Positions 1-56,769 of a DNA stretch of 56,769 nucleotides are shown one piece after another. The stretch is from contig JAGWNX010000010.1 of the NCBI GenBank assembly GCA_028872955.1, positions 1 to 56,769 of the forward strand, in the 5' to 3' direction. This DNA is from Acidobacteriota bacterium (GTDB lineage: Bacteria > Acidobacteriota > Terriglobia > Terriglobales > Acidobacteriaceae). The number at the start of each line of letters is the position of its first letter. The first letter of the stretch is position 1. Below the pieces are notes generated by a model. The model saw only the letters and a list, made by a program, of their open reading frames with translations. It was not told the origin of the DNA and searched no databases. The translations under genes and the position numbers were made by a program.

Positions 1-170
1 CTCTACGCCTAATCTTGCCATCGCCGTGTCCCTCCTGCCGTGCCCGGAACTTCCTGCCCTGCTTTCTCTTTCGATGCGCGCCGCTGGATTTGGTCACACC
101 CTGCGTCCCGATTCCGTTTCGCGCCATGGCAACGGCAGGCTACACGCGCGGCCCGAGCCTCCCTGGCTTT

Positions 171-225
171 GACTTTGGGACTTTGAGACCTTGGGACTCT
201 GGGACCTTGGGACTTTGGGACCTGG
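171..225. repeat. Octanucleotide tandem repeat, about 7 imperfect copies
   Basis: An imperfect 8-bp tandem repeat with consensus GGACYTTG (for example GGACTTTG, AGACCTTG, GGACTCTG, GGACCTTG) runs for about 55 bp. It lies about 50 bp beyond the stop codon of the Trm112-like gene. The first 275 bases contain nothing else that I can support as a gene. Confidence 0.8.
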
Positions 226-275
226 ACAGATACGCGCCGCAGGCGGTGGAGGTTCCCCGTGCGACCGGCGACGGT

Positions 276-452
276 CTAGCTCGCGCTACGGCTCTCCAGC
301 AGCACCGGCAGCCCGTCCACCACGGGGTAGATCCTGCCGCAGCCGACGCAGCGAACATCCGCCCCAGCCGCAGTCAGCGGACCATGGCAGGCCGGGCACA
401 CGACCCACTCCGGCGGTGCGGAGACGCTCCCGGGCTGCTGCATTGCACTCAT
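276..452 (-). CDS. Trm112-like zinc-ribbon protein (58 aa)
   Basis: A short protein of the Trm112/YcaR type. Members of this family are small zinc-binding proteins, and some activate methyltransferases that act on tRNA, rRNA or release factors. Two CxxC pairs (C19/C22 and C35/C38) form the zinc ribbon, followed by the family signature YPVVDGLPVLL. The length is typical of the bacterial family (about 60 aa). The start at 452 is chosen because a -10-like TACAAT lies six bases before it, which suggests a leaderless message; an internal ATG at 443 is an alternative. It is divergent from folD, sharing about 100 bp. The partner methyltransferase, if any, is not identifiable here. Confidence 0.75.
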   Translation of the reverse strand: MSAMQQPGSVSAPPEWVVCPACHGPLTAAGADVRCVGCGRIYPVVDGLPVLLESRSAS

Positions 453-458
453 GCTGCG

Positions 459-464
459 ATTGTA
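459..464 (-). promoter_or_regulatory. -10-like hexamer TACAAT, Trm112-like gene
   Basis: TACAAT on the minus strand ends six bases before the ATG at 452, placing the predicted transcription start at or next to the start codon. No clear -35 box is visible. Confidence 0.4.
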
Positions 465-551
465 TCTGGCACCACCACTGCCGCGCAGCCGGCTCCGGGG
501 CAACACTCCGGCTGCAATCCCGGCAGCCAGCGCGGTACCATGGTGAACGGT

Positions 552-1487
552 ATGACATCCGCAGCCACCCAACCCCTCGTCCTGGACGGCGTCGCAATCG
601 CCGCCTCTATCAAAGCCGAAGTCGCCGCAGAGGTCCGTTCGCTCCAGGCCAGCGGCATCACCCCCGGACTGGCCGTCATCCTGGTCGGCGAGGTACCGGC
701 CTCGCAGATCTATGTGCGCAGCAAGGTAAAGACCTGCGGCGAGCTGGGTATCTACAGCGAACTCATCACCCCGCCGGAGTCCATCACCACCGAGGAGATG
801 CTGGCCCTGGTGCAGCAGTTGAATGAGCGGGACGACATCGACGGCATCCTCATCCAGCTGCCGCTGCCCCGCCACGTCGACACCAAGCGCCTGCTGGAGG
901 CCGTCGTGCCCGAGAAGGACGTCGACGGCTTCCACCCGGTGAACGTGGGTCGCGTGCAGAGCGGTCAGCCGGCGCTGGCACCGTGCACCCCGGCGGGAAT
1001 CATCGAGATTCTGAAGCGCAGCCATCTGCCCATCGCCGGCAAGAACGCCGTCGTCGTCGGCCGGTCAGACATTGTGGGCAAGCCCGCTGCCATGATGCTG
1101 CTCAACGAGTCCGCCACGGTCACCATCTGCCACAGCCGCACCGCCGATCTGGCTGCGGTCACACGCGAGGCCGACATTCTGGTGGCGGCGATTGGCCGGC
1201 CCGGCTTCATCACCCGCGCGATGGTCAAGCCCGGTGCGGTGCTGATCGACGTCGGCATCAACCGCCTGACGGATGCCGCCGACGTGGCCCGGCTCTTCCC
1301 GGGCGACCAGGGCCGGGCAGAGACCTTTGCCAGGCGCGGCTCCACGGTGGTGGGCGACATTGAACCGGCGGCCTTTGCCCTCTCCTCGGCCTACACGCCG
1401 GTGCCGGGCGGTGTGGGCGCGCTCACCATCGCCATGCTGATGCAGAACACTGTGACCGCGGCCCGCATGCGGCGCGGGCAGGCGTAG
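552..1487 (+). CDS. folD: FolD: methylenetetrahydrofolate dehydrogenase / cyclohydrolase
   Basis: Bifunctional cytosolic enzyme of one-carbon metabolism that interconverts 5,10-methylene-, 5,10-methenyl- and 10-formyl-tetrahydrofolate with NADP(H). Seen in the sequence: the catalytic Tyr-x3-Lys (Y54, K58), the substrate-site LPLP at 103-106, KDVDGFH near 122-128, the nucleotide-binding loop VVGRSDIVGKP near 168-178, and the C-terminal signature PGGVGALT near 285-292. At 311 aa it is slightly longer than most FolD proteins. The ATG at 552 is preferred because GGTGA lies five bases upstream; an in-frame ATG at 540 has no such signal. The frame stays open back to position 15, but that part has no FolD similarity. 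coaE follows after two bases, so the two genes are co-transcribed. Confidence 0.97.
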   Translation: MTSAATQPLVLDGVAIAASIKAEVAAEVRSLQASGITPGLAVILVGEVPASQIYVRSKVKTCGELGIYSELITPPESITTEEMLALVQQLNERDDIDGILIQLPLPRHVDTKRLLEAVVPEKDVDGFHPVNVGRVQSGQPALAPCTPAGIIEILKRSHLPIAGKNAVVVGRSDIVGKPAAMMLLNESATVTICHSRTADLAAVTREADILVAAIGRPGFITRAMVKPGAVLIDVGINRLTDAADVARLFPGDQGRAETFARRGSTVVGDIEPAAFALSSAYTPVPGGVGALTIAMLMQNTVTAARMRRGQA

Positions 1488-1489
1488 CC

Positions 1490-2170
1490 ATGCTGCGCGT
1501 CGGGCTGACCGGCGGCCTGGGCAGCGGCAAATCCACCGCGGCCCGGCTGTTTGTGGAGCACGGCGCGCACCTGCTGAGCTCCGACGAGATTGGCCGCGAG
1601 CTGATGCAGCCCGGGCAGCCCGTGTACAGCGCAATCCTGCAGCACTTTGGACCGCGCTACCGCCGGCCCGACGGCCAGCTGGACCGCCCCGCCCTGGCCC
1701 ACGCCGCCTTTGCCGAGGGTCGCGTGGAGGAGTTGAACGCCATTGTGCACCCGGCCGTCATCGCGGAGCAGCAGCGCCGCGCGGAGGAGCTGGCCGCTCG
1801 TGAGCCACACGCCGTGCTGCTGGTGGAGTCTGCCCTGCTGCTGGAGACCCGTCACGCCGGGCCGGGCGGCCTGCGCGGCCGCTTTGACCGCATCGTGCTG
1901 GTGACCGCGCCGGACGAGAGCAAGATCGCCCGCTTTCTGGCTCGCTCCGCCGCCGGCCGCAGCCTTACCCCGGAGCAACGGGACGCCCTGACCGCCGAGG
2001 CCCACCGCAGACTGGACCAGCAGATGCCCGACGAGCAGAAGGCCAGCCTGTGCGACTACGTGCTGCACAACGACGGCTCGCTGGCGGAGCTGGAGTGGCA
2101 GATCGACCAGCTGTGGCCGCTGCTGCAGCAACAGGCGGCTGCGGTTCCGTCCGCGCGGCCAAACGCATAA
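1490..2170 (+). CDS. coaE: CoaE: dephospho-CoA kinase
   Basis: Last enzyme of coenzyme A synthesis: it phosphorylates the 3'-hydroxyl of dephospho-CoA with ATP. The P-loop GGLGSGKST is at residues 8-16, followed by the conserved SSDEIGREL and the VHPAV segment of the CoA-binding region. 226 aa is close to the family norm of about 200-210. The start codon is two bases after the folD stop, so translation is probably coupled. The 3' end carries an alanine/glutamine-rich tail with no known role. The HtrA-type protease follows in the same direction after about 50 bp. Confidence 0.96.
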   Translation: MLRVGLTGGLGSGKSTAARLFVEHGAHLLSSDEIGRELMQPGQPVYSAILQHFGPRYRRPDGQLDRPALAHAAFAEGRVEELNAIVHPAVIAEQQRRAEELAAREPHAVLLVESALLLETRHAGPGGLRGRFDRIVLVTAPDESKIARFLARSAAGRSLTPEQRDALTAEAHRRLDQQMPDEQKASLCDYVLHNDGSLAELEWQIDQLWPLLQQQAAAVPSARPNA

Positions 2171-2226
2171 GATAGAGGCAGCGGCCCGTACGTTACCCCT
2201 GCGGCCCCGTGAGGTTTACTGCTGCG

Positions 2227-3450
2227 ATGAAAGCTGCGTCCAAACTGCGTCCTGTCCTGCTCGTTCTGGTGCTGCTCGCCGGGTTTTACTACGTCACCAC
2301 CCATATTGCGCCCAGCGGTGCCCTGGCCCCTCTGGTGCAGCGGCTGTTCCACCCCGGCACATCGCCAGCCATGGCAGACGCCACCGCCGAGCATGGCCTG
2401 GGTGCCTTTGACCTGACTGAGGCTGCGGCTGCCCCGGCCTTCGACAACGAAGAGCTGCAGAACATCGCCGTCTACAAGAAAGCCCTGCCCAGCGTCGTCA
2501 ACATCACCTCGACCGCCGTGCAGTTTGACTTCTTCTACGGTCCGGTTCCACAGCAGGGACAGGGCTCCGGCTTCATCCTGAACAAGGACGGGCTGATCCT
2601 GACCAACAACCACGTCATCGACAACGCGCAGCGGGTCGAGGTGACCCTCTCGGACAAGCACAAGTACAAGGCGCACGTGCTGGGCGTGGACAAGAACCAC
2701 GACCTGGCGCTGTTGAAGATCGACAACGTGCCCAACCTGGTGCCGGCCACCCTGGCCGAGTCGAACGGCCTGGTCGTGGGCCAGCGGGTCTACGCCATCG
2801 GCAACCCCTTCGGCCTCTCCGGAACCATGACGCGCGGCATCATCTCCGCCATTCGCTCCATCCGCGGACCGCAGGGCAACCCGATCGAAGACGCCATCCA
2901 GACCGATGCCGCCGTCAACCCCGGCAACTCCGGCGGGCCGCTGCTCAACTCGCGCGGCGAGGTGATCGGCATTACCACGCTGATCGCCAACAACGGCGCG
3001 GACCAGAGCTCCGGCATCGGCTTTGCCATTCCCATCAACACCGCCAAGGCCGTGCTGGCCGACTACTCCAAGTACGGCTACTTCCGGCGGCCATCGCTCG
3101 ATATCGTCACCATCCCCATCGGGCCAGACATTGCTGAGGAGTTGGGGCTGCCGGTGGACTACGGCATTCTGATCGACCGGGTGACCCCGGGCGGCGCTGC
3201 CGACCGCGCCGGCCTGCGGGGCGGCACCCAGCGCGCCTACCAGGGCAACACGCCGGTCATGCTGGGCGGCGACCTGATCGTGGGCATGGACGGGCAGGAG
3301 ATCGACACGCCGCAGGACCTGAGCGCCGCCATGAACGCGCATCGCGCCGGCGACGAGGTCACCCTCACCGTCTACCGGGGTAAGCGCAAGCTGGACATTC
3401 GCGTGCGCCTGGGCGATGCCAAAGACCAGTCCACCGGCCAGCGCACCTAG
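2227..3450 (+). CDS. HtrA/DegP-type trypsin-like serine protease with PDZ domain
   Basis: Membrane-anchored periplasmic S1C protease expected to cleave misfolded or regulatory envelope proteins. An N-terminal hydrophobic segment (about residues 7-25) is a signal anchor. The catalytic triad is visible as H129 (in NNHVID), D159 (in NHDLALLKID) and S235 (in GNSGGPL). One C-terminal PDZ domain covers roughly residues 280-390, so the layout is that of DegS or a one-PDZ HtrA (407 aa). Start: ATG at 2227; a GTG at 2209 in the same frame would add six residues. It is followed 16 bp later by an M50 protease gene, a pairing that suggests a shared proteolytic role in the envelope (inference). Confidence 0.92.
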   Translation: MKAASKLRPVLLVLVLLAGFYYVTTHIAPSGALAPLVQRLFHPGTSPAMADATAEHGLGAFDLTEAAAAPAFDNEELQNIAVYKKALPSVVNITSTAVQFDFFYGPVPQQGQGSGFILNKDGLILTNNHVIDNAQRVEVTLSDKHKYKAHVLGVDKNHDLALLKIDNVPNLVPATLAESNGLVVGQRVYAIGNPFGLSGTMTRGIISAIRSIRGPQGNPIEDAIQTDAAVNPGNSGGPLLNSRGEVIGITTLIANNGADQSSGIGFAIPINTAKAVLADYSKYGYFRRPSLDIVTIPIGPDIAEELGLPVDYGILIDRVTPGGAADRAGLRGGTQRAYQGNTPVMLGGDLIVGMDGQEIDTPQDLSAAMNAHRAGDEVTLTVYRGKRKLDIRVRLGDAKDQSTGQRT

Positions 3451-3466
3451 CGCCCCCTGGAGCCCG

Positions 3467-4516
3467 ATGGACGAGAACGCACAACCCGCCACCCTGCCAC
3501 CCGCCAGCCCGGCGGAGGCTCCTGCCCCGCCCGACTGGGTGCACAACTGCCCGGAGTGCAGCCACTGGCTGCCCGAGGGCACGCTCCAGTGCCCGGATTG
3601 CAAGGCCATCGTCTACACCGCGTACCTGAACGGACTCGGCAACCGCGCCCTGATCGAGGAGCAGCAGGAGCACTGGCAGCCGGCCCGCGACCTGTGGCAA
3701 CACATGCTCCGCTGGCTGCCGCCGGGCACCCAGCCGGCTGCCGCCGTGCAGGCGCGCATCGACGCCATCGACGCACGCTTCCAGGCCGAGCACGACCAGA
3801 AGGAGCGCTGGAAGAAGCGGCTGGGGCCGTTGGCACCCGTCGCACTCTTTCTGATCAAGGCCAAGACGTGGATCTTTGCCCTGTTCAAGTTCAAGTTCCT
3901 GCTCAGCTTCTTTGCGTTCTTTGGCCTGTACTGGGCGCTGTTTGGCTGGCAGTTCGGCCTGGGCTTTACGGTGCTGATCCTGCTGCATGAGCTGGGCCAC
4001 TATGTTGCGGTGCGCCGTCGCGGACTCAAGGCAGACCTGCCCATCTTTCTGCCCGGCCTGGGAGCCTATGTGCGCTGGTACCACCTGGGCGTTCCCCTGC
4101 AGGACCTAGCGGCAATTGCGCTGGCCGGGCCGATTGCGGGCTTCGGCTCCGCGCTGGCCTGCCTGGGCATCGCCGTGGCGGCACACTCGCGGCTGTTTGC
4201 TGCGCTGGCCTACTCCGGCGCGTGGCTCAACCTCATCAACCTGGTGCCGGTACTGGGGCTGGACGGCGCTCAGGCCACGCTGGCGCTCAACCGAGTCCAG
4301 CGCGGGCTCATCCTGATCCTGGCAGGCACGGCGTTCTACCTGCTGCACGAGACCGCCTTCCTGTTCATTGCGCTCGGCATGGCCTGGCGGCTCATCCGCA
4401 GTCAGGACGCCCCGGAGCAGCCCAGCACCCGCACCATGACGATCTTTCTGGCGCTGCTGCTGACCCTGGGCGGCCTGGTCTGGTTCGCCGGCAACGTCGG
4501 ACAACTCAACCGCTAG
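3467..4516 (+). CDS. M50-family (site-2-protease-like) intramembrane metalloprotease with N-terminal zinc ribbon
   Basis: Predicted polytopic membrane zinc protease of 349 aa. The zinc site HELGH is at residues 174-178 in a hydrophobic helix, and the third ligand is D266 in NLINLVPVLGLDG, the classic NxxPxxxLDG-like motif. Several further membrane segments follow. The N-terminus (C28/C31 and C42/C45) looks like a small zinc ribbon, and residues 60-110 resemble a helical TPR-like hairpin. There is no PDZ domain, unlike RseP. TGGAG four bases before the ATG at 3467 supports the start. It sits directly behind an HtrA-type protease, which fits site-1/site-2 cleavage of a membrane substrate, but the substrate is unknown. 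Confidence 0.88.
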   Translation: MDENAQPATLPPASPAEAPAPPDWVHNCPECSHWLPEGTLQCPDCKAIVYTAYLNGLGNRALIEEQQEHWQPARDLWQHMLRWLPPGTQPAAAVQARIDAIDARFQAEHDQKERWKKRLGPLAPVALFLIKAKTWIFALFKFKFLLSFFAFFGLYWALFGWQFGLGFTVLILLHELGHYVAVRRRGLKADLPIFLPGLGAYVRWYHLGVPLQDLAAIALAGPIAGFGSALACLGIAVAAHSRLFAALAYSGAWLNLINLVPVLGLDGAQATLALNRVQRGLILILAGTAFYLLHETAFLFIALGMAWRLIRSQDAPEQPSTRTMTIFLALLLTLGGLVWFAGNVGQLNR

Positions 4517-4532
4517 CCCCGCGCCAGACCCG

Positions 4533-5273
4533 CTACCAGCCCTGGTCGTCGCGGAAGGCCGTCACGTGGTTCTTGACGAAGGTGACTGCCTTGGGATGGC
4601 CCAGGTTCGCGAAGACGACCATGCGGTTGCCGTAGTCCTGGCTGGTGCTCTTGCTCACCTGGCCCAGCGCAAGCTCCACCTGCCGCTCGTTCATGCCCAT
4701 CACCACCTGGTGGGCATCCACTGCCTGCCATATCTGTGGCCCCCAGTGCTTGTACAGCACATGCGGGTCGTCGTAGAAGAAGATCTCATCGGTGTAGAAG
4801 GTGTACTCGCCCGCCTGCCGGTAGCCTACCGGCACCCCGTACACCTTGGCCGGGTCTGCCGAGCCGGGCAGCGTAAACTCCAGCAGCACCTGGCGATCTC
4901 CGCCCGGGATGCGGAAGGTTGCGGCCTTCGGTGCCACCTGCTCCGTCGCGCCCGTTACCTGCAGCCGCTGGGCGCCCAGCAGCGTACCGGCGGGCTTGGC
5001 ATATTGCACCGTCTTGCCGGCCAGCGGATAGTACTCCAGTTGGCCCCCGGCAGAGACCCAGACCGTGGTGCCGAACAGCTCCTTCAGATCGGCCATCGAC
5101 GACGGACGCTTCTTCTTCAGAAACACCAGGTCGTCGTCCGCAATCACCTCGCGCTCCGGAGCCTTGACCTCCATGGGCTTGTTCCGCTCATGGTGCAGAT
5201 ACAACAGCTCACCTCCCACCGCCAGCACCGCCACCAGACACGCTCCCAGCGCTGCCTTTACGCCTGTCTGCAT
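4533..5273 (-). CDS. Secreted or membrane-anchored protein of unknown function
   Basis: 246-aa protein that I do not recognise. It has an N-terminal hydrophobic stretch (about residues 6-22) typical of a signal anchor, then a soluble part without cysteines or obvious catalytic motifs. The C-terminal third holds the segment MGMNERQVELALGQ followed by SKSTSQDYGNRMVVFAN, which resembles the fold of small BamE/SmpA-like outer-membrane assembly proteins (tentative, from pattern only). The ATG at 5273 is chosen because GGGAG lies about nine bases upstream; a GTG at 5291 is possible. Its stop lies 16 bp from the stop of the convergent M50 gene. Confidence 0.75.
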   Translation of the reverse strand: MQTGVKAALGACLVAVLAVGGELLYLHHERNKPMEVKAPEREVIADDDLVFLKKKRPSSMADLKELFGTTVWVSAGGQLEYYPLAGKTVQYAKPAGTLLGAQRLQVTGATEQVAPKAATFRIPGGDRQVLLEFTLPGSADPAKVYGVPVGYRQAGEYTFYTDEIFFYDDPHVLYKHWGPQIWQAVDAHQVVMGMNERQVELALGQVSKSTSQDYGNRMVVFANLGHPKAVTFVKNHVTAFRDDQGW

Positions 5274-5321
5274 CGTGTTTCTCTCCCTCACATGCGGGCA
5301 GCATCACTCCCTGCCGCGCAC

Positions 5322-6647
5322 CTAATCTACAGGCTTGTCGGTACTTAACTCCAGCTCTGCCTTGCGCAGCGCCTCCGCCGTCAAGGCATCGGCCCGGCGC
5401 AACGCCGGAAACAACGCTGCCGCCCCTGCCGTAACCAACACGCTGCCGATGCCCCCCACCACCACCGCCCGCACCGCACCCCACCAGTGCGCGGTTACGC
5501 CGCTCTCAAACTCGCCAAACTCGTTGGAGGCGCCGATAAACAGCCAGTTGACGGCACTCACCCGACCCCGCATCTCATGCGGGGTGGCCAGTTGCAGTAC
5601 GCTCGACCGCACCACCACGCTCACCATATCGCTGGCACCTACCAGCACCAGCGCCGCCATGCTGAGCCAGAAGTTCCGCGACAGCCCAAAGACGATCGTT
5701 GCCACACCGAACAGCCCCACGCACACCAGCATGGTGGCCCCGGCGCGGCGTTTGATGGGAAAGGCCACCAGGGTCAGGCTCACCACCAGTGCTCCCACGC
5801 TGGGCATGGCGCGCAGCAGGCCCAGGCCGCGCGCGCCAGAGTGCAGAATCTCCGTCGCAAAGATGGGCAGCAGCGCCACCGCGCCCCCCAGCAGCACGGC
5901 AAACAGATCCAGCGAGATGGAGCCCAGCAGCAGCCGCGTGCTCCACACATAGTGCAGCCCGGCCAACACCGTCTTCATGTCAAAGGCCTTCTTCTCCAGC
6001 GGCCGGGCGTTCGCACGGATCATGCTGACCAGCACCAGAAAGCCCATCAGCATGAGCAACGTGAAGCCATAGACGATCGCCGCTCCGTTCCAGCGCTCCA
6101 GCACGCCCGTAAGCTGCAGGGTAAACAGCAGGCCGCCCACAGCCGGGCCGGACATGTTCGCCACCTGGTAGACGGTCGCGCCCCAGGTGACGGCGTTGAC
6201 GAAGTGCTCCTTCTCCACCAGGCTGGGCAACAGCGCACTGGCAGCCGGCCCGCTGAAGCAACGCCCCAGTCCGATGCCAACCAGCACCAGGTAGATCAGC
6301 AGAATGTTATGGGTTCCGGCCAGCGCCAGATACAGCAGACCAGCCGTGCAGACTGCCTGCAGCAGGTAACACGTCAGGATGACGTGGCGGCGGTCATAAC
6401 GGTCTGCCACATGACCAGCCGGCAGCATGAAGAACAGCCCAGGCAAAAACAGCGCCAGCCCGGTGTAGCCCAGGGCCAGCGCCGAGTGCGTGATCTGATA
6501 CACCTGCCAGGCCACCGCCACCGACTGGGCCTCTGCACCCACAATCACCATGAGCCGTGCGGCCTGGTACAGGCGGAAGTCTCTCGATTGAAGCGCCGCG
6601 CGGAACGCTGGGCGGCTCAGGGTAGGTCTACTGCTGCCATCGGCCAT
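5322..6647 (-). CDS. MFS transporter, MFS_3/EntS-like exporter
   Basis: Inner-membrane transporter of the major facilitator superfamily, 441 aa with about 12 hydrophobic helices. Cytoplasmic loop motif A is seen as ADRYDRRHVI between helices 2 and 3. The overall pattern (RDFRLYQAARLMVIVG at the N-terminus, SALLPSLVEKEHFVNAV in the centre, RGRVSAVNWLFIGASNE near the C-terminus) matches the MFS_3 group that includes the enterobactin exporter EntS. Substrate unknown. The start at 6647 begins the conserved N-terminus; no strong ribosome site is seen. It lies 34 bp downstream of a methyltransferase gene on the same strand, so the two may form an operon. Confidence 0.9.
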   Translation of the reverse strand: MADGSSRPTLSRPAFRAALQSRDFRLYQAARLMVIVGAEAQSVAVAWQVYQITHSALALGYTGLALFLPGLFFMLPAGHVADRYDRRHVILTCYLLQAVCTAGLLYLALAGTHNILLIYLVLVGIGLGRCFSGPAASALLPSLVEKEHFVNAVTWGATVYQVANMSGPAVGGLLFTLQLTGVLERWNGAAIVYGFTLLMLMGFLVLVSMIRANARPLEKKAFDMKTVLAGLHYVWSTRLLLGSISLDLFAVLLGGAVALLPIFATEILHSGARGLGLLRAMPSVGALVVSLTLVAFPIKRRAGATMLVCVGLFGVATIVFGLSRNFWLSMAALVLVGASDMVSVVVRSSVLQLATPHEMRGRVSAVNWLFIGASNEFGEFESGVTAHWWGAVRAVVVGGIGSVLVTAGAAALFPALRRADALTAEALRKAELELSTDKPVD

Positions 6648-6681
6648 AGAGCTATGCTTGCACACTTCAGCGGGTTGCGGC

Positions 6682-7359
6682 TCAGGGTCTGCGACCCACC
6701 AGTTCGGCCACCTCAGACAAGCCGTTGTGGTATCGGCCTTCATGGATCTCGCGCACGTGGTCGCGCTCCACCAGCCACACCAGCCCCGCAAAGTCCTGAC
6801 GCAGCTCCGCGGCAGACGGGCAAAGCTCCGGGTTGCCGGGGCCGCCGGTTCCGCGCGCGGGCTGCCCGGGCGTGTAGGCGACGTAGACCAGCAGGCCACC
6901 CGGCCGCAGCGCCTGCAGCACGGCACCATGGACGCGCTGGCGCAGCGGCGGCGGCAGATGGCACCAGATGGATACGATCAGGTCCCACTGGCTCTCGCCC
7001 AGCTCATAGGTCGCCAGGTCGGCCTGCACCGTCGTCAGCAGAACACCGTGGCGCGCGGCCAGCCGGTGCGCGTTCGCCAGCCCGACACGCGACAGGTCCA
7101 CGGCCGTCACATCGTAGCCCAGCCCAGCCAGCCACACCGCATTGCGTCCCTCGCCCTCGCCCAGGCAGAGCGCACGGGCAGGCCCACCACCCAGGCGCTG
7201 GCGCAGCAGCGGTTCCTGCTGGTGGAGAAAGTCATTGGGCGCCTCGCCAAAGGCCTCGCCCGGCGTGGCGTATCGCTCATCCCACGGCGGGGATGAGGCA
7301 CCCGGCGCAGAACCTGTGGCCTGCGCTGGCACACTCTTTGGTTGCGACTCTGGTGGCAT
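6682..7359 (-). CDS. Class I SAM-dependent methyltransferase (TehB-like)
   Basis: 225-aa cytosolic methyltransferase. Motif I appears as ALCLGEGEGRNAVWLAG, the SAM-binding glycine loop with GEGEGRN typical of TehB and thiopurine-methyltransferase-like families, followed by VDLS (acidic end of strand 2) and WDLIVSIWCHLPP (motif IV region). The WDERYATPG segment near residue 26 is also family-typical. Substrate unknown; relatives methylate tellurite, thiols or small metabolites. GGAG lies about nine bases before the ATG at 7359. Location directly upstream of an MFS exporter suggests a detoxification pair (inference). Confidence 0.88.
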   Translation of the reverse strand: MPPESQPKSVPAQATGSAPGASSPPWDERYATPGEAFGEAPNDFLHQQEPLLRQRLGGGPARALCLGEGEGRNAVWLAGLGYDVTAVDLSRVGLANAHRLAARHGVLLTTVQADLATYELGESQWDLIVSIWCHLPPPLRQRVHGAVLQALRPGGLLVYVAYTPGQPARGTGGPGNPELCPSAAELRQDFAGLVWLVERDHVREIHEGRYHNGLSEVAELVGRRP

Positions 7360-7406
7360 GCGTCTGCTCTCCGGTTCAGGGTTTCTGTCTGCCGCAACCG
7401 GGCTGG

Positions 7407-7448
7407 TCAGCGGCCGTGCTCGTTAGCGGCCGTGATGGTTAGCGGCCT
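7407..7448. repeat. 16-bp tandem repeat carrying the TolC-like stop codon
   Basis: Three copies of AGCGGCC at exact 16-bp spacing (7409, 7425, 7441) with similar flanks. On the minus strand each copy has a stop triplet at the same place: TAA at 7441-7439 (the true stop of the TolC-like gene), TAA at 7425-7423 and TGA at 7409-7407. Because 16 is not a multiple of three, the stops fall in all three frames. Confidence 0.75.
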
Positions 7449-8923
7449 AGATAGCTCTTGTACTGCGTCTCCACAACACCGGTGTTCCGGGCCAGAGCCA
7501 GCTTGGCGGCGTTGAACCGGTAGAGCGTCTGCACCAGGCGCGTCTCGGCGTCGGCCACCTGGGCCTGCGCCTCGACCACGGCCAGGTTGTCGTCCACGCC
7601 GGCAGCAAAGCGGTCGCGTGCGTCCGACATCGCGGCCTGGGCCAGTTCGACACTGCTCTGCGCCACCTTCACCATCTCCCCGGCGCTGGCAACATCCAGC
7701 ATGCTGGAGCGAATCTGCTCATCGATCGTCACCTTCAGGCTGACGATGTGCTGCCGCAGCGCATTGACCTGCGCATTGGCCACCTCGATCTCACCTCGCT
7801 GCGCCGCCTCCCGGAAGAGCGGAACACTCAGCTTGCCCTCCGCGTTGAAGACGCCGTGGTACAGGCCGGTCGTCTCGCCCAGCACGCCGTAGTAGCCGTC
7901 AAAGGAGAGCGAAGGCGCGCGCTCGTAGCGGATGGCCTTCCGGGTCGCCTCGGCCACCTCCAGCTGTGCCTGCAGCGACAACAGATCTTTGCGGCGCTGG
8001 TAGGCGAGCGCCAGAGCCTGGTCGTGCGGCAAGCCGACAAACTCAGCGTATGGGGCAGAGTCGGTCAGGCTCAGCTCCTGCCCGGCGGGCAGACCCATCA
8101 GGCGGTTCAACTGAATCTTGTCCTTGGCAAAGGCGTTCTCCGCCCGGACGACGGCCTGTTGCTGCGCCTGCAGCTGCACCTGCGCCCGCAGGACGTCCAG
8201 ATTGGTGCCAACCCCGGCATCATGCGAGGCCTTTGCCTGTCGCAGCACCTCCTCGTCCGCGACGGCCAGCGCTCGGGCGTTCTGCACCTGCGCCTGATCG
8301 GCCAGCGCACCCAGATAGGTGGTCGCCACCCCCTGCACCACGACGCCACGCGCATTCAGCGTGGTGAGCTTGGCACCGTCCTCGGCGCGGAACGCCGCCT
8401 TGACCAGGTAGAACGCCGGAATATTGAACAGCGCCTGGCTGGCGCTCAACTGGGCCGAGGTCGTATTGATCTTGACGATCGTCTTGACCGTGCCCGGAGG
8501 GAACCCGAAGCCCGCCAGCGAAGCAGGCTTGAAGCCCATGGCCGCCAGGTTCAGCTCCTCGGCCGTAGAGCTCGCCCGGGCCGTCAGGTTGGGCAACAGC
8601 GAGTTGCCTACGTTCAGCACCTGCCCATGCACCGCCCGCTCGTTGTCCTTGGCCAGCCGGACCTGCAGATTATGGTCCAGTGCGCGCGTGATCGCGTCGT
8701 CCAGAGTCAGCGCCAGGGGCTCGGACGTCTCCGCCTGCACCGTTACCAGGCCGGCGTACTGAGCTGCCAGACCGGTGCGCGCCTGCGTCAGCGAGGCACG
8801 AGCAGGCTCCGGGGCGGCTGGCAGTTCGGCAGGCTGCTCCGCCCGCAGGGCCGTCGCCGTCAAAATCAATCCCAGGGGCAGCAGACCAGCCGCCTGCACC
8901 CAATTGCAGCGTTGCTTGCTCAT
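7439..8923 (-). CDS. TolC-family outer-membrane efflux channel
   Basis: Predicted outer-membrane factor of 494 aa. A signal peptide of about 28 residues ends near ALRAEQ. Two repeated helical OEP regions follow: the first starts with LTLDDAITRALDHNLQVRLA, the typical N-terminal motif of the family, and the second covers roughly residues 280-490 with VANAQVNALRQ and the C-terminal LVQTLYRFNAAKLALARNTG. Such proteins form trimeric ducts for RND, ABC or MFS pumps; no periplasmic adaptor gene is next to it. The ATG at 8923 has AAAGAGAG upstream; GTG at 8929 is an alternative. It is divergent from the DsbA-like gene. Confidence 0.93.
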   Translation of the reverse strand: MSKQRCNWVQAAGLLPLGLILTATALRAEQPAELPAAPEPARASLTQARTGLAAQYAGLVTVQAETSEPLALTLDDAITRALDHNLQVRLAKDNERAVHGQVLNVGNSLLPNLTARASSTAEELNLAAMGFKPASLAGFGFPPGTVKTIVKINTTSAQLSASQALFNIPAFYLVKAAFRAEDGAKLTTLNARGVVVQGVATTYLGALADQAQVQNARALAVADEEVLRQAKASHDAGVGTNLDVLRAQVQLQAQQQAVVRAENAFAKDKIQLNRLMGLPAGQELSLTDSAPYAEFVGLPHDQALALAYQRRKDLLSLQAQLEVAEATRKAIRYERAPSLSFDGYYGVLGETTGLYHGVFNAEGKLSVPLFREAAQRGEIEVANAQVNALRQHIVSLKVTIDEQIRSSMLDVASAGEMVKVAQSSVELAQAAMSDARDRFAAGVDDNLAVVEAQAQVADAETRLVQTLYRFNAAKLALARNTGVVETQYKSYLGR

Positions 8924-9030
8924 CGTCACTCTCTTTAGAGTGCCACGGCAGGGCCGCGGATGCGAAATGCTTCCAGGAATCCTGCGCTCCGAACCCCCGT
9001 CGGCTCGACTAAAATACGAATCACAACCTT

Positions 9031-9726
9031 ATGCGTCTCACGCCTATGACCATTTCGCCCCGTCGCGCTGCTCTCCGCCTTGCCCTTGCCGCTGCGGCGC
9101 TGCTGCTCCCCGCTGCAGCCCACGCCCAGTACGCCGTGCCGCCCAACACCGGCAACACCTTTCGCGATACCTCGATCCTGAAGCCGCCCGCCGGGTCCAA
9201 GGTCGCCATCATCGAGTTTGAAGACCTGGAATGCCCTGCCTGCGCCCACTCCGCACCCATCGTGCGCGCGGCTGTCGAGCACTACAAGCTCCCCTACCTG
9301 CGCCACGACTTCCCGCTCAAGATGCACATCTGGAGCCGCGATGCCGCCATCTACGCCCGCTACATGCAGGACAAGATCGACCCCAAGATGGCAGAGGACT
9401 ATCGCCGCGCCGTATTTGCCGCGCAGATCAACATCTCCACCAAGGACGACATGCAGCGCTTTACCCAGCGCTTCTTCCAGCAGCATGGCAAGCAGATGCC
9501 CTTCATGGTCGACCCTGCCATCGTCGCCGAGGTGCAGGCAGATTACAACCTGGGTGAGCGCGTCGGGCTGTCGCAGACGCCAACCATCTGGGTGGTGACG
9601 CCGCACAGCTGGACCCAGGTGACGGACGTGAGCCTGCTCTACTCCACCATTGACACGGCGCTGAGCCAGACCGTCGGCCCGGCCCCCACCAGCCACCTGA
9701 AGCGCACCTCCACAACGAAGAAGTAA
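9031..9726 (+). CDS. DsbA-like periplasmic thioredoxin-fold protein
   Basis: 231-aa exported thiol oxidoreductase. The signal peptide (about residues 1-32, ending AAAHAQ) contains an arginine pair before the hydrophobic core. The thioredoxin active site is C68-P-A-C71 within EFEDLECPAC, and the cis-proline loop is probably SQTPTIWV near residue 190. DsbA-like and DsbC/G-like proteins make or rearrange disulfides in the cell envelope; CPAC is nearer to the oxidase type. A -10-like TAAAAT (9010-9015) gives a very short leader; an in-frame ATG at 9046 is an alternative start. A strong stem-loop with a short T run follows the stop. Confidence 0.88.
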   Translation: MRLTPMTISPRRAALRLALAAAALLLPAAAHAQYAVPPNTGNTFRDTSILKPPAGSKVAIIEFEDLECPACAHSAPIVRAAVEHYKLPYLRHDFPLKMHIWSRDAAIYARYMQDKIDPKMAEDYRRAVFAAQINISTKDDMQRFTQRFFQQHGKQMPFMVDPAIVAEVQADYNLGERVGLSQTPTIWVVTPHSWTQVTDVSLLYSTIDTALSQTVGPAPTSHLKRTSTTKK

Positions 9727-9752
9727 GCCCCCCCTCAAAGCCCTGCCCCCGT

Positions 9753-9788
9753 ATGGCCGGTTGAGCACCCGCTCCCGGCCATTCCGCT
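9753..9788 (+). terminator. Terminator of the DsbA-like gene
   Basis: A perfect 8-bp stem, ATGGCCGG (9753-9760) with CCGGCCAT (9775-9782), is followed by TCCGCTTTT. It lies 26 bp past the stop codon. Confidence 0.6.
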
Positions 9789-9831
9789 TTTGCCTCACCC
9801 AATCCACCATCTGCGCACTGTTCTGCATGGC

Positions 9832-9886
9832 GCAAGGGAAAAGCCTTGTCCTAAAGCGAGGGAAAAACCTTTCCCATTCCCCTTGC
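9832..9886. other. Nested inverted repeat, possible structured RNA or binding site
   Basis: The outer arms GCAAGGG (9832-9838) and CCCTTGC (9880-9886) enclose an inner hairpin GGGAAA-AACC-TTTCCC (9860-9875). No gene overlaps it on either strand. Confidence 0.4.
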
Positions 9887-9971
9887 CGGAGCACTTCTTC
9901 TCGCCACTCCTGTCGCGAGGTTCGGAATAACTCCATCTTTTTCATAGAGATATCAAGCCTGGTGCAATTTT

Positions 9972-10000
9972 TTGCATTTGGCATGGAAGCTGCTTCTACA
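9972..10000 (+). promoter_or_regulatory. Promoter-like element upstream of the twin peptides (sigma-54-like or sigma-70-like)
   Basis: TGGCATG-N4-CTGCT at 9979-9994 has the GG-N10-GC spacing of a sigma-54 -24/-12 element and an A/T tract upstream. The same bases also allow a sigma-70 reading, TTGCAT (9972-9977), 17 bp, TCTACA (9995-10000). Either gives a leader of roughly 80 bases before the first peptide gene. Confidence 0.35.
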
Positions 10001-10086
10001 CAGGCATCACCAATCGCCCGCAGCCTGGGCAATGCAACACATGAACCCTTGGTTCTCTCAACCTATCGCTCTTTAGGAGACGCACG

Positions 10087-10173
10087 ATGTACATCCTCTT
10101 CGCACCCGCATCCCTCGCCGTTCTGGTCATCGGCTTCATCACGCTCAAGGAGCAGTTCGGCTCGCTCGAGTAG
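10087..10173 (+). CDS. Small single-span membrane peptide, copy A of a tandem pair (28 aa)
   Basis: A 28-codon frame starting MYILFAPA and ending KEQFGSLE, too short for usual gene finding. It is supported by an ideal ribosome site (AGGAGA at 10075-10080, six bases before ATG) and by a second copy 160 bp downstream that keeps 20 of 28 residues. Differences concentrate in the central hydrophobic part while both ends are kept, as expected for a selected membrane peptide. Residues 2-19 are almost wholly hydrophobic (one proline), so a single membrane span with a short charged KEQ tail is likely. I do not recognise the family and claim no function; a toxin, a membrane-complex subunit, a stress peptide or a modified-peptide precursor are all possible. 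Confidence 0.72.
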   Translation: MYILFAPASLAVLVIGFITLKEQFGSLE

Positions 10174-10191
10174 CTGGAACGCCGTTGCCAC

Positions 10192-10210
10192 GCGGAAGCA
10201 CGCTTTCCGC
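10192..10210 (+). other. Hairpin between the two peptide genes
   Basis: A perfect 6-bp stem, GCGGAA (10192-10197) and TTCCGC (10205-10210), with a 7-base loop. It lies 24 bases before the second ribosome site and could tune relative expression of the two copies. Confidence 0.35.
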
Positions 10211-10246
10211 CGACCTAACCTTCAACACCATTCAGGAGAATCCGCC

Positions 10247-10333
10247 ATGTATATCCTCTTCGCTCCCGCTCTCATCGCCGTAGTCGCCATCGCCAGCATC
10301 CAGCTCAAGGAGCAGTTCGGCTCGCTCGCGTAA
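10247..10333 (+). CDS. Small single-span membrane peptide, copy B of a tandem pair (28 aa)
   Basis: Second 28-codon frame, MYILFAPA at the start and KEQFGSLA at the end, with AGGAGA at 10234-10239 seven bases before ATG. It aligns without gaps to copy A: the first eight residues and seven of the last eight (LKEQFGSL block) are identical, and the centre changes mostly between hydrophobic residues. The last 25 coding bases before the final codon are identical in the two copies (10144-10168 and 10304-10328), while third-position changes occur near the start (TAC/TAT, GCA/GCT), showing synonymous divergence. Copies A and B probably share one transcript that ends at the hairpins after 10357. Function unknown. 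Confidence 0.72.
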   Translation: MYILFAPALIAVVAIASIQLKEQFGSLA

Positions 10334-10356
10334 CCAGTCGCGGGCGGGCATCGACA

Positions 10357-10373
10357 CGGCACACGTCGTGCCG
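10357..10373 (+). other. Hairpin downstream of the twin peptides
   Basis: A perfect 6-bp stem, CGGCAC with GTGCCG, and a 5-base loop, 23 bases past the copy B stop. There is no T run. Confidence 0.4.
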
Positions 10374-10377
10374 GTGC

Positions 10378-10418
10378 CAGCACAGGCACAGCTCAGAGAA
10401 AGACCCTGTGCTGCTTTG
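10378..10418 (+). terminator. Likely terminator of the twin-peptide transcript
   Basis: A perfect 9-bp stem, CAGCACAGG (10378-10386) with CCTGTGCTG (10405-10413), followed by CTTTGTT. The same CACAGG core recurs in a second stem at 10444-10472. Confidence 0.5.
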
Positions 10419-10443
10419 TTGAAGTTCAGGTGCAGGATTGCGA

Positions 10444-10472
10444 TGCACAGGCCGGGAAGACCGCCCTGTGCA
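10444..10472. other. Second CACAGG inverted repeat
   Basis: TGCACAGG (10444-10451) pairs with CCTGTGCA (10465-10472), a perfect 8-bp stem with a 13-base loop, 50 bp past the 3' end of the radical SAM gene. It could end the minus-strand transcript or bind a protein. Confidence 0.4.
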
Positions 10473-10521
10473 ACACGTTGGCAGGATCAGAGCTGTCAGG
10501 CCCTGTCAGAACCGTCTGGCC

Positions 10522-11589
10522 CTAGCGGATCTGGACGAGTTCAGAATCGGCTGAGCCATGGCCATTCGGCGTCACGTGGCTGGTCTGCGGGGCACGCCAG
10601 TGGTCGATGTAGCTGACCTGGTGCACACAGCTGATGGTGCAACTGGGCGCACAGCTCTTCTCCGTCAAGAACTCCCGCTTCACGTCGGCCGTGGAGTACT
10701 CCGCGATGGGCACGCCAGGATGGCCACGCTGCTGGCTGCAGTAGTGGACCAGGCCGAACTCGCAGATGTAGATGTACCGTGCGCCGGCACGGCAGCGCCA
10801 ATCGTTCGTGCGACCGTTGGCGATCGCCTCCTGAAAGTGGTTGAAGCGCGAGTAGCTGCGCCGGGTCAGGCGGCGCACCTGGTCCCACACGCTGCGCTCC
10901 ACCTCGCCGAGCGGCTTAAGCTGGCCACTGCCGTCATGAATAATGCCGATGGTCGAGCTGAAGCCCATCGCCAGCGCGCGCTCACTCACCACCAGGGCGT
11001 CGCCGGGGTTGGCCACGCCGCCCCCCACCACCGAGTTGATGTTGACGTGGAAGTCGGCGTGCTCGGCCAGCATCTGCAGCTTCTTGTCCAGCACCTTCAG
11101 GCTCTTCTTGGAGACCTCGTCCGGCATGACGTTGTCGATCGAGATCTGCAGGTGGTCGAGACCCGCCTGATTCAGTCGCTGGATCCGATCCGGCATCAGC
11201 AGATAGCCGTTGGTGATCATGCCGGCGATGGCGCCGTTCTTACGGATGCGGGCGATGATCTGCTCCAGCTCCGGGTGCAGCAGCGGCTCTCCGCCGGAGA
11301 TGGTGATGACCGAGGTGCCGAGGCGGCCCAGGTGGTCGATGCGGCGAAACATCTCCTCCAGCGGCACCGGCTCGGAGACGTCGTCAAACTCGTTGCAGTA
11401 GGTGCAGGCCAGGTTGCAGCGGCGCATGGGTACAATATGCGCCATGTACGGGTGGCCGGTGGAGGCCAGCGCCCAGCCCACGGATGCCAGCTCGCGCACC
11501 TTGCGGGTGGCTGCCTTCCAGCGCCGGCGTAGCGGCATCGGACGGGGTGTGGCAGGGGGAAAGCTCGGGGGCGCAGCGGTCGGATTCAT
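10522..11589 (-). CDS. Radical SAM protein with SPASM-like C-terminal cysteine cluster
   Basis: 355-aa enzyme predicted to bind a 4Fe-4S cluster and SAM. The cluster motif is C58-x3-C62-x2-C65 (in RRCNLACTYCNEF), with GGEP at 99-102. Six further cysteines lie near the C-terminus: C266, C276, C284, then C313-x3-C317-x3-C321. This spacing resembles the auxiliary cluster region (SPASM/twitch) of peptide- and protein-modifying radical SAM enzymes. Substrate unknown. The ATG at 11589 is chosen: a TATACT box ends seven bases before it, suggesting a leaderless message. The gene points towards the twin 28-aa peptides and ends 188 bp from them. A role in ordinary cofactor or lipid metabolism is equally possible. 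Confidence 0.85.
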   Translation of the reverse strand: MNPTAAPPSFPPATPRPMPLRRRWKAATRKVRELASVGWALASTGHPYMAHIVPMRRCNLACTYCNEFDDVSEPVPLEEMFRRIDHLGRLGTSVITISGGEPLLHPELEQIIARIRKNGAIAGMITNGYLLMPDRIQRLNQAGLDHLQISIDNVMPDEVSKKSLKVLDKKLQMLAEHADFHVNINSVVGGGVANPGDALVVSERALAMGFSSTIGIIHDGSGQLKPLGEVERSVWDQVRRLTRRSYSRFNHFQEAIANGRTNDWRCRAGARYIYICEFGLVHYCSQQRGHPGVPIAEYSTADVKREFLTEKSCAPSCTISCVHQVSYIDHWRAPQTSHVTPNGHGSADSELVQIR

Positions 11590-11596
11590 CCCAATC

Positions 11597-11602
11597 AGTA
11601 TA
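11597..11602 (-). promoter_or_regulatory. -10-like hexamer TATACT, radical SAM gene
   Basis: TATACT on the minus strand lies seven bases before the ATG at 11589, the spacing expected for a leaderless transcript. Confidence 0.4.
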
Positions 11603-11639
11603 AATCCCAAACGGCAGCCCGCAGGGAGCAGGGGGGGCG

Positions 11640-12569
11640 CTAGCGCAAGGCCTCGCCCAGATGGCTGGAGCCAGGGGAGGATGCACTGGCATGGTGCCTG
11701 GGGTCTGGAGTCATGGTCAGGCTCTGCTCGTGCTTATCGCGCAGCACCACCACGGCGATCGGCTTGCCTTTGTTCTCGCGCAGGGCCTTCAGCCAGTCGT
11801 TGCTATTGGCCAGGTGCGCAGAGCCTACCCGCACCACCACATCCCCCGCGCGCAGGCCCGCCTGCTCTGCCGGGGAGTTCTGGTCAACCGTCTGCACCAG
11901 CACCCCACCACCCTGGGCACCAAAGAACTCCGAGAGTTGCGTTGAGAGCGGCATGACCGTGGCACCCGTATAGGGCGAGCTGGAGGTGAGAGCGCCGATG
12001 AGATTGTGCGCCTTGAGTGAGGACGCCCCGAGAAAGCTGTTGCTGGCCGGGGCCTCTCCCTGCGGCTGCGGCGGCTCCGGCACCCGCCAGTGATCCTCCC
12101 AGGCCTTGCGCTCCACCTCAGCGCGGTTGGCCAGACGGGCCGTCACGCTCTGCTGCTGACCGTCGCGGCTGATCACCAGCGTGACGCTGCGTCCGGCGGG
12201 CGTCTCGCGCAGCATGCGGCGCAGCTGGTCCTCGCCCTCTACGGGCTGCCCGTTCATCTGCAGAATCACGTCCCGCTCCTGCAGGCCGGCGGTTCCGGCG
12301 GGGCCATCGTGATCCACATGAATGATCTCAGCGCCGCGGGCCTCTTTCAGCTTCAGGGGAGCCACCTGATCGTCGCTCACGTCGCGGATGTCGACGCCCA
12401 GGTACCCCTGCGTGCTGGAGCCCGCACCCAGCAGCGCCTCTACCCCGCAGCCGCAGCCCGTGCTCAACCTGCCGGGCTGGGCCACTGCCGCAACGCAGAC
12501 ACCCAGCAGCGCGCCCAGCAACATCACACTCGGTACCAGCCTGCCCCGTCTCACATCAACACCTTGCAT
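11640..12569 (-). CDS. Exported double-PDZ-domain protein
   Basis: 309-aa protein with a signal sequence (about residues 10-30) and two PDZ domains, roughly residues 52-125 (QGYLGVDIRD, then GPAGTAGLQERDVILQMNG) and 200-285 (GVLVQTVDQNSPAEQAGLRAGD). There is no trypsin-like catalytic domain, so it is not an HtrA protease. PDZ domains bind C-terminal peptides of other proteins, often misfolded envelope proteins. It starts eight bases after the stop of the anti-sigma gene and is the last gene of a sigma / anti-sigma / PDZ unit, so it may relay an envelope signal to the anti-sigma factor (inference). Confidence 0.88.
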   Translation of the reverse strand: MQGVDVRRGRLVPSVMLLGALLGVCVAAVAQPGRLSTGCGCGVEALLGAGSSTQGYLGVDIRDVSDDQVAPLKLKEARGAEIIHVDHDGPAGTAGLQERDVILQMNGQPVEGEDQLRRMLRETPAGRSVTLVISRDGQQQSVTARLANRAEVERKAWEDHWRVPEPPQPQGEAPASNSFLGASSLKAHNLIGALTSSSPYTGATVMPLSTQLSEFFGAQGGGVLVQTVDQNSPAEQAGLRAGDVVVRVGSAHLANSNDWLKALRENKGKPIAVVVLRDKHEQSLTMTPDPRHHASASSPGSSHLGEALR

Positions 12570-12577
12570 GCGCAGCC

Positions 12578-13540
12578 CTATTGGAAGTCACCCGCGTCCT
12601 GCAGCGCCTGGTAGGACGCTGTGCGAATATACGGATTCTGGTCCTGCGTGGAGACCGTACGCAGCACCTGTCGTACGCTGGAGTCCGAGTGGACCGGCTC
12701 CAGCAGGCCGATGGCCTCGGTTCGAACCTTGGCGTCCGGGTCGCGCATCAGCGCCTCCAGCACGGCGTCGCGCACCTTGCGATCCTGACCAACGTAGTGC
12801 TTCAGGCCCTCCAGCGCCTTCATGCGCACGCCGGCGTCCTTGTCATAACGCAGCGCGACCATCAGTTCGCTGCGGATACCGTTGCCGTCTGACTGCACCG
12901 TGCAGTTGTGGCCGTTGGCGCACTCCCCAGAGAGCAGCGAGACCGAATCGGCACGCACGCTGTCCGAGGCTGCCGCGTTCATGCCCACGGCCAGCAGCTC
13001 GCGAATGCGCGGCTCGTCCAGCGAGCCCTCCGCCGTCTCCGGAACGATGCGGTTGTAGTTCACCTGCACCAGCTCGGAGTTTGGTGTCTGCACGATGCCG
13101 GTGACGTTGGCGATCTTGCCCTCGGTCGGGTGGTTGATGGTGAGCGTGCCCAGTGGCTTGGGGGCGTGCGCTACCTGATAGCGATACGTAAAGTTACCGG
13201 CCAGAAAGCCTACGCCCAGCAGCAGCGTGGCCAGCGCAGGCGCGCTTTGCACATGACCGACCCAGTGAAAGAAGTTGACCCGCAGCCGCGTCATCCAGCC
13301 GTGCGGTGGGATCTCGTCGAGCGCCTCGTCCAGGCGCATCCGGCTCTGCGCCAGCAGATTCGGGGAGGGCTCCAGCAATGCCTCTGCGGCCAGGTACTCG
13401 TCCAGCGCCCGCAGCGCATTCCGCTCTCGGCGGCACTCGTCGCAGCCCTGCAGGTGCTCTTGCAGGGTGGCGGCCAGCTCATCCGGCAGCTCGCCATACC
13501 CTAGCAGTACCAGATTGTCTCGAGCGGCTTCACACTTCAT
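12578..13540 (-). CDS. Membrane anti-sigma factor with zinc-finger and HEAT repeats
   Basis: 320-aa protein. The N-terminal zinc-binding anti-sigma motif is visible: C3, H29-x3-C33-x2-C36 (in EHLQGCDEC). One membrane helix follows at about 99-116. The extracytoplasmic half contains HEAT-like helical repeats from about residue 215 (DKDAGVRMKALEGLKHY, DPDAKVRTEAIGLLEP, NPYIRTASYQALQDAG). Known relatives hold ECF sigma factors at the membrane until a signal arrives. The HEAT repeats probably sense or bind another protein. The ATG at 13540 is preceded by TTAGGA. It follows the sigma gene by 119 bp and precedes the PDZ gene by eight bases. Confidence 0.87.
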   Translation of the reverse strand: MKCEAARDNLVLLGYGELPDELAATLQEHLQGCDECRRERNALRALDEYLAAEALLEPSPNLLAQSRMRLDEALDEIPPHGWMTRLRVNFFHWVGHVQSAPALATLLLGVGFLAGNFTYRYQVAHAPKPLGTLTINHPTEGKIANVTGIVQTPNSELVQVNYNRIVPETAEGSLDEPRIRELLAVGMNAAASDSVRADSVSLLSGECANGHNCTVQSDGNGIRSELMVALRYDKDAGVRMKALEGLKHYVGQDRKVRDAVLEALMRDPDAKVRTEAIGLLEPVHSDSSVRQVLRTVSTQDQNPYIRTASYQALQDAGDFQ

Positions 13541-13659
13541 CGTCCTAACCTCAGCAAGCTTCAAGTGATTCCTGCCGGTACCAGCGCCGACACAAAATCC
13601 TGGTGCTTCCGCGGATCACGAGCTGTCCTGTCCGCCTGTTGCTTCGCTTCAAAACCCTG

Positions 13660-14511
13660 CTAGCGCACGCCCGTTAAACTAGCCCGCAACTTGCGCGTAG
13701 CCCGGAACAGCGTATTCTTGGCTGTCTCCTCGGTCGTGCTCAACATCTCGCCAATGGTGCGCAGCCGCAGCCCCTGATAGTGCTTGAGCTCAAAGACGGT
13801 GCGTTCGCGGGGCGTCAACTGATCCAGTGCTGCGGCGATCTGCTGGCTCATCACCTTGCGCTCCAGCTCGCGGGCGGGGTTCGCCATGGCCCGGTCGTCG
13901 GTGACGTTGGCCATCAGGTCAAGCTCTTCGCCGCTGGTGTCCAGCACGGTCGCGGGGTCCTCGCGGCGGCTCTTGCGGCGGCGCATGTGGTCCAGGCAAA
14001 GATTGGTCACAATCCGATAGAGCCAGGTGTAAAAGCTGCACTCAAAGCGGAAGTTGCCCAGGTGACGGTAGGCCTTCAGGAACGCCTCCTGGTGCACATC
14101 CTGCGCGTCCTGCTCATTGCCCAGCAGATGCAGGGCCAGCCGCAGCACGCTCTGGTCGTAGCGGCGCACCAGTGCGTCAAAGGCGACTCGGCTACCGCGC
14201 TGCGCCTCGCGGATCAGCTCGTCATCCTCGCTGCGCTGTTGCGCCCGGGCGTCGATCTGTTCCTGCGTCAGGCGCGTGTTGCGTACCGTGGCATGGGTGG
14301 CAGTCTTCGGCATGGCTGGCAAGGATTCTACCGCTGCCGCCACACCCGTGCCTACACTGCTCATGCCCATGCGAAAGGCACCATACTGCGCGCCACGCGC
14401 ACTGGCGGCACGCACTCCTGCAGCCTGTGCCGCTGCGGCACTTCCACCAGCCAGTACGTTACGGCCTAAAGGATTGCTCAACTTCAGTTCCACTGCGTTC
14501 GCGTTCGCCAT
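13660..14511 (-). CDS. ECF (RpoE-type) RNA polymerase sigma factor with long N-terminal extension
   Basis: 283-aa group 4 sigma factor. Region 2 is clear (FDALVRRYDQSVLRLALHLL, then DVHQEAFLKAYRHLGNF and SFYTWLYRIVTNLCLDHMRRR) and region 4 shows the helix-turn-helix (LTPRERTVFELKHYQGLRL then TIGEMLSTTEETAKNTLFRA). Normal members are about 190 aa; here about 90 extra alanine/glycine-rich residues precede region 2. The start at 14511 has GGAG at suitable spacing, but an internal start (for example MPKTATHATVRN) cannot be excluded. A perfect 16-bp palindrome overlaps the ribosome site. It heads an operon-like run with its anti-sigma factor and a PDZ protein. Confidence 0.9.
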   Translation of the reverse strand: MANANAVELKLSNPLGRNVLAGGSAAAAQAAGVRAASARGAQYGAFRMGMSSVGTGVAAAVESLPAMPKTATHATVRNTRLTQEQIDARAQQRSEDDELIREAQRGSRVAFDALVRRYDQSVLRLALHLLGNEQDAQDVHQEAFLKAYRHLGNFRFECSFYTWLYRIVTNLCLDHMRRRKSRREDPATVLDTSGEELDLMANVTDDRAMANPARELERKVMSQQIAAALDQLTPRERTVFELKHYQGLRLRTIGEMLSTTEETAKNTLFRATRKLRASLTGVR

Positions 14512-14512
14512 T

Positions 14513-14528
14513 CTGACTCCGGAGTCAG
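14513..14528 (-). promoter_or_regulatory. 16-bp perfect palindrome overlapping the sigma factor ribosome site
   Basis: CTGACTCCGGAGTCAG begins one base upstream of the start codon and contains the GGAG ribosome site. It could be an operator or, in RNA, a hairpin that hides the ribosome site. Confidence 0.55.
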
Positions 14529-14651
14529 GAGATCGATACACCGGTATAGACCCGGGTTTGCGGAAAAAGGTGAGCAGCCCAGGCCATCTGCGCCAGCAAA
14601 ACCCGCTGCCTGCTCAGGCGAAGCAAGGCGCGTTCCAGATACACTGCCGTC

Positions 14652-15398
14652 ATGTCTTCCCGCACGTCCGCACCCGGCCTGTTTGGCAACCCCTCCCCCG
14701 CCCCAGCCCAGGCAAGCGCCTCCGGCTGGATCACCGCACACTGCGACGGCGGCTCGCGCGGCAACCCCGGGCCGGCTGGCTATGGCGCGCAAGTGACAGA
14801 TGCACAAGGGAATGTGATCGCCGAGCTGGCAGAGTTCCTGGGCGTGCGGACCAATAACTTTGCCGAGTACTCCGGCCTGCTGGCCACGCTGGAGTACGCG
14901 CTGGCCCACAACCACCGGCGGCTGCGGGTCATCTCCGACTCCGAGCTGATGGTGAAGCAGATTCAGGGCAAGTACAAGGTCAACTCGCCGGATCTAAAGC
15001 CTTTATGGCAGGAGGCCAAGGCCCGCATCGCCCGGCTGGAGGCGTTTGAGATCTCCCACGCGCTGCGCCACAAGAACAAGGCCGCCGACGCCCTGGCCAA
15101 CCGGGCCATGGACCAGGGGATGCAACGCGGCCGCCCGGCAACCACCCCAACCGCAGCCGCCCCGGCCACCCGCGCGGCGTCGAACCCCCAGTCCAGTCTT
15201 CAATCCAGCGCCCAGTCCAGCGCCCAGTCCAGCGCACAGTCGAGCGCTCGGCCACAGCCGCCCCCGGCCGCCGCAACCCAGCCAGCGGCACCGCCGCCCG
15301 GCACCATGCTGCGCGGCTTTACCCGCGATGGCGTAGTGCACATCCTGGGCTCGCAGACGCTGCCCAACGGCATCTTCGTCAAGATTCTGCCGGAGTAG
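14652..15398 (+). CDS. Ribonuclease H-like protein with low-complexity linker and extra C-terminal segment
   Basis: 248-aa protein. The RNase H fold carries all four acidic active-site residues: D32 (in CDGGSRGNPGP), E72 (in NNFAEYSG), D96 (in ISDSEL) and D146 (in KAADALAN), so it should cleave the RNA strand of RNA-DNA hybrids. The sequence is closer to the short bacterial/YpdQ-like type than to E. coli RnhA. After residue 160 comes an alanine/proline/serine linker with five QSS(A/L) repeats (180-199), then a 32-residue segment starting near GTMLRGFTRDG that may be a separate small module. No strong ribosome site precedes the ATG at 14652. Confidence 0.88.
   Translation: MSSRTSAPGLFGNPSPAPAQASASGWITAHCDGGSRGNPGPAGYGAQVTDAQGNVIAELAEFLGVRTNNFAEYSGLLATLEYALAHNHRRLRVISDSELMVKQIQGKYKVNSPDLKPLWQEAKARIARLEAFEISHALRHKNKAADALANRAMDQGMQRGRPATTPTAAAPATRAASNPQSSLQSSAQSSAQSSAQSSARPQPPPAAATQPAAPPPGTMLRGFTRDGVVHILGSQTLPNGIFVKILPE
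15189..15248. repeat. 12-bp in-frame tandem repeat (5 copies) in the RNase H gene
   Basis: Five copies of CAGTCCAGCGCC-like units encode QSSL and four QSSA. Being a multiple of three, copy number could change without breaking the frame. Confidence 0.85.
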
Positions 15399-15422
15399 CC
15401 GGGCGTCTCCTCAGCAGACCTA

Positions 15423-15734
15423 CTAACCGCCTGCGACCGCGCCGATCACCAGCACCGGCTCGCGCCCCTGCTGCACGGCCGGGGGCAGGGGCTCCTCCAG
15501 GGCCCGGTGAGAGATGTCCTCCATGCAGGCGAAGAAGCGCAGGTAGGCGCGGCGCTGGCGCGTGTTCAGGTCGCGCACCGTACCCCGCAGGCTGGGGTAG
15601 CGCAGCTCCAGCGCGTCTAGGACGGCGGCCATGCTGGCAGGGGCAGGCAGCTCAAAGACCAGCTCCCCGTGGAACTTCGCCAGCGTCTGCAGCATCACGG
15701 GCAGGTCCAGCCGGATGTGTGCGGTGGCGCTCAT
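15423..15734 (-). CDS. MoaD/ThiS-family sulfur-carrier-like protein
   Basis: 103-aa ubiquitin-like protein ending in Gly-Gly (GAVAGG), the hallmark of MoaD/ThiS carriers whose C-terminus is activated and thiocarboxylated. The segment [17 protein letters not shown] is the usual central helix region of MoaD. An N-terminal [14 protein letters not shown] strand also fits. The start ATG overlaps the stop of the upstream BNR-repeat gene (ATGA at 15734-15731), so the two proteins are translationally coupled and probably act together. No moaE, thiG or activating-enzyme gene lies nearby, so use in molybdenum cofactor synthesis is not shown. Confidence 0.82.
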
Positions 15735-16846
15735 GCCAGCGTCTGCACCTCAACCGAGAGCACGGCAGGCAGGTCGCGCACGATCGCCTGCCAGGTGTCG
15801 CCGCCATCGGGCGAGCAGTAGACCTGGCCGCCGCTGGTGCCAAAGTAGATGCCGCAGTCGTCCAGCCGGTCCACGGCCATGGCGTCGCGCAGCACGTTGA
15901 CGTAGCAGTTCTCCTGCGGCAGCCCCCGGGTCAGCGGCTCCCACTCGTTGCCCCCGCTACGGCTGCGGTAGACGCGCAGCTTGCCATCCGGCACAAAGTG
16001 CTCGCGGTCGCTCTTGATAGGCACGACGTACAGCGTCTCGGGCTCGTGCGCGTGCACGTCGATGACAAAGCCGAAGTCCGTGGGCAGATTGCCGCTCACC
16101 TCGTGCCACTGGTCGCCGGCGTTGTCTGACCGCATGATGTCCCAGTGCTTCTGCATAAACAGCACACCGGGCCGCGACGGATGCATGGCAATGTGGTGGA
16201 CGCAGTGGCCGACCTCGCCCTCAGGGTTGGGCATAAACTCCGACACCAGGCCTTTGTTGATCGGCTTCCAGGTAGCGCCGCCATCGTCCGTGCGGAAGGC
16301 ACCCGCTGCCGAGATCGCGATGTACATGCGCTGCGGGTCTGAGGGGTCCAGCACGATGGTGTGCAGGCACATGCCGCCCGCGCCGGGCTGCCAGTGCGGG
16401 CCGGAGCCATGTTTGCGCAGGCCGGAGAGCTCTGCCCAGGTGTGCCCGCCATCGTCGGTGCGGAAGAGCGCCGCGTCCTCGATGCCCGCGTAGGCGACGT
16501 CCGGGTTGGTGAGCGAAGGCTCAATGTGCCACACGCGCTTGAACTCCCAGGGGTGGGGCGTGCCGTCGTACCACTGGTGCGTGCCGGGCACGCCGTCGTA
16601 GGCGAAGTGGTTGCCCACGGCCTCCCACGTCTTGCCGCCATCGTCTGACCGCTGCATGGTCTGGCCAAACCAGGAGTTGGATTGCGAGCAGTAGATGCGG
16701 TTGGGATCGACCGGCGACCCCTTGAGGTGGTAGATCTCCCAGCCGGCAAAAAACGGCCCGCTCACGTCCCAGTCCTTGCGCTTGCCATCGGACGACAGGA
16801 TGAACGCGCCCTTGCGCGTCCCAACCAGCACTCGAACCCCGCTCAT
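15731..16846 (-). CDS. BNR/Asp-box repeat beta-propeller protein (sialidase-like fold)
   Basis: 371-aa protein without a signal peptide. Asp-box motifs recur: [32 protein letters not shown], a weaker SGGNEW and SPDGGDTW, marking a beta-propeller of the sialidase/VPS10-like type. The sialidase arginine triad and FRIP motif are not evident, so I do not assign glycosidase activity. GAGGTGAGGT directly before the ATG at 16846 is a strong ribosome site. It overlaps the downstream MoaD-like gene by four bases, an unusual partner. It probably acts in the cytosol, since neither protein has an export signal. Confidence 0.85.
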
Positions 16847-16953
16847 ACCTCACCTCGCACTCAGTCTGTCGAGTGGCTTGCCTTTGCGCCCGGCCCGGCG
16901 CAGCGCCACCGCCGCTTGACCCTAGAACGCTAGCACAGCGCAGAAATCTTCGA

Positions 16954-16971
16954 CGAGATGAAACTATCTCG
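16954..16971 (+). promoter_or_regulatory. Inverted repeat CGAGAT-N6-ATCTCG
   Basis: Perfect 6-bp arms with a 6-base centre, directly upstream of the -10-like box of the reductase gene. Position fits a repressor operator. Confidence 0.45.
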
Positions 16972-16973
16972 GC

Positions 16974-16979
16974 TAGAAT
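16974..16979 (+). promoter_or_regulatory. -10-like hexamer TAGAAT, reductase gene
   Basis: TAGAAT ends seven bases before the ATG at 16987, implying a leaderless transcript; no ribosome site is present. Confidence 0.45.
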
Positions 16980-16986
16980 TCGCGCC

Positions 16987-17538
16987 ATGGCGAGAAAAGT
17001 GATTCTTGGCTTCGGCATGAGTCTGGATGGCTACATCGCACGCCGGAACGGGGCGTTGGACTTTCTCAAGATCGACGCCGAGGGCGAGGCGTTGATGGCG
17101 GAGTTCTTTGCCGGGATCGACACCATCCTGATGGGTCGCAAGACCGCGGCAGGCATGGTGAAGATGCGCAAGAGCGGCGAAGTGCCGGAGACGCCGGGCA
17201 TGGCCAGCTACGTCTTCTCGCGGCGCTGGAAGCCGGGCCCGCGCGACGGGTTTGAGGTGGTGAACGGCTCGCTCCGAGAGTTTGTGATGCAGCTCAAGCG
17301 CCGCCGTGGCAAAGACATCTACCTGGGCGGCGGAGGCGGACTGTGCCGCAGCTTCCTGCAAGAAGATCTGGTAGACGAGATGTACCTGGGCATAGGCCCA
17401 ATGCTGCTGGGCGACGGCATTCCGGGCTTTCCGGCAGGATTCCCGCAGCGCAACTTCCGGCTGAGGGAGTGCAAGTCGTACCCAAACGGCTCCGTAGGCC
17501 TGCGCTATGCGCGGGTGCGGGAGAAGAAGGCTCGCTGA
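16987..17538 (+). CDS. Dihydrofolate reductase-fold protein (RibD C-terminal family)
   Basis: 183-aa cytosolic protein of the RibD_C / YwjB-YyaP group. Seen: KVILGFGMSLDGYIARRNG at the N-terminus, a typical strand-loop of the family; DTILMGRKTAAGM, the nucleotide-side motif; and DIYLGGGGGLCRSFL, the glycine-rich loop of NADPH-binding members. Relatives reduce pteridine- or pyrimidine-like substrates but most have no known substrate. There is no neighbouring folate or riboflavin operon. Transcription seems to start at or near the start codon, and an inverted repeat overlaps the promoter. Confidence 0.87.
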   Translation: MARKVILGFGMSLDGYIARRNGALDFLKIDAEGEALMAEFFAGIDTILMGRKTAAGMVKMRKSGEVPETPGMASYVFSRRWKPGPRDGFEVVNGSLREFVMQLKRRRGKDIYLGGGGGLCRSFLQEDLVDEMYLGIGPMLLGDGIPGFPAGFPQRNFRLRECKSYPNGSVGLRYARVREKKAR

Positions 17539-17553
17539 CTGCCGGTGGCGGGG

Positions 17554-18024
17554 CTACTGCGCCAGCGCGGCCTTCACAAGTTCGCTCACCAGCCTGCCAT
17601 CGGCACGCAGACCACCGGCCGCAATGCGCTGCTGCGCGGCCTTCATCACGGTTCCCATGTCGCGCGGCCCGGGCCTGGCGCCCGTCGCCTCTGCCACCTG
17701 CGCCACCGCCGCCTGCACCACGGCACGCAGTTCGTCCTCGCTGGCGGCCTGTGGCAGGTAGCCCTCAATCATGCCGATCTCGGCCTGCTCCTTCTCGGCC
17801 AGCTCGGGGCGGCCACCCTTCAGGAACGATTCCACCGACTCTCGCCGCTGCTTGATCAGCGTGGTGAGCACCTGTGCCTCCTCGGCATCGTTCAGCGCCT
17901 CGCGCTTGTCGATCTCCTTGCTCTTCAGCGCGCTTTTGACCATGCGCAGGGTGGTCAGGCGGTGCTCGTCGCGTGCCTTCATGGCAGACACAATATCGGC
18001 TTGAATCTTTTGTCCAATGCTCAT
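17554..18024 (-). CDS. yqeY: YqeY: GatB/YqeY domain protein
   Basis: 156-aa helical protein equal to the YqeY family, a stand-alone homologue of the tRNA-binding tail of GatB. Typical segments are MSIGQKIQADIVSAMKARDEHRL-like N-terminus, LRMVKSALKSKEID, ESVESFLKGGR and EQAEIGMIEGYLP. It probably contacts tRNA or amidotransferases, but its role is not settled. GAGGGAGAAG upstream is a good ribosome site and a perfect TATAAT lies at 18057-18062 on the same strand. It is divergent from the class V aminotransferase gene. Confidence 0.92.
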   Translation of the reverse strand: MSIGQKIQADIVSAMKARDEHRLTTLRMVKSALKSKEIDKREALNDAEEAQVLTTLIKQRRESVESFLKGGRPELAEKEQAEIGMIEGYLPQAASEDELRAVVQAAVAQVAEATGARPGPRDMGTVMKAAQQRIAAGGLRADGRLVSELVKAALAQ

Positions 18025-18056
18025 CGCAGCTTCTCCCTCAGGCGTCTCGACCCCTG

Positions 18057-18062
18057 ATTATA
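18057..18062 (-). promoter_or_regulatory. -10 box TATAAT, yqeY
   Basis: Perfect TATAAT on the minus strand, 32 bp before the yqeY ATG. No convincing -35 box. Confidence 0.45.
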
Positions 18063-18108
18063 AGTTCTTTGCCTGGTGCCGCACTGTTCCGGGGAGCGGG
18101 GCTGCCGA

Positions 18109-18114
18109 TACAAT
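18109..18114 (+). promoter_or_regulatory. -10-like hexamer TACAAT, aminotransferase gene
   Basis: TACAAT ends seven bases before the ATG at 18122, so the message is probably leaderless; there is no ribosome site. Confidence 0.45.
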
Positions 18115-18121
18115 AGAAGTC

Positions 18122-19303
18122 ATGATTCGCAAGACTCGTCTCTTTACGCCTGGTCCTACGCCACTGCTCCCTGCCGCCCAGTTTGCGATGGCAGCCGCTG
18201 ACATTCATCACCGCACGGCGGAGTTCCGTGCGCTGTACACGCGCGTGCTGGCGCAGCTGAAGGAGTTTGTCGGCACGCAGAACGATGTGCTGATTCTGGC
18301 CAGCTCCGGCTCCGGCGCCATGGAGGCCTCGGTCTCCAACCTGACCAGCCCCGGCGACCGCGTGCTGGTGCTGACGGCCGGCAAGTTTGGCGAGCGCTGG
18401 ACCGGCATCACCAAGGCCTTCGGCTGCACGGTGGACGTCATCTCGGCACCCTACGGCAGCACCTTTAACCTGGACGAGGTGAAGGCCGCGCTGAAGCTGG
18501 AGACGCGCGCCGTGTTCGTGCAGGCCACCGAGTCCTCCACCGGCGTGAGCCACGACGTGCAGGCCATCGGCAAGCTGCTGAAGGATGCGAACTCGGAGGC
18601 GCTGTTTGTGGTGGATGCCATCACCGGCCTGGGCACCACGCACCTGGATATGGACGCGTGGGGCATCGACGTGCTGATCGGCGGCTCGCAGAAGGCGCTG
18701 ATGATTCCGCCGGGCCTCTCGTACCTGGCCGTAAGCCAGCGCGCGTGGGATCGGATGGAGTCCACCTATAACCCGCGCTACTACTTTGACCTGCGCAAGG
18801 AGCGGAAGAACGCCGCCAAGGGCGAGTCTGCCTACACGCCGTCGGTGGCGCTGATCGCCGCCATGGGCGCAGCGCTGGAGTACATTGCCGGGCAGGCGGA
18901 CGGCAACCTGGTGGAGGGCCGCAAGAAGCTGATCGACAACGCGCAGACCTGCGCCGCGATGACCCGCGCCGCCGCCACCGCCATGGGCTTCAAGCTGTTT
19001 GCCCCGGCCGGCCGCGAGGCTGGTGCCGCCACGGCCATCATGGCTCCGGAAGGCACGGACTCCGGCACCATCGTGAAGGGGCTGCGCTCGAAGTTCGCCA
19101 TCATCGTCACCGACGGTCAGGGCGAGATGAAGGGTTCGCTCTTCCGCATCGCGCACATCGGCTTCTTTGACTACATGGACACCATCGCCGTAATCGGCGC
19201 GCTGGAGCAGGTAGCCATCGCCGCCAAGCTGCCGCTGCCCAACCTGGCCTTCGGCACCGGCCTGGTCGCCGCGCAGAAGACCTTCGCCGAGCTGACCAAG
19301 TAA
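18122..19303 (+). CDS. Class V aminotransferase (serine-pyruvate / serine-glyoxylate / phosphoserine type)
   Basis: 393-aa PLP enzyme of the AGXT/SgaA/SerC-like class V. It opens with the family signature RLFTPGPTPLLP, has SSGSGAMEASVSNL (phosphate-binding), DAITGLGTTHLDMDAWGIDV (PLP aspartate region) and the Schiff-base lysine in GGSQKALMIPPGL near residue 202. The next gene is serA, so the likely pathway role is transamination of 3-phosphohydroxypyruvate or a reverse serine-glyoxylate reaction, as in bacteria where such an enzyme replaces SerC (inference). The start at 18122 begins the signature and lies just after a -10-like box. A strong hairpin separates it from serA, so co-transcription is not required. 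Confidence 0.9.
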   Translation: MIRKTRLFTPGPTPLLPAAQFAMAAADIHHRTAEFRALYTRVLAQLKEFVGTQNDVLILASSGSGAMEASVSNLTSPGDRVLVLTAGKFGERWTGITKAFGCTVDVISAPYGSTFNLDEVKAALKLETRAVFVQATESSTGVSHDVQAIGKLLKDANSEALFVVDAITGLGTTHLDMDAWGIDVLIGGSQKALMIPPGLSYLAVSQRAWDRMESTYNPRYYFDLRKERKNAAKGESAYTPSVALIAAMGAALEYIAGQADGNLVEGRKKLIDNAQTCAAMTRAAATAMGFKLFAPAGREAGAATAIMAPEGTDSGTIVKGLRSKFAIIVTDGQGEMKGSLFRIAHIGFFDYMDTIAVIGALEQVAIAAKLPLPNLAFGTGLVAAQKTFAELTK

Positions 19304-19328
19304 CCAGCTGCCCTATCCGCACCAAAGA

Positions 19329-19360
19329 AAACGGGCCACTCCGTATGGGGTGGCCCGTTT
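19329..19360 (+). terminator. Terminator between the aminotransferase gene and serA
   Basis: An 11-bp perfect stem, AAACGGGCCAC (19329-19339) with GTGGCCCGTTT (19350-19360), ending in T residues. Confidence 0.75.
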
Positions 19361-19485
19361 CATTGCCGGGAACAGACACCCGCTAACCCCTGCCCCTTCA
19401 ACCGGACCCCTCGTTCCGGATACACTAAGAGCTGGCATCATCTTGCAGGTTTGCAGTGTTCGAAGCCGCACCGTTGCGGTCATTT

Positions 19486-19502
19486 TTGCTCGCGTTGAGC
19501 AA
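19486..19502 (+). promoter_or_regulatory. Leader hairpin upstream of serA
   Basis: TTGCTC (19486-19491) and GAGCAA (19497-19502) form a 6-bp stem with a 5-base loop, a few bases before the serA ribosome site. A role in translation control is possible but unproven. Confidence 0.3.
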
Positions 19503-19517
19503 CTCCAAAGAGGATCC

Positions 19518-21149
19518 ATGAAGATCGTTCTCGCCGAAAAAGTCTCTCCCGCCACACTTGCCGTCTTCCAGCAGGAGCCCGGCTGGCAGATCGTTACCCC
19601 GGACCAGATTAAGAATGGCCTGGCCGCTGAGCTGGCCGATGCCGATGCGCTGGTGGTGCGCTCTGCCGTGCAGGCCGACGCCAAGCTGCTGGAGTCCGCA
19701 CCGAAGCTGCGCGTGATTGGCCGCGCCGGCGTGGGCGTGGACAACATTGATACGGACGCCGCCACCCGCCAGGGCATTGTGGTGATGAACACCCCCGGTG
19801 CCAACGCCGTGGCCGTGGCCGAGCTGACGCTGGGCCTGATGGTCTGCATGGGCCGTTCGATTCCTCGCGCCAACGCCACCATGCACGCCGGCAAGTGGGA
19901 GAAGAAGTCGCTGCAGGGGCAGGAGCTGCGCGGCAAGACGCTGGGCATTGTGGGCCTGGGCCGCATTGGCCTGGAGGTTGCCCGCCGCGCCCGCGCCTTC
20001 GGCATGGCGATCATCGGCTACGACCCGTTCATCTCGCCGGTAGTGGCGCGTGAGAACGAGGTGACGCTGGTGCCGATCGACGAGATCTTCAAGTCGTCGG
20101 ACTACCTGACGCTGCACGTGGGCCTGACGACGCAGACCGAGGGCCTGATTAACGCCACCTCGCTGGCGATTATGAAGAAGGGTGTGCGCATCATTAACTG
20201 CGCGCGCGGCGAGCTGATTGTGGAAGAGGCGCTGGCCGAGGCCATCAAGTCTGGTCATGTTGCCGGCGCGGCGCTGGACGTCTTCCGCCAGGAGCCGCTC
20301 AAGGAGTCGGTCTTCCACGGGCTGGAGCAGGTGCTGCTGTCGCCGCACATCGCCGGTTCGACCGACGAGGCCCAGGAGGCCATCGGCATCCAGCTGGCGC
20401 ACCAGGTGCGGGACTACCTGAAGCTGGGCGTGGTGCAGAACGCCGTGAACGTGCCCTCGCTCTCGCACGAGGAGTACGTCGAGATCGCGCCTTACATTGA
20501 GATGGCCGAGCGGCTGGGGCACTTCCTGTCGCACTCGGCGGCGGGCAACCTGGAGAACATCCAGATCACGTACTCCGGCCGCATTGCGGCGGGCAAGACG
20601 GAGCTGATTCGCAACGCCGCCATCGCCGGCATCTTTGCGGAGTCGGATGGGGGCAGTGAGAACAGCACCAGCCAGGCCAACCGCATCAACGCGGCAGCCA
20701 TCGCGGCAGATCGCGGCATCCGCATCCAGGAAGACAAGAAGGAGTTCACCTCGGGCGGCTCCGGTTCGGTGCTGAAGCTGACGCTGCACACCTCCTCCGG
20801 CGACAGCAGCGCCTCGGCGACGGTGCTGCACGGCAACTCGCCCCGCTTGCTGACCTACGATGGCATTGACATCGAGGCGCCGCTGAACGGCACGCTGGTC
20901 GTCATCCGCAACCACGACGTTCCGGGCGTGGTGGGCCGCATCGGCACCATCCTGGGCGAGAACGGGCTGAACATCGCGAACTTCGCGCTGGGCCGCTCGG
21001 TGCGTTCGCAGCGTGTGCCGCAGGGCCAGGCCCTGGCCGTGGTGCAGATTGACGTACCCAACGCCGCCGCCGCCAACGCCGCGGTTGAGGCGCTGCGCAA
21101 GGTGGAAGCAATCGCCAGCGTGCGCGTGATCGAACTGGGCACGTTGTAA
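19518..21149 (+). CDS. serA: SerA: D-3-phosphoglycerate dehydrogenase, long form
   Basis: First committed enzyme of serine synthesis, oxidising 3-phosphoglycerate with NAD. At 543 aa it is the long (type I) form: catalytic and Rossmann domains (GIVGLGRIGLEVARRA near 143-158; INCARGELI and ALDVF; catalytic histidine in SPHIAGST), an intervening allosteric-substrate-binding domain (about 315-455, SHSAAGNLENIQITYSG) and a C-terminal ACT domain (NHDVPGVVGRIGTILGENG) expected to bind serine for feedback control. AAAGAGGA before the ATG at 19518 is a strong ribosome site. A strong stem-loop follows the gene. Confidence 0.97.
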   Translation: MKIVLAEKVSPATLAVFQQEPGWQIVTPDQIKNGLAAELADADALVVRSAVQADAKLLESAPKLRVIGRAGVGVDNIDTDAATRQGIVVMNTPGANAVAVAELTLGLMVCMGRSIPRANATMHAGKWEKKSLQGQELRGKTLGIVGLGRIGLEVARRARAFGMAIIGYDPFISPVVARENEVTLVPIDEIFKSSDYLTLHVGLTTQTEGLINATSLAIMKKGVRIINCARGELIVEEALAEAIKSGHVAGAALDVFRQEPLKESVFHGLEQVLLSPHIAGSTDEAQEAIGIQLAHQVRDYLKLGVVQNAVNVPSLSHEEYVEIAPYIEMAERLGHFLSHSAAGNLENIQITYSGRIAAGKTELIRNAAIAGIFAESDGGSENSTSQANRINAAAIAADRGIRIQEDKKEFTSGGSGSVLKLTLHTSSGDSSASATVLHGNSPRLLTYDGIDIEAPLNGTLVVIRNHDVPGVVGRIGTILGENGLNIANFALGRSVRSQRVPQGQALAVVQIDVPNAAAANAAVEALRKVEAIASVRVIELGTL

Positions 21150-21167
21150 CCAGGGAACACACGATGC

Positions 21168-21200
21168 CAGCGCCCGGATGGCCACGCCGTCCGGGCGCTG
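21168..21200 (+). terminator. Stem-loop after serA
   Basis: An 11-bp perfect stem, CAGCGCCCGGA with TCCGGGCGCTG, and an 11-base loop; no T run. Confidence 0.55.
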
Positions 21201-21261
21201 ACGTCTGACCATGCCGCGCGCGGCGGAGTTTTGGCTAAACTGGAGTCAAGCGAGAGAAGCT

Positions 21262-21585
21262 ATGCCACTTTACGAGTATGAGTGCACCGTCTGCCACAAG
21301 CGCACCGAGCGCATCCAGAAGTTCTCTGACCCTGAGCTGACGGAGTGCCCGCACTGCCAGGGGCATCTGGAGCGTGTGCTCTCTGCACCGGCCGTCAGCT
21401 TCAAGGGCGGTGGCTGGTACGCTGATCTGTACAGCAGCGCAGGGGCCAAGGGCAGCAAGGCAGCGGCGGGCGCGACGTCGGAATCGTCGTCCGGCTCCAG
21501 CACAACCGCCAGCTCCACTCCGGCCGCACCGGCAGCCGCACCAGCATCGGCGGCCAGCTCGAGTTCTAGCTCCACCACCAAGTAG
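21262..21585 (+). CDS. FmdB-type zinc-ribbon regulatory protein
   Basis: 107-aa protein beginning MPLYEYECTVCHKRTE, the signature of the FmdB/CxxC zinc-ribbon family. C8/C11 and C28/C31 (ECPHCQG) form the ribbon, followed by VLSAPAVSFKGGGWY, also typical. The last 45 residues are low-complexity Ser/Ala/Thr/Pro. The family name comes from a putative regulator of formamidase and amidase genes; its real role is unclear. GAGAGAAG precedes the ATG at 21262. Confidence 0.9.
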   Translation: MPLYEYECTVCHKRTERIQKFSDPELTECPHCQGHLERVLSAPAVSFKGGGWYADLYSSAGAKGSKAAAGATSESSSGSSTTASSTPAAPAAAPASAASSSSSSTTK

Positions 21586-21722
21586 CGCGGCACGCATTTC
21601 TGCTGTGCGGAGCGTGCGACTTCGGGTATGCTCGTCTGTAATTCCCCGCAGATTAAGCCGCAGCCGCAGGCACCCTGGTGTGTCGGCGCCTATTGCAATA
21701 CGCGTTCGAGGAGTGCCACTCG

Positions 21723-23105
21723 ATGGAGCCAGTGCTCGCCCCCGTTGCCGACGCCGCGCCCAGCGGCCTGCGTGCCAATATTCTGACGCCGATGGAGACG
21801 CTCGCGCAGTCGATCTCGACCATCGCGCCCACCACCACGCCGACGATGACCATTCCCCTGGTCTACAGCCTGGCCGGCAACGGAACCTGGCTGGCCTACC
21901 TGATTGCGACCGGCGCCATTATCCTGATCGCGCTGACCATCAGCCGTTTTGCGCGCTACTCGGCCTGCTCCGGCTCGCTCTATACCTACGTCGCCACCTC
22001 GCTGCCCCCGGTCTGCAGCGCCATGACGGCGTGGGCGCTGCTGCTGGCCTATCTGGCCATCGGTGCGTCCACGGCGGGCGGTTTCATCAACTACGCCAAC
22101 GTCTTTCTGGTCTACTTCTTCGGCAAACCCATCTCCACGGTTGCGCTGGCAGTGGTGTGCACCGGGTTGTGTACCTTCGTCGCGTACCAGAACGTGCAGA
22201 TCTCTACCCGGATGATGCTGTGGCTGGAGGCGGCCAGCGTGTCATTGATTGTGGTGGTGCTGGCGCTGCTGCTGTGGCGGCATGGCGTGCATGTGGATGG
22301 CGCGCAGCTGCAGTTGCGCGGCGTCTCGGCCTCTGGCGTGCGCCTGGGCGTGGTGCTGGCGCTGTTCAGCTTTGTGGGCTTTGAGAGCGCTACGACGCTG
22401 GGCGCAGAGGCCATGCATCCGCACCGGACGATTCCCCGCGTTGTCATTCAGAGCGGCCTCTTCTGCGGCATCTTCTTTGTGGTCTGTGCCTATCTGGAGA
22501 CCTATGGCATGGCCGCTGCCGGTCAGGACCTGGGCCAGAGCAACGCTCCGCTGCGCGTGCTGGCGTCGCTGGTGGGCGTGGATGTTCTGGGCTCGCTGAT
22601 CGACTTTGGGGCGCTGGTCAGCATGTTTGCCTGCACGCTGGCCTGCATTACGGCAGCCGCGCGCGTGCTGCTGCGCATGGCGCAGAACGGCATGGCGCAC
22701 CGCAGCCTGGGCGTGACGCATCCGCGCAGCGCCACCCCGCACCGGGCCGTGCTGGTGACCGGAGCGCTGACCCTGCTGCCGGTGGCCTTGCTCTCCGCAC
22801 GTGGTGCCAGCGGCATTGACATCTATGGCTGGATGGGTTCGCTGGCGGTGTATGGCTTCATCACTGCGTACGGGCTGGCCGCCGTGGCGCTGCCGCTGTA
22901 CCTGAAGCGCAACCATACGCTGAGCACCGGCGCGCTGCTGCTGACGATTGCCGCAACCGTCGCCATGCTGCTGGCGCTAGCCGGCACCCTGTACCCCGTG
23001 CCACCCAGCCCATACAACTGGCTACCCTACTTCTACCTGGGCTATCTGCTCAGCGGCGTTCTGTGGTTTGCGGTGTCGTCGCGACGGCGCACGACGCTCG
23101 CCTGA
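21723..23105 (+). CDS. APC-superfamily amino acid / polyamine permease
   Basis: 460-aa inner-membrane transporter with about 12 hydrophobic helices. The segment LAQSISTIAPTTTPTMTIPLVYSLAG near residues 27-52 matches the broken helix 1 of APC transporters, and FSFVGFESATTLGAEAMHPHRTIPR near 220-245 matches the conserved helix 6 region that binds substrate. GGAG lies about ten bases before the ATG at 21723; a GTG at 21678 would add 15 residues. Substrate unknown. The neighbouring deaminase gene is convergent, so no shared operon is implied. Confidence 0.9.
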   Translation: MEPVLAPVADAAPSGLRANILTPMETLAQSISTIAPTTTPTMTIPLVYSLAGNGTWLAYLIATGAIILIALTISRFARYSACSGSLYTYVATSLPPVCSAMTAWALLLAYLAIGASTAGGFINYANVFLVYFFGKPISTVALAVVCTGLCTFVAYQNVQISTRMMLWLEAASVSLIVVVLALLLWRHGVHVDGAQLQLRGVSASGVRLGVVLALFSFVGFESATTLGAEAMHPHRTIPRVVIQSGLFCGIFFVVCAYLETYGMAAAGQDLGQSNAPLRVLASLVGVDVLGSLIDFGALVSMFACTLACITAAARVLLRMAQNGMAHRSLGVTHPRSATPHRAVLVTGALTLLPVALLSARGASGIDIYGWMGSLAVYGFITAYGLAAVALPLYLKRNHTLSTGALLLTIAATVAMLLALAGTLYPVPPSPYNWLPYFYLGYLLSGVLWFAVSSRRRTTLA

Positions 23106-23117
23106 GAGCGGAGATCT

Positions 23118-23600
23118 CTACTCTTCGCCGATATCCTCGTTCCACACCTCAGGCTTCTCTGCGATGAAGCCCGCCAGCAGCTCGCGGCACTCCGCCGAGT
23201 CCAGGTCGATGACCGTGACGCCGTGCTCGCGCAGCCACTCCACACCACCTGAGAACGTTCGGCTCTCGCCCACGACCACGGTGCGAATGCCGAACTGCCG
23301 GACCAGGCCGCTGCAGTACCAGCATGGAGCCAGCGTGGTGACCATGATCTTGTCCCGGTACGTACGCTGGCGGCCAGCGCGGCGAAAGGCGTCCGTCTCG
23401 CCGTGGATGGAGGGGTCGCCCTGTTGGACACGCCGGTTGCGGCCAGAGGCGAGCAGTGCGCCCGTTGCGTCAAACAGCGCCGCGCCAATGGGCACACCGC
23501 CCTCTGCGCGGCCCTGCCGTGCCTCCTCCAGCGCGACCTGCAACATCGCCCGGTACTCGTCCAGCGGTTGATCGTCTTGCATGGGCCCACTCTGCGTCAT
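23118..23600 (-). CDS. Cytosine deaminase-like protein (yeast Fcy1 type)
   Basis: 160-aa zinc deaminase. Zinc ligands and catalytic residues are visible: H66 and E68 in SIHGETDAF and C93/C96 in TTLAPCWYC. The C-terminus (AEKPEVWNEDIGEE) and the segment VVVGESRTFSGG closely follow the pattern of the small fungal cytosine deaminase, unlike the large amidohydrolase CodA of enterobacteria. It should deaminate cytosine to uracil or a related base, in the cytosol. GGAGA lies nine bases before ATG 23600; ATG 23582 is an alternative. Confidence 0.87.
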   Translation of the reverse strand: MTQSGPMQDDQPLDEYRAMLQVALEEARQGRAEGGVPIGAALFDATGALLASGRNRRVQQGDPSIHGETDAFRRAGRQRTYRDKIMVTTLAPCWYCSGLVRQFGIRTVVVGESRTFSGGVEWLREHGVTVIDLDSAECRELLAGFIAEKPEVWNEDIGEE

Positions 23601-23650
23601 AGTCTTCGGTCTCCGGCGCGATAGCGACTGCCCCTCTATGATGGCAGAAG

Positions 23651-25036
23651 TCAGCGGGCCTTCGCATGCAGCCATAGCAGAATGCCCAGCACGCCTGCGC
23701 CGGCCACCAGCGTGGCCAGCAGCTTGAGCCACCAGCCAACGCGTTCGCCAAGACTGGGCGCGTACTCCAGCGCATCGGCCTGCCAGGCCGCATACACACG
23801 GCGCAGATCCTCTGCCAGTTGCGCATCCGGCAGACGGTCGAACTGGTCGAGTGCGACCGGCAGCGAGCCGAAGATGCGGTCGGGCGGCGCGTGCTGGCGG
23901 CTCGCATCGCGCGGTACCCGGCGCAGCAGCTGGTTCACATCCTCGTCGCGGGCATCGTCAAAGAACTGCAGGTCTGCCGTATTCGGATACAGCGTGGTGC
24001 GGCCCGTCAGGCTACGCTCGATTGCGGCCACCGAGTCCTGGCAGACACCAAGCAGATAGTAGCCGCCGAAGGGCAGCTCCGGGTGGCGCTGGTGCAGGTG
24101 CAGGTAGGCCACCAGCATGCGACCGGCCAGCCGCGTCACCTCCACGGCCTGGGTGCCGGTGTAGGTGTGCGCGTAGTGGCCCATCACCCAGGCCTGATCC
24201 AGCGTGTCCATGGTGCGAAACTCCGCGCCGCCATCGACGCCGAAGTACCAGGCGACCGCCGCATTCACCATTGGCCCGCGTACCTGCCACTGATACTCTG
24301 CGTGGCTCACGGGAACCAGCAGCGTGCGCCCGGTGCCGGGCACCTGGATGCGGGTATCCACCCAGAAGGGCATCTGCACCGGCTGCCCGTGGTAGTGCAG
24401 GTGGCCGAAGTTGGCGAAGTAGCGCGTGTCGTGGACCTGTACCGAGTGGCCGGTGGCCTGCAGCGCCTCCACCAGCGCCTCCGGAGTCTGCGCTGTGTTG
24501 CCGGAGATTGCAACCGAGAACGTTGCATATCCAGCCTCGCCGTTCAGGCTCAGCCGGTTGAGCAGTTGCGCCAGCCGCAGGCTCTGCGCATGCAACGGAG
24601 TCAGCGCGGGGTTTCCTGCATCACCACGCGAAACATTTGCGTCAAGATGCGTTACAACCTCGTCCACGTTGAACGCGGGTTGTGACGGGGACTCATCCAG
24701 CGTGGCTGTGGCAACATCGGCCGTGTAGGGCCCGGTCTGCGGCAGATGCCGCGTGGGGTTGGCGCTGTCGTCTGCCAGCAGCGCCTCGGCGGCCTCCACG
24801 GCGCGGCTCAGGCTGCGCATGGTCCAGCCCGGGAAGCGATCGAGCCCGGCCCAGTCCTGGCCCAGCACCAGCACGCGTAAGCGATCGACCAGGGCGGGCG
24901 CCAGCAGAGCCGGCCCAATGCGATCCTGCTGCTGGTCGCCCAGCGCAGCCAGCAGGCGCTCGGTCAAGCCGGGCTCTGCAGAGAGCTCGCGCATCATCTG
25001 CGCCAGCGTCACCGTGTTCGGCGGCAATCCCTGCAC
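23651..25036 (-). CDS. Unknown protein with a C-terminal membrane anchor
   Basis: 461-aa protein that I do not recognise. There is no signal peptide; one hydrophobic helix lies at the very end (WWLKLLATLVAGAGVLGILLWL then HAKAR), so the bulk is probably cytoplasmic and tail-anchored. The middle contains a histidine/tyrosine-rich segment (ANFGHLHYHGQPVQMPFWVDTR) and VMGHYAHTYTG. Start is GTG at 25036 with AGGGGAC upstream. It lies 23 bp after the gatB stop on the same strand, so it is probably co-transcribed with gatB, yet no link to tRNA amidation is evident. Confidence 0.75.
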   Translation of the reverse strand: MQGLPPNTVTLAQMMRELSAEPGLTERLLAALGDQQQDRIGPALLAPALVDRLRVLVLGQDWAGLDRFPGWTMRSLSRAVEAAEALLADDSANPTRHLPQTGPYTADVATATLDESPSQPAFNVDEVVTHLDANVSRGDAGNPALTPLHAQSLRLAQLLNRLSLNGEAGYATFSVAISGNTAQTPEALVEALQATGHSVQVHDTRYFANFGHLHYHGQPVQMPFWVDTRIQVPGTGRTLLVPVSHAEYQWQVRGPMVNAAVAWYFGVDGGAEFRTMDTLDQAWVMGHYAHTYTGTQAVEVTRLAGRMLVAYLHLHQRHPELPFGGYYLLGVCQDSVAAIERSLTGRTTLYPNTADLQFFDDARDEDVNQLLRRVPRDASRQHAPPDRIFGSLPVALDQFDRLPDAQLAEDLRRVYAAWQADALEYAPSLGERVGWWLKLLATLVAGAGVLGILLWLHAKAR

Positions 25037-25059
25037 GTCGTCCCCTGCTGATGCCCGAC

Positions 25060-26550
25060 TTACAGCGGGCCCAGTGCGTCAAGCTTACGGGCCACCAGTT
25101 CGTTGAGCACAGCGGGGTTGGCCTGGCCCTTGGAGAGCCGCATCACCTGCCCGACGAAGAACGCCGCAACGGTCTTCTTGCCCGCGCGATACTGCTCTGC
25201 CTGCTTCGGGTTGGCGGTGATCACCTCGTCGATCATCGCCTCAATGGCGCTGGTGTCGGAGATCTGCTGCGGCTTGTCGCGCTCGTAGACGAAGCCGAAG
25301 TCGTGTCCCTCGGCGAAGCAGGTATCCAACAGCTGCTTGAGCTGCTTGGAGCTGATCGCGCCAGACTCGGCGAGATCTGCCGCCTGCACAATGCCAGCCA
25401 GCGTAACCGGCGACTGCTCAAACTCAATCTCTGCCGCGCGCAGCCGCATGGTGATCTCGCTCAACAGAATGGCGGCGACGCGCCGGGGAGACTTGGACTG
25501 ACGCGCCGCAGTCTCGAAGCGGTCGGCAAACTCGCGCGTCGCTGTCAGCGTGGCGGCGTCCTGCTCGGAGAGGCCGTACTCGGCGATCATGCGGGCGCGG
25601 CGCGCCTCGGGCAGCTCCGGAAGCTGCGTCAGAATCTCTGCCTGCCAGGCCGCGCCAACGATCAGCGGTTGCAGATCAGGCTCCGGGAAGTAGCGATAGT
25701 CGTGCGCCTGCTCCTTGCTGCGCATAGAGTAGGTGCGGCCCTCGGCGCTGTTCCACAGGCGCGACTCCTGCACCACGCGGCCGCCGTCCTCCAGCACGCC
25801 GATCTGGCGCTCGATTTCGTATTGCACGGCCGAGCGGATAAAGCGGAAGCTGTTGACGTTTTTGACCTCGGCCTTGGTGCCAAACTTGTCCGCGCCCTTC
25901 AGCATCACGCTCACGTTGGCGTCGCAACGCAGGCTGCCCTCTTCCATGTTGCAGTCGCTCACGCCGGTGTAGAGCAGAATCTCCTTGAGCTTGGTGAGGT
26001 ACTCAAACACCTCATCGGCGCTGCGCAGATCGGGCTCGCTGACGATCTCCACCAGCGGCGTGCCGCAGCGGTTCAGGTCGATATAGGTCTTGGTCACGGA
26101 GTCGGCAAAGCCATCGTGCACGCTCTTGCCGGCGTCCTCTTCCATGTGCAGGCGCGTGATGCCGATGCGCTTCAGGTTGCCGTCGGCGTCATGCACGTTG
26201 ATCCAGCCATGCTCGGCCAGCGGCTTGTCGAACTGCGAGATCTGGTAGCCCTTGGGCGAATCCGGATAGAAGTAGTTCTTGCGGGCGAAGACGCTGCGCT
26301 CATTGATTGTGCAGTTGATGGCCTTGGACGCAAGCACCGCAAACTCCACCGCCTTGCGGTTGAGTACCGGCAGCGCACCGGGCAGCCCCAGGCAGGTGGG
26401 ACACACGTGCGTGTTGGGGTCGCCGCCGTACTGGTTGACGCAGCCGCAGAACGCCTTGGTGGCGGTGAGCAGCTGTACGTGGACCTCCAGACCGATCACC
26501 GGCTGGTACTTGGCAAGAATCTCAGGAGAGAGCGCAGTGGCTGTGGACAT
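25060..26550 (-). CDS. gatB: GatB: Asp-tRNA(Asn)/Glu-tRNA(Gln) amidotransferase subunit B
   Basis: Subunit of the GatCAB complex that converts misacylated Glu-tRNA(Gln) or Asp-tRNA(Asn) to the amide form; GatB binds the tRNA and carries the kinase step. 496 aa, full length. Typical segments: YQPVIGLEVHVQL near 17-29, SRKNYFYPDSPKGYQISQF-like region around 86-104, RCGTPLVEIVSEPDL, and the C-terminal YqeY-like tail domain ending ARKLDALGPL. ATG at 26550 follows AGGACAGCT. gatA and gatC are not in the window. Confidence 0.97.
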   Translation of the reverse strand: MSTATALSPEILAKYQPVIGLEVHVQLLTATKAFCGCVNQYGGDPNTHVCPTCLGLPGALPVLNRKAVEFAVLASKAINCTINERSVFARKNYFYPDSPKGYQISQFDKPLAEHGWINVHDADGNLKRIGITRLHMEEDAGKSVHDGFADSVTKTYIDLNRCGTPLVEIVSEPDLRSADEVFEYLTKLKEILLYTGVSDCNMEEGSLRCDANVSVMLKGADKFGTKAEVKNVNSFRFIRSAVQYEIERQIGVLEDGGRVVQESRLWNSAEGRTYSMRSKEQAHDYRYFPEPDLQPLIVGAAWQAEILTQLPELPEARRARMIAEYGLSEQDAATLTATREFADRFETAARQSKSPRRVAAILLSEITMRLRAAEIEFEQSPVTLAGIVQAADLAESGAISSKQLKQLLDTCFAEGHDFGFVYERDKPQQISDTSAIEAMIDEVITANPKQAEQYRAGKKTVAAFFVGQVMRLSKGQANPAVLNELVARKLDALGPL

Positions 26551-26595
26551 AGCTGTCCTGATTCTACCAAGCACCAGCGCAGTGGCCGCCAGCTT

Positions 26596-27588
26596 CTACT
26601 TGTCCTCCGCCTCCCTGCGGGTCAGGATGCCATCCACATTGGTCTTATCCACCAGCGCGACTCCGGTATCGACGAACGCCGGAAAGGGCGAGAAGGGGTC
26701 CAGACCGTACTCCTGCGCCAGCGGATGGATAGGGTTGTGGTGGATCTCGTCGAGTCCTTTCAGCCCGAGCAGCGCCATGGTGTAGGGCTTCTGCGAGATG
26801 GTGGAGTCCACACGGCCGGACTTGATGAGCTGCAGGGTGGCCTCATCGGTATCCATGGCAACCACCAGGCAGCCGCCGCAGGGCGTGCGCTTAATGGCCT
26901 CCGCCACTTCCTTGCCGGAGGCCGACTCCAGCGAGATGAAGGCGTCGATCTTGTCGGCCCCGTTCCTCGCCAGGTACTCGCGGGCCTTGTCCATGGCGTT
27001 GGCGGGGTCGCCCTTGATGTCGTAGACATCCGCTACTTTGATGCCCGGAAACGCGCTGAAGGCATCTTTGTAGCCCTTCATGCGCTCATCCAGATTGGGC
27101 TGTCCGGGGTTCGTGAAGAAGACCACGTTGCCTTTACCGTTCAGCACGGCGGCCACGCGCCGCCCTCCCAGGCGACCAGCTTCCAGGTTGTTGGTGCCGA
27201 TGAAGTAGAGCCGCTTGCTCTCTGGCGCGTCCGAGTCGATGGTAATGACGGGGATACCGGCCGCCACTGCGGCGTCAATCTCCGGCCCCAGCTTCTCTGC
27301 GTTGCCCACGGAGACCAGGATGCCGGCCGGCTTGCGGGCCACCATATTATGGAACTCCTGCACCTCGGCATCGGGATCAAAGGTATCTGGCCCGCGCATC
27401 TCCGCCGTGACACCATACTCCTGCGCAGCCTTGAGAAAGCCGGCATTGGCGGTCTGCCAGTAGGGCAGCTTGGTGTTGGTGGCAATCAGGTAGTAGTGTT
27501 CGCTTTTGCTGTGTCGCGTACAGCCTGTCAGTAGCCCGCCTGCCACAGCCAGGATGCCGATACCAATCACTCGCGTAAAGGACTGCAT
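26596..27588 (-). CDS. Periplasmic sugar-binding lipoprotein (RbsB/LacI-type fold)
   Basis: 330-aa substrate-binding protein. A lipobox LLTGC puts the lipidated cysteine at residue 23. The rest follows the ribose-type binding-protein pattern: TKLPYWQTANAGFLKAAQEYG, a paired-domain hinge, ILVSVGNAEKLGPEI with AAVAAGIPVITIDSD, YFIGTNNLEAGRLGG and DAFISLESASGKEV. Such proteins normally feed an ABC sugar importer, but no permease or ATPase gene is nearby; it could share a distant transporter or act as a sensor. GGAGG seven bases before the ATG at 27588 is an ideal ribosome site. It is divergent from mfd. Confidence 0.9.
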   Translation of the reverse strand: MQSFTRVIGIGILAVAGGLLTGCTRHSKSEHYYLIATNTKLPYWQTANAGFLKAAQEYGVTAEMRGPDTFDPDAEVQEFHNMVARKPAGILVSVGNAEKLGPEIDAAVAAGIPVITIDSDAPESKRLYFIGTNNLEAGRLGGRRVAAVLNGKGNVVFFTNPGQPNLDERMKGYKDAFSAFPGIKVADVYDIKGDPANAMDKAREYLARNGADKIDAFISLESASGKEVAEAIKRTPCGGCLVVAMDTDEATLQLIKSGRVDSTISQKPYTMALLGLKGLDEIHHNPIHPLAQEYGLDPFSPFPAFVDTGVALVDKTNVDGILTRREAEDK

Positions 27589-27727
27589 CGTTGTACCTCC
27601 GGGGGAAGCCTTGGGAACAAGTTTCGGCCCCAGGTTGCCGGTCTGCAGGCAGCCTGATAAGACCCGCGGTCGCGCGGGTGCCAGATATTACTCCCAGCCT
27701 GTGACTCCTGAACACCCCTGCACCCAC

Positions 27728-27733
27728 TAAAAT
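27728..27733 (+). promoter_or_regulatory. -10-like hexamer TAAAAT, mfd
   Basis: TAAAAT lies nine bases before the mfd ATG at 27743, so the leader would be only a few bases long. Confidence 0.3.
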
Positions 27734-27742
27734 TGAAGATGC

Positions 27743-30700
27743 ATGGTTCTCCCGTTCGTCCGCGAGCTGTTTGCGGAGCTGGAACACTCGGTCGCCTTTG
27801 AACGCGTCACCCGCCATCTTGGCGCCGGTTCCGGGCGCAGACGTGTCTCTGGCCTGACGGCGACGGCGCGGGCCCTGCATCTGCCGCTGTTTGTGCGGGC
27901 CGCCGCCGCGCCTGCCCTAGTGCTGGTGGCCGATAACAAAGCCGCCGAGGCGCTGCACGCCGCGGTGCTGGCCAGCTGCCAGCTGACTGGCGCCCTGCCG
28001 CAGGAGTCCGTACTGCGCCTGCCCGCCCACGACGTACTGCCGTTTGAGAATCTCTCGCCCCACCAGGAGATACAGGAGACGCGCGCCTCCACCCTGTGGA
28101 AGATCGCCACCGGACAGGCACGGCTGGTGATCGCCCCGGTCGAAGCCGCCTGCATGCGCCTGTTTGCCCGCGACTACTACCGCGCCCTGGCTCTGGAGCT
28201 GCGCACCGGCGAGGAGTACGTGCCGGAGATGCTGCTGGAGCACCTGCTCTCTGTGGGCTATACCCGCGTGGATGTGGTGGAGATGCCCGGCCAGGTGACG
28301 CTGCGGGGCGGCATTCTTGATGTCTACTCCCCCGAGGCCGAGCGCCCCGTGCGCATCGACTTCTTCGGGGATGAGATTGAGTCCATCCGCGGCTTCGACC
28401 CCGAGACCCAGCGCTCCAACAGTGACGTGGCCCGTGCTCTGCTGTTGCCACTGACCGAGACGCCGGTGACCGAGCGGCTGCTGACGGCCATCAACGCCCG
28501 CCTGACCCGCGCTGCGGTCGAGACCGCCGCCACTGAGGCCACGGTCTTTCCGGGTTGGGAGTTCTTCGCGCCGGTCGCTGGCGCTCACTCGACCCTGCTG
28601 GACCTGCTGGGCGACTCCACCCGCGTCTTTGTGGAAGAGCCCTCGATGGTGAAGAACCAGGGCGAGCGCTGGTGGAACAAGATCGAGCAGCGGCACGACC
28701 GCTCCGGCATCGGCTCGCTGGTGCGACCGGAGGACATCTACCTTTCACCGTGGGAGCTGGACGACCGCGTGCGTGGCTTCGCGGGCTGCGAGCTGGACCA
28801 GCTGGGCCTGGTGGACGTGCTGGACGCCGACCGCTCTGCGCTCTCAGAGGTGGCCTTCTCGACGCGGCCAACGCAGCGTTTTCACGGCTCCATCCCTGTG
28901 CTGATCGAGACGCTGCGCTCGCTGATGCAGCAGAAGGCCCGCATTGTGCTGGCTGCACCCAACCAGGGCGAGGTAGAGCGGCTGGCCGGTCTGCTGCAGG
29001 AGTACCAGGTGCCGTACCGGCTGGGTTCGCGGCCGGAGCAGTCCACCTCGGCCTCCGTGTATACGGAGACGGCATACCTGGCCGGTTCCCAGACCGAGCC
29101 CAGCGCCCCGGTCATCGTGCGGGCGCTGATCGCAACCGGGGTGCAGGTACTGGACATTGACCGCGCCTCCGCCAGCCAGATCATCCTGTTTGGCGCGCAG
29201 GACCTGAGCGACGAGGCCGACGTGACGGCGCGCCCGGTGCGGCGCAGCCGGTCCAAGGCCGCAGCCTTCATCTCAGACTTCCGCGATCTGACGGTAGGCG
29301 ACTACGTCGTGCACGTAGAGCACGGCATCGCCCGGTACTGCGGCCTGCGCACCATCGAGGAGCCCAACCAGCCGCCGCTGGAGCTGATGATTCTGGAGTT
29401 TGCCGGCGACTCCAAGCTGTACGTGCCACTCACCCGGCTGGACCTGATCCAGAAGTACCGCTCGTCCGAGACCGGGCCCGCGCCAGAGCTGAACAAGCTG
29501 GGCACGCAGACCTGGCAGAAGACCAAGGCGCGCGTGAAGAAGGCGATGGCCGACATGACGGCCGAGCTGCTGATTCTGTATGCGCAGCGCAAGGCGGCAC
29601 GGGGCTATGCCTTCTCGCCGGATACCAACATGATGCGGGAGTTCGAAGACGCCTTCGACTTCAACGAGACGGACGACCAGCTGGCCGCAATCGCGGACAT
29701 CAAGCGCGACATGGAGTCTGAGCAGCCGATGGACCGCCTACTGTGCGGCGACGTGGGCTACGGCAAGACCGAGGTGGCCATGCGTGCCGCCTTCAAGGCC
29801 GTGCAGGATGGCAAACAAGTGGCTGTTCTGACCCCCACCACCGTGCTCTCGTTCCAGCACTTTGAGTCCTTCAAGCGCCGCTTTGCCAACTTTCCCGTCA
29901 CCGTGGAGATGATCTCGCGCTTTCGCACGCCCAAGGAGCAGGCCGTCATTCTGGAGAAGGTAGCCGCGGGCAAGGTGGACATCCTGATCGGCACGCACCG
30001 GCTGCTCTCCAAAGACCTCAAGTTCCAGGACCTCGGGCTGCTGATCATCGACGAAGAGCAGCGCTTTGGCGTAAAGCACAAGGAGCGGCTGAAGCAGCTG
30101 CGCGCCTCCATCGACGTGCTTGCCATGTCGGCCACGCCGATTCCGCGCACCCTGCACATGTCGCTGATCGGGCTGCGCGATATGTCGGTGATTGAGACGC
30201 CGCCGAAGGACCGCATGGCCATCCAGACCATCGTCGCCAAATTTGACGAGAAGCTGGTGCGCACCGCAATCGAGATGGAGATGGAGCGTGGCGGGCAGGT
30301 CTACCTGGTGAACAACCGCGTGGAGACCATCTACGAGCTGGCCACGCAGGTGCGCGAGCTGGTGCCCTCCGCGCGCGTGGTGGTGGGCCATGGCCAGCTG
30401 CCAGAGGCCGAGCTGGAGCGCGTGATGCTCGCCTTCATGAACCACGAGTACGACATTCTGATCGCCACTTCCATCATCGAGAACGGGCTCGACATTCCGC
30501 GGGCCAACACCATCATCATCAATCGCGCCGACCGGCATGGACTGTCAGAGCTGTATCAGTTGCGTGGGCGGGTGGGCCGCTCCAACCGCCGTGCCTACAG
30601 CTACCTGCTGATTCCTCCGGACAAGGAGCTGACCGACATCTCGCGGCGCCGCCTGGCGGCGCTCAAGGAGTTCTCTGACCTGGGCGCGGGCTTCAAGATC

Positions 30701-31384
30701 GCCGCGCTCGACCTGGAGCTGCGCGGTGCGGGCAACATGCTGGGCGGCGAGCAGTCCGGCCACATTGAGGCGATCGGCTTTGAGATGTACACCTCCATGC
30801 TGGAGGAGGCGGTGCGCAAGATCAAGGGCGAGGAGGAGAAGCCCGCGCACGCCACCACCGTGGTGAACCTCGGCATCTCAGTGCGCATCGATGCCGACTA
30901 CATTCCCGAGGAGAACCAGCGACTGCGCATGTACAAGCGCATTGCCGCCGCCGAGACGCCCAGCGAGCTGGACGATGTACGTGCCGAGCTGAAGGACCGC
31001 TACGGCGACGCGCCGGACTCCGTAACCAACCTGCTGGCCGCCGCTGACATACGCCTGCGCTGCCAGCCGATCGGCATCGCCCAGGTGGACCGCAAGCGCA
31101 CTCAGGTGGAGATGCCGAACCCGGCCAACAAAAAGCAGCCCATCAAGAGCTTTGTGGAGATGCTGCACATCAGGTTTGCCGAGCGGCACCTGGACGCCAC
31201 CACGGGCGAGCCGGTTGGCCGCAGCATTGACCCCGGCGTGCTGATGCGACTGGTAAGCCGCAACGCGCGGCGCGGCGCGCAGTTTACCCAACAAGGCATT
31301 CTGCGCTGGCCGCTGACCTCCGCCCAGGCCGACCAGGTGCTGGTGGAGACGCGCGAGCTGCTGGATGCGCTGGACCCTGCCTGA
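27743..31384 (+). CDS. mfd: Mfd: transcription-repair coupling factor
   Basis: DNA translocase that removes stalled RNA polymerase and recruits UvrA to lesions. 1213 aa, slightly longer than most Mfd proteins (about 1150). Order: UvrB-homology region (PAHDVLPFENLSPHQEIQET near 90), CarD-like RNA polymerase interaction domain beginning about residue 515 (VGDYVVHVEHGIARYCG), SF2 helicase with Walker A at about 669-677 (GDVGYGKTE) and a DEEQ box near 768, RecG-like translocation motif, and the C-terminal TRCF domain. The start at 27743 is supported by the nearby -10-like box; there is no ribosome site. Confidence 0.97.
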   Translation: MVLPFVRELFAELEHSVAFERVTRHLGAGSGRRRVSGLTATARALHLPLFVRAAAAPALVLVADNKAAEALHAAVLASCQLTGALPQESVLRLPAHDVLPFENLSPHQEIQETRASTLWKIATGQARLVIAPVEAACMRLFARDYYRALALELRTGEEYVPEMLLEHLLSVGYTRVDVVEMPGQVTLRGGILDVYSPEAERPVRIDFFGDEIESIRGFDPETQRSNSDVARALLLPLTETPVTERLLTAINARLTRAAVETAATEATVFPGWEFFAPVAGAHSTLLDLLGDSTRVFVEEPSMVKNQGERWWNKIEQRHDRSGIGSLVRPEDIYLSPWELDDRVRGFAGCELDQLGLVDVLDADRSALSEVAFSTRPTQRFHGSIPVLIETLRSLMQQKARIVLAAPNQGEVERLAGLLQEYQVPYRLGSRPEQSTSASVYTETAYLAGSQTEPSAPVIVRALIATGVQVLDIDRASASQIILFGAQDLSDEADVTARPVRRSRSKAAAFISDFRDLTVGDYVVHVEHGIARYCGLRTIEEPNQPPLELMILEFAGDSKLYVPLTRLDLIQKYRSSETGPAPELNKLGTQTWQKTKARVKKAMADMTAELLILYAQRKAARGYAFSPDTNMMREFEDAFDFNETDDQLAAIADIKRDMESEQPMDRLLCGDVGYGKTEVAMRAAFKAVQDGKQVAVLTPTTVLSFQHFESFKRRFANFPVTVEMISRFRTPKEQAVILEKVAAGKVDILIGTHRLLSKDLKFQDLGLLIIDEEQRFGVKHKERLKQLRASIDVLAMSATPIPRTLHMSLIGLRDMSVIETPPKDRMAIQTIVAKFDEKLVRTAIEMEMERGGQVYLVNNRVETIYELATQVRELVPSARVVVGHGQLPEAELERVMLAFMNHEYDILIATSIIENGLDIPRANTIIINRADRHGLSELYQLRGRVGRSNRRAYSYLLIPPDKELTDISRRRLAALKEFSDLGAGFKIAALDLELRGAGNMLGGEQSGHIEAIGFEMYTSMLEEAVRKIKGEEEKPAHATTVVNLGISVRIDADYIPEENQRLRMYKRIAAAETPSELDDVRAELKDRYGDAPDSVTNLLAAADIRLRCQPIGIAQVDRKRTQVEMPNPANKKQPIKSFVEMLHIRFAERHLDATTGEPVGRSIDPGVLMRLVSRNARRGAQFTQQGILRWPLTSAQADQVLVETRELLDALDPA

Positions 31385-31585
31385 CCGCATCCTTACCCAA
31401 ATCAGCCACTTGCCAGAATGGGACGGCGGTCAGCAATTTGGTGCATCCCCTGCCCCCGTCTGCGCGTCATAATTGAAAGAAGCAGCCCTCCCCGACTCCA
31501 AGCGACGCGCTGCCCCTCCCCTCCGGACACTGCCCCTTGCGGTTGTGCTACGGGTCGAGCGATTGCGACGACAGGAACTGACACC

Positions 31586-32083
31586 ATGTATCAACCCATT
31601 CAGATCGGCCGTGCCTCCGTGCTCTTTCTCAAGAGCCGGCACGATACCGATGGCGCCATGGACTTGTTTGAGATGACGTTGCAGCCAAGGTGCGAGCAGC
31701 GTGTGCCCCACTTTCACCGCGACTACGATGAGACCGTACTGGGTATCGACGGCACGGTGCACTGGTGCGTCAACGGCAAGGCGGAGCAGTTGCAGCCGGG
31801 CCAGCAGCTGCTGATTCCGCGGGGCACGCCCCACTCCTACTCCAACCCCTACCCCAGCACCGCACGGATGCTGTGCATCTACACCCCGGGCCTGGTGGGG
31901 CCGGAGTACTTTCGCGAGTTGGCCCAGGTGTTCGCGGCAGGGGGGCCGCCGGACATCGCCGCTGTGGCCTCGGTCATGTCGCGCTACGGCATGATTCCTG
32001 CAGCGACGCGCCGCCCGGCGGTAGCACGCGCCACCATGCAGCACCACTCGCTGGCGGAGCTGGCCCTGCCCGGTCACCAGTAG
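31586..32083 (+). CDS. Cupin-domain protein
   Basis: 165-aa single-domain cupin. Motif 1 appears as PHFHRDYDETVLGIDG (metal ligands H and E) and motif 2 as PGQQLLIPRGTPHSY. Relatives include small dioxygenases, isomerases and sensor-like proteins; the substrate cannot be read from sequence. AGGAA lies about nine bases before the ATG at 31586. The 200-bp gap after mfd shows no clear promoter or terminator. Confidence 0.85.
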   Translation: MYQPIQIGRASVLFLKSRHDTDGAMDLFEMTLQPRCEQRVPHFHRDYDETVLGIDGTVHWCVNGKAEQLQPGQQLLIPRGTPHSYSNPYPSTARMLCIYTPGLVGPEYFRELAQVFAAGGPPDIAAVASVMSRYGMIPAATRRPAVARATMQHHSLAELALPGHQ

Positions 32084-32139
32084 TCCTGCGTAGCCCGGCG
32101 GGCTGTGCGGCACAGTAGCATCCGACGTAGCATAAGGGC

Positions 32140-33945
32140 ATGCGCACCCGGACTCTGCTGCTCTGCCTCGGCCTGCTTGCTGCTCCCTTCACGGCGAACG
32201 CCCAGCGAATCCAGGCTGACGGCGCAACCCAGACCTTCAGCTACCTGGCCGACGCCTACTTCAACGACGTCTACTTCCGCTACAACCCCACCACCGGCAC
32301 TGCCAGCGGGCTGCACCAGTACGACACGCAACTGGAGGACTACTCCGCCGCAGGCATGGCGCGGGAGAGTGCCGACCTGCACAGCTGGGAGGCGAAGATT
32401 GCAGCCGTCGACCCCGGCCTGCTGGACGCGGCTGAGGCGGACGATCGTAGCCTGCTGCTCAACAGCATTCGCTCGCAGCTGCTGACGCTGGAGCAGATTC
32501 GCCCCGCCGAGAAGGACCCGGACTCCTACTCCACCGGCGTGACGAGCTCCATCTTCGTACTGATCGAGCGGCCGTACGCCTCTGCCGATGCACGGCTGCA
32601 TGCGGTGATTGCGCGCGAGCGACTGATGCCGCAGGTATTTGCCGAGGCGCGCCGCAACCTGCGCAACCCGGCGCAGATCTCAACCGAGATCGCGCTGGAG
32701 CAGATCAACGACGACATCAGCTTCTTTCAGAAGGATGTGCCCGCCGCCCTGGTAACCGGGCCGGGAGCCGCCACGAGTGCGGCAGAGAAGGCAGAGTTTG
32801 CCCGGACGAATGCTGCCGTGATGGAAGCCATGCAGCAGTACGCCGCCTGGATGAAGACCGACCTGCTGCCACGCTCCCATGGTGACTTCAGGCTGGGCCC
32901 AGACACCTTTCGCAAGAAGTTGCTCTATGACGAGATGGTGGATCTGCCGCTCGATCGCCTGCTGGTCATCGCCTTCGCGGACATCCACCGCAACCAGGCC
33001 GAGTTTCAGCGCGTCGCGCACGATCTGGACCCCGACAAGACACCGCAGCAGGTGCTGGCCGAGCTGAGCAACCTGCACACCACGCCCGAGAAGCTGCTGC
33101 CCGCCTTCCAGACCAGCTTCAACAATCTGATCGAGTTCATCCGCACGCACCACATCGTTACTATTCCCTCGACGGTGCAGCCCACGCTGGAGGAGACACC
33201 ACCCTTCATGCGGGCCACCACCATGGCCTCCATGGACCCGCCGGGCCCGTTTGAGACGCACTCCACCCGCGCGTACTTCAACGTGACGTTGCCGGAGAAG
33301 GACTGGACCCCGGAGCACCTGAAAGACTTTATGCAGTACTACAACGTGGGCGTGGTGAACTCCACCAGCATCCACGAGGCATATCCCGGCCATTACATCC
33401 AGTACCTCTTCCAACCGCAGTTCCCCTCCAAGATTCGCCTCATCCTGCAGGCCTCAACCAACGTGGAGGGCTGGGCCCACTACTGCGAGCAGATGATGCT
33501 GGACGAGGGCTACGGTGCTGCAGGCACGGTGGGGCCAGACGGCAAGGTGATCGACCAGCGCACGGCCTTGTTCCTGCGGATGGGGCAGCTGCAGGACGCG
33601 CTGCTGCGCGACGCGCGCTTTGTGGTGGCCATCAAGCTGCACACCGGCACGGGCGAGGCCTCTGGCAGCTGGTCGCTCGAACAGGCCAGGGAGTTCTTCG
33701 TCCAGCAGGGCTACCAGCCCCGCTCCACGTCTGAGGTGGAGGTGAATCGCGCCACCTCGGATCCGACGTATCTGTACTACACGCTGGGCAAGCTGCAGAT
33801 TATGAAGTTGCGCGAGGACGTGCGCGCGAGGCAGGGAGCAGCGTTCAACCTGCAACGCTTCCACGACGATTTTCTGCGCCAGGGTGCGGTGCCGATGCAG
33901 ATCATCCGGCGCGAGATGCTGCACGACGACTCGCCGACGCTCTGA
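32140..33945 (+). CDS. DUF885-family exported protein (probable metallopeptidase)
   Basis: 601-aa protein with a signal peptide (cleavage likely after NANA or ANAQ near residue 21). It belongs to the DUF885 family common in Acidobacteria. The hallmark HEAYPGH is at residues 412-418, a zinc-site-like motif (H412, E413, H418), with a downstream NVEGWAHYCEQMM segment that may supply the third ligand (glutamate). Experimental data for the family are few, so peptidase activity is an inference from the motif. AAGGGC precedes the ATG at 32140. Confidence 0.9.
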   Translation: MRTRTLLLCLGLLAAPFTANAQRIQADGATQTFSYLADAYFNDVYFRYNPTTGTASGLHQYDTQLEDYSAAGMARESADLHSWEAKIAAVDPGLLDAAEADDRSLLLNSIRSQLLTLEQIRPAEKDPDSYSTGVTSSIFVLIERPYASADARLHAVIARERLMPQVFAEARRNLRNPAQISTEIALEQINDDISFFQKDVPAALVTGPGAATSAAEKAEFARTNAAVMEAMQQYAAWMKTDLLPRSHGDFRLGPDTFRKKLLYDEMVDLPLDRLLVIAFADIHRNQAEFQRVAHDLDPDKTPQQVLAELSNLHTTPEKLLPAFQTSFNNLIEFIRTHHIVTIPSTVQPTLEETPPFMRATTMASMDPPGPFETHSTRAYFNVTLPEKDWTPEHLKDFMQYYNVGVVNSTSIHEAYPGHYIQYLFQPQFPSKIRLILQASTNVEGWAHYCEQMMLDEGYGAAGTVGPDGKVIDQRTALFLRMGQLQDALLRDARFVVAIKLHTGTGEASGSWSLEQAREFFVQQGYQPRSTSEVEVNRATSDPTYLYYTLGKLQIMKLREDVRARQGAAFNLQRFHDDFLRQGAVPMQIIRREMLHDDSPTL

Positions 33946-34063
33946 CGGACTCCCACACAGGTAACCCGCCGGGCTCCCCAAAGGTGGCACAGCCCAAAAT
34001 GGAACGGTTTGCTAGCCTGAACCTGCAACGCAATTCACATTCTTGATTGAGGTTCCTCCCCCC

Positions 34064-34942
34064 ATGGCACAGATGAAAGTTCGCAAAGCAGTCTTCCCCG
34101 CCGCTGGTATGGGCACCCGCTTCCTGCCTGCCACCAAGGCCACGCCGAAGGAGATGCTCTGCCTGGTCGATAAGCCGCTGATCCAATACGGCGTGGAAGA
34201 GGCTGTGGCCGCCGGTTGCACGGAGATCATCATCGTGACCGGTCGCGGCAAGACCACGATGGAAGATCACTTTGATAAGTCGGCGGAGCTGGAGGCCTCC
34301 CTGGAAGCCCGTGGCAAGACTGCCCTGCTGGAGGTGGCCCGCTCGGTCTCCAAGCTGGCCAAGATCACCTACACCCGGCAGCCAGAGGCCCTGGGCCTGG
34401 GCCACGCCGTGCTGATGGCCAAGGAGCTGGTGGGCAACGAGCCGTTCTGCGTACTGCTGCCAGACGACATTGTGGACGCGTCCACCCCTTGCATGAAGCA
34501 GATGGTGGAGGCCTTCAACGAGACGCAGTCGTCGATTCTGGGCTCGGAGGTCGTCGAGGGCGACGCCATCTCGGCCTACGGCTGCCTGGACTGCACGCCG
34601 GACGCGGCCAACCCGCGCCTGCTGGCCGTCAAAGACATGGTGGAGAAGCCGAAGCCGGGCACGCAGCCCAGCCAGAACGCCATCATCGGTCGCTACATTC
34701 TGACACCGCGCATCTTTGAGATGATCGAGACCATTACGCCGGGTGCAGGCGGCGAACTGCAGTTGACGGATGCCATCAAGGCCCTGCTGCAGCACGAGAA
34801 GGTCTACGGCTTTACCTACGAGGGCAAGCGCCACGACGCGGGCGACAAGCAGGGCTTCCTGCGCGCGACCGTGGAGCTGGCGCTGAAGAACGACAAGCTG
34901 GGCCCGGACTTCCGCTCCTGGCTGAAGCAACTGCCTCTCTAA
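34064..34942 (+). CDS. galU: GalU: UTP-glucose-1-phosphate uridylyltransferase
   Basis: 292-aa nucleotidyltransferase that makes UDP-glucose from UTP and glucose 1-phosphate, feeding cell-envelope glycans. It shows the nucleotide-binding signature AAGMGTRFLPATKATPKEM, PLIQYGVEEA, RQPEALGLGHAV and LLPDDIV. ATG at 34064 follows GAGG at a rather long spacing (about 12 bases). The gene is monocistronic: a strong terminator follows. Confidence 0.96.
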   Translation: MAQMKVRKAVFPAAGMGTRFLPATKATPKEMLCLVDKPLIQYGVEEAVAAGCTEIIIVTGRGKTTMEDHFDKSAELEASLEARGKTALLEVARSVSKLAKITYTRQPEALGLGHAVLMAKELVGNEPFCVLLPDDIVDASTPCMKQMVEAFNETQSSILGSEVVEGDAISAYGCLDCTPDAANPRLLAVKDMVEKPKPGTQPSQNAIIGRYILTPRIFEMIETITPGAGGELQLTDAIKALLQHEKVYGFTYEGKRHDAGDKQGFLRATVELALKNDKLGPDFRSWLKQLPL

Positions 34943-34971
34943 TATCTCCGCTTTTACCAGCAACCGCAGCA

Positions 34972-35017
34972 CAGAGCCCCACCGCCGGCCCACTCCGGAG
35001 GGTGGGGCTCTGGTTTT
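34972..35017 (+). terminator. Rho-independent terminator of galU
   Basis: A perfect 12-bp stem, CAGAGCCCCACC (34972-34983) with GGTGGGGCTCTG (35001-35012), followed by GTTTTT. Confidence 0.88.
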
Positions 35018-35088
35018 TGCCCGGTACTCGCCCAGGGGCCGCCGCGCGATGCACCACTTCTGCGGGAGACTGCATCTAACGCTGTGAT

Positions 35089-36171
35089 ATGCCGAATACT
35101 CCTGTCGCACTCCAAGACCCCATTCAGGTAGGTGATCTCTACCTGCCCAATCGCATCTTCATGGCTCCGCTCACCCGGCTTCGCGGCACGCCCGACCACC
35201 TGCCGACCCCGATCATCGGCGAGTACTATGCCCAGCGCGCCACGGCTGGCCTGATCCTCTCGGAGGGAATCCCGGTTGACCCGTTTGGTGTGGGCTATCC
35301 GCAGGTGCCCGGCCTGTGGTCCAGGGAGCAGACTGAGGCGTGGAAGCCGATTACGGCGGCGGTTCACAACGCCGGGGGACGCATCTTTGCGCAGATCTGG
35401 CACGTGGGACGCATCTCTGACCCCATCTACCTGAATGGTCAGCTGCCGGTGGCCCCCTCGGCCATTGCGGCACCGGGCCACGTCTCGCTGGTGCGCCCGC
35501 ACAAGAGCTTTGTCACGCCGCGTGCCTTGAGCCTGGCGGAGGTCAAGCAGGTAGTGGAGGCCTTCCGCCGCGGTGCCCAGCACGCCCTGGAGGCAGGCTT
35601 TGACGGCGTAGAGATCCACGGTGCCAACGGCTACCTGCTGGACCAGTTCCTGCAGGACGGCACCAACCACCGTGACGACGAGTACGGCGGGCCGATTGAG
35701 AACCGGGCGCGACTGCACCTGGAGGTGGCCGAGGCTGCCATCTCGGTCTTCGGACCGGGCCGCGTCGGCATGCACCTGGCGCCGCGGGGCGATGCCCATG
35801 GCATCTCAGACAGCAACCGCGCCGCCACCTTCACCTACCTGGCGACGGAGCTTGGCAAGCGCAAGCTGGCCTTTATCGCAGCGCGCGAGCGCGTGGCAGA
35901 TGACTCCCTGGGCCCGGTGCTGAAGCAGGCCTTCGGCGGCATCTATGTTGCCAACGAAGCGCTGGACCAGCACACCGGCCAGAAGCTGCTGGATGAGGGC
36001 CGCGCCGACGCCGTGGCGTACGGCAAGCTGTTTATCGCCAACCCGGACCTGCCGCGACGCTTTGCCCTGAACGCTCCGCTGAACACACCGGACCCGAACA
36101 CGTTCTACAGCCATGGGCCTGAGGGCTACACCGATTACCAGGCGTTGCAGCCGGATGCCGTGACCGCCTGA
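35089..36171 (+). CDS. Alkene reductase, Old Yellow Enzyme family (NemA/XenA-like)
   Basis: 360-aa FMN-dependent, NAD(P)H-using reductase of activated double bonds, quinones or nitro compounds. Family motifs: LPNRIFMAPLTRLR at the N-terminus, FAQIWHVGRISDP, GVEIHGANGYLLDQFLQDG (substrate-anion ligands H and N), NHRDDEYGGPIENR and the C-terminal phosphate loop ADAVAYGKLFIANPDLPRR. The true substrate in the cell is unknown. A strong stem-loop follows the stop. Confidence 0.93.
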   Translation: MPNTPVALQDPIQVGDLYLPNRIFMAPLTRLRGTPDHLPTPIIGEYYAQRATAGLILSEGIPVDPFGVGYPQVPGLWSREQTEAWKPITAAVHNAGGRIFAQIWHVGRISDPIYLNGQLPVAPSAIAAPGHVSLVRPHKSFVTPRALSLAEVKQVVEAFRRGAQHALEAGFDGVEIHGANGYLLDQFLQDGTNHRDDEYGGPIENRARLHLEVAEAAISVFGPGRVGMHLAPRGDAHGISDSNRAATFTYLATELGKRKLAFIAARERVADDSLGPVLKQAFGGIYVANEALDQHTGQKLLDEGRADAVAYGKLFIANPDLPRRFALNAPLNTPDPNTFYSHGPEGYTDYQALQPDAVTA

Positions 36172-36178
36172 CACAACC

Positions 36179-36220
36179 GGGCTGGCCTGGAAGACAGCGC
36201 AACGTTTCCCAGGCCAGCCC
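36179..36220 (+). terminator. Stem-loop after the Old Yellow Enzyme gene
   Basis: A perfect 12-bp stem, GGGCTGGCCTGG (36179-36190) with CCAGGCCAGCCC (36209-36220); no T run follows. Confidence 0.6.
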
Positions 36221-36258
36221 CTCAGGGAGTACTCTTGCACCACGACCTGTGAGGTTTT

Positions 36259-37332
36259 GTGTTCTTCCTGAAGTGTAGTGCTGCCGTTCTCTCTCTGCTT
36301 CCATCCATACTTCTGGCCCAACAAACTGGATCTCCTCAGACAGCCGCGCCCCCTGCGGCAGCCAGCACCCCGGCGGCCGGAGCCCTGACCCTGCACATTG
36401 TGGTGACTACCCGGAAGGGTGTCCTGGTCGGTGGCCTGCAGCCGCAGGACTTTGTGGTCGAGGTGGACAAGAAGACGCTGCCGATTGTTTCGTTTCGCGC
36501 CGTGCCCTCGCCAGCCACCCCTGCGCCCCCAATCGAGACCGTGCTGCTGGTGGATGCCGTGAACACACGCTTTATCCATGTGGCCTCGGAGCGCGACCAG
36601 ATCAAGAGCTTTCTGCGCGAGAACCAGGGCAAACTGGCCCAGCCCACGTCGCTGGTGGTGTTGACCGACACGGGCACCAGCGTCACGCCCCAGGCGACGC
36701 TGGACGGCAACCAACTTGCTGGTTTTCTGGATCAGGCCGAGAGCTCGTTGCGCGTGATTGGCCGTGCCGATGGATTTTACGGCTGGGTGGAGCAGTTTCA
36801 GATCTCGATCCGCGCCCTGCACGACGTGCTGCGCTACGAGGCGACCCGGCCCGGCCGCAAGCAACTGATCTGGGTAAGCCCGGGCTGGCCCCTGCTGAGC
36901 GGGCCCGAAGTGGACCTGACCGACAAGCAGAGGCAGGGGCTGTTTGACGACGCCGCATCGCTCTCGCGGCTGATGCGCGCAGCCCAGGTGACGCTAACCA
37001 GCCTGGACCCGCTGGGTACAGACGACGCGCTGGGCTACCGCACCACGTTCTATGAGGAGTTCACCAAGGGGATCGCCAGCCCGCGTGACATGCAGTTTGG
37101 CAACCTCGGGCTGCAGGTGCTGGCAACCCAGTCTGGCGGACGCGTGCTCAACTCGGACAACGATGTGGCGAAGCTGATCGGCATAGCCACCGCCGATGAC
37201 ACGACCTACTACACCCTTGTCGTGCAGCCGCCCCCCTCGGAGCATCCGAACCAGTACCGCGCGGTGCATGTGACGGTGAACCGTCAGGGTCTTACCGCCC
37301 GCACGCTGACCGGATACTACGACCACCCCTGA
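36259..37332 (+). CDS. VWA-domain protein of the acidobacterial type
   Basis: 357-aa exported protein. A signal peptide covers about residues 1-20. It matches the pattern of the VWFA-related acidobacterial family: VVTTRKGVLVGGLQPQDFVVEVD, then LLVDAVNTRF in place of a full metal-ion adhesion site DxSxS, and a C-terminal segment ATADDTTYYTLVVQPP resembling YYLLGY-type ends of the family. The serines of the MIDAS motif are missing, so metal-dependent ligand binding may be lost. Function unknown. Start GTG at 36259 with GAGG four bases upstream. Confidence 0.85.
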   Translation: MFFLKCSAAVLSLLPSILLAQQTGSPQTAAPPAAASTPAAGALTLHIVVTTRKGVLVGGLQPQDFVVEVDKKTLPIVSFRAVPSPATPAPPIETVLLVDAVNTRFIHVASERDQIKSFLRENQGKLAQPTSLVVLTDTGTSVTPQATLDGNQLAGFLDQAESSLRVIGRADGFYGWVEQFQISIRALHDVLRYEATRPGRKQLIWVSPGWPLLSGPEVDLTDKQRQGLFDDAASLSRLMRAAQVTLTSLDPLGTDDALGYRTTFYEEFTKGIASPRDMQFGNLGLQVLATQSGGRVLNSDNDVAKLIGIATADDTTYYTLVVQPPPSEHPNQYRAVHVTVNRQGLTARTLTGYYDHP

Positions 37333-37358
37333 GCGGCGGCCTGCGGTGCTGGAGCGGG

Positions 37359-37438
37359 GCTTGTCTAGGGTCACCGCTCGACTAAGGTCACCGCTCGACT
37401 AAGGTCACCGCTTGTCTAGGGTCACCGCTTGTCTAGGG
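37359..37438. repeat. 17-bp tandem repeat (about 4.7 copies) carrying a stop codon in each copy
   Basis: Units of the form TCACCGCTYGWCTARGG repeat at exact 17-bp spacing, first copy partial. On the minus strand each holds TAG at the same place (complement positions 37433, 37416, 37399, 37382, 37365); the first is the true stop of the DPDRP-repeat protein. Since 17 is not a multiple of three, stops occur in all three frames. Confidence 0.85.
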
Positions 37439-39088
37439 TGTGGTTCCGGTGGCGAAGATCTGCTCGGCCTGCGAGTCCAGCACGCGGTAGAGGGCAAACT
37501 GGCGGGCGTTCTGCTCGCGCAGCTCAAACAGCAGACTGGCGCGGTTGCTGGCATCCACATCCACGGCATCGATCAGGCGCAGGCGCGGCGTGCGGTCGAG
37601 ATGCGCCGCGTCGGTGACGGACTCGATGGCGGGCCGCAGCTCCCCGTCGGACTCGGCCTGGGCCACCTCTGTCACATAGTCGAGCGAGGAGCCTGCCCCG
37701 GCGGTGTGCGCGGTAAAGACATAGGTCGGCGAGGCTCCGTAGCTGAGCTGAAACGCCCGCAGATCCTCGTCCGCGAACGTGATGGCGGGCGGGGCGGGCA
37801 CCGCAGCCTGTTTGCGGGCGGCAGTGCGCGTGGCCGAGTGCGCGGCAGACGGCCTGGCACCCTTCGTCTGCGGCTGCGCGCTCTGCGGATGCGTGGCCTG
37901 CAGATACGCGGCCAGCTTCTTCTGCGCCAGTGCCTCGATCCTGGCCAGAATGGCCTTACGCTCCTGATCGTCCTGCCAGGTGTAGGCAAAGTTATGAGGC
38001 TCGCGGTTGGCGGCGTCCGAGACGGCCACCATCTGGTGCAGCTCGACCTCCTTCGGCATCCCGGTCAGGCGCGGCATGGCGGTGGCTGGGTCCTCCCCTG
38101 CGGTGGACCCGGCAGGACGGCCACGGTGCAGGCTGGGGCGGTCCGGGTCTGCGTTCAGGCTGTCGACGGCACCCGGCTCCGCCTCGGCTGCCGGGGCGGT
38201 GCTCGCGCTGCGGCGCTTGATGGTCGGGCGATCCGGATCATCCGGGACGCCGGCCGTGGGGTCGGCATCGGCGGGCGCGCTGCGGCGCTTCATCACCGGG
38301 CGGTCGGGATCGTCCGCAGGAGCGCTGCTGGCGTCGGTGGTGCTGGTGCCCTTGGATGCGGAGGATGCTCCGGAGGCGCTGCGTCGTTGCAGCGTAGGCC
38401 GCTCGGGGTCTCCGGCTGGCGTTTTGGCGGGGGTGTCTGGTGCGGAGGTATCTGGCGCGGAGGTATCCGGCGCGGAGGTGGTGTCGGACGTGGCATGGCC
38501 ACCGTTGCCGCTGTCTGCCGAGGTGCCGCTGGACTTGCCCCCGGCGGTGGAGTCGGCGCCTGCAGGTTGCGCGGCGCCGCTACGGTTCACCAGGTGCGGG
38601 CGGTCGTCGCCGGAGCCATGCCCCGAGCTTTGGACAACCGGCTGATTCTTGAGCGGGCGCAGCGTGGTTGAAGCCCTGTGCCGCGCTGCCGCTGGTGGGT
38701 GAACGACTCCGTAGCCGAACCAGCCGTCGTCAAAGGGACTGCCCGCGCCGGTATCCTCGGCGACCAGATGCCGGGCAAAGCGCAGCTCCAGCGTCCCCTT
38801 GGCAAGGCCGGACTGCTGCAGCTCGTAGACGTTGCCGTTCTCCAGGGCAAACGGAATGGGACGGGCGAGGAAGACGCCGGCGTCCTGCAGTTGATCGTCC
38901 AGAAAGACGGTAACGGGGACCAGGCGGCTGGCGGTTGGCCGGGTCATGTCGCCCACCCACTCGTAGACGCCGACCGCGCGAACGACCTTCTCTGGCGCTG
39001 CCACCTTATGGGTCTGGCCGCTGGCCACAGCACCGGCCAGGCCGCATACGACCACGACTCCCGCCAACCATTTGTCTTTGCGCTGCAT
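37433..39088 (-). CDS. Exported protein with DPDRP repeats, function unknown
   Basis: 551-aa protein with a signal peptide (about 1-24). Residues 30-135 form a compact N-terminal domain (VRAVGVYEWVGDMTRPTASR). Residues 155-335 are disordered and hold five copies of a D-P-D/E-R-P-x-hydrophobic-x-R-R element (about 161, 227, 260, 284 and 314), plus three SAPDT repeats (about 205-219). Residues 340-551 form a second domain with ADEDLRAFQLSYGASPTYVFTAH and a charged end. I do not recognise a family and there are no catalytic motifs. The repeat element looks like a short linear binding motif (inference). The stop codon sits in a tandem repeat. Confidence 0.8.
   Translation of the reverse strand: MQRKDKWLAGVVVVCGLAGAVASGQTHKVAAPEKVVRAVGVYEWVGDMTRPTASRLVPVTVFLDDQLQDAGVFLARPIPFALENGNVYELQQSGLAKGTLELRFARHLVAEDTGAGSPFDDGWFGYGVVHPPAAARHRASTTLRPLKNQPVVQSSGHGSGDDRPHLVNRSGAAQPAGADSTAGGKSSGTSADSGNGGHATSDTTSAPDTSAPDTSAPDTPAKTPAGDPERPTLQRRSASGASSASKGTSTTDASSAPADDPDRPVMKRRSAPADADPTAGVPDDPDRPTIKRRSASTAPAAEAEPGAVDSLNADPDRPSLHRGRPAGSTAGEDPATAMPRLTGMPKEVELHQMVAVSDAANREPHNFAYTWQDDQERKAILARIEALAQKKLAAYLQATHPQSAQPQTKGARPSAAHSATRTAARKQAAVPAPPAITFADEDLRAFQLSYGASPTYVFTAHTAGAGSSLDYVTEVAQAESDGELRPAIESVTDAAHLDRTPRLRLIDAVDVDASNRASLLFELREQNARQFALYRVLDSQAEQIFATGTTP
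38432..38480. repeat. 15-bp in-frame tandem repeat
   Basis: Three copies of a 15-bp unit around GCGGAGGTATCTGGC encode SAPDT repeats in the DPDRP-repeat protein. Confidence 0.7.
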
Positions 39089-39156
39089 AAGCCTCGTCAG
39101 CAGTTTAGACGCTGCGAGCGGGGCAAAGTTCGCCCGCAGGCAAGAACTTCGCTACC

Positions 39157-40014
39157 ATGCAGCCAATGGGTTCCGCACCGTTGCTCGACATCTCGCATCT
39201 CGCCATCGGGTTTGGCGGGCAGAACGCCGTGCACGATCTCTCGCTGACGATCGCGCCCGGGCAGACGGCGGGGCTGGTGGGCGAGTCCGGCTCCGGCAAA
39301 TCGCTCACCTCGCTGGCCGTGCTGGGGCTGCTGCCGTCGGGTGCCTCGGCCAGCGGCTCCATCCGCTTTGCCGGACAACCGCTGCTGGGCCAGCCTGAGC
39401 CGGTGCTGCGGCGGCTGCGGGGTCGAGAGATCGCCATGATCTTTCAGGAGCCCATGACGGCGTTGAACCCGGTGATGACGATTGGCGACCAGATCGCCGA
39501 AGCGATTCTGGCCCACCCTGACACCCTTCCCCACCTTGCCGCCCACCGCAGCACCGTGCGCGAGCGCGTGGTGCAGGCGCTGCAGCAGGTGGCACTGCCG
39601 GAGCCGGAGCGCCGCCTGCGCCACTATCCGCACCAGTTCTCTGGCGGGCAACGGCAGCGCATCCTTATCGCCATGGCGCTGGTGCACCGGCCGCGGCTGT
39701 TGATCGCCGACGAGCCGACGACGGCTCTGGATGTGACCGTGCAGGCGCAGATCCTGGAGCTGCTGGCCCAGCTTCGACACACTCACAACCTGGCCATGCT
39801 GTTCATCTCGCACGACCTGGCCGTGGTGGCGCGTGCCTGCAACCAGCCCGGCGACACGGTAACCGTGCTGCAGCAGGGCCGGGTGGTGGAGCAGGCCCCC
39901 GCAAGACAACTGTTCCTTGCGCCCGGCCACGCCTACACGCAACGGCTGCTGGCCAGCGTGCCTACGCTGCGCACCGACCGATTGCAGCCGCTGGCCACCC
40001 TGCGCCAGGCCTAG
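39157..40014 (+). CDS. ABC transporter ATPase, oligopeptide (DppD/OppD-like) type
   Basis: 285-aa ATP-binding subunit. Walker A is GESGSGKS, the Q-loop [13 protein letters not shown] is typical of Dpp/Opp/Nik ATPases, the ABC signature is FSGGQRQR and Walker [14 protein letters not shown]. The C-terminal oligopeptide extension with its iron-sulfur cysteines is shortened: the protein ends soon after [16 protein letters not shown]. No permease, second ATPase or binding protein gene is adjacent, so it is an orphan in this window. ATG at 39157; an in-frame ATG at 39166 is possible. Its last four bases overlap the end of the convergent LOG-family gene. Confidence 0.9.
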
Positions 40015-41000
40015 CGGGTCTTGGCGATGTCCGGCCCCAGCATCTCCTGCGCAGAGGGTGCGGGCGTCTGCGGAATACACTCGTGCTCCTCGTGCAGGCG
40101 TTGCTCGCGCTCATACTCGGAGTCGAGGTGGTTCTCGGTCAGCCCCTTCTTCAGGATGTCGAAGGCCTCCTGCGGGGTATCGGCAAACTGGAACAAGTCC
40201 AGGTCGCGGGGCGAGATAGCGCCGCGCTCCGCCATGATCTCCAGATTCAGCACCGGCTTCCAGTAGCTGGAGCCGTAGATGACGACGGTGATCTTCTTCG
40301 CCAGCTTGCGCGTCTGGGCGAGCGTGAGCAGCTCGAACATCTCATCCAGGGTTCCAAACCCACCCGGAAAGACCACCAGCGCTTTGGAGAGGTAGGCAAA
40401 CCAGTACTTGCGCATGAAGAAGTAGTGGAACTCAAAGTTGAGCGCGGGCGTGATGTAGCGATTGGGCCGCTGCTCAAAGGGCAGCTTGATGTTGAGTCCG
40501 ATGGTCTTGCAACCGGCCTCGTGGGCACCGCGGTTGGCGGCCTCCATAATGCCTGGTCCGCCGCCGGAGGTGACGACAAAGCGATGGCGGCGTCCGGGCA
40601 GGCTGCTGGCCCAGCGGGCCACCATGCCGGCCAGGGTGCGTGCGTCCTCGTAGTAGGCCGACATCTCTACAGCGGCCTCGGCTCGCTTGAGGCGGAGCTC
40701 GCTGGCCTCGCCGCGTTCAATCTCCTCGGGGCGGGCGGGCTGCTCCTCGGGGGGCGCGGCCTGCGCGGAGCCGGTGTTCTCCAGCAACTGCAGCTCGGTG
40801 TTGGCGGAGTCCATGCTTTGAAAGCGAGCCGAACCAAAGAAGACGACCGTATCCTGAATGCGCTCGCGGCGGAAGCGGGCCATCGGCTCCAGATACTCGC
40901 TCAGAATGCGTACCAGCCGGCCGTCGGCAGAGTTCAGAAACTCAGGGTTCTCATAGGCCAGGGCTGCTCGATCCAGCAGCTCCGGGAAGATCTCATCCAT
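40011..41000 (-). CDS. LOG-family protein (cytokinin riboside phosphoribohydrolase-like)
   Basis: 329-aa nucleotide-binding protein. The LOG signatures are visible: FVVTSGGGPGIMEAANRGA and VVFPGGFGTLDEMFE, the latter resembling the PGGxGTxxE catalytic motif. It is the long form, with an extra N-terminal 100 residues containing VVFFGSARF and a Pro/Glu-rich insert (about 78-100). Members hydrolyse nucleoside 5'-monophosphates to base and ribose phosphate; related longer forms act as purine/pyrimidine nucleotidases. The exact substrate is unclear. The C-terminus is rich in charged residues. Confidence 0.9.
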   Translation of the reverse strand: MDEIFPELLDRAALAYENPEFLNSADGRLVRILSEYLEPMARFRRERIQDTVVFFGSARFQSMDSANTELQLLENTGSAQAAPPEEQPARPEEIERGEASELRLKRAEAAVEMSAYYEDARTLAGMVARWASSLPGRRHRFVVTSGGGPGIMEAANRGAHEAGCKTIGLNIKLPFEQRPNRYITPALNFEFHYFFMRKYWFAYLSKALVVFPGGFGTLDEMFELLTLAQTRKLAKKITVVIYGSSYWKPVLNLEIMAERGAISPRDLDLFQFADTPQEAFDILKKGLTENHLDSEYEREQRLHEEHECIPQTPAPSAQEMLGPDIAKTR

Positions 41001-41030
41001 CGGTTATCACCTCAAACCCGGCGGCAGGGC

Positions 41031-41357
41031 TTACCCGCGGTAGTCACGGTAGTGTACCGCTTCTGAGATGCCGATCCAGATATCGAGCACGCCGATGCCG
41101 GAGATGATGCCGCGCACGGCTCCGTTGTGGAGCACCAGGGCCAGGGCAGGACGCGCCTCGATGAACAGGTTGTGATCCCACACGCGCGGCCACCACGGCA
41201 GCACCATCACCAGCACGCCCAGGTAGACGCAGAACAGCACCAGCACAACCAGGGAGAGCCGCTGCAGCCAGACCGGCGCGGTGCGGGCACTGCGCTGCGG
41301 TGCGGCCGGAGTGACGGCGGCAGGCTGCTGCGTGATGATTTCGGGCTCCTGTGCCAT
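41031..41357 (-). CDS. Small single-span membrane protein, unknown
   Basis: 108-aa protein with a Pro/Ala-rich N-terminus (about 1-30), one strong membrane helix (about 33-55, LSLVVLVLFCVYLGVLVMVL) and a second, weaker hydrophobic part near GIISGIGVLDIWIGI. Not recognised. The ATG at 41357 has GGGACGAG upstream; longer versions from ATG 41372 or beyond lack this. It lies 30 bp upstream of the LOG gene on the same strand. Confidence 0.68.
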   Translation of the reverse strand: MAQEPEIITQQPAAVTPAAPQRSARTAPVWLQRLSLVVLVLFCVYLGVLVMVLPWWPRVWDHNLFIEARPALALVLHNGAVRGIISGIGVLDIWIGISEAVHYRDYRG

Positions 41358-41463
41358 GTCTCGTCCCTGCATTGAAAGTAGCAGACCGGCAAACGGATGT
41401 CTTGCCCGCGAAGGTGGCGGTGCGGCGCGCGGCAAAGGCGCAGGAGTGAGAAAATAGAGACTC

Positions 41464-43410
41464 ATGCTACAACTCTCTGCGGCCGGCAAACGTTTCGGTC
41501 AAAAGCTGCTGTTTGACGAGGTGAACTGGCTGATCACGCCGGACGAGCGCACTGGTCTGGTGGGCGGCAATGGCACGGGCAAATCCACGCTGCTGAAGGT
41601 GCTGGCAGGAGTGGAACAGCTGGACTACGGCACGCTGACCCGCGTGAAGGGCATGACCCTGGGCTACCTGCCGCAAGACGGTCTGGCGCTGCGTGGCAAG
41701 ACCGTCTTTGCCGAGTGCCTCTCGGTGTTTGACCACCTGCACGCCATGGAGGCCGAGGCCGAGCAACTGACCACGACGCTCTCGCAGGCCGACCCGCAAT
41801 CGCGCGAGTACCAGGCGGCGGCCGCTCGCTACTCTGAGATCGCCGACCACCTGCACGTGCACGACATCTACACCCTGGATGCCCAGGTGGGCGCCGTGCT
41901 GGGCGGTCTGGGCTTTACCAAGGAGGACTGGGAGCGACGCACCGAGGAATTCTCCGGCGGCTGGCAGATGCGCATTGCCCTGGCCAAGCTGCTGCTGCAG
42001 AAGCCCAGCCTGCTGCTGCTGGACGAGCCTACCAACCACCTGGACCTGGAGAGCCGCAACTGGCTGGAGAACTACCTGCACGACTACCCCAATGCGTTCA
42101 TCCTGATCTCGCACGACCGCTACTTTCTGGATGTGACGGTGAACAAGACCGTCGAGATCTGGAACAAGCGGATGCACACCTACCACGGCAACTATGAGAA
42201 GTACGTTGCCCAGAAGGAAGAACGCCGCACGCAGCTGATGAACGCCTACAAGAATCAGCGCGAGCGCATTGAGGCGCTGGAAGCCTTCATCAACCGCTTC
42301 CGCTACCAGGCCACTAAAGCCAAGCAGGTGCAGAGCCGCATCAAGGAACTGGAAAAGATCGAGCGGATTGAGATTCCGGAGGAAGAAGCCACCATTCATT
42401 TCAGCATTCCGCAGCCGCCGGCCAGTGGCCGCACGGTGATTGAGGTGAACGGCCTGACCAAGCACTACCCCACGCCAGAGGGTGGCGTGAAGCGCGTGCT
42501 GGAGGACGTCTCGTTCCAGATCGACCGCGGTGACCGCATTGCCCTGGTGGGGGCAAACGGAGCCGGTAAATCGACCCTCATCCGCATGCTGGCGGAGCTG
42601 GAGCCGCCCACGGCGGGCACCATCAAGCTGGGGCACAACGTGCTGGCCGATTACTTTGCGCAGGACCAGTACAAGGTGCTGGACCCCAACGCCCAGATGC
42701 TGGATGACATTGCAGGCATCGCGCCCAAGGTACCGGTGGTGGAGCTGCGCAGCCTGCTGGGCTGCTTCATGTTTACCGGCGACGACGTCTTCAAGCGGCT
42801 GGGCGTGCTCTCCGGCGGAGAGCGCAACCGCTACGCCATGGCCAAGATGCTGGTCTCCCCGGCGAATATGCTGTTGCTGGACGAGCCGACCAACCACCTG
42901 GACCTGCGCGCCAAGGACGTGCTGCTGGACGCGATCCGCAACTTTACCGGCACGGTCCTCTTCGTCTCGCACGACCGCTACTTCATCGACGGGCTGGCGA
43001 CGCGCGTCTTTGAGGTAGAAGACCGCCGCGTACACGTCTACCCCGGCAACTACGAGGACTACCTGTGGCGCAAGCAGGGTGGGCCAGAGCGCCTGGCCGC
43101 AGCCGTAAGCGTGCCGGTACCAGCGCCCGTGGCAGCCGCGCCCGCCCCCGCCGCGGAGCCCGAAAAGCCCGCCGCTAAGCGAGTGAATCCCATCAAGCTG
43201 AAGCAGATGCAGGATCGCCTGCAGACCGTCGAGGCACAGATTCCTGAGCTGGAGCAGCAGATTGCCGCTGCCGAGGAGCGGCTAGGAGTCTTCACCACCA
43301 CCGAAGAGGCGCAGAAGAACGCCGCCGCCCTGGAGCAACTGCGCAACGAACACGCCACGCGCGTGGCAGAGTGGGAAGAGCTGGCGCTGGCAGTGGAAGA
43401 ACAGGCCTGA
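41464..43410 (+). CDS. ABC-F family ATPase (EttA/Uup/YdiF type)
   Basis: 648-aa soluble protein with two ABC domains and no membrane segment. First Walker A GGNGTGKST near 35-43 and signature FSGGWQMR; second Walker A GANGAGKST near 361-369 and signature LSGGERNR. The interdomain linker (about 235-300, YVAQKEERRTQLMNAYKNQRE) is the P-site-tRNA-interaction-type arm. After a Pro/Ala linker a charged C-terminal coiled coil (about 585-648) is of Uup/YdiF style. ABC-F proteins act on the ribosome to relieve stalls or protect it from antibiotics. The start lies a few bases after GAAAAT. Confidence 0.94.
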   Translation: MLQLSAAGKRFGQKLLFDEVNWLITPDERTGLVGGNGTGKSTLLKVLAGVEQLDYGTLTRVKGMTLGYLPQDGLALRGKTVFAECLSVFDHLHAMEAEAEQLTTTLSQADPQSREYQAAAARYSEIADHLHVHDIYTLDAQVGAVLGGLGFTKEDWERRTEEFSGGWQMRIALAKLLLQKPSLLLLDEPTNHLDLESRNWLENYLHDYPNAFILISHDRYFLDVTVNKTVEIWNKRMHTYHGNYEKYVAQKEERRTQLMNAYKNQRERIEALEAFINRFRYQATKAKQVQSRIKELEKIERIEIPEEEATIHFSIPQPPASGRTVIEVNGLTKHYPTPEGGVKRVLEDVSFQIDRGDRIALVGANGAGKSTLIRMLAELEPPTAGTIKLGHNVLADYFAQDQYKVLDPNAQMLDDIAGIAPKVPVVELRSLLGCFMFTGDDVFKRLGVLSGGERNRYAMAKMLVSPANMLLLDEPTNHLDLRAKDVLLDAIRNFTGTVLFVSHDRYFIDGLATRVFEVEDRRVHVYPGNYEDYLWRKQGGPERLAAAVSVPVPAPVAAAPAPAAEPEKPAAKRVNPIKLKQMQDRLQTVEAQIPELEQQIAAAEERLGVFTTTEEAQKNAAALEQLRNEHATRVAEWEELALAVEEQA

Positions 43411-43438
43411 CGGGAATGGAGGCTGACGCGTTGATGGC

Positions 43439-44194
43439 CTAGCGACCGTCGCGGAGCCGGGCAGCGAGACGCTCCGGCAGGCCGGCCAGCAGGATGCGGC
43501 CCTGTGCTGTGACCAGGTCGTAGGGAACGCGATGGAAGGTCACCTCCGCTGCGTCCGAGTTGTAGATAGCGAAGGCAGCGCGCCAATCGCAGTCGCGTGG
43601 TTGACCGATGGAGCCCGGGTTGATGAGGTGGCGGGTGCCGGAGGGCAGAGGCATGGTCCAGCTCTCGGCCTCGTTGCGGGTGTTGAAGCGCGGCCGCAGC
43701 TCGTGCCAGTCATGCTCCTTTTGCGAGAAGCCGCCCTGGATGTGGGTGTGGCCGAAGAAGGTGATGTCGGTGGGCATCTGCTGCAGGGGCGCCCAGGCAT
43801 CGCGCATGTTCAGGATGTAGTGATCCTCATGCAGGGGTGAGCCGTGGGCGCAGGTGACACCCGGCGCCTCCGGGTGGAGCGGGCCCTGGGGCACGGTGCG
43901 GAGCCAGTTGGTGTTGGCCGCCGTCAGCTCGTCGCGGGTCCACGTAGCGGCGGCGCGGGCCACAGGATTGAAGCCGGTGGTGGGGGTGAGACCGCAGCAG
44001 ACGCGGTCATGATTGCCGCGTACATTGAGTTGCGCCAGGGGCCGGACGCGGTCGATAACCTGGTTTGGGCTGGCCCCGTAGCCTACCAGGTCCCCAAGGT
44101 TCCACAGAACGTCGTATGCGCCGGCCACCGTCTCGAGAGCTGCGTCCAGGGCTTCAAGATTGCCGTGAATATCGGAGAGGATGAGGGCGCGCAT
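43439..44194 (-). CDS. Metallophosphoesterase (YfcE/MJ0936-like)
   Basis: 251-aa calcineurin-type phosphoesterase. The metal-binding motifs are all present: DIHGNLEAL at the start, GDLVGYG, GNHDRV, and GHTHIQGGF near the centre. Such small cytosolic enzymes cleave phosphodiesters or phosphomonoesters; the substrate is unknown. The ATG at 44194 directly precedes the first motif; the frame is open further upstream but that part shows no domain. The PHP-domain gene is divergent 240 bp away, suggesting a shared phosphorus theme but no direct link. Confidence 0.9.
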   Translation of the reverse strand: MRALILSDIHGNLEALDAALETVAGAYDVLWNLGDLVGYGASPNQVIDRVRPLAQLNVRGNHDRVCCGLTPTTGFNPVARAAATWTRDELTAANTNWLRTVPQGPLHPEAPGVTCAHGSPLHEDHYILNMRDAWAPLQQMPTDITFFGHTHIQGGFSQKEHDWHELRPRFNTRNEAESWTMPLPSGTRHLINPGSIGQPRDCDWRAAFAIYNSDAAEVTFHRVPYDLVTAQGRILLAGLPERLAARLRDGR

Positions 44195-44358
44195 ACGGGG
44201 TCCGGGGCCTTTGGGCCCAAGTCCACAGTTTAGATGGATTTGACGGCGGAGGAAAGCGCCGGCACCGGCTGGGTACTGCCACCTGAGTGTGATTGCGCCC
44301 CGGAGCCGGAACCAGCCTTGCAACCTGTTATCGCGGCAGGTATTTACCAGATATTGAA

Positions 44359-44374
44359 GCACTGTTCTTAGTGC
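44359..44374. promoter_or_regulatory. Palindrome GCACT-N6-AGTGC
   Basis: Perfect 5-bp arms in the divergent region between the phosphoesterase and PHP genes, 61 bp before the PHP start. Possible operator. Confidence 0.35.
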
Positions 44375-44434
44375 AGTAAGGTTGGCAGCCCGGTTGGCCC
44401 GGATACTGGAGACGCGAGTGGTAAGGAGGCGGGC

Positions 44435-45607
44435 ATGAGCCTGACGAGTGTCTCGTATCTGTGGCGGGAGCCACAGGCAGCCAAGGGCTTCAACTACGGC
44501 GTTTCGCTGCATAGTCATACCAACCAGTCCAAAGAGACGCTGGACTTTATCGCCGAGCTCTCCAAGGAGTGGGGGTTTCTGCAGCCGGTGATGCGCTGGA
44601 TGGAAGACCGCAGCCACACCCGCACCGGCATTCGGCCAGACTATGCACGCAGCTACTGGACTCCGCCGCTGACGCCGAAGCTGGCGTTTGAGCTGGAGCG
44701 ACGCCAGATTGAGCAGCAGCTGAACTTGCCGGGCATGGTCTCGATCACCGACCACGACGACATTCAGGCGCCGTTGCTGCTGCGCAACGTTCCCTCGGCA
44801 CGCCACATTCCGGTCTCAGTTGAGTGGACCGTGCCCTACGGCAACAGCGCCTTCCATATTGGCGTGCACAACCTGCCCAGCGCCAGTGCTGCGGAGTGGA
44901 TGGAGCGGCTCTCTGCCCTGACCGCGATTCCGGCCGATGAGCGACGCCCCGGCCAACTGACCGAGATGCTGGCCGAGCTGGATGCCATGCCCGGTGTGCT
45001 GGTGATCTTCAACCACCCGATGTGGGACCTGTACCGCGTGGGCCGGGACCGCCATGATGTGCTGGTCAACGACTTTCTGGCCCAACATGGCCAGTATGTG
45101 CATGCTTTGGAGCTGAACGGCCTGCGCAACTGGAAGGAGAACCGCGAGGTCTCCACGCTGGCCAGCAAGTGGAACCAGCTGACCATCAGCGGCGGCGACC
45201 GCCATGGCGTGGAACCGAATGCCAACGTCAACCTGACCCACGCCACAACCTTCAGCGAGTTTGTCCACGAGGTGCGGCGGGAGCGGCGCAGCCATGTGCT
45301 GTTTATGCCGCAGTACGCGCAGCCGTGGAAGCACCGCATCCTGCAATCGACGCTGGACGCCATCCGCAACAATCCGGAGTTTCCCGAGGGCATGAAGCGC
45401 TGGGACGAGCGGGTCTTCCACCCCGGTCGCAACGGTGAGATGGCGCAGCTCTCGACCCTTTGGCCGAACGGACATGCGCCACGAATCGTCTCTGGCGTGC
45501 TGGCCTTCGTCAAGCTGCTGGGCAAGGCACCGGTCTCCGGCGGGCTGCGCCTGGCCTGGGACGAGACCAGCGAGATGCGCGCGACCCTGGCGGAACAGGA
45601 CGCTTAG
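44435..45607 (+). CDS. PHP-domain phosphoesterase-like protein
   Basis: 390-aa protein with PHP-like metal-site motifs: SLHSHTNQS near 24-32, SITDHDDIQ near 103-111, NHPMWDLYR and GGDRHGVEPNA. PHP proteins usually hold two or three metal ions and hydrolyse phosphate esters, for example histidinol phosphate, or nucleic acids. The large helical insert after the first motif (35-95) is unusual. Substrate unknown. AAGGAGG lies close to the ATG at 44435. The GT4 gene follows after 33 bp on the same strand, so a joint role in making a glycan or glycolipid, for example removing a phosphate, is possible (inference). Confidence 0.82.
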   Translation: MSLTSVSYLWREPQAAKGFNYGVSLHSHTNQSKETLDFIAELSKEWGFLQPVMRWMEDRSHTRTGIRPDYARSYWTPPLTPKLAFELERRQIEQQLNLPGMVSITDHDDIQAPLLLRNVPSARHIPVSVEWTVPYGNSAFHIGVHNLPSASAAEWMERLSALTAIPADERRPGQLTEMLAELDAMPGVLVIFNHPMWDLYRVGRDRHDVLVNDFLAQHGQYVHALELNGLRNWKENREVSTLASKWNQLTISGGDRHGVEPNANVNLTHATTFSEFVHEVRRERRSHVLFMPQYAQPWKHRILQSTLDAIRNNPEFPEGMKRWDERVFHPGRNGEMAQLSTLWPNGHAPRIVSGVLAFVKLLGKAPVSGGLRLAWDETSEMRATLAEQDA

Positions 45608-45640
45608 GCAGTGCGCGGCCTGCGCCGCAGCGGAGAAGCC

Positions 45641-46849
45641 ATGCAGCATCCTCGCGTTGCCTACTTTCCGGACTCGTTCCACGAGGTAAACGGCGTGGCG
45701 CACACCAGCCGGCAGCTGGTGAGCTTTGCCGGGCGGCACCAGCGGCCGATGCTTTGTGTGCGCGCCGCGGCAGCCCAGGGCGAGAGCGAGAGCGGCAGCG
45801 CCAGTGCCTGCGGCTCCGTGCAGGTGCTGGAGCTACCCCGCGGCCGCTCCGCAATCCGGGTGGAGAAGGACCTCTCCTTTGACCCGCTCTTTGGCCGGCA
45901 CCTGAACGCGGTGCGGCGAGCGCTGGAGCACTTTCAGCCGCAGGTCATCCACATAACCGGCCCCAGCGAGCTGGGCTTTGCCGGCGCCTACTTTGCCTGG
46001 GAGATGGGCGTGCCGCTGGCAGCCTCCTGGCACACGAACGTGCATGAGTATGCGGCGCGGCGGCTGGAGAGCTGGTCCCGCCGGTTGCCGGGCGGGCTGG
46101 CGCGCGGGCTGGAGGGCGGCGTGCAACTGGCCGCCTGGCACAGCGCAGGAGCCTTCTACCGGCTGGCACGGGTTCTGTACGCGCCGAACGCCGAGCTGTG
46201 CGCACAGCTGCAGGCCGCTACGGGGCGCACCTGCCACCTGATGCAGCGCGGCGTGGACACCACGCTGTTCTCCCCGGCGCGGCGGCGGCGCGCGGCGGAC
46301 GATACAACCCTGCGGCTGGGCTACGTGGGTCGCCTGTCGGTGGAAAAGAACGTGGCCCTGCTGATCGAGGTGGAGCGCGAGCTGTTCGCGCGCGGCATTC
46401 GCGACGTGGAGTTTGTGATCGTTGGGCATGGCGACGAGCAGGCTCGGCTGCGCGCCGGGCTGCGGCAGGCACAGTTTACCGGCGTGCTGCGCGGCGAAGC
46501 ACTTGCCGACGCCTATGCGGCCATGGACCTGCTGGTGTTCCCCTCACACACGGATACCTTTGGCAACGTCGTGCTGGAGGCGCTGGCCAGCGGCGTGCCT
46601 GCCGTGGTGACGCCGGATGGCGGGCCAAAGTTCATTGTTCGCCATGGCGAGACGGGACTGGTGGCACGCGACGCTGACTTTGGCGCGGCCGTAGCCCTGC
46701 TGGCCGAAACCGTGACGCTGCGCCAGCGGATGGGCCAGGCGGCCCGCAGCTACGCCGAGGGCTGCAGCTGGGACGCCGTCTTTGAGCGCGTGTACGAAGG
46801 CTATGCCCGCGCCGCCGAGGGACGCGGCGAGGCGGTGTGGCAGATTTGA
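45641..46849 (+). CDS. GT4-family glycosyltransferase (MgtA/PimB-like)
   Basis: 402-aa GT-B glycosyltransferase. The N-terminal half begins VAYFPDSFHEVNGVAHTSRQL (a typical acceptor-side start of GT4 mannosyl- or glucuronosyltransferases); the C-terminal half has LGYVGRLSVEKNV and the nucleotide-sugar motif PSHTDTFGNVVLEALASGVPAV, an EX7E-like pattern. Similar enzymes transfer mannose or glucose to lipids or phosphatidylinositol-like acceptors in the inner membrane leaflet. GGAGAAG lies six bases before the ATG at 45641; a GTG at 45611 is possible. It lies directly behind the PHP gene. Confidence 0.92.
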   Translation: MQHPRVAYFPDSFHEVNGVAHTSRQLVSFAGRHQRPMLCVRAAAAQGESESGSASACGSVQVLELPRGRSAIRVEKDLSFDPLFGRHLNAVRRALEHFQPQVIHITGPSELGFAGAYFAWEMGVPLAASWHTNVHEYAARRLESWSRRLPGGLARGLEGGVQLAAWHSAGAFYRLARVLYAPNAELCAQLQAATGRTCHLMQRGVDTTLFSPARRRRAADDTTLRLGYVGRLSVEKNVALLIEVERELFARGIRDVEFVIVGHGDEQARLRAGLRQAQFTGVLRGEALADAYAAMDLLVFPSHTDTFGNVVLEALASGVPAVVTPDGGPKFIVRHGETGLVARDADFGAAVALLAETVTLRQRMGQAARSYAEGCSWDAVFERVYEGYARAAEGRGEAVWQI

Positions 46850-46859
46850 CCCGACCGGG

Positions 46860-48188
46860 CTAGTAGCGCAGCTCCCCGAGATAGACCATGTACGGCGCGA
46901 GCTGTACGTGATCGAGATCCATGGGGCCCATGACACCGTCGGACCGGGCCAGGGTGCGGAGGAAGTTACCACGCAGCCCCAGGTGCTGGGTGTCGGCGTG
47001 CAGAGCGACCTCCACGGGCTGGCTGGAGAGGTTGCAGACCACGACCAGAGCCGGGCTGGCCGGGGTAATGGACGCCGGGCGACGCACGAAGGCTAGCACC
47101 TGCTGGTTGTCATGCGGCAGGAAGGTGGTGGTCCCGGTGCGCAGGGTCAGATTGGTGTGCCTCAGTGCGTTGAGCTGGCGGTACCAGCTCAGCACGGAGT
47201 CCGGGTCTGCCTGCTGGGTGCTGACGTAGCGCGGGTCGGGCGCGGGCGGATTGCGAAGCCGCGCGGCAGAGGCTGGAGGCGGCGGAGGCTCCCAGGGGAA
47301 CTCCGTGCCCGGAGCCGTGAGGCCTATCTCCTGCCCGAACAACAGCATGGACGAGCCACGGGTGGTGAGCAGGATGGTTGCGGCGAGCTTCTCTGCCTGA
47401 GGGGAAGGCGGCGCAGCCCACCGGACTGCGCTGCGTGGCTGCCCCGGCGCGTCGGTGAGCAACAGCGGTACCGGAGTGCGGGGCGCGGGTGGCGCATCAA
47501 ACTGGCTGAGGGTGGTGCGGAGGGTGGCCGCATCCAGATGCGGGGCGTTGGCCAACGTGGACACCAGCAGGAGGTTGGGCGAGTCAGCCGGGGTGAGCGC
47601 CGCGCCTGCGGCTGGCTGATCGGCGATGAGGATGCGCTCGCCGACAAAGCTGTTGAGCAGCACGCGCAGATCGTGCAGATGATCCTGCGGGCCTATGAGA
47701 TGGAAGCCAGCGACGCCGCGGCTGAGCCAGAAGCGGGCAAGTGGCTGCAGGTCTGGCGTGCTGGCGGGGTCCAGGTCTAGCAGAACGCGCATCTCGCGAC
47801 GGCTAGCTTGCAGGAGCAGGTCGTCAAAGTCGTCCAGCGAGCCGAGCGCGGGATCGACCAGGTGGGCCGGATCGGGATGCTCGGGCTGCAGGTTATGCAG
47901 CAGCACGGCATCCACGCCGAGCGAACGCAGGTAGTCCAGCCGCTGGGTGAGGTTGGCCAGTGCAGACGGCACCGGCGGCACGTTGCTCTGGAACTGGTGA
48001 GGATCCACCTGGTACAGCACCGCGTGGCGCCACCAGGTGTTGGGCTGCATACCGCTGCCGGCCCAGCCCGGACGCGCCAGCGTCTGGCCGCCACAGGTTG
48101 CCGTGAGGGTGGCCACCGCCAGCAGCCGCCGCGCCCATGCGCGTAGTCCGCTGCCGCACCTACGAGGGAGAAAGCCGGGGAGTGCCAT
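46860..48188 (-). CDS. GH13-like protein that has lost the catalytic residues
   Basis: 442-aa exported protein (signal peptide about 1-32). The alpha-amylase / alpha-glucosidase fold is recognisable: NTWWRHAVLYQVDPHQF (normally WWK-AVIYQIYPRSF), RLDYLRSLGVDAVLL, LDDFDDLLLQAS, KLAATILLTTRGSSMLLFGQEIGL and a C-terminal beta domain. The three catalytic acids are absent: the GFRxD nucleophile region reads GFHLIG, the GE acid/base region reads LIADQP, and the NHD region reads TDAPGQPRSAVRW. It is therefore predicted to be inactive as a hydrolase and may bind sugars or another protein. Start 48188 is chosen for the signal peptide. Confidence 0.82.
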   Translation of the reverse strand: MALPGFLPRRCGSGLRAWARRLLAVATLTATCGGQTLARPGWAGSGMQPNTWWRHAVLYQVDPHQFQSNVPPVPSALANLTQRLDYLRSLGVDAVLLHNLQPEHPDPAHLVDPALGSLDDFDDLLLQASRREMRVLLDLDPASTPDLQPLARFWLSRGVAGFHLIGPQDHLHDLRVLLNSFVGERILIADQPAAGAALTPADSPNLLLVSTLANAPHLDAATLRTTLSQFDAPPAPRTPVPLLLTDAPGQPRSAVRWAAPPSPQAEKLAATILLTTRGSSMLLFGQEIGLTAPGTEFPWEPPPPPASAARLRNPPAPDPRYVSTQQADPDSVLSWYRQLNALRHTNLTLRTGTTTFLPHDNQQVLAFVRRPASITPASPALVVVCNLSSQPVEVALHADTQHLGLRGNFLRTLARSDGVMGPMDLDHVQLAPYMVYLGELRY

Positions 48189-48368
48189 GCAGCTACGAGG
48201 GTACCGCAGAATACCGTTGCCGGGGCAGAGACAGGCCGCCAAGAAAATGCCGGGTGGGACTGTTCGCTGCCACACGCCGCACGATAGACTCCTGATGCTC
48301 GTAGTTTTGCCCGTGGAAGGCACGACAGCGGGGAGCAGGAGCGAAAGTGGTGGCAGAAGGAGAGTGCT

Positions 48369-51300
48369 TTGAGCGAGTGGAATGTGGGACAGTGGGTGCG
48401 GCGAATTGGGAACGTTCTCTTAATGACGGCGGGGCTCGCCTGCCTGACCTGTGGCGTGGCCCGTGCGCAGAACGATAAGCAGGTTGCGGCCATCGTAGGC
48501 GCGCTGCCGGCCACAACGCAGCAGGTGCTGACTCGCCTGGGCGAGTTCAACAACCTGCCAGCCGAGCAGTGGCGCTACCACGCAGGCGACCTGGCCCACG
48601 GTGAAGCGACCGACCTGGACGATAGCAGCTGGCCCGAGGTGGGTCCGCGCAGCCAGGCCGCCAACGAGGCCGCGTGGTACCGTCGCACCATTGAAGTGCC
48701 TAAGACGCTGCACGGTTACGACCTGAGCGGCGCGCGCATCTGGTTCCAGTTCCGCGCTTCGGCCAATGGTCCTATGCCGCAGATCATCTACTTCAACGGC
48801 CGCCGCGTGGCACTGGGCGATGACCTGGAGCCGATCGTGCTGTTTGACCACGCCGCCCCGGGCGACAAAGTGGTAGTGGCGGTAAAGCTGCTGCACACCG
48901 TGGATGTGAAGACCTTTGAGGGCGCGACCCTGAAGATTGACTTTGCCGACGGCCGACCAAACCCGGAGGACCTGCGGCTGGAGCTGATCTCTGCCGCGGC
49001 ACTGATTCCCTCTCTCTCCAAAGACCAGACCGACGACACGGCAACGCTGGTGCGCGCCGCCAACGCAGTGGACCTGAAGGCGCTGGACGCGGGCGACCAG
49101 AAGCAGTTTGATGCCTCGCTGGTGCAGGCCAAGACTGCGCTGGACGAGATCAAGCCCATGCTGCAGCAGGCAACGCTGCACCTGACCGGCAACTCGCACA
49201 TTGACGCAGCGTGGCTGTGGCCATGGACTGAGACGGTGGACGTGGTGAAGCGCACCTTCGGCACGGCGCTGCAGTTGATGAACGAGTATCCGGACTACAC
49301 CTACACGCAGTCGGCTGCGCAGTACAACGAGTGGATCGCCACCAAGTACCCGGCGATGAACGAGGAGATCAAGAAGCGCATCAAGGAAGGCCGCTGGGAG
49401 GTGGTGGGCGGCATGTGGATTGAGCCTGACCTGAACATGCCGGACGGCGAGTCGCAGGTACGCTCGCTGCTGCTGGGCAAGCGCTTCTTCCAGAAGGAAT
49501 ATGGCGTGGATGTGCGCATCGGCTGGAATCCGGACTCGTTTGGTTACAATTGGCAGCTGCCGCAGATCTACAAGCGCAGCGGCGTCGACTACTTTGTGAC
49601 GCAGAAGATGACGTGGAACGACACCAATCAACTGCCGTTCAAGCTCTTCTGGTGGGAGTCGCCGGATGGCAGCAAGGTGCTCACCTACTTTCCGCATGAC
49701 TACGCGAACAACAACCTGAACCCCGTGCGCCTGACGACCGACCTGGCCACTGCACGCCAGCGTGCCCCGGGCATGGACGAGATGATGGACCTGTACGGCA
49801 TTGGCGACCACGGCGGCGGGCCGACGCGCGCCATTCTGGACGAGGGCAACCACTGGGCGGAGCCGGACAAGACCGTGCCGAAGATTGAGTTCGGCACAGC
49901 GCAGTCGTTCTTCAGCAAGGTGGAGAAGGAGATTGCGCCTGACTCGCCGGAGTGGAACTACGGTTCGATCGCGCAGGGTTACAAATATCCGGACGCGGTC
50001 AACGGCAAGATCTCGATTCCGACCTGGAAGGACGAGATGTACTTCGAGTACCACCGCGGCGTGATGACCACGCAGGCCGGCCACAAGCGCAACATGCGCG
50101 AGAGCGAAGAGTGGACGCTGAACGCAGAGAAGTACGCCAGCCTGGCCTGGCTGGATGGCGTCAGCTATCCGAACGCGGCTCTGACCGAGGCGTGGAAGAA
50201 GATCACGTTCAATAACTTCCACGATCTCGCCGCAGGCTCCGGCATTGGCATCATCTACCAGGAGGCGCAGAAGGACTATGACGCGGTGCGTTGGTCGACC
50301 AACGAGATTACGCGCGATTCGCTGGAGACCCTGGCGGCTCGTGTGAACACCCGTGCCGCCGGCGAGGTGCCGGTTATGGTGTGGAATCCGCTGGGCTGGA
50401 CCCGCAGCGGTGTGGCGACCGTGAAGGTCCAGCTGCCCGCCGCCTCGGCAGGTGGCATCTCTGTACTGGATGCCGCAGGCAAGGTGCTGCCCAGCTCCGT
50501 GCTGAGCCACGACGCTGCCACCAACAGCTACACGCTGATGGTGCAGGCCAACGACGTGCCGAGCCTTGGCTACAAGGTGCTGCACGCTGTGGCCGGTGCG
50601 CGGCCGTTTGCCACAGACCTGAAGGCCACGGACGCGGGCAAGAGCGTGACGCTGGAAAACGCGAAGTTGCGCGTAGTGATCGACACCACGACCGGCTGCA
50701 TGACCAGCCTGTATGACAAGACGTCGAAGTTTGAAAGTCTGGCGGCGGGCGCCTGCGGCAACCAGTTGCAGACCTTCAAAGACACGCCCGAGAAGTATGA
50801 CGCGTGGAACATTGATCCTGGCACGCTGGACCACATGACGCCGATCGAGGCCGTAGACTCCGTAAAGCTGGTGGAGAAGGGGCCCATGCGTGCCGTGGTC
50901 CGCGTCACGCGTACCTGGCAGAGCTCGAAGTTTGTGCAGGACGTTGAGCTGGTAGCCGGGGCAAACACGGTGAATGTGGTCAATGACATTGACTGGCACG
51001 AGACGCACGTTTTGCTGAAGGCGGCGTTTCCGCTGGCGGCCACCGGCCCCATGGCGACGTACGAGATTCCTTACGGCACGATTGACCGCACCACACTGCG
51101 AACCAACAGCTGGGAGCAGGCGAAGTTTGAAGTGCCGGCGATGCGCTGGGCTGACCTGGGCGACGGACAACACGGCGTAAGCCTGCTGAACGAAGCCAAG
51201 TATGGCTACGATGCCGCAGGCAATGTGCTGCGGCTGACGCTGCTGCGCTCGCCCACCTGGCCTGACCCCGAGGCTGATCTAGGGCATCAGCACTTCAGCT

Positions 51301-51695
51301 ACGCGCTGTACCCGCACACGGGCACGTGGAAGCAGGCGCTGACGGAGCGGACTGGCTGGGAGTACAACTACCAGCTTGCGGCAGAGCAGGTGGCTGCGCA
51401 CGCGGGCAGCATGGGTCTGGAACACTCCTACCTGTCTGTTGCTCCGGAGAACGTTCTGCTGACTGCGGTGAAGAAGGCCGAGGATGAGAATGGCCTGATT
51501 CTGCGAGCCTATGAGTGGGCAGGTAAGGAGAGCGAGGTCAGCTTCCACGTGCCCACGGGCGCGACCGGAGCGACCGAGACGAACCTGATGGAAAAGCCGG
51601 TGGGTGCTGCGTTGCCCGTCTCCGGAGACACCGTGAAAGCCACCATTCACCCTTACGAGATTCTGACCGTGCGGGTGGACTATGCGAAGCAGTAA
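48369..51695 (+). CDS. GH38 alpha-mannosidase
   Basis: 1108-aa exported glycosidase. The GH38 metal site starts with TGNSHIDAAWLWPW (HxDxxW) near residues 275-288; the catalytic nucleophile is expected in GWNPDSFGYNWQLPQIY near 385-400; further conserved segments are VTQKMTWNDTNQ and NNFHDLAAGSGIG. A long N-terminal jelly-roll-like region (about 40-270) and C-terminal beta domains follow family pattern. TTG at 48369 with GGAGAG six bases upstream gives a full signal peptide; ATG at 48423 is an alternative with a shorter one. It removes alpha-linked mannose. Regulation is not visible; no operator like the LacI site was found upstream. Confidence 0.92.
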   Translation: MSEWNVGQWVRRIGNVLLMTAGLACLTCGVARAQNDKQVAAIVGALPATTQQVLTRLGEFNNLPAEQWRYHAGDLAHGEATDLDDSSWPEVGPRSQAANEAAWYRRTIEVPKTLHGYDLSGARIWFQFRASANGPMPQIIYFNGRRVALGDDLEPIVLFDHAAPGDKVVVAVKLLHTVDVKTFEGATLKIDFADGRPNPEDLRLELISAAALIPSLSKDQTDDTATLVRAANAVDLKALDAGDQKQFDASLVQAKTALDEIKPMLQQATLHLTGNSHIDAAWLWPWTETVDVVKRTFGTALQLMNEYPDYTYTQSAAQYNEWIATKYPAMNEEIKKRIKEGRWEVVGGMWIEPDLNMPDGESQVRSLLLGKRFFQKEYGVDVRIGWNPDSFGYNWQLPQIYKRSGVDYFVTQKMTWNDTNQLPFKLFWWESPDGSKVLTYFPHDYANNNLNPVRLTTDLATARQRAPGMDEMMDLYGIGDHGGGPTRAILDEGNHWAEPDKTVPKIEFGTAQSFFSKVEKEIAPDSPEWNYGSIAQGYKYPDAVNGKISIPTWKDEMYFEYHRGVMTTQAGHKRNMRESEEWTLNAEKYASLAWLDGVSYPNAALTEAWKKITFNNFHDLAAGSGIGIIYQEAQKDYDAVRWSTNEITRDSLETLAARVNTRAAGEVPVMVWNPLGWTRSGVATVKVQLPAASAGGISVLDAAGKVLPSSVLSHDAATNSYTLMVQANDVPSLGYKVLHAVAGARPFATDLKATDAGKSVTLENAKLRVVIDTTTGCMTSLYDKTSKFESLAAGACGNQLQTFKDTPEKYDAWNIDPGTLDHMTPIEAVDSVKLVEKGPMRAVVRVTRTWQSSKFVQDVELVAGANTVNVVNDIDWHETHVLLKAAFPLAATGPMATYEIPYGTIDRTTLRTNSWEQAKFEVPAMRWADLGDGQHGVSLLNEAKYGYDAAGNVLRLTLLRSPTWPDPEADLGHQHFSYALYPHTGTWKQALTERTGWEYNYQLAAEQVAAHAGSMGLEHSYLSVAPENVLLTAVKKAEDENGLILRAYEWAGKESEVSFHVPTGATGATETNLMEKPVGAALPVSGDTVKATIHPYEILTVRVDYAKQ

Positions 51696-51715
51696 TTTGT
51701 AACAGAATGCGACCG

Positions 51716-51750
51716 GAAGCGGCCGGGCCCTGCATGGGTGCGGCCGCTTC
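51716..51750. terminator. Shared terminator between the GH38 and CRTAC1 genes
   Basis: A 9-bp stem, GAAGCGGCC (51716-51724) with GGCCGCTTC (51742-51750), lies between two convergent genes and could end both; GTCGTTT follows on the plus strand. Confidence 0.6.
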
Positions 51751-51755
51751 GTCGT

Positions 51756-53501
51756 TTAAGGCTTGCTTGGGGCTGGTTCCTCCACCTTCAACTGCTGGTC
51801 TGCAGCCACGTTGGCGAGCCGCTGCACGATGCCCGAGGGCCAGCGGATGACCACGCTGGAGGCAACCGTAGCACCGCCCAGGCCGAAGTGTGCCCGTTTA
51901 TCGCTGGAGGAGAGATAGCTGCCCGCCGTGCTGACGGTCTCCACCTGCGTGCCAGCGGGCGTGGTCACGCTGATCTCTGCGCCGATGCCATCGCGGTTGG
52001 AGGTGTGGCCCACCAGCAACAGCGAAAGCCAGTGATTGGTGGTCTGGGTAAGGTTATGCAGAATGTGCGCCGGGCCGCCGTTGGTGGAGACGACGGCGTC
52101 CAGGCGGCCATCATTGTCCAGGTCGCCGATGGCGAGGCCGCGCGAGACCCACGCCTGCTGGAAGGCCGGGCCAGCCTCTTTGCTGACGTCGGCAAAGTCG
52201 CCTTTGCCCGCGTTGTGCAGCAGCAGCATCGGCTCTTCGTAGTGGATCTGCGGAAAGCTCAGTGCCACGTTGTCGATGTCGTGGCCCTGGGCTACCAGCA
52301 GGTCCTTGCGGCCGTCGTTGTCGTAGTCAAAGAAGTGAATACCCCACCCAGAGTGCAGCAGCGTGATGCGTGCCAGGCCTGAGGTGTAGGTGGCGTAGGT
52401 GAAGGTACCGTCGCCGTTGTTGTGGTACAGCGCATACTTTTCGTTGGCCAGGTTGGTGATGACCAGGTCGGGCAGACCGTCATTGTCAAAGTCCTGGAAG
52501 TCGATGCCCATACCCGCGTAGGTGCGGCCGTTTCCGTCCACGGCGATCTCTGCGTTGAAACCACTCTCCTCAAACGTTCCATCGCCCTTGTTGTGGTAGA
52601 GGAACTCGAACATGGAGTCGTTGGCGATGGCGAGATCGAGCCTGCCATCGCGATCAAAGTCAGTAAACGCAATGCCGAGGCCCTTGCCGGGCTTGTCCAG
52701 GCCAATCTTGCTGGCAACCTCAGTGAAATGGCCGTTGCCATCGTTGTGGTACACGAGCGGTGCGATCGCGGGAAACAGATCCGGGTGGCAGTAGTTGCGA
52801 TAGCCTTCGCGGTGCTCACCGCACCAGATGTCGTCAAAGTCCCAGACGACGTAACGCAGGACGATCAGGTCCAGCTTGCCATCGTTGTCCAGGTCCACCC
52901 AGGCGGCCGACGTGGACCAGTACTGGCCGGGCGTCTTGGGGCCGCCCGTGCCCGAGGCGGCAGTGACATCCGTAAAGGTGCCGTCGCCGTTGTTGTGGTA
53001 CAGGTGATTGCCGCCGAAGGCCGTGACGTACAGGTCCTCGTTGCCGTCGTTGTCGTAGTCGGCCACGGCGACGCCCATGCCATAGCCAACGCCCTGCAGG
53101 CCGGCCTTGGCGGTCACATCCTCAAAGGTGCCGTCCTTCTTCTGGTGGTACAGGCGGTTCCAGTCTGCCGGCGAGGCCTTCTGCGGAATCGTGCCGTGGG
53201 GGGTGGGATCGGCCAGGGGCGCGCCGTTGACGAAGTAGAGGTCAAGCAGCCCGTCGTTGTCGTAGTCAAACGACGCCACGCCAGAGCCCATGGTCTCCAT
53301 CAGGTACTTGTGCGAGGTGTGGCTGGCGACGCCCGTGAAGTGCACACCCATCTGCGCAGCGGTATCAACAAAGTTGGCCTGCGCGGCCTGGGCCACAGTC
53401 GCGGGTGGTGAAGATGGCCCGGGCGGCGGCGTGGGAGCAGCCTGCTGCGCGGCGGCCGAAGCCGCCAGCAGCAGCGAAGATGCGAGTGTGAGCGACACCA
53501 T
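51756..53501 (-). CDS. CRTAC1-type protein: FG-GAP/VCBS propeller with ASPIC/UnbV domain
   Basis: 581-aa exported protein (signal peptide about 1-18). Seven calcium-binding DxDxDG motifs are visible, for example DYDNDGLLD, DYDNDGNED, DLDNDGKLD, DFDRDGRLD, DFDNDGLPD, DYDNDGRKD, DLDNDGRLD, marking an integrin-like beta-propeller. The C-terminal ASPIC/UnbV domain is seen as GAEISVTTPAGTQVETV through HFGLGGATVASSVVIRWPSG. Such proteins are abundant in Acidobacteria; a role in polysaccharide or surface binding is only inferred. It is convergent with GH38 and co-directional with the GH5-like gene, which it follows by 25 bp, suggesting co-transcription. Confidence 0.93.
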   Translation of the reverse strand: MVSLTLASSLLLAASAAAQQAAPTPPPGPSSPPATVAQAAQANFVDTAAQMGVHFTGVASHTSHKYLMETMGSGVASFDYDNDGLLDLYFVNGAPLADPTPHGTIPQKASPADWNRLYHQKKDGTFEDVTAKAGLQGVGYGMGVAVADYDNDGNEDLYVTAFGGNHLYHNNGDGTFTDVTAASGTGGPKTPGQYWSTSAAWVDLDNDGKLDLIVLRYVVWDFDDIWCGEHREGYRNYCHPDLFPAIAPLVYHNDGNGHFTEVASKIGLDKPGKGLGIAFTDFDRDGRLDLAIANDSMFEFLYHNKGDGTFEESGFNAEIAVDGNGRTYAGMGIDFQDFDNDGLPDLVITNLANEKYALYHNNGDGTFTYATYTSGLARITLLHSGWGIHFFDYDNDGRKDLLVAQGHDIDNVALSFPQIHYEEPMLLLHNAGKGDFADVSKEAGPAFQQAWVSRGLAIGDLDNDGRLDAVVSTNGGPAHILHNLTQTTNHWLSLLLVGHTSNRDGIGAEISVTTPAGTQVETVSTAGSYLSSSDKRAHFGLGGATVASSVVIRWPSGIVQRLANVAADQQLKVEEPAPSKP

Positions 53502-53526
53502 GGGAGGACCCTGCCTTTCTGCAAGG

Positions 53527-54651
53527 TTACTGCGTCGATGTGGTTCCGCGACCGGTCAGTTGGCGGATCAGGTCGACCTCGTGCTGCCGGTACGGCGTGT
53601 CGTCCTGCCGGAAGACCTCGTGAAACCACACCGTGGGCTGCGAGAGCACATACGGCTTCTGCCAGGAGTCCCAGGGGAAGTACGTCTGCGTCTTGCCGGC
53701 GACGAAGCCCCAGTTGATGGCACCGACGTTGTACTTCTTCGCAATGGGGAGCGAGTTGTCAAAGGTGCTGCCCGCGCCGCGGGCCATATACTCCGAGCAG
53801 AGGATGGGCCGGTGGTAGCGCTGCAGCTCCACGATGCGCGCCTCGAACTCCTCTGGCCAGCCGTAGTTGTGGAAGGTGAGGATGTCGGACTCGGCGAGCT
53901 GAATGCGAACCACGGCATTCTCCTTGGCGGGGTCGCTCCAGCTCCCGTTCCACAGGCCGCTAGTCAGCGGCTGGGTGGCACCGGCCTCGCGCGCCCAGGC
54001 AAAGACCTGCGGCAGCAACTGCGCCACGCGATCTGCCTTATGCGGGGGGTCGTTGTAGGAGCCCGCATTGCCGTTGTCCGGCTCGTTCCAGACATCCCAA
54101 CCCAGGATACGGTCGTCCTTGGCAAAGGCACCGACGACGCCTTTGACGTAGGCCTGAAGCTTCGGCTCATAGGCCGGGTCCATAAGCTCCCTGGCACCGG
54201 GGCTCTGCACCCAGCCGGAGTTGTGCACGCCGGGGATAGGCGGGTGCTGCGGACCAAGGTGCGGGTTGGGATCCCAGCAGGAGTCAAAGAGCACCAGCAG
54301 CGGGCGGATGTGGTGCTTTGCCGCGATGGCCAGGAAGGCGTCGAGCCGATGGGTGAAGCCTGCAGGGTCTGAGGTGTAGAGCTGGTCCTGCAGGAAGACC
54401 CGCATCGTGTTCATGCCGATGCTCTCGGCCATCCCCAGTTCCTTGTCGTTGAGCGCCGGGTTGAAGGTCTCCGCCTGAAACATCTCAAACTGATTGATGG
54501 CGTCCGAGGGGATGAAGTTGGAGCCGACCAGCCAAGGCTGCCTGGCGTACCACTGGTTCGCCCGGGCCTCAGTCCAGCGCGCGGGAGCGGCGGCACAGGC
54601 CACCGAGGGCAGAAGCGTAGCGGCAAGCAGGGCGAGCAGAAGAGATCGCAT
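53527..54651 (-). CDS. Clan A glycoside hydrolase, GH5-like
   Basis: 374-aa exported glycosidase (signal peptide about 1-20, ending ACAAAP). Catalytic glutamates are evident: the acid/base in GWDVWNEPD near residue 190 and the nucleophile in PILCSEYMARG near 275. The rest fits an eight-fold barrel. Subfamily and substrate cannot be fixed: endo-mannanase, cellulase and xylanase activities all occur. The neighbours (alpha-mannosidase, alpha-galactosidase, LacI) make a beta-mannanase role attractive (inference). AGGAAC lies before the ATG at 54651. It is divergent from lacI, so the operator between them may control it too. Confidence 0.85.
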   Translation of the reverse strand: MRSLLLALLAATLLPSVACAAAPARWTEARANQWYARQPWLVGSNFIPSDAINQFEMFQAETFNPALNDKELGMAESIGMNTMRVFLQDQLYTSDPAGFTHRLDAFLAIAAKHHIRPLLVLFDSCWDPNPHLGPQHPPIPGVHNSGWVQSPGARELMDPAYEPKLQAYVKGVVGAFAKDDRILGWDVWNEPDNGNAGSYNDPPHKADRVAQLLPQVFAWAREAGATQPLTSGLWNGSWSDPAKENAVVRIQLAESDILTFHNYGWPEEFEARIVELQRYHRPILCSEYMARGAGSTFDNSLPIAKKYNVGAINWGFVAGKTQTYFPWDSWQKPYVLSQPTVWFHEVFRQDDTPYRQHEVDLIRQLTGRGTTSTQ

Positions 54652-54740
54652 CGGGGTTCCTTTACAGGTCGGGGTGAGATGGTGGAGCGCGGCGAGCGTG
54701 CAGCCGACTTAGTGCGCGAAGATCACGATACACGAAAAGA

Positions 54741-54756
54741 ATGTAACTGTTTACAT
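54741..54756. promoter_or_regulatory. LacI-family operator
   Basis: ATGTAA-CTGT-TTACAT is an inverted repeat with perfect 6-bp arms around 4 bp, close to the TGTAAACGTTTACA type of LacI-family operators. It lies between the divergent GH5-like gene and the LacI-type gene and overlaps the latter's -35 box. Confidence 0.65.
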
Positions 54757-54777
54757 CTAGCTGCAACCGAGTACAAT
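54750..54777 (+). promoter_or_regulatory. Promoter of the LacI-type regulator
   Basis: TTTACA (54750-54755), 16 bp, TACAAT (54772-54777). The -35 box is inside the operator, so the regulator probably represses its own gene. Confidence 0.6.
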
Positions 54778-54803
54778 TGAGTCGCTGTCTACAGCGCAGC
54801 CCC

Positions 54804-55823
54804 ATGAATATCAAAGCCGTTGCCAAGTTGGCCAAGGTCTCCACCGCCACCGTCTCCAGGACGATGAACGGCTCTGCGAAGGTGAGTCCGCGAACGGCCG
54901 AACGTGTGCGGCGCGCGATCGAGGAGCTGAACTTCTACCCGAACACCAACGCGCGTGCGCTGGGCTCCGGCAAGAGCAGCCTGTATGGGCTGATTATCTC
55001 CGACATCACCAACCCCTTCTTCCCCGAGCTGGTGAAGTCGTTTGAAGACATCGCCGTAGCCCACGGGCAAGAGGTGCTGACCGCAAACACCAACTACGAC
55101 AACGAGCGCATGAAGCTGTGCGTGACGCGCATGCTGCAGCGCAAGGTAGACGGCGTTGCGATTATGACCTCGGAGATGGACGATCGGCTGGTGGAGGTCT
55201 TCAGCCGTCGGCACATACCGCTGGTGTTTCTGGATACCGGCTCGCCGTCACCAGGTGTGAGTTGCGTGCGCATCGACTACTCGGCGGGCATCGACGCAGC
55301 GGTGCATCACCTGATTGCGCTTGGCCATCGGCGCATTGCGTTTATCAGCGGCCCCATGCGGCTCGCCTCGGCACGCATGCGCTATAAGGCTTTTATGGAG
55401 AGCGCGGCCCGCGACCATCTGGACGATAATCCGAAGCTGATTGCGGAGGGCAACCACCGTGTAGATGGCGGGCACGAGGCGATGAAGCGCATCCTTGCCT
55501 CTGGCGCGCGACCCACGGCAGTACTGGCCTCCAACGACCTGACGGCCATCGGTGCCATGGGTGCTATACACGAGGCGGGCCTGCGCGTGCCGGAGGACAT
55601 CTCCGTTGTAGGGTATGACGATATTCAGCTGAGTGCCTTTACCATGCCGCCGCTGACGACCGTGAGCCTGCCTCGCGCCGAGATCGCCAACGCCGCCTTC
55701 AAAGCGCTGCTCTCCGTCAACCGGAACGAAACACCCGGGCCTGTGCACGGCGAAGAGCAGATGATCAAGCCAAAGTTTGTGAAGCGACAGTCGACCGGCC
55801 CTGTGCCGCGCAGCTCCCGATAG
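54804..55823 (+). CDS. LacI-family transcriptional regulator
   Basis: 339-aa repressor-type protein. The N-terminal helix-turn-helix (IKAVAKLAKVSTATVSRTMNG, residues about 3-23) and hinge (NARALGSGKSSLYGLI) are clear, followed by a periplasmic-binding-protein-like sensor (NPFFPELVKSFEDIA, VVGYDDIQLSAFTMPPLTTV). The inducer is probably a sugar released by the flanking glycosidases. The ATG at 54804 begins the DNA-binding domain; no strong ribosome site is seen. It is divergent from the GH5-like gene and precedes the GH36 gene by 96 bp. Confidence 0.93.
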   Translation: MNIKAVAKLAKVSTATVSRTMNGSAKVSPRTAERVRRAIEELNFYPNTNARALGSGKSSLYGLIISDITNPFFPELVKSFEDIAVAHGQEVLTANTNYDNERMKLCVTRMLQRKVDGVAIMTSEMDDRLVEVFSRRHIPLVFLDTGSPSPGVSCVRIDYSAGIDAAVHHLIALGHRRIAFISGPMRLASARMRYKAFMESAARDHLDDNPKLIAEGNHRVDGGHEAMKRILASGARPTAVLASNDLTAIGAMGAIHEAGLRVPEDISVVGYDDIQLSAFTMPPLTTVSLPRAEIANAAFKALLSVNRNETPGPVHGEEQMIKPKFVKRQSTGPVPRSSR

Positions 55824-55919
55824 CTGCGATACTGCCTCGCTGACAGCCCGTCCTGACAGGCACTAGGATGTTGGGGCACGACGATGGACGCACCAGGAAA
55901 CATCAAGGAAACGAGACCA

Positions 55920-56769
55920 ATGAAAACGGGTACATGGCTGGGCCAGGCGGCCCTGATCGGCGCTCTGCTGCTGTCTGGAAGCAAGGCATTCGCGCAGAAC
56001 GACATCCACTATGACGACGCAACCCACGTCTTTCGTCTGGATGCGGGTGGCGTCACCTACGCCTTCGGCATCAACGAAGCGCAGGAGCTGCAACCGGTGT
56101 ACTGGGGCGCTGCCGTTGCTGGCACCGACAGGCTGCCGGCTCCGCGACGCATGGCCGAGGTGGCCTCGTTTGACTCCACCCGCAGCGTGACACCCAGCGA
56201 GTACAGCGGATGGGGCCAGGGCATCTATACCGAGACGGCACTGAAGGTGACCTACCCGGATGGGAACCGCGACCTGGTGCTGAAGTACCAGACGCACAGC
56301 ATTCGCGGGAACGAGCTGGTGATTACGCTGAAGGACGTGGAGCGGGCGCTCTTTGTGGAGTTGCACTACACGATTGACCACGCAACCGGTGTGGTGGGTC
56401 GCAGCGCCGTCATCACGAACAAGACCGCAGCCCCGGTAACACTGGAGGAGGTAGCGGCTGCCACCTGGAACCTGCCGCGCGGCACCGACTATAACCTGCA
56501 CTACCTGAGCGGGCGCTGGGCCGCCGAGACGCAGCTGCAGCAACAGGCCGTGCGCCCCGGAGAGACCGTGCTGGAGAGCAAGCGTGGCTCCACGGGCCAC
56601 CAGAATAACCCGTGGTTCGCAATCGAGCGCGGCCAGCACCCGGATGAGGAGTCTGGCGACGTATGGGCCGGGGCGCTGGCGTGGAGCGGCTCGTGGCGCA
56701 TCGCGATTGAGCAGGATCAGCTGCAGCAGGTGCGCATCACAGGTGGCTACAATCCGTTTGACTTCGGTT
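55920..56769 (+). CDS. GH36 alpha-galactosidase, N-terminal part (runs off the window)
   Basis: The open frame from ATG 55920 runs to the window edge (283 codons) and is incomplete. A signal peptide (about 1-24, ending SKAFAQ) is followed by the N-terminal beta-sandwich domain of GH36: ELQPVYWGA, TETALKVTYPDG, NLHYLSGRWAAETQLQ and, near the end, SKRGSTGHQNNPWFAI and GALAWSGSW, then GYNPFDFG. The catalytic barrel (nucleophile Asp motif) would lie beyond the window. AAGGAA lies nine bases before ATG. It would remove terminal alpha-galactose from galactosides or galactomannan and would secrete or export. It starts 96 bp after the LacI gene, so it may share that promoter. Confidence 0.88.
   Translation, partial: MKTGTWLGQAALIGALLLSGSKAFAQNDIHYDDATHVFRLDAGGVTYAFGINEAQELQPVYWGAAVAGTDRLPAPRRMAEVASFDSTRSVTPSEYSGWGQGIYTETALKVTYPDGNRDLVLKYQTHSIRGNELVITLKDVERALFVELHYTIDHATGVVGRSAVITNKTAAPVTLEEVAAATWNLPRGTDYNLHYLSGRWAAETQLQQQAVRPGETVLESKRGSTGHQNNPWFAIERGQHPDEESGDVWAGALAWSGSWRIAIEQDQLQQVRITGGYNPFDFG

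Follow-up and report, generated by a model that had tools for sequence, protein, structure and literature searches.

Animals and plants provide documented cases of catalytically dead GH13 proteins, and in them the path from enzyme to subunit is hard to retrace. According to the excerpted text of PMC8537225, the ectodomain of 4F2hc (CD98hc, encoded by SLC3A2) consists of a GH13-derived barrel and a C-domain, its active site is not conserved and it has no domain B, and the ectodomain of rBAT (SLC3A1) is a non-enzymatic GH13 relative that keeps domain B and the triad. Both proteins also figure as non-enzymatic GH13 relatives in the excerpts of PMC11239784. The plant isoamylase ISA2, as described in the excerpt of PMC12510319, belongs to GH13, has altered catalytic residues and acts in complexes. 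In bacteria, GH13 proteins with an altered triad are represented by the BmaN1 group and by some members of GH13_48 (excerpts of PMC5347038 and PMC11239784).

The stretch of DNA analysed here, called the window, comprises 56,769 nucleotides of contig JAGWNX010000010.1 from an Acidobacteriota bacterium of the Acidobacteriaceae. One of its genes (Table 1) had been predicted, from the letters alone, to encode an exported GH13-like protein without catalytic acids. This was borne out, as the product has a signal-peptide-like start, a barrel and a C-domain, and no triad. Computation traces this dead protein to a signal-peptide-bearing GH13 lineage of the alpha-glucosidase kind. The window gave no Rfam match at the gathering cut-off.

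Table 1. Gene of the dead protein, parts of its product and convergent neighbour, with positions in the window
Feature	Position	Strand	Basis or remark
Gene of the catalytically dead GH13-derived protein	46860..48188	(-)	442 aa + stop; stop codon 46860-46862
Signal peptide (residues 1-34), cleavage likely ahead of Gln35	48087..48188	(-)	crude test
Conserved mature N-terminal tail QTLARPGWAGSGM, residues 35-47	48048..48086	(-)	9/12 tail sites at >=80% identity, 50 rows
(beta/alpha)8 barrel, residues 49-351	47136..48044	(-)	eight strands in model; Foldseek and VIA GH13 matches
beta3-alpha3 loop, site of the missing domain B	47751..47771	(-)	loop-length comparison, dead versus active
Ile165 at nucleophile position	47694..47696	(-)	alignment with active forms
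Asp190 at acid/base position, Glu in active forms	47619..47621	(-)	alignment
Gly249 at transition-state stabiliser position	47442..47444	(-)	motif read by eye
beta8-alpha8 loop, proline-rich	47205..47321	(-)	Pro content, dead versus active rows
C-terminal beta domain, residues 352-442	46863..47135	(-)	27/91 sites at >=80% identity; Pfam C-domain matches
GT4 glycosyltransferase, convergent neighbour, context only	45611..46849	(+)	Pfam

Catalytic motifs and predicted fold

The original prediction had placed the changed catalytic-acid regions at GFHLIG, LIADQP and TDAPGQPR, and all three align there with the corresponding regions of active orthologues. At the nucleophile site the window's protein reads GFHLI, with Ile165, where active forms have GFRLD. 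The acid/base site reads LIAD, with Asp190, against LLVGE, with Glu, and the transition-state site reads TDAPG, with Gly249, against FDNHD, with Asp. Residues were placed inside each motif by eye; the column counts come from an alignment anchored on active forms, from which L072 and L075 were left out. The nucleophile Asp was found in 0 of 50 rows from the window's genus (g1), in 1 of 13 rows from g104, a second genus of the same family, and in 9 of 9 active rows of the same alignment. A transition-state Asp occurs in 6 of the 50 genus rows, where the alignment is loose, and in none of the 13 g104 rows. The acid/base position holds Asp in 45, Glu in 2 and another residue in 3 of the 50 genus rows; judged from these columns, the change is a conserved Glu-to-Asp replacement and not a random one. 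A full Asp/Glu/Asp triad is present in 0 of 63 dead rows (50 from the window's genus and 13 from g104). The claim that all three catalytic-acid regions are changed is confirmed for the window's protein and refined at the middle site; the absence of domain B had gone unmentioned. A retaining glycosidase needs its nucleophile to work. Since it is missing here, hydrolysis by the dead protein is very unlikely.

Acids at shifted positions can be ruled out for the window's protein: each of its motifs falls opposite the corresponding one in active orthologues, and the counterpart of Asp246 is the Asp preceding NHD in active paralogues (95% Asp there). Asp190 and Asp246 are each conserved at 90% in dead rows, and the GQE after beta8 remains conserved in dead proteins. 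In rows L030, L033, L035, L044, L047 and L048 the DGP and GQE motifs are lost as well. GH13 conserved sequence regions I-IV are not kept; region III retains an acid, the Asp that replaces Glu in 45 of 50 rows. The excerpts of PMC8537225 name the glucose-holding residues of subsite -1. Among the 50 genus rows, their counterparts were found once for the Asp of YDISDY (with a gap in 36 rows), never for the His of region I, once for the His of NHD (region IV) and 14 times for the Arg of GFR. In alignment A1 no column that is invariant or close to it holds a Cys, which bears on a covalent link to an SLC7 light chain as in 4F2hc.

The Pfam Alpha-amylase match, at E 1.3e-9, is confined to residues 63-139. 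Toward the C-terminus Pfam adds Malt_amylase_C at E 2.9e-6 and DUF3459 at E 2.1e-4. In phmmer searches of PDB sequences, alpha-glucosidases match short stretches of the dead protein, mostly residues 51-149, and human 4F2hc matches residues 44-350 as a single span. Structure prediction and superposition on GH13 enzymes, proposed earlier as a check, returned a GH13 barrel: the model of the mature protein has a mean pLDDT of 91.5 and eight barrel strands. The top Foldseek match is human 4F2hc (E 1.7e-24, TM 0.76/0.74), nearly tied with active GH13 enzymes (E 5.9e-24), and VIA places eight glucosidase entries (Z 36.3-38.8) above the 4F2hc rows (Z 33.4-35.8; 352-371 residues) among the matches listed. 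This near-tie and the higher glucosidase scores mean that the model resembles GH13 proteins in general, among which 4F2hc stands out by lacking domain B too. A g104 model is weaker (pLDDT 76.7); it also has eight strands, and confidence is low in its tail and in a proline-rich stretch.

The beta3-alpha3 segment, which in active forms carries domain B, has a median of 8 residues (range 5-15) in 50 dead rows and 84-103 residues in 26 active rows; for the beta4-alpha4 loop, the dead rows have a median of 8 residues (3-20) and the active ones 41-42. The beta8-alpha8 loop of dead rows is shorter than in active rows and rich in proline, which makes up 19.1% over the 50 dead rows, 28 of them at 15% or more. 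In active rows proline reaches 10.3% (five g72 rows) and 9.0% (21 paralogues), with 0 of 26 at 15% or more. The g104 rows average 20.3% proline over 12 rows (9 of 12 at 15% or more). In these g104 dead forms (L116-L128) the proline-rich beta8-alpha8 segment has a median of 103 residues and low model confidence, with 12 of 13 rows scored; loop-length scoring skipped L123.

A crude signal-peptide test, which asks for a hydrophobic stretch and small residues at -3/-1, was passed by 50 of the 58 family rows scored, among them the window's protein; 12 of 70 rows had no match to the tail pattern and were not scored. The hydrophobic stretch of these 50 is followed by a signal-peptidase-like site, which bears on an N-terminal transmembrane anchor as in SLC3. 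All 58 rows matching the tail pattern, active ones among them, have Gln where the mature chain probably begins. The 12 tail sites were counted from Leu37, and residues 1-11 of this count have pLDDT below 50 in the model of the mature protein. The idea that the tail is a general sorting signal found no support, as the coding pattern matches only the dead gene in its own genome.

Distribution, origin and selection

The dead gene has a match in 58 of 62 genomes of the window's genus, and 50 of these were extracted and aligned (left out were G007, G009, G024, G035, G037, with a partial match, G041, G060 and G061). In two near-complete genomes, G006 and G030, the GT4 gene is present and no ORF of the dead family lies in the 12-13 kb around it (stretches L157 and L158). 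Given this clean absence at the locus, the dead gene is dispensable in some species and its role is not essential everywhere. From g104, 13 dead-form proteins were read. In 399 genomes sampled from the class, those of the matches listed (E up to 1e-50) that cover the model from its first part on and lack domain B came only from g1 and g104. Active GH13 paralogues read from the window's genus keep the triad in 21 of 21 cases.

A third, related genus, g72, contains active orthologues in some of its genomes. Five of them (L109-L113) have GFRLD, VGE and NHD, with the triad intact in 5 of 5, and keep domain B in a beta3-alpha3 segment of 84-87 residues; they share with the dead forms a mature N-terminal tail of the same kind and the same C-terminal motif. 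Strong g72 matches (E up to 1e-80) came from at least 7 of the 19 g72 genomes listed, and five were placed in context: all five genes lie near a LOG gene and three near a GT4 gene, both of which also neighbour the dead gene in the window. The g104 dead genes have LOG nearby in 6 of 13 cases and GT4 in 4 of 13, some of these stretches being short. The nearest solved relatives of L109 are the alpha-glucosyltransferase 6aav and the alpha-glucosidases 2ze0, 7voh and 3wy1. Two further proteins, of other genera, likewise have an intact triad (2/2).

In a maximum-likelihood tree of 51 rows, 40 of them dead, all dead forms fall into one clade with support 100/100. The tree took 27 of the 50 genus rows, and the window's own row is among eight flagged for unusual composition. 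Genus members L038, L045, L047 and L048 sit on long branches. Two independent losses are disfavoured, since trees uniting g72 with just one dead genus were rejected (p-AU 3.8e-5), a result to which long branches may contribute. In the free tree the genus rows form no clade of their own, a difference that is not significant (p-AU 0.20). An ABC-F tree of 18 rows joined g1 and g104 apart from g72 (SH-aLRT 99); the LOG tree is unrooted and does not decide the order of g1, g104 and g72. As the dead forms make up a single clade, the most likely course is a single loss of catalysis in situ, before the two genera split. The original prediction had named, as grounds against itself, orthologues with intact acids beside a recent random loss. 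Such orthologues do exist, in g72. The loss, however, is common to 50 of 50 genus rows, and with the nucleophile kept in none of them a recent random event in the window's genome is ruled out.

Of the 50 genus genomes that have both genes, 36 carry GT4 no more than 3 kb from the dead gene; in the other 14 a long distance lies between them (8) or they sit on separate contigs (6), which leaves a functional link between the two weak. Being convergent in the window, they share no transcript by position. Beyond GT4, positions 44435-45607 (+) encode a 390-aa protein with no Pfam or NCBIfam match, whose HSHTN, TDHDD and FNHP motifs we take to recall PHP metal-dependent hydrolases; its family is present at 14 of 21 loci compared. 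On the other side, divergent from the dead gene, lies a GH38 alpha-mannosidase with all four Pfam GH38 parts (48369-51695, +), a family found at 2 of 20 other loci. It is followed by an FG-GAP/ASPIC-UnbV repeat protein (51756-53501, -) and a GH5/GH10-like protein with weak family scores (53527-54651, -).

The suggested dN/dS check in orthologues, made on the mature protein, gave 0.08-0.19 for nine close pairs within the genus. Full frames, which contain the signal peptide and some upstream codons, gave 0.09-0.21 in the fourteen closest genus pairs. More distant genus pairs reached 0.39, and the 14 closest g104 pairs gave 0.17-0.48 where defined; in several pairs dS is near or above 1 and the ratio is rough. 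Eight genome pairs offered other genes for comparison: in seven of them dN was greatest for the dead gene, and in the eighth a DUF4097 gene exceeded it.

Conservation, compared between site classes assigned from the secondary structure of the model, shows that constraint has shifted. The catalytic face is the lowest class in dead rows, with a mean of 0.48 versus 0.86 in active paralogues and with 13 of 136 sites at 80% identity or more versus 95 of 136. The C-domain has 0.66 in dead rows versus 0.72 in active paralogues (27/91 versus 36/91 sites). As diversity is lower among the active rows, what counts in this comparison is how the face fares against the C-domain. A smaller drop than that of the face, to 0.62-0.68 in dead rows, is seen for strands, helices and far-side loops. 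In dead rows the N-terminal tail ranks highest of all classes (0.85, with 9 of 12 sites at 80% or more); the active paralogues lack it and thus give no control. His308 (mature numbering) is newly conserved, at 98% in dead rows, where active paralogues have Arg. The computed rates and site patterns show, at the level of sequence, that the barrel and C-domain are retained under purifying selection. A new role rather than decay, as first proposed, is supported by presence in 58 of 62 genomes, the low dN/dS of close pairs, the confident fold and an apparently old, single loss.

Candidate functions of the dead protein

Having lost its nucleophile and transition-state Asp along with domain B and the greater part of the beta4-alpha4 loop, the dead protein would no longer act on sugar bonds. 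It may instead have become a non-catalytic exported subunit, periplasmic or on the surface, that serves as a scaffold or docking piece and holds a protein partner through its conserved mature N-terminal tail and C-domain, in a mode of action like that of 4F2hc in animals or ISA2 in plants. This reading is favoured because the parts that selection protects, namely the near-invariant tail, disordered in the model, the barrel core and the C-domain, resemble an assembly frame. Several findings temper it. The window and the genomes examined yielded no partner candidate. GT4 converges with the dead gene in the window and is remote from it, or on another contig, in 14 of the 50 genomes. The dead gene leads in dN in seven of eight genome pairs, its dN/dS rises in more distant pairs and in g104, and two near-complete genomes do without it at the locus. 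The tail is also present in the active g72 orthologues, so that its task may lie in export or stability instead of docking. Taken whole, descent from GH13, loss of catalysis and present service as an exported scaffold or docking subunit that holds a candidate partner by tail and C-domain, we regard the statement as an even proposition; that the protein is dead, that it is retained and that catalysis was lost once stands much firmer. We suggest more tentatively that the dead protein is a bacterial counterpart of 4F2hc of independent origin, an exported assembly or chaperone subunit docking by its mature N-terminal tail, with an active g72 orthologue surviving beside some of the same neighbours.

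Other readings of the same observations were weighed. The original prediction suggested sugar sensing or binding, and a sensor or lectin that takes up a glycan in its opened barrel cleft and leaves it uncut would fit a barrel that is intact in the model, a cleft that should be open without domain B, the conservation of Asp190 (45/50), Asp246 and the GQE after beta8, and sugar-active neighbours such as GT4, GH38 and the GH5-like protein. However, sugar binding is weakened by the loss of most glucose-holding counterparts in the genus rows and by the old catalytic face being the least conserved site class in dead rows. We therefore find little support for it and consider it unlikely, although the open cleft may bind another ligand. 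The conserved acids could also point to a new enzyme using Asp190 and Asp246 for other chemistry, both being kept at 90%. Asp246 is conserved in the active paralogues too, however, and most of the remaining face varies, which makes this the least credible of the readings.

A slowly decaying relic under weak constraint would account for the highest dN in seven of eight genome pairs, for dN/dS of up to 0.48 in g104, for the clean absence at the locus in two near-complete genomes and for the six rows without DGP and GQE motifs. Against it stand the dN/dS of 0.08-0.19 in nine close pairs, an ORF kept genus-wide, the signal-peptide-like start in 50 of 58 scored rows, the confident fold model and newly conserved sites such as His308; decay is thus improbable. 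By analogy with ISA2 and ISA1, the dead protein might be the partner subunit of an active exported GH13 paralogue, and such paralogues, with intact triads in 21 of 21, do occur in the same genus. Nothing in the analysis links the dead gene to their genes, though, and we rate this as very unlikely.

Comparison with known systems

Active orthologues, dead forms and dozens of variants occur here in related bacteria beside shared neighbours. With active and dead forms side by side in this way, the order of loss and new role becomes testable. Alpha-amylase and C-domain matches in such genomes do not mean an active enzyme. Among the matches listed in the open-licence literature, there was no paper on a bacterial family without domain B that has a live orthologue beside shared neighbours.

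The closest comparison lies within the family itself: the active g72 orthologue shares with the dead protein the kind of tail, the C-terminal motif and some neighbours, and differs by its triad and domain B. Among described bacterial proteins, BmaN1 keeps two of the three acids and is active, according to the excerpts of its sources, unlike the dead protein, and loss of domain B is not described for the BmaN1 group or the GH13_48 proteins in the excerpts of PMC5347038 and PMC11239784. ISA2 resembles the dead protein in its altered catalytic residues; it differs in belonging to a plant starch debranching lineage and in having an established partner, ISA1. Like the dead protein rBAT is non-enzymatic, but it retains domain B and the triad. 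4F2hc and the dead protein are alike in combining a dead GH13 barrel with a C-domain and no domain B. Whereas 4F2hc sits in animal membranes and is joined to a transporter of the SLC7 family, the dead protein begins, by the crude test, with a signal-peptide-like start.
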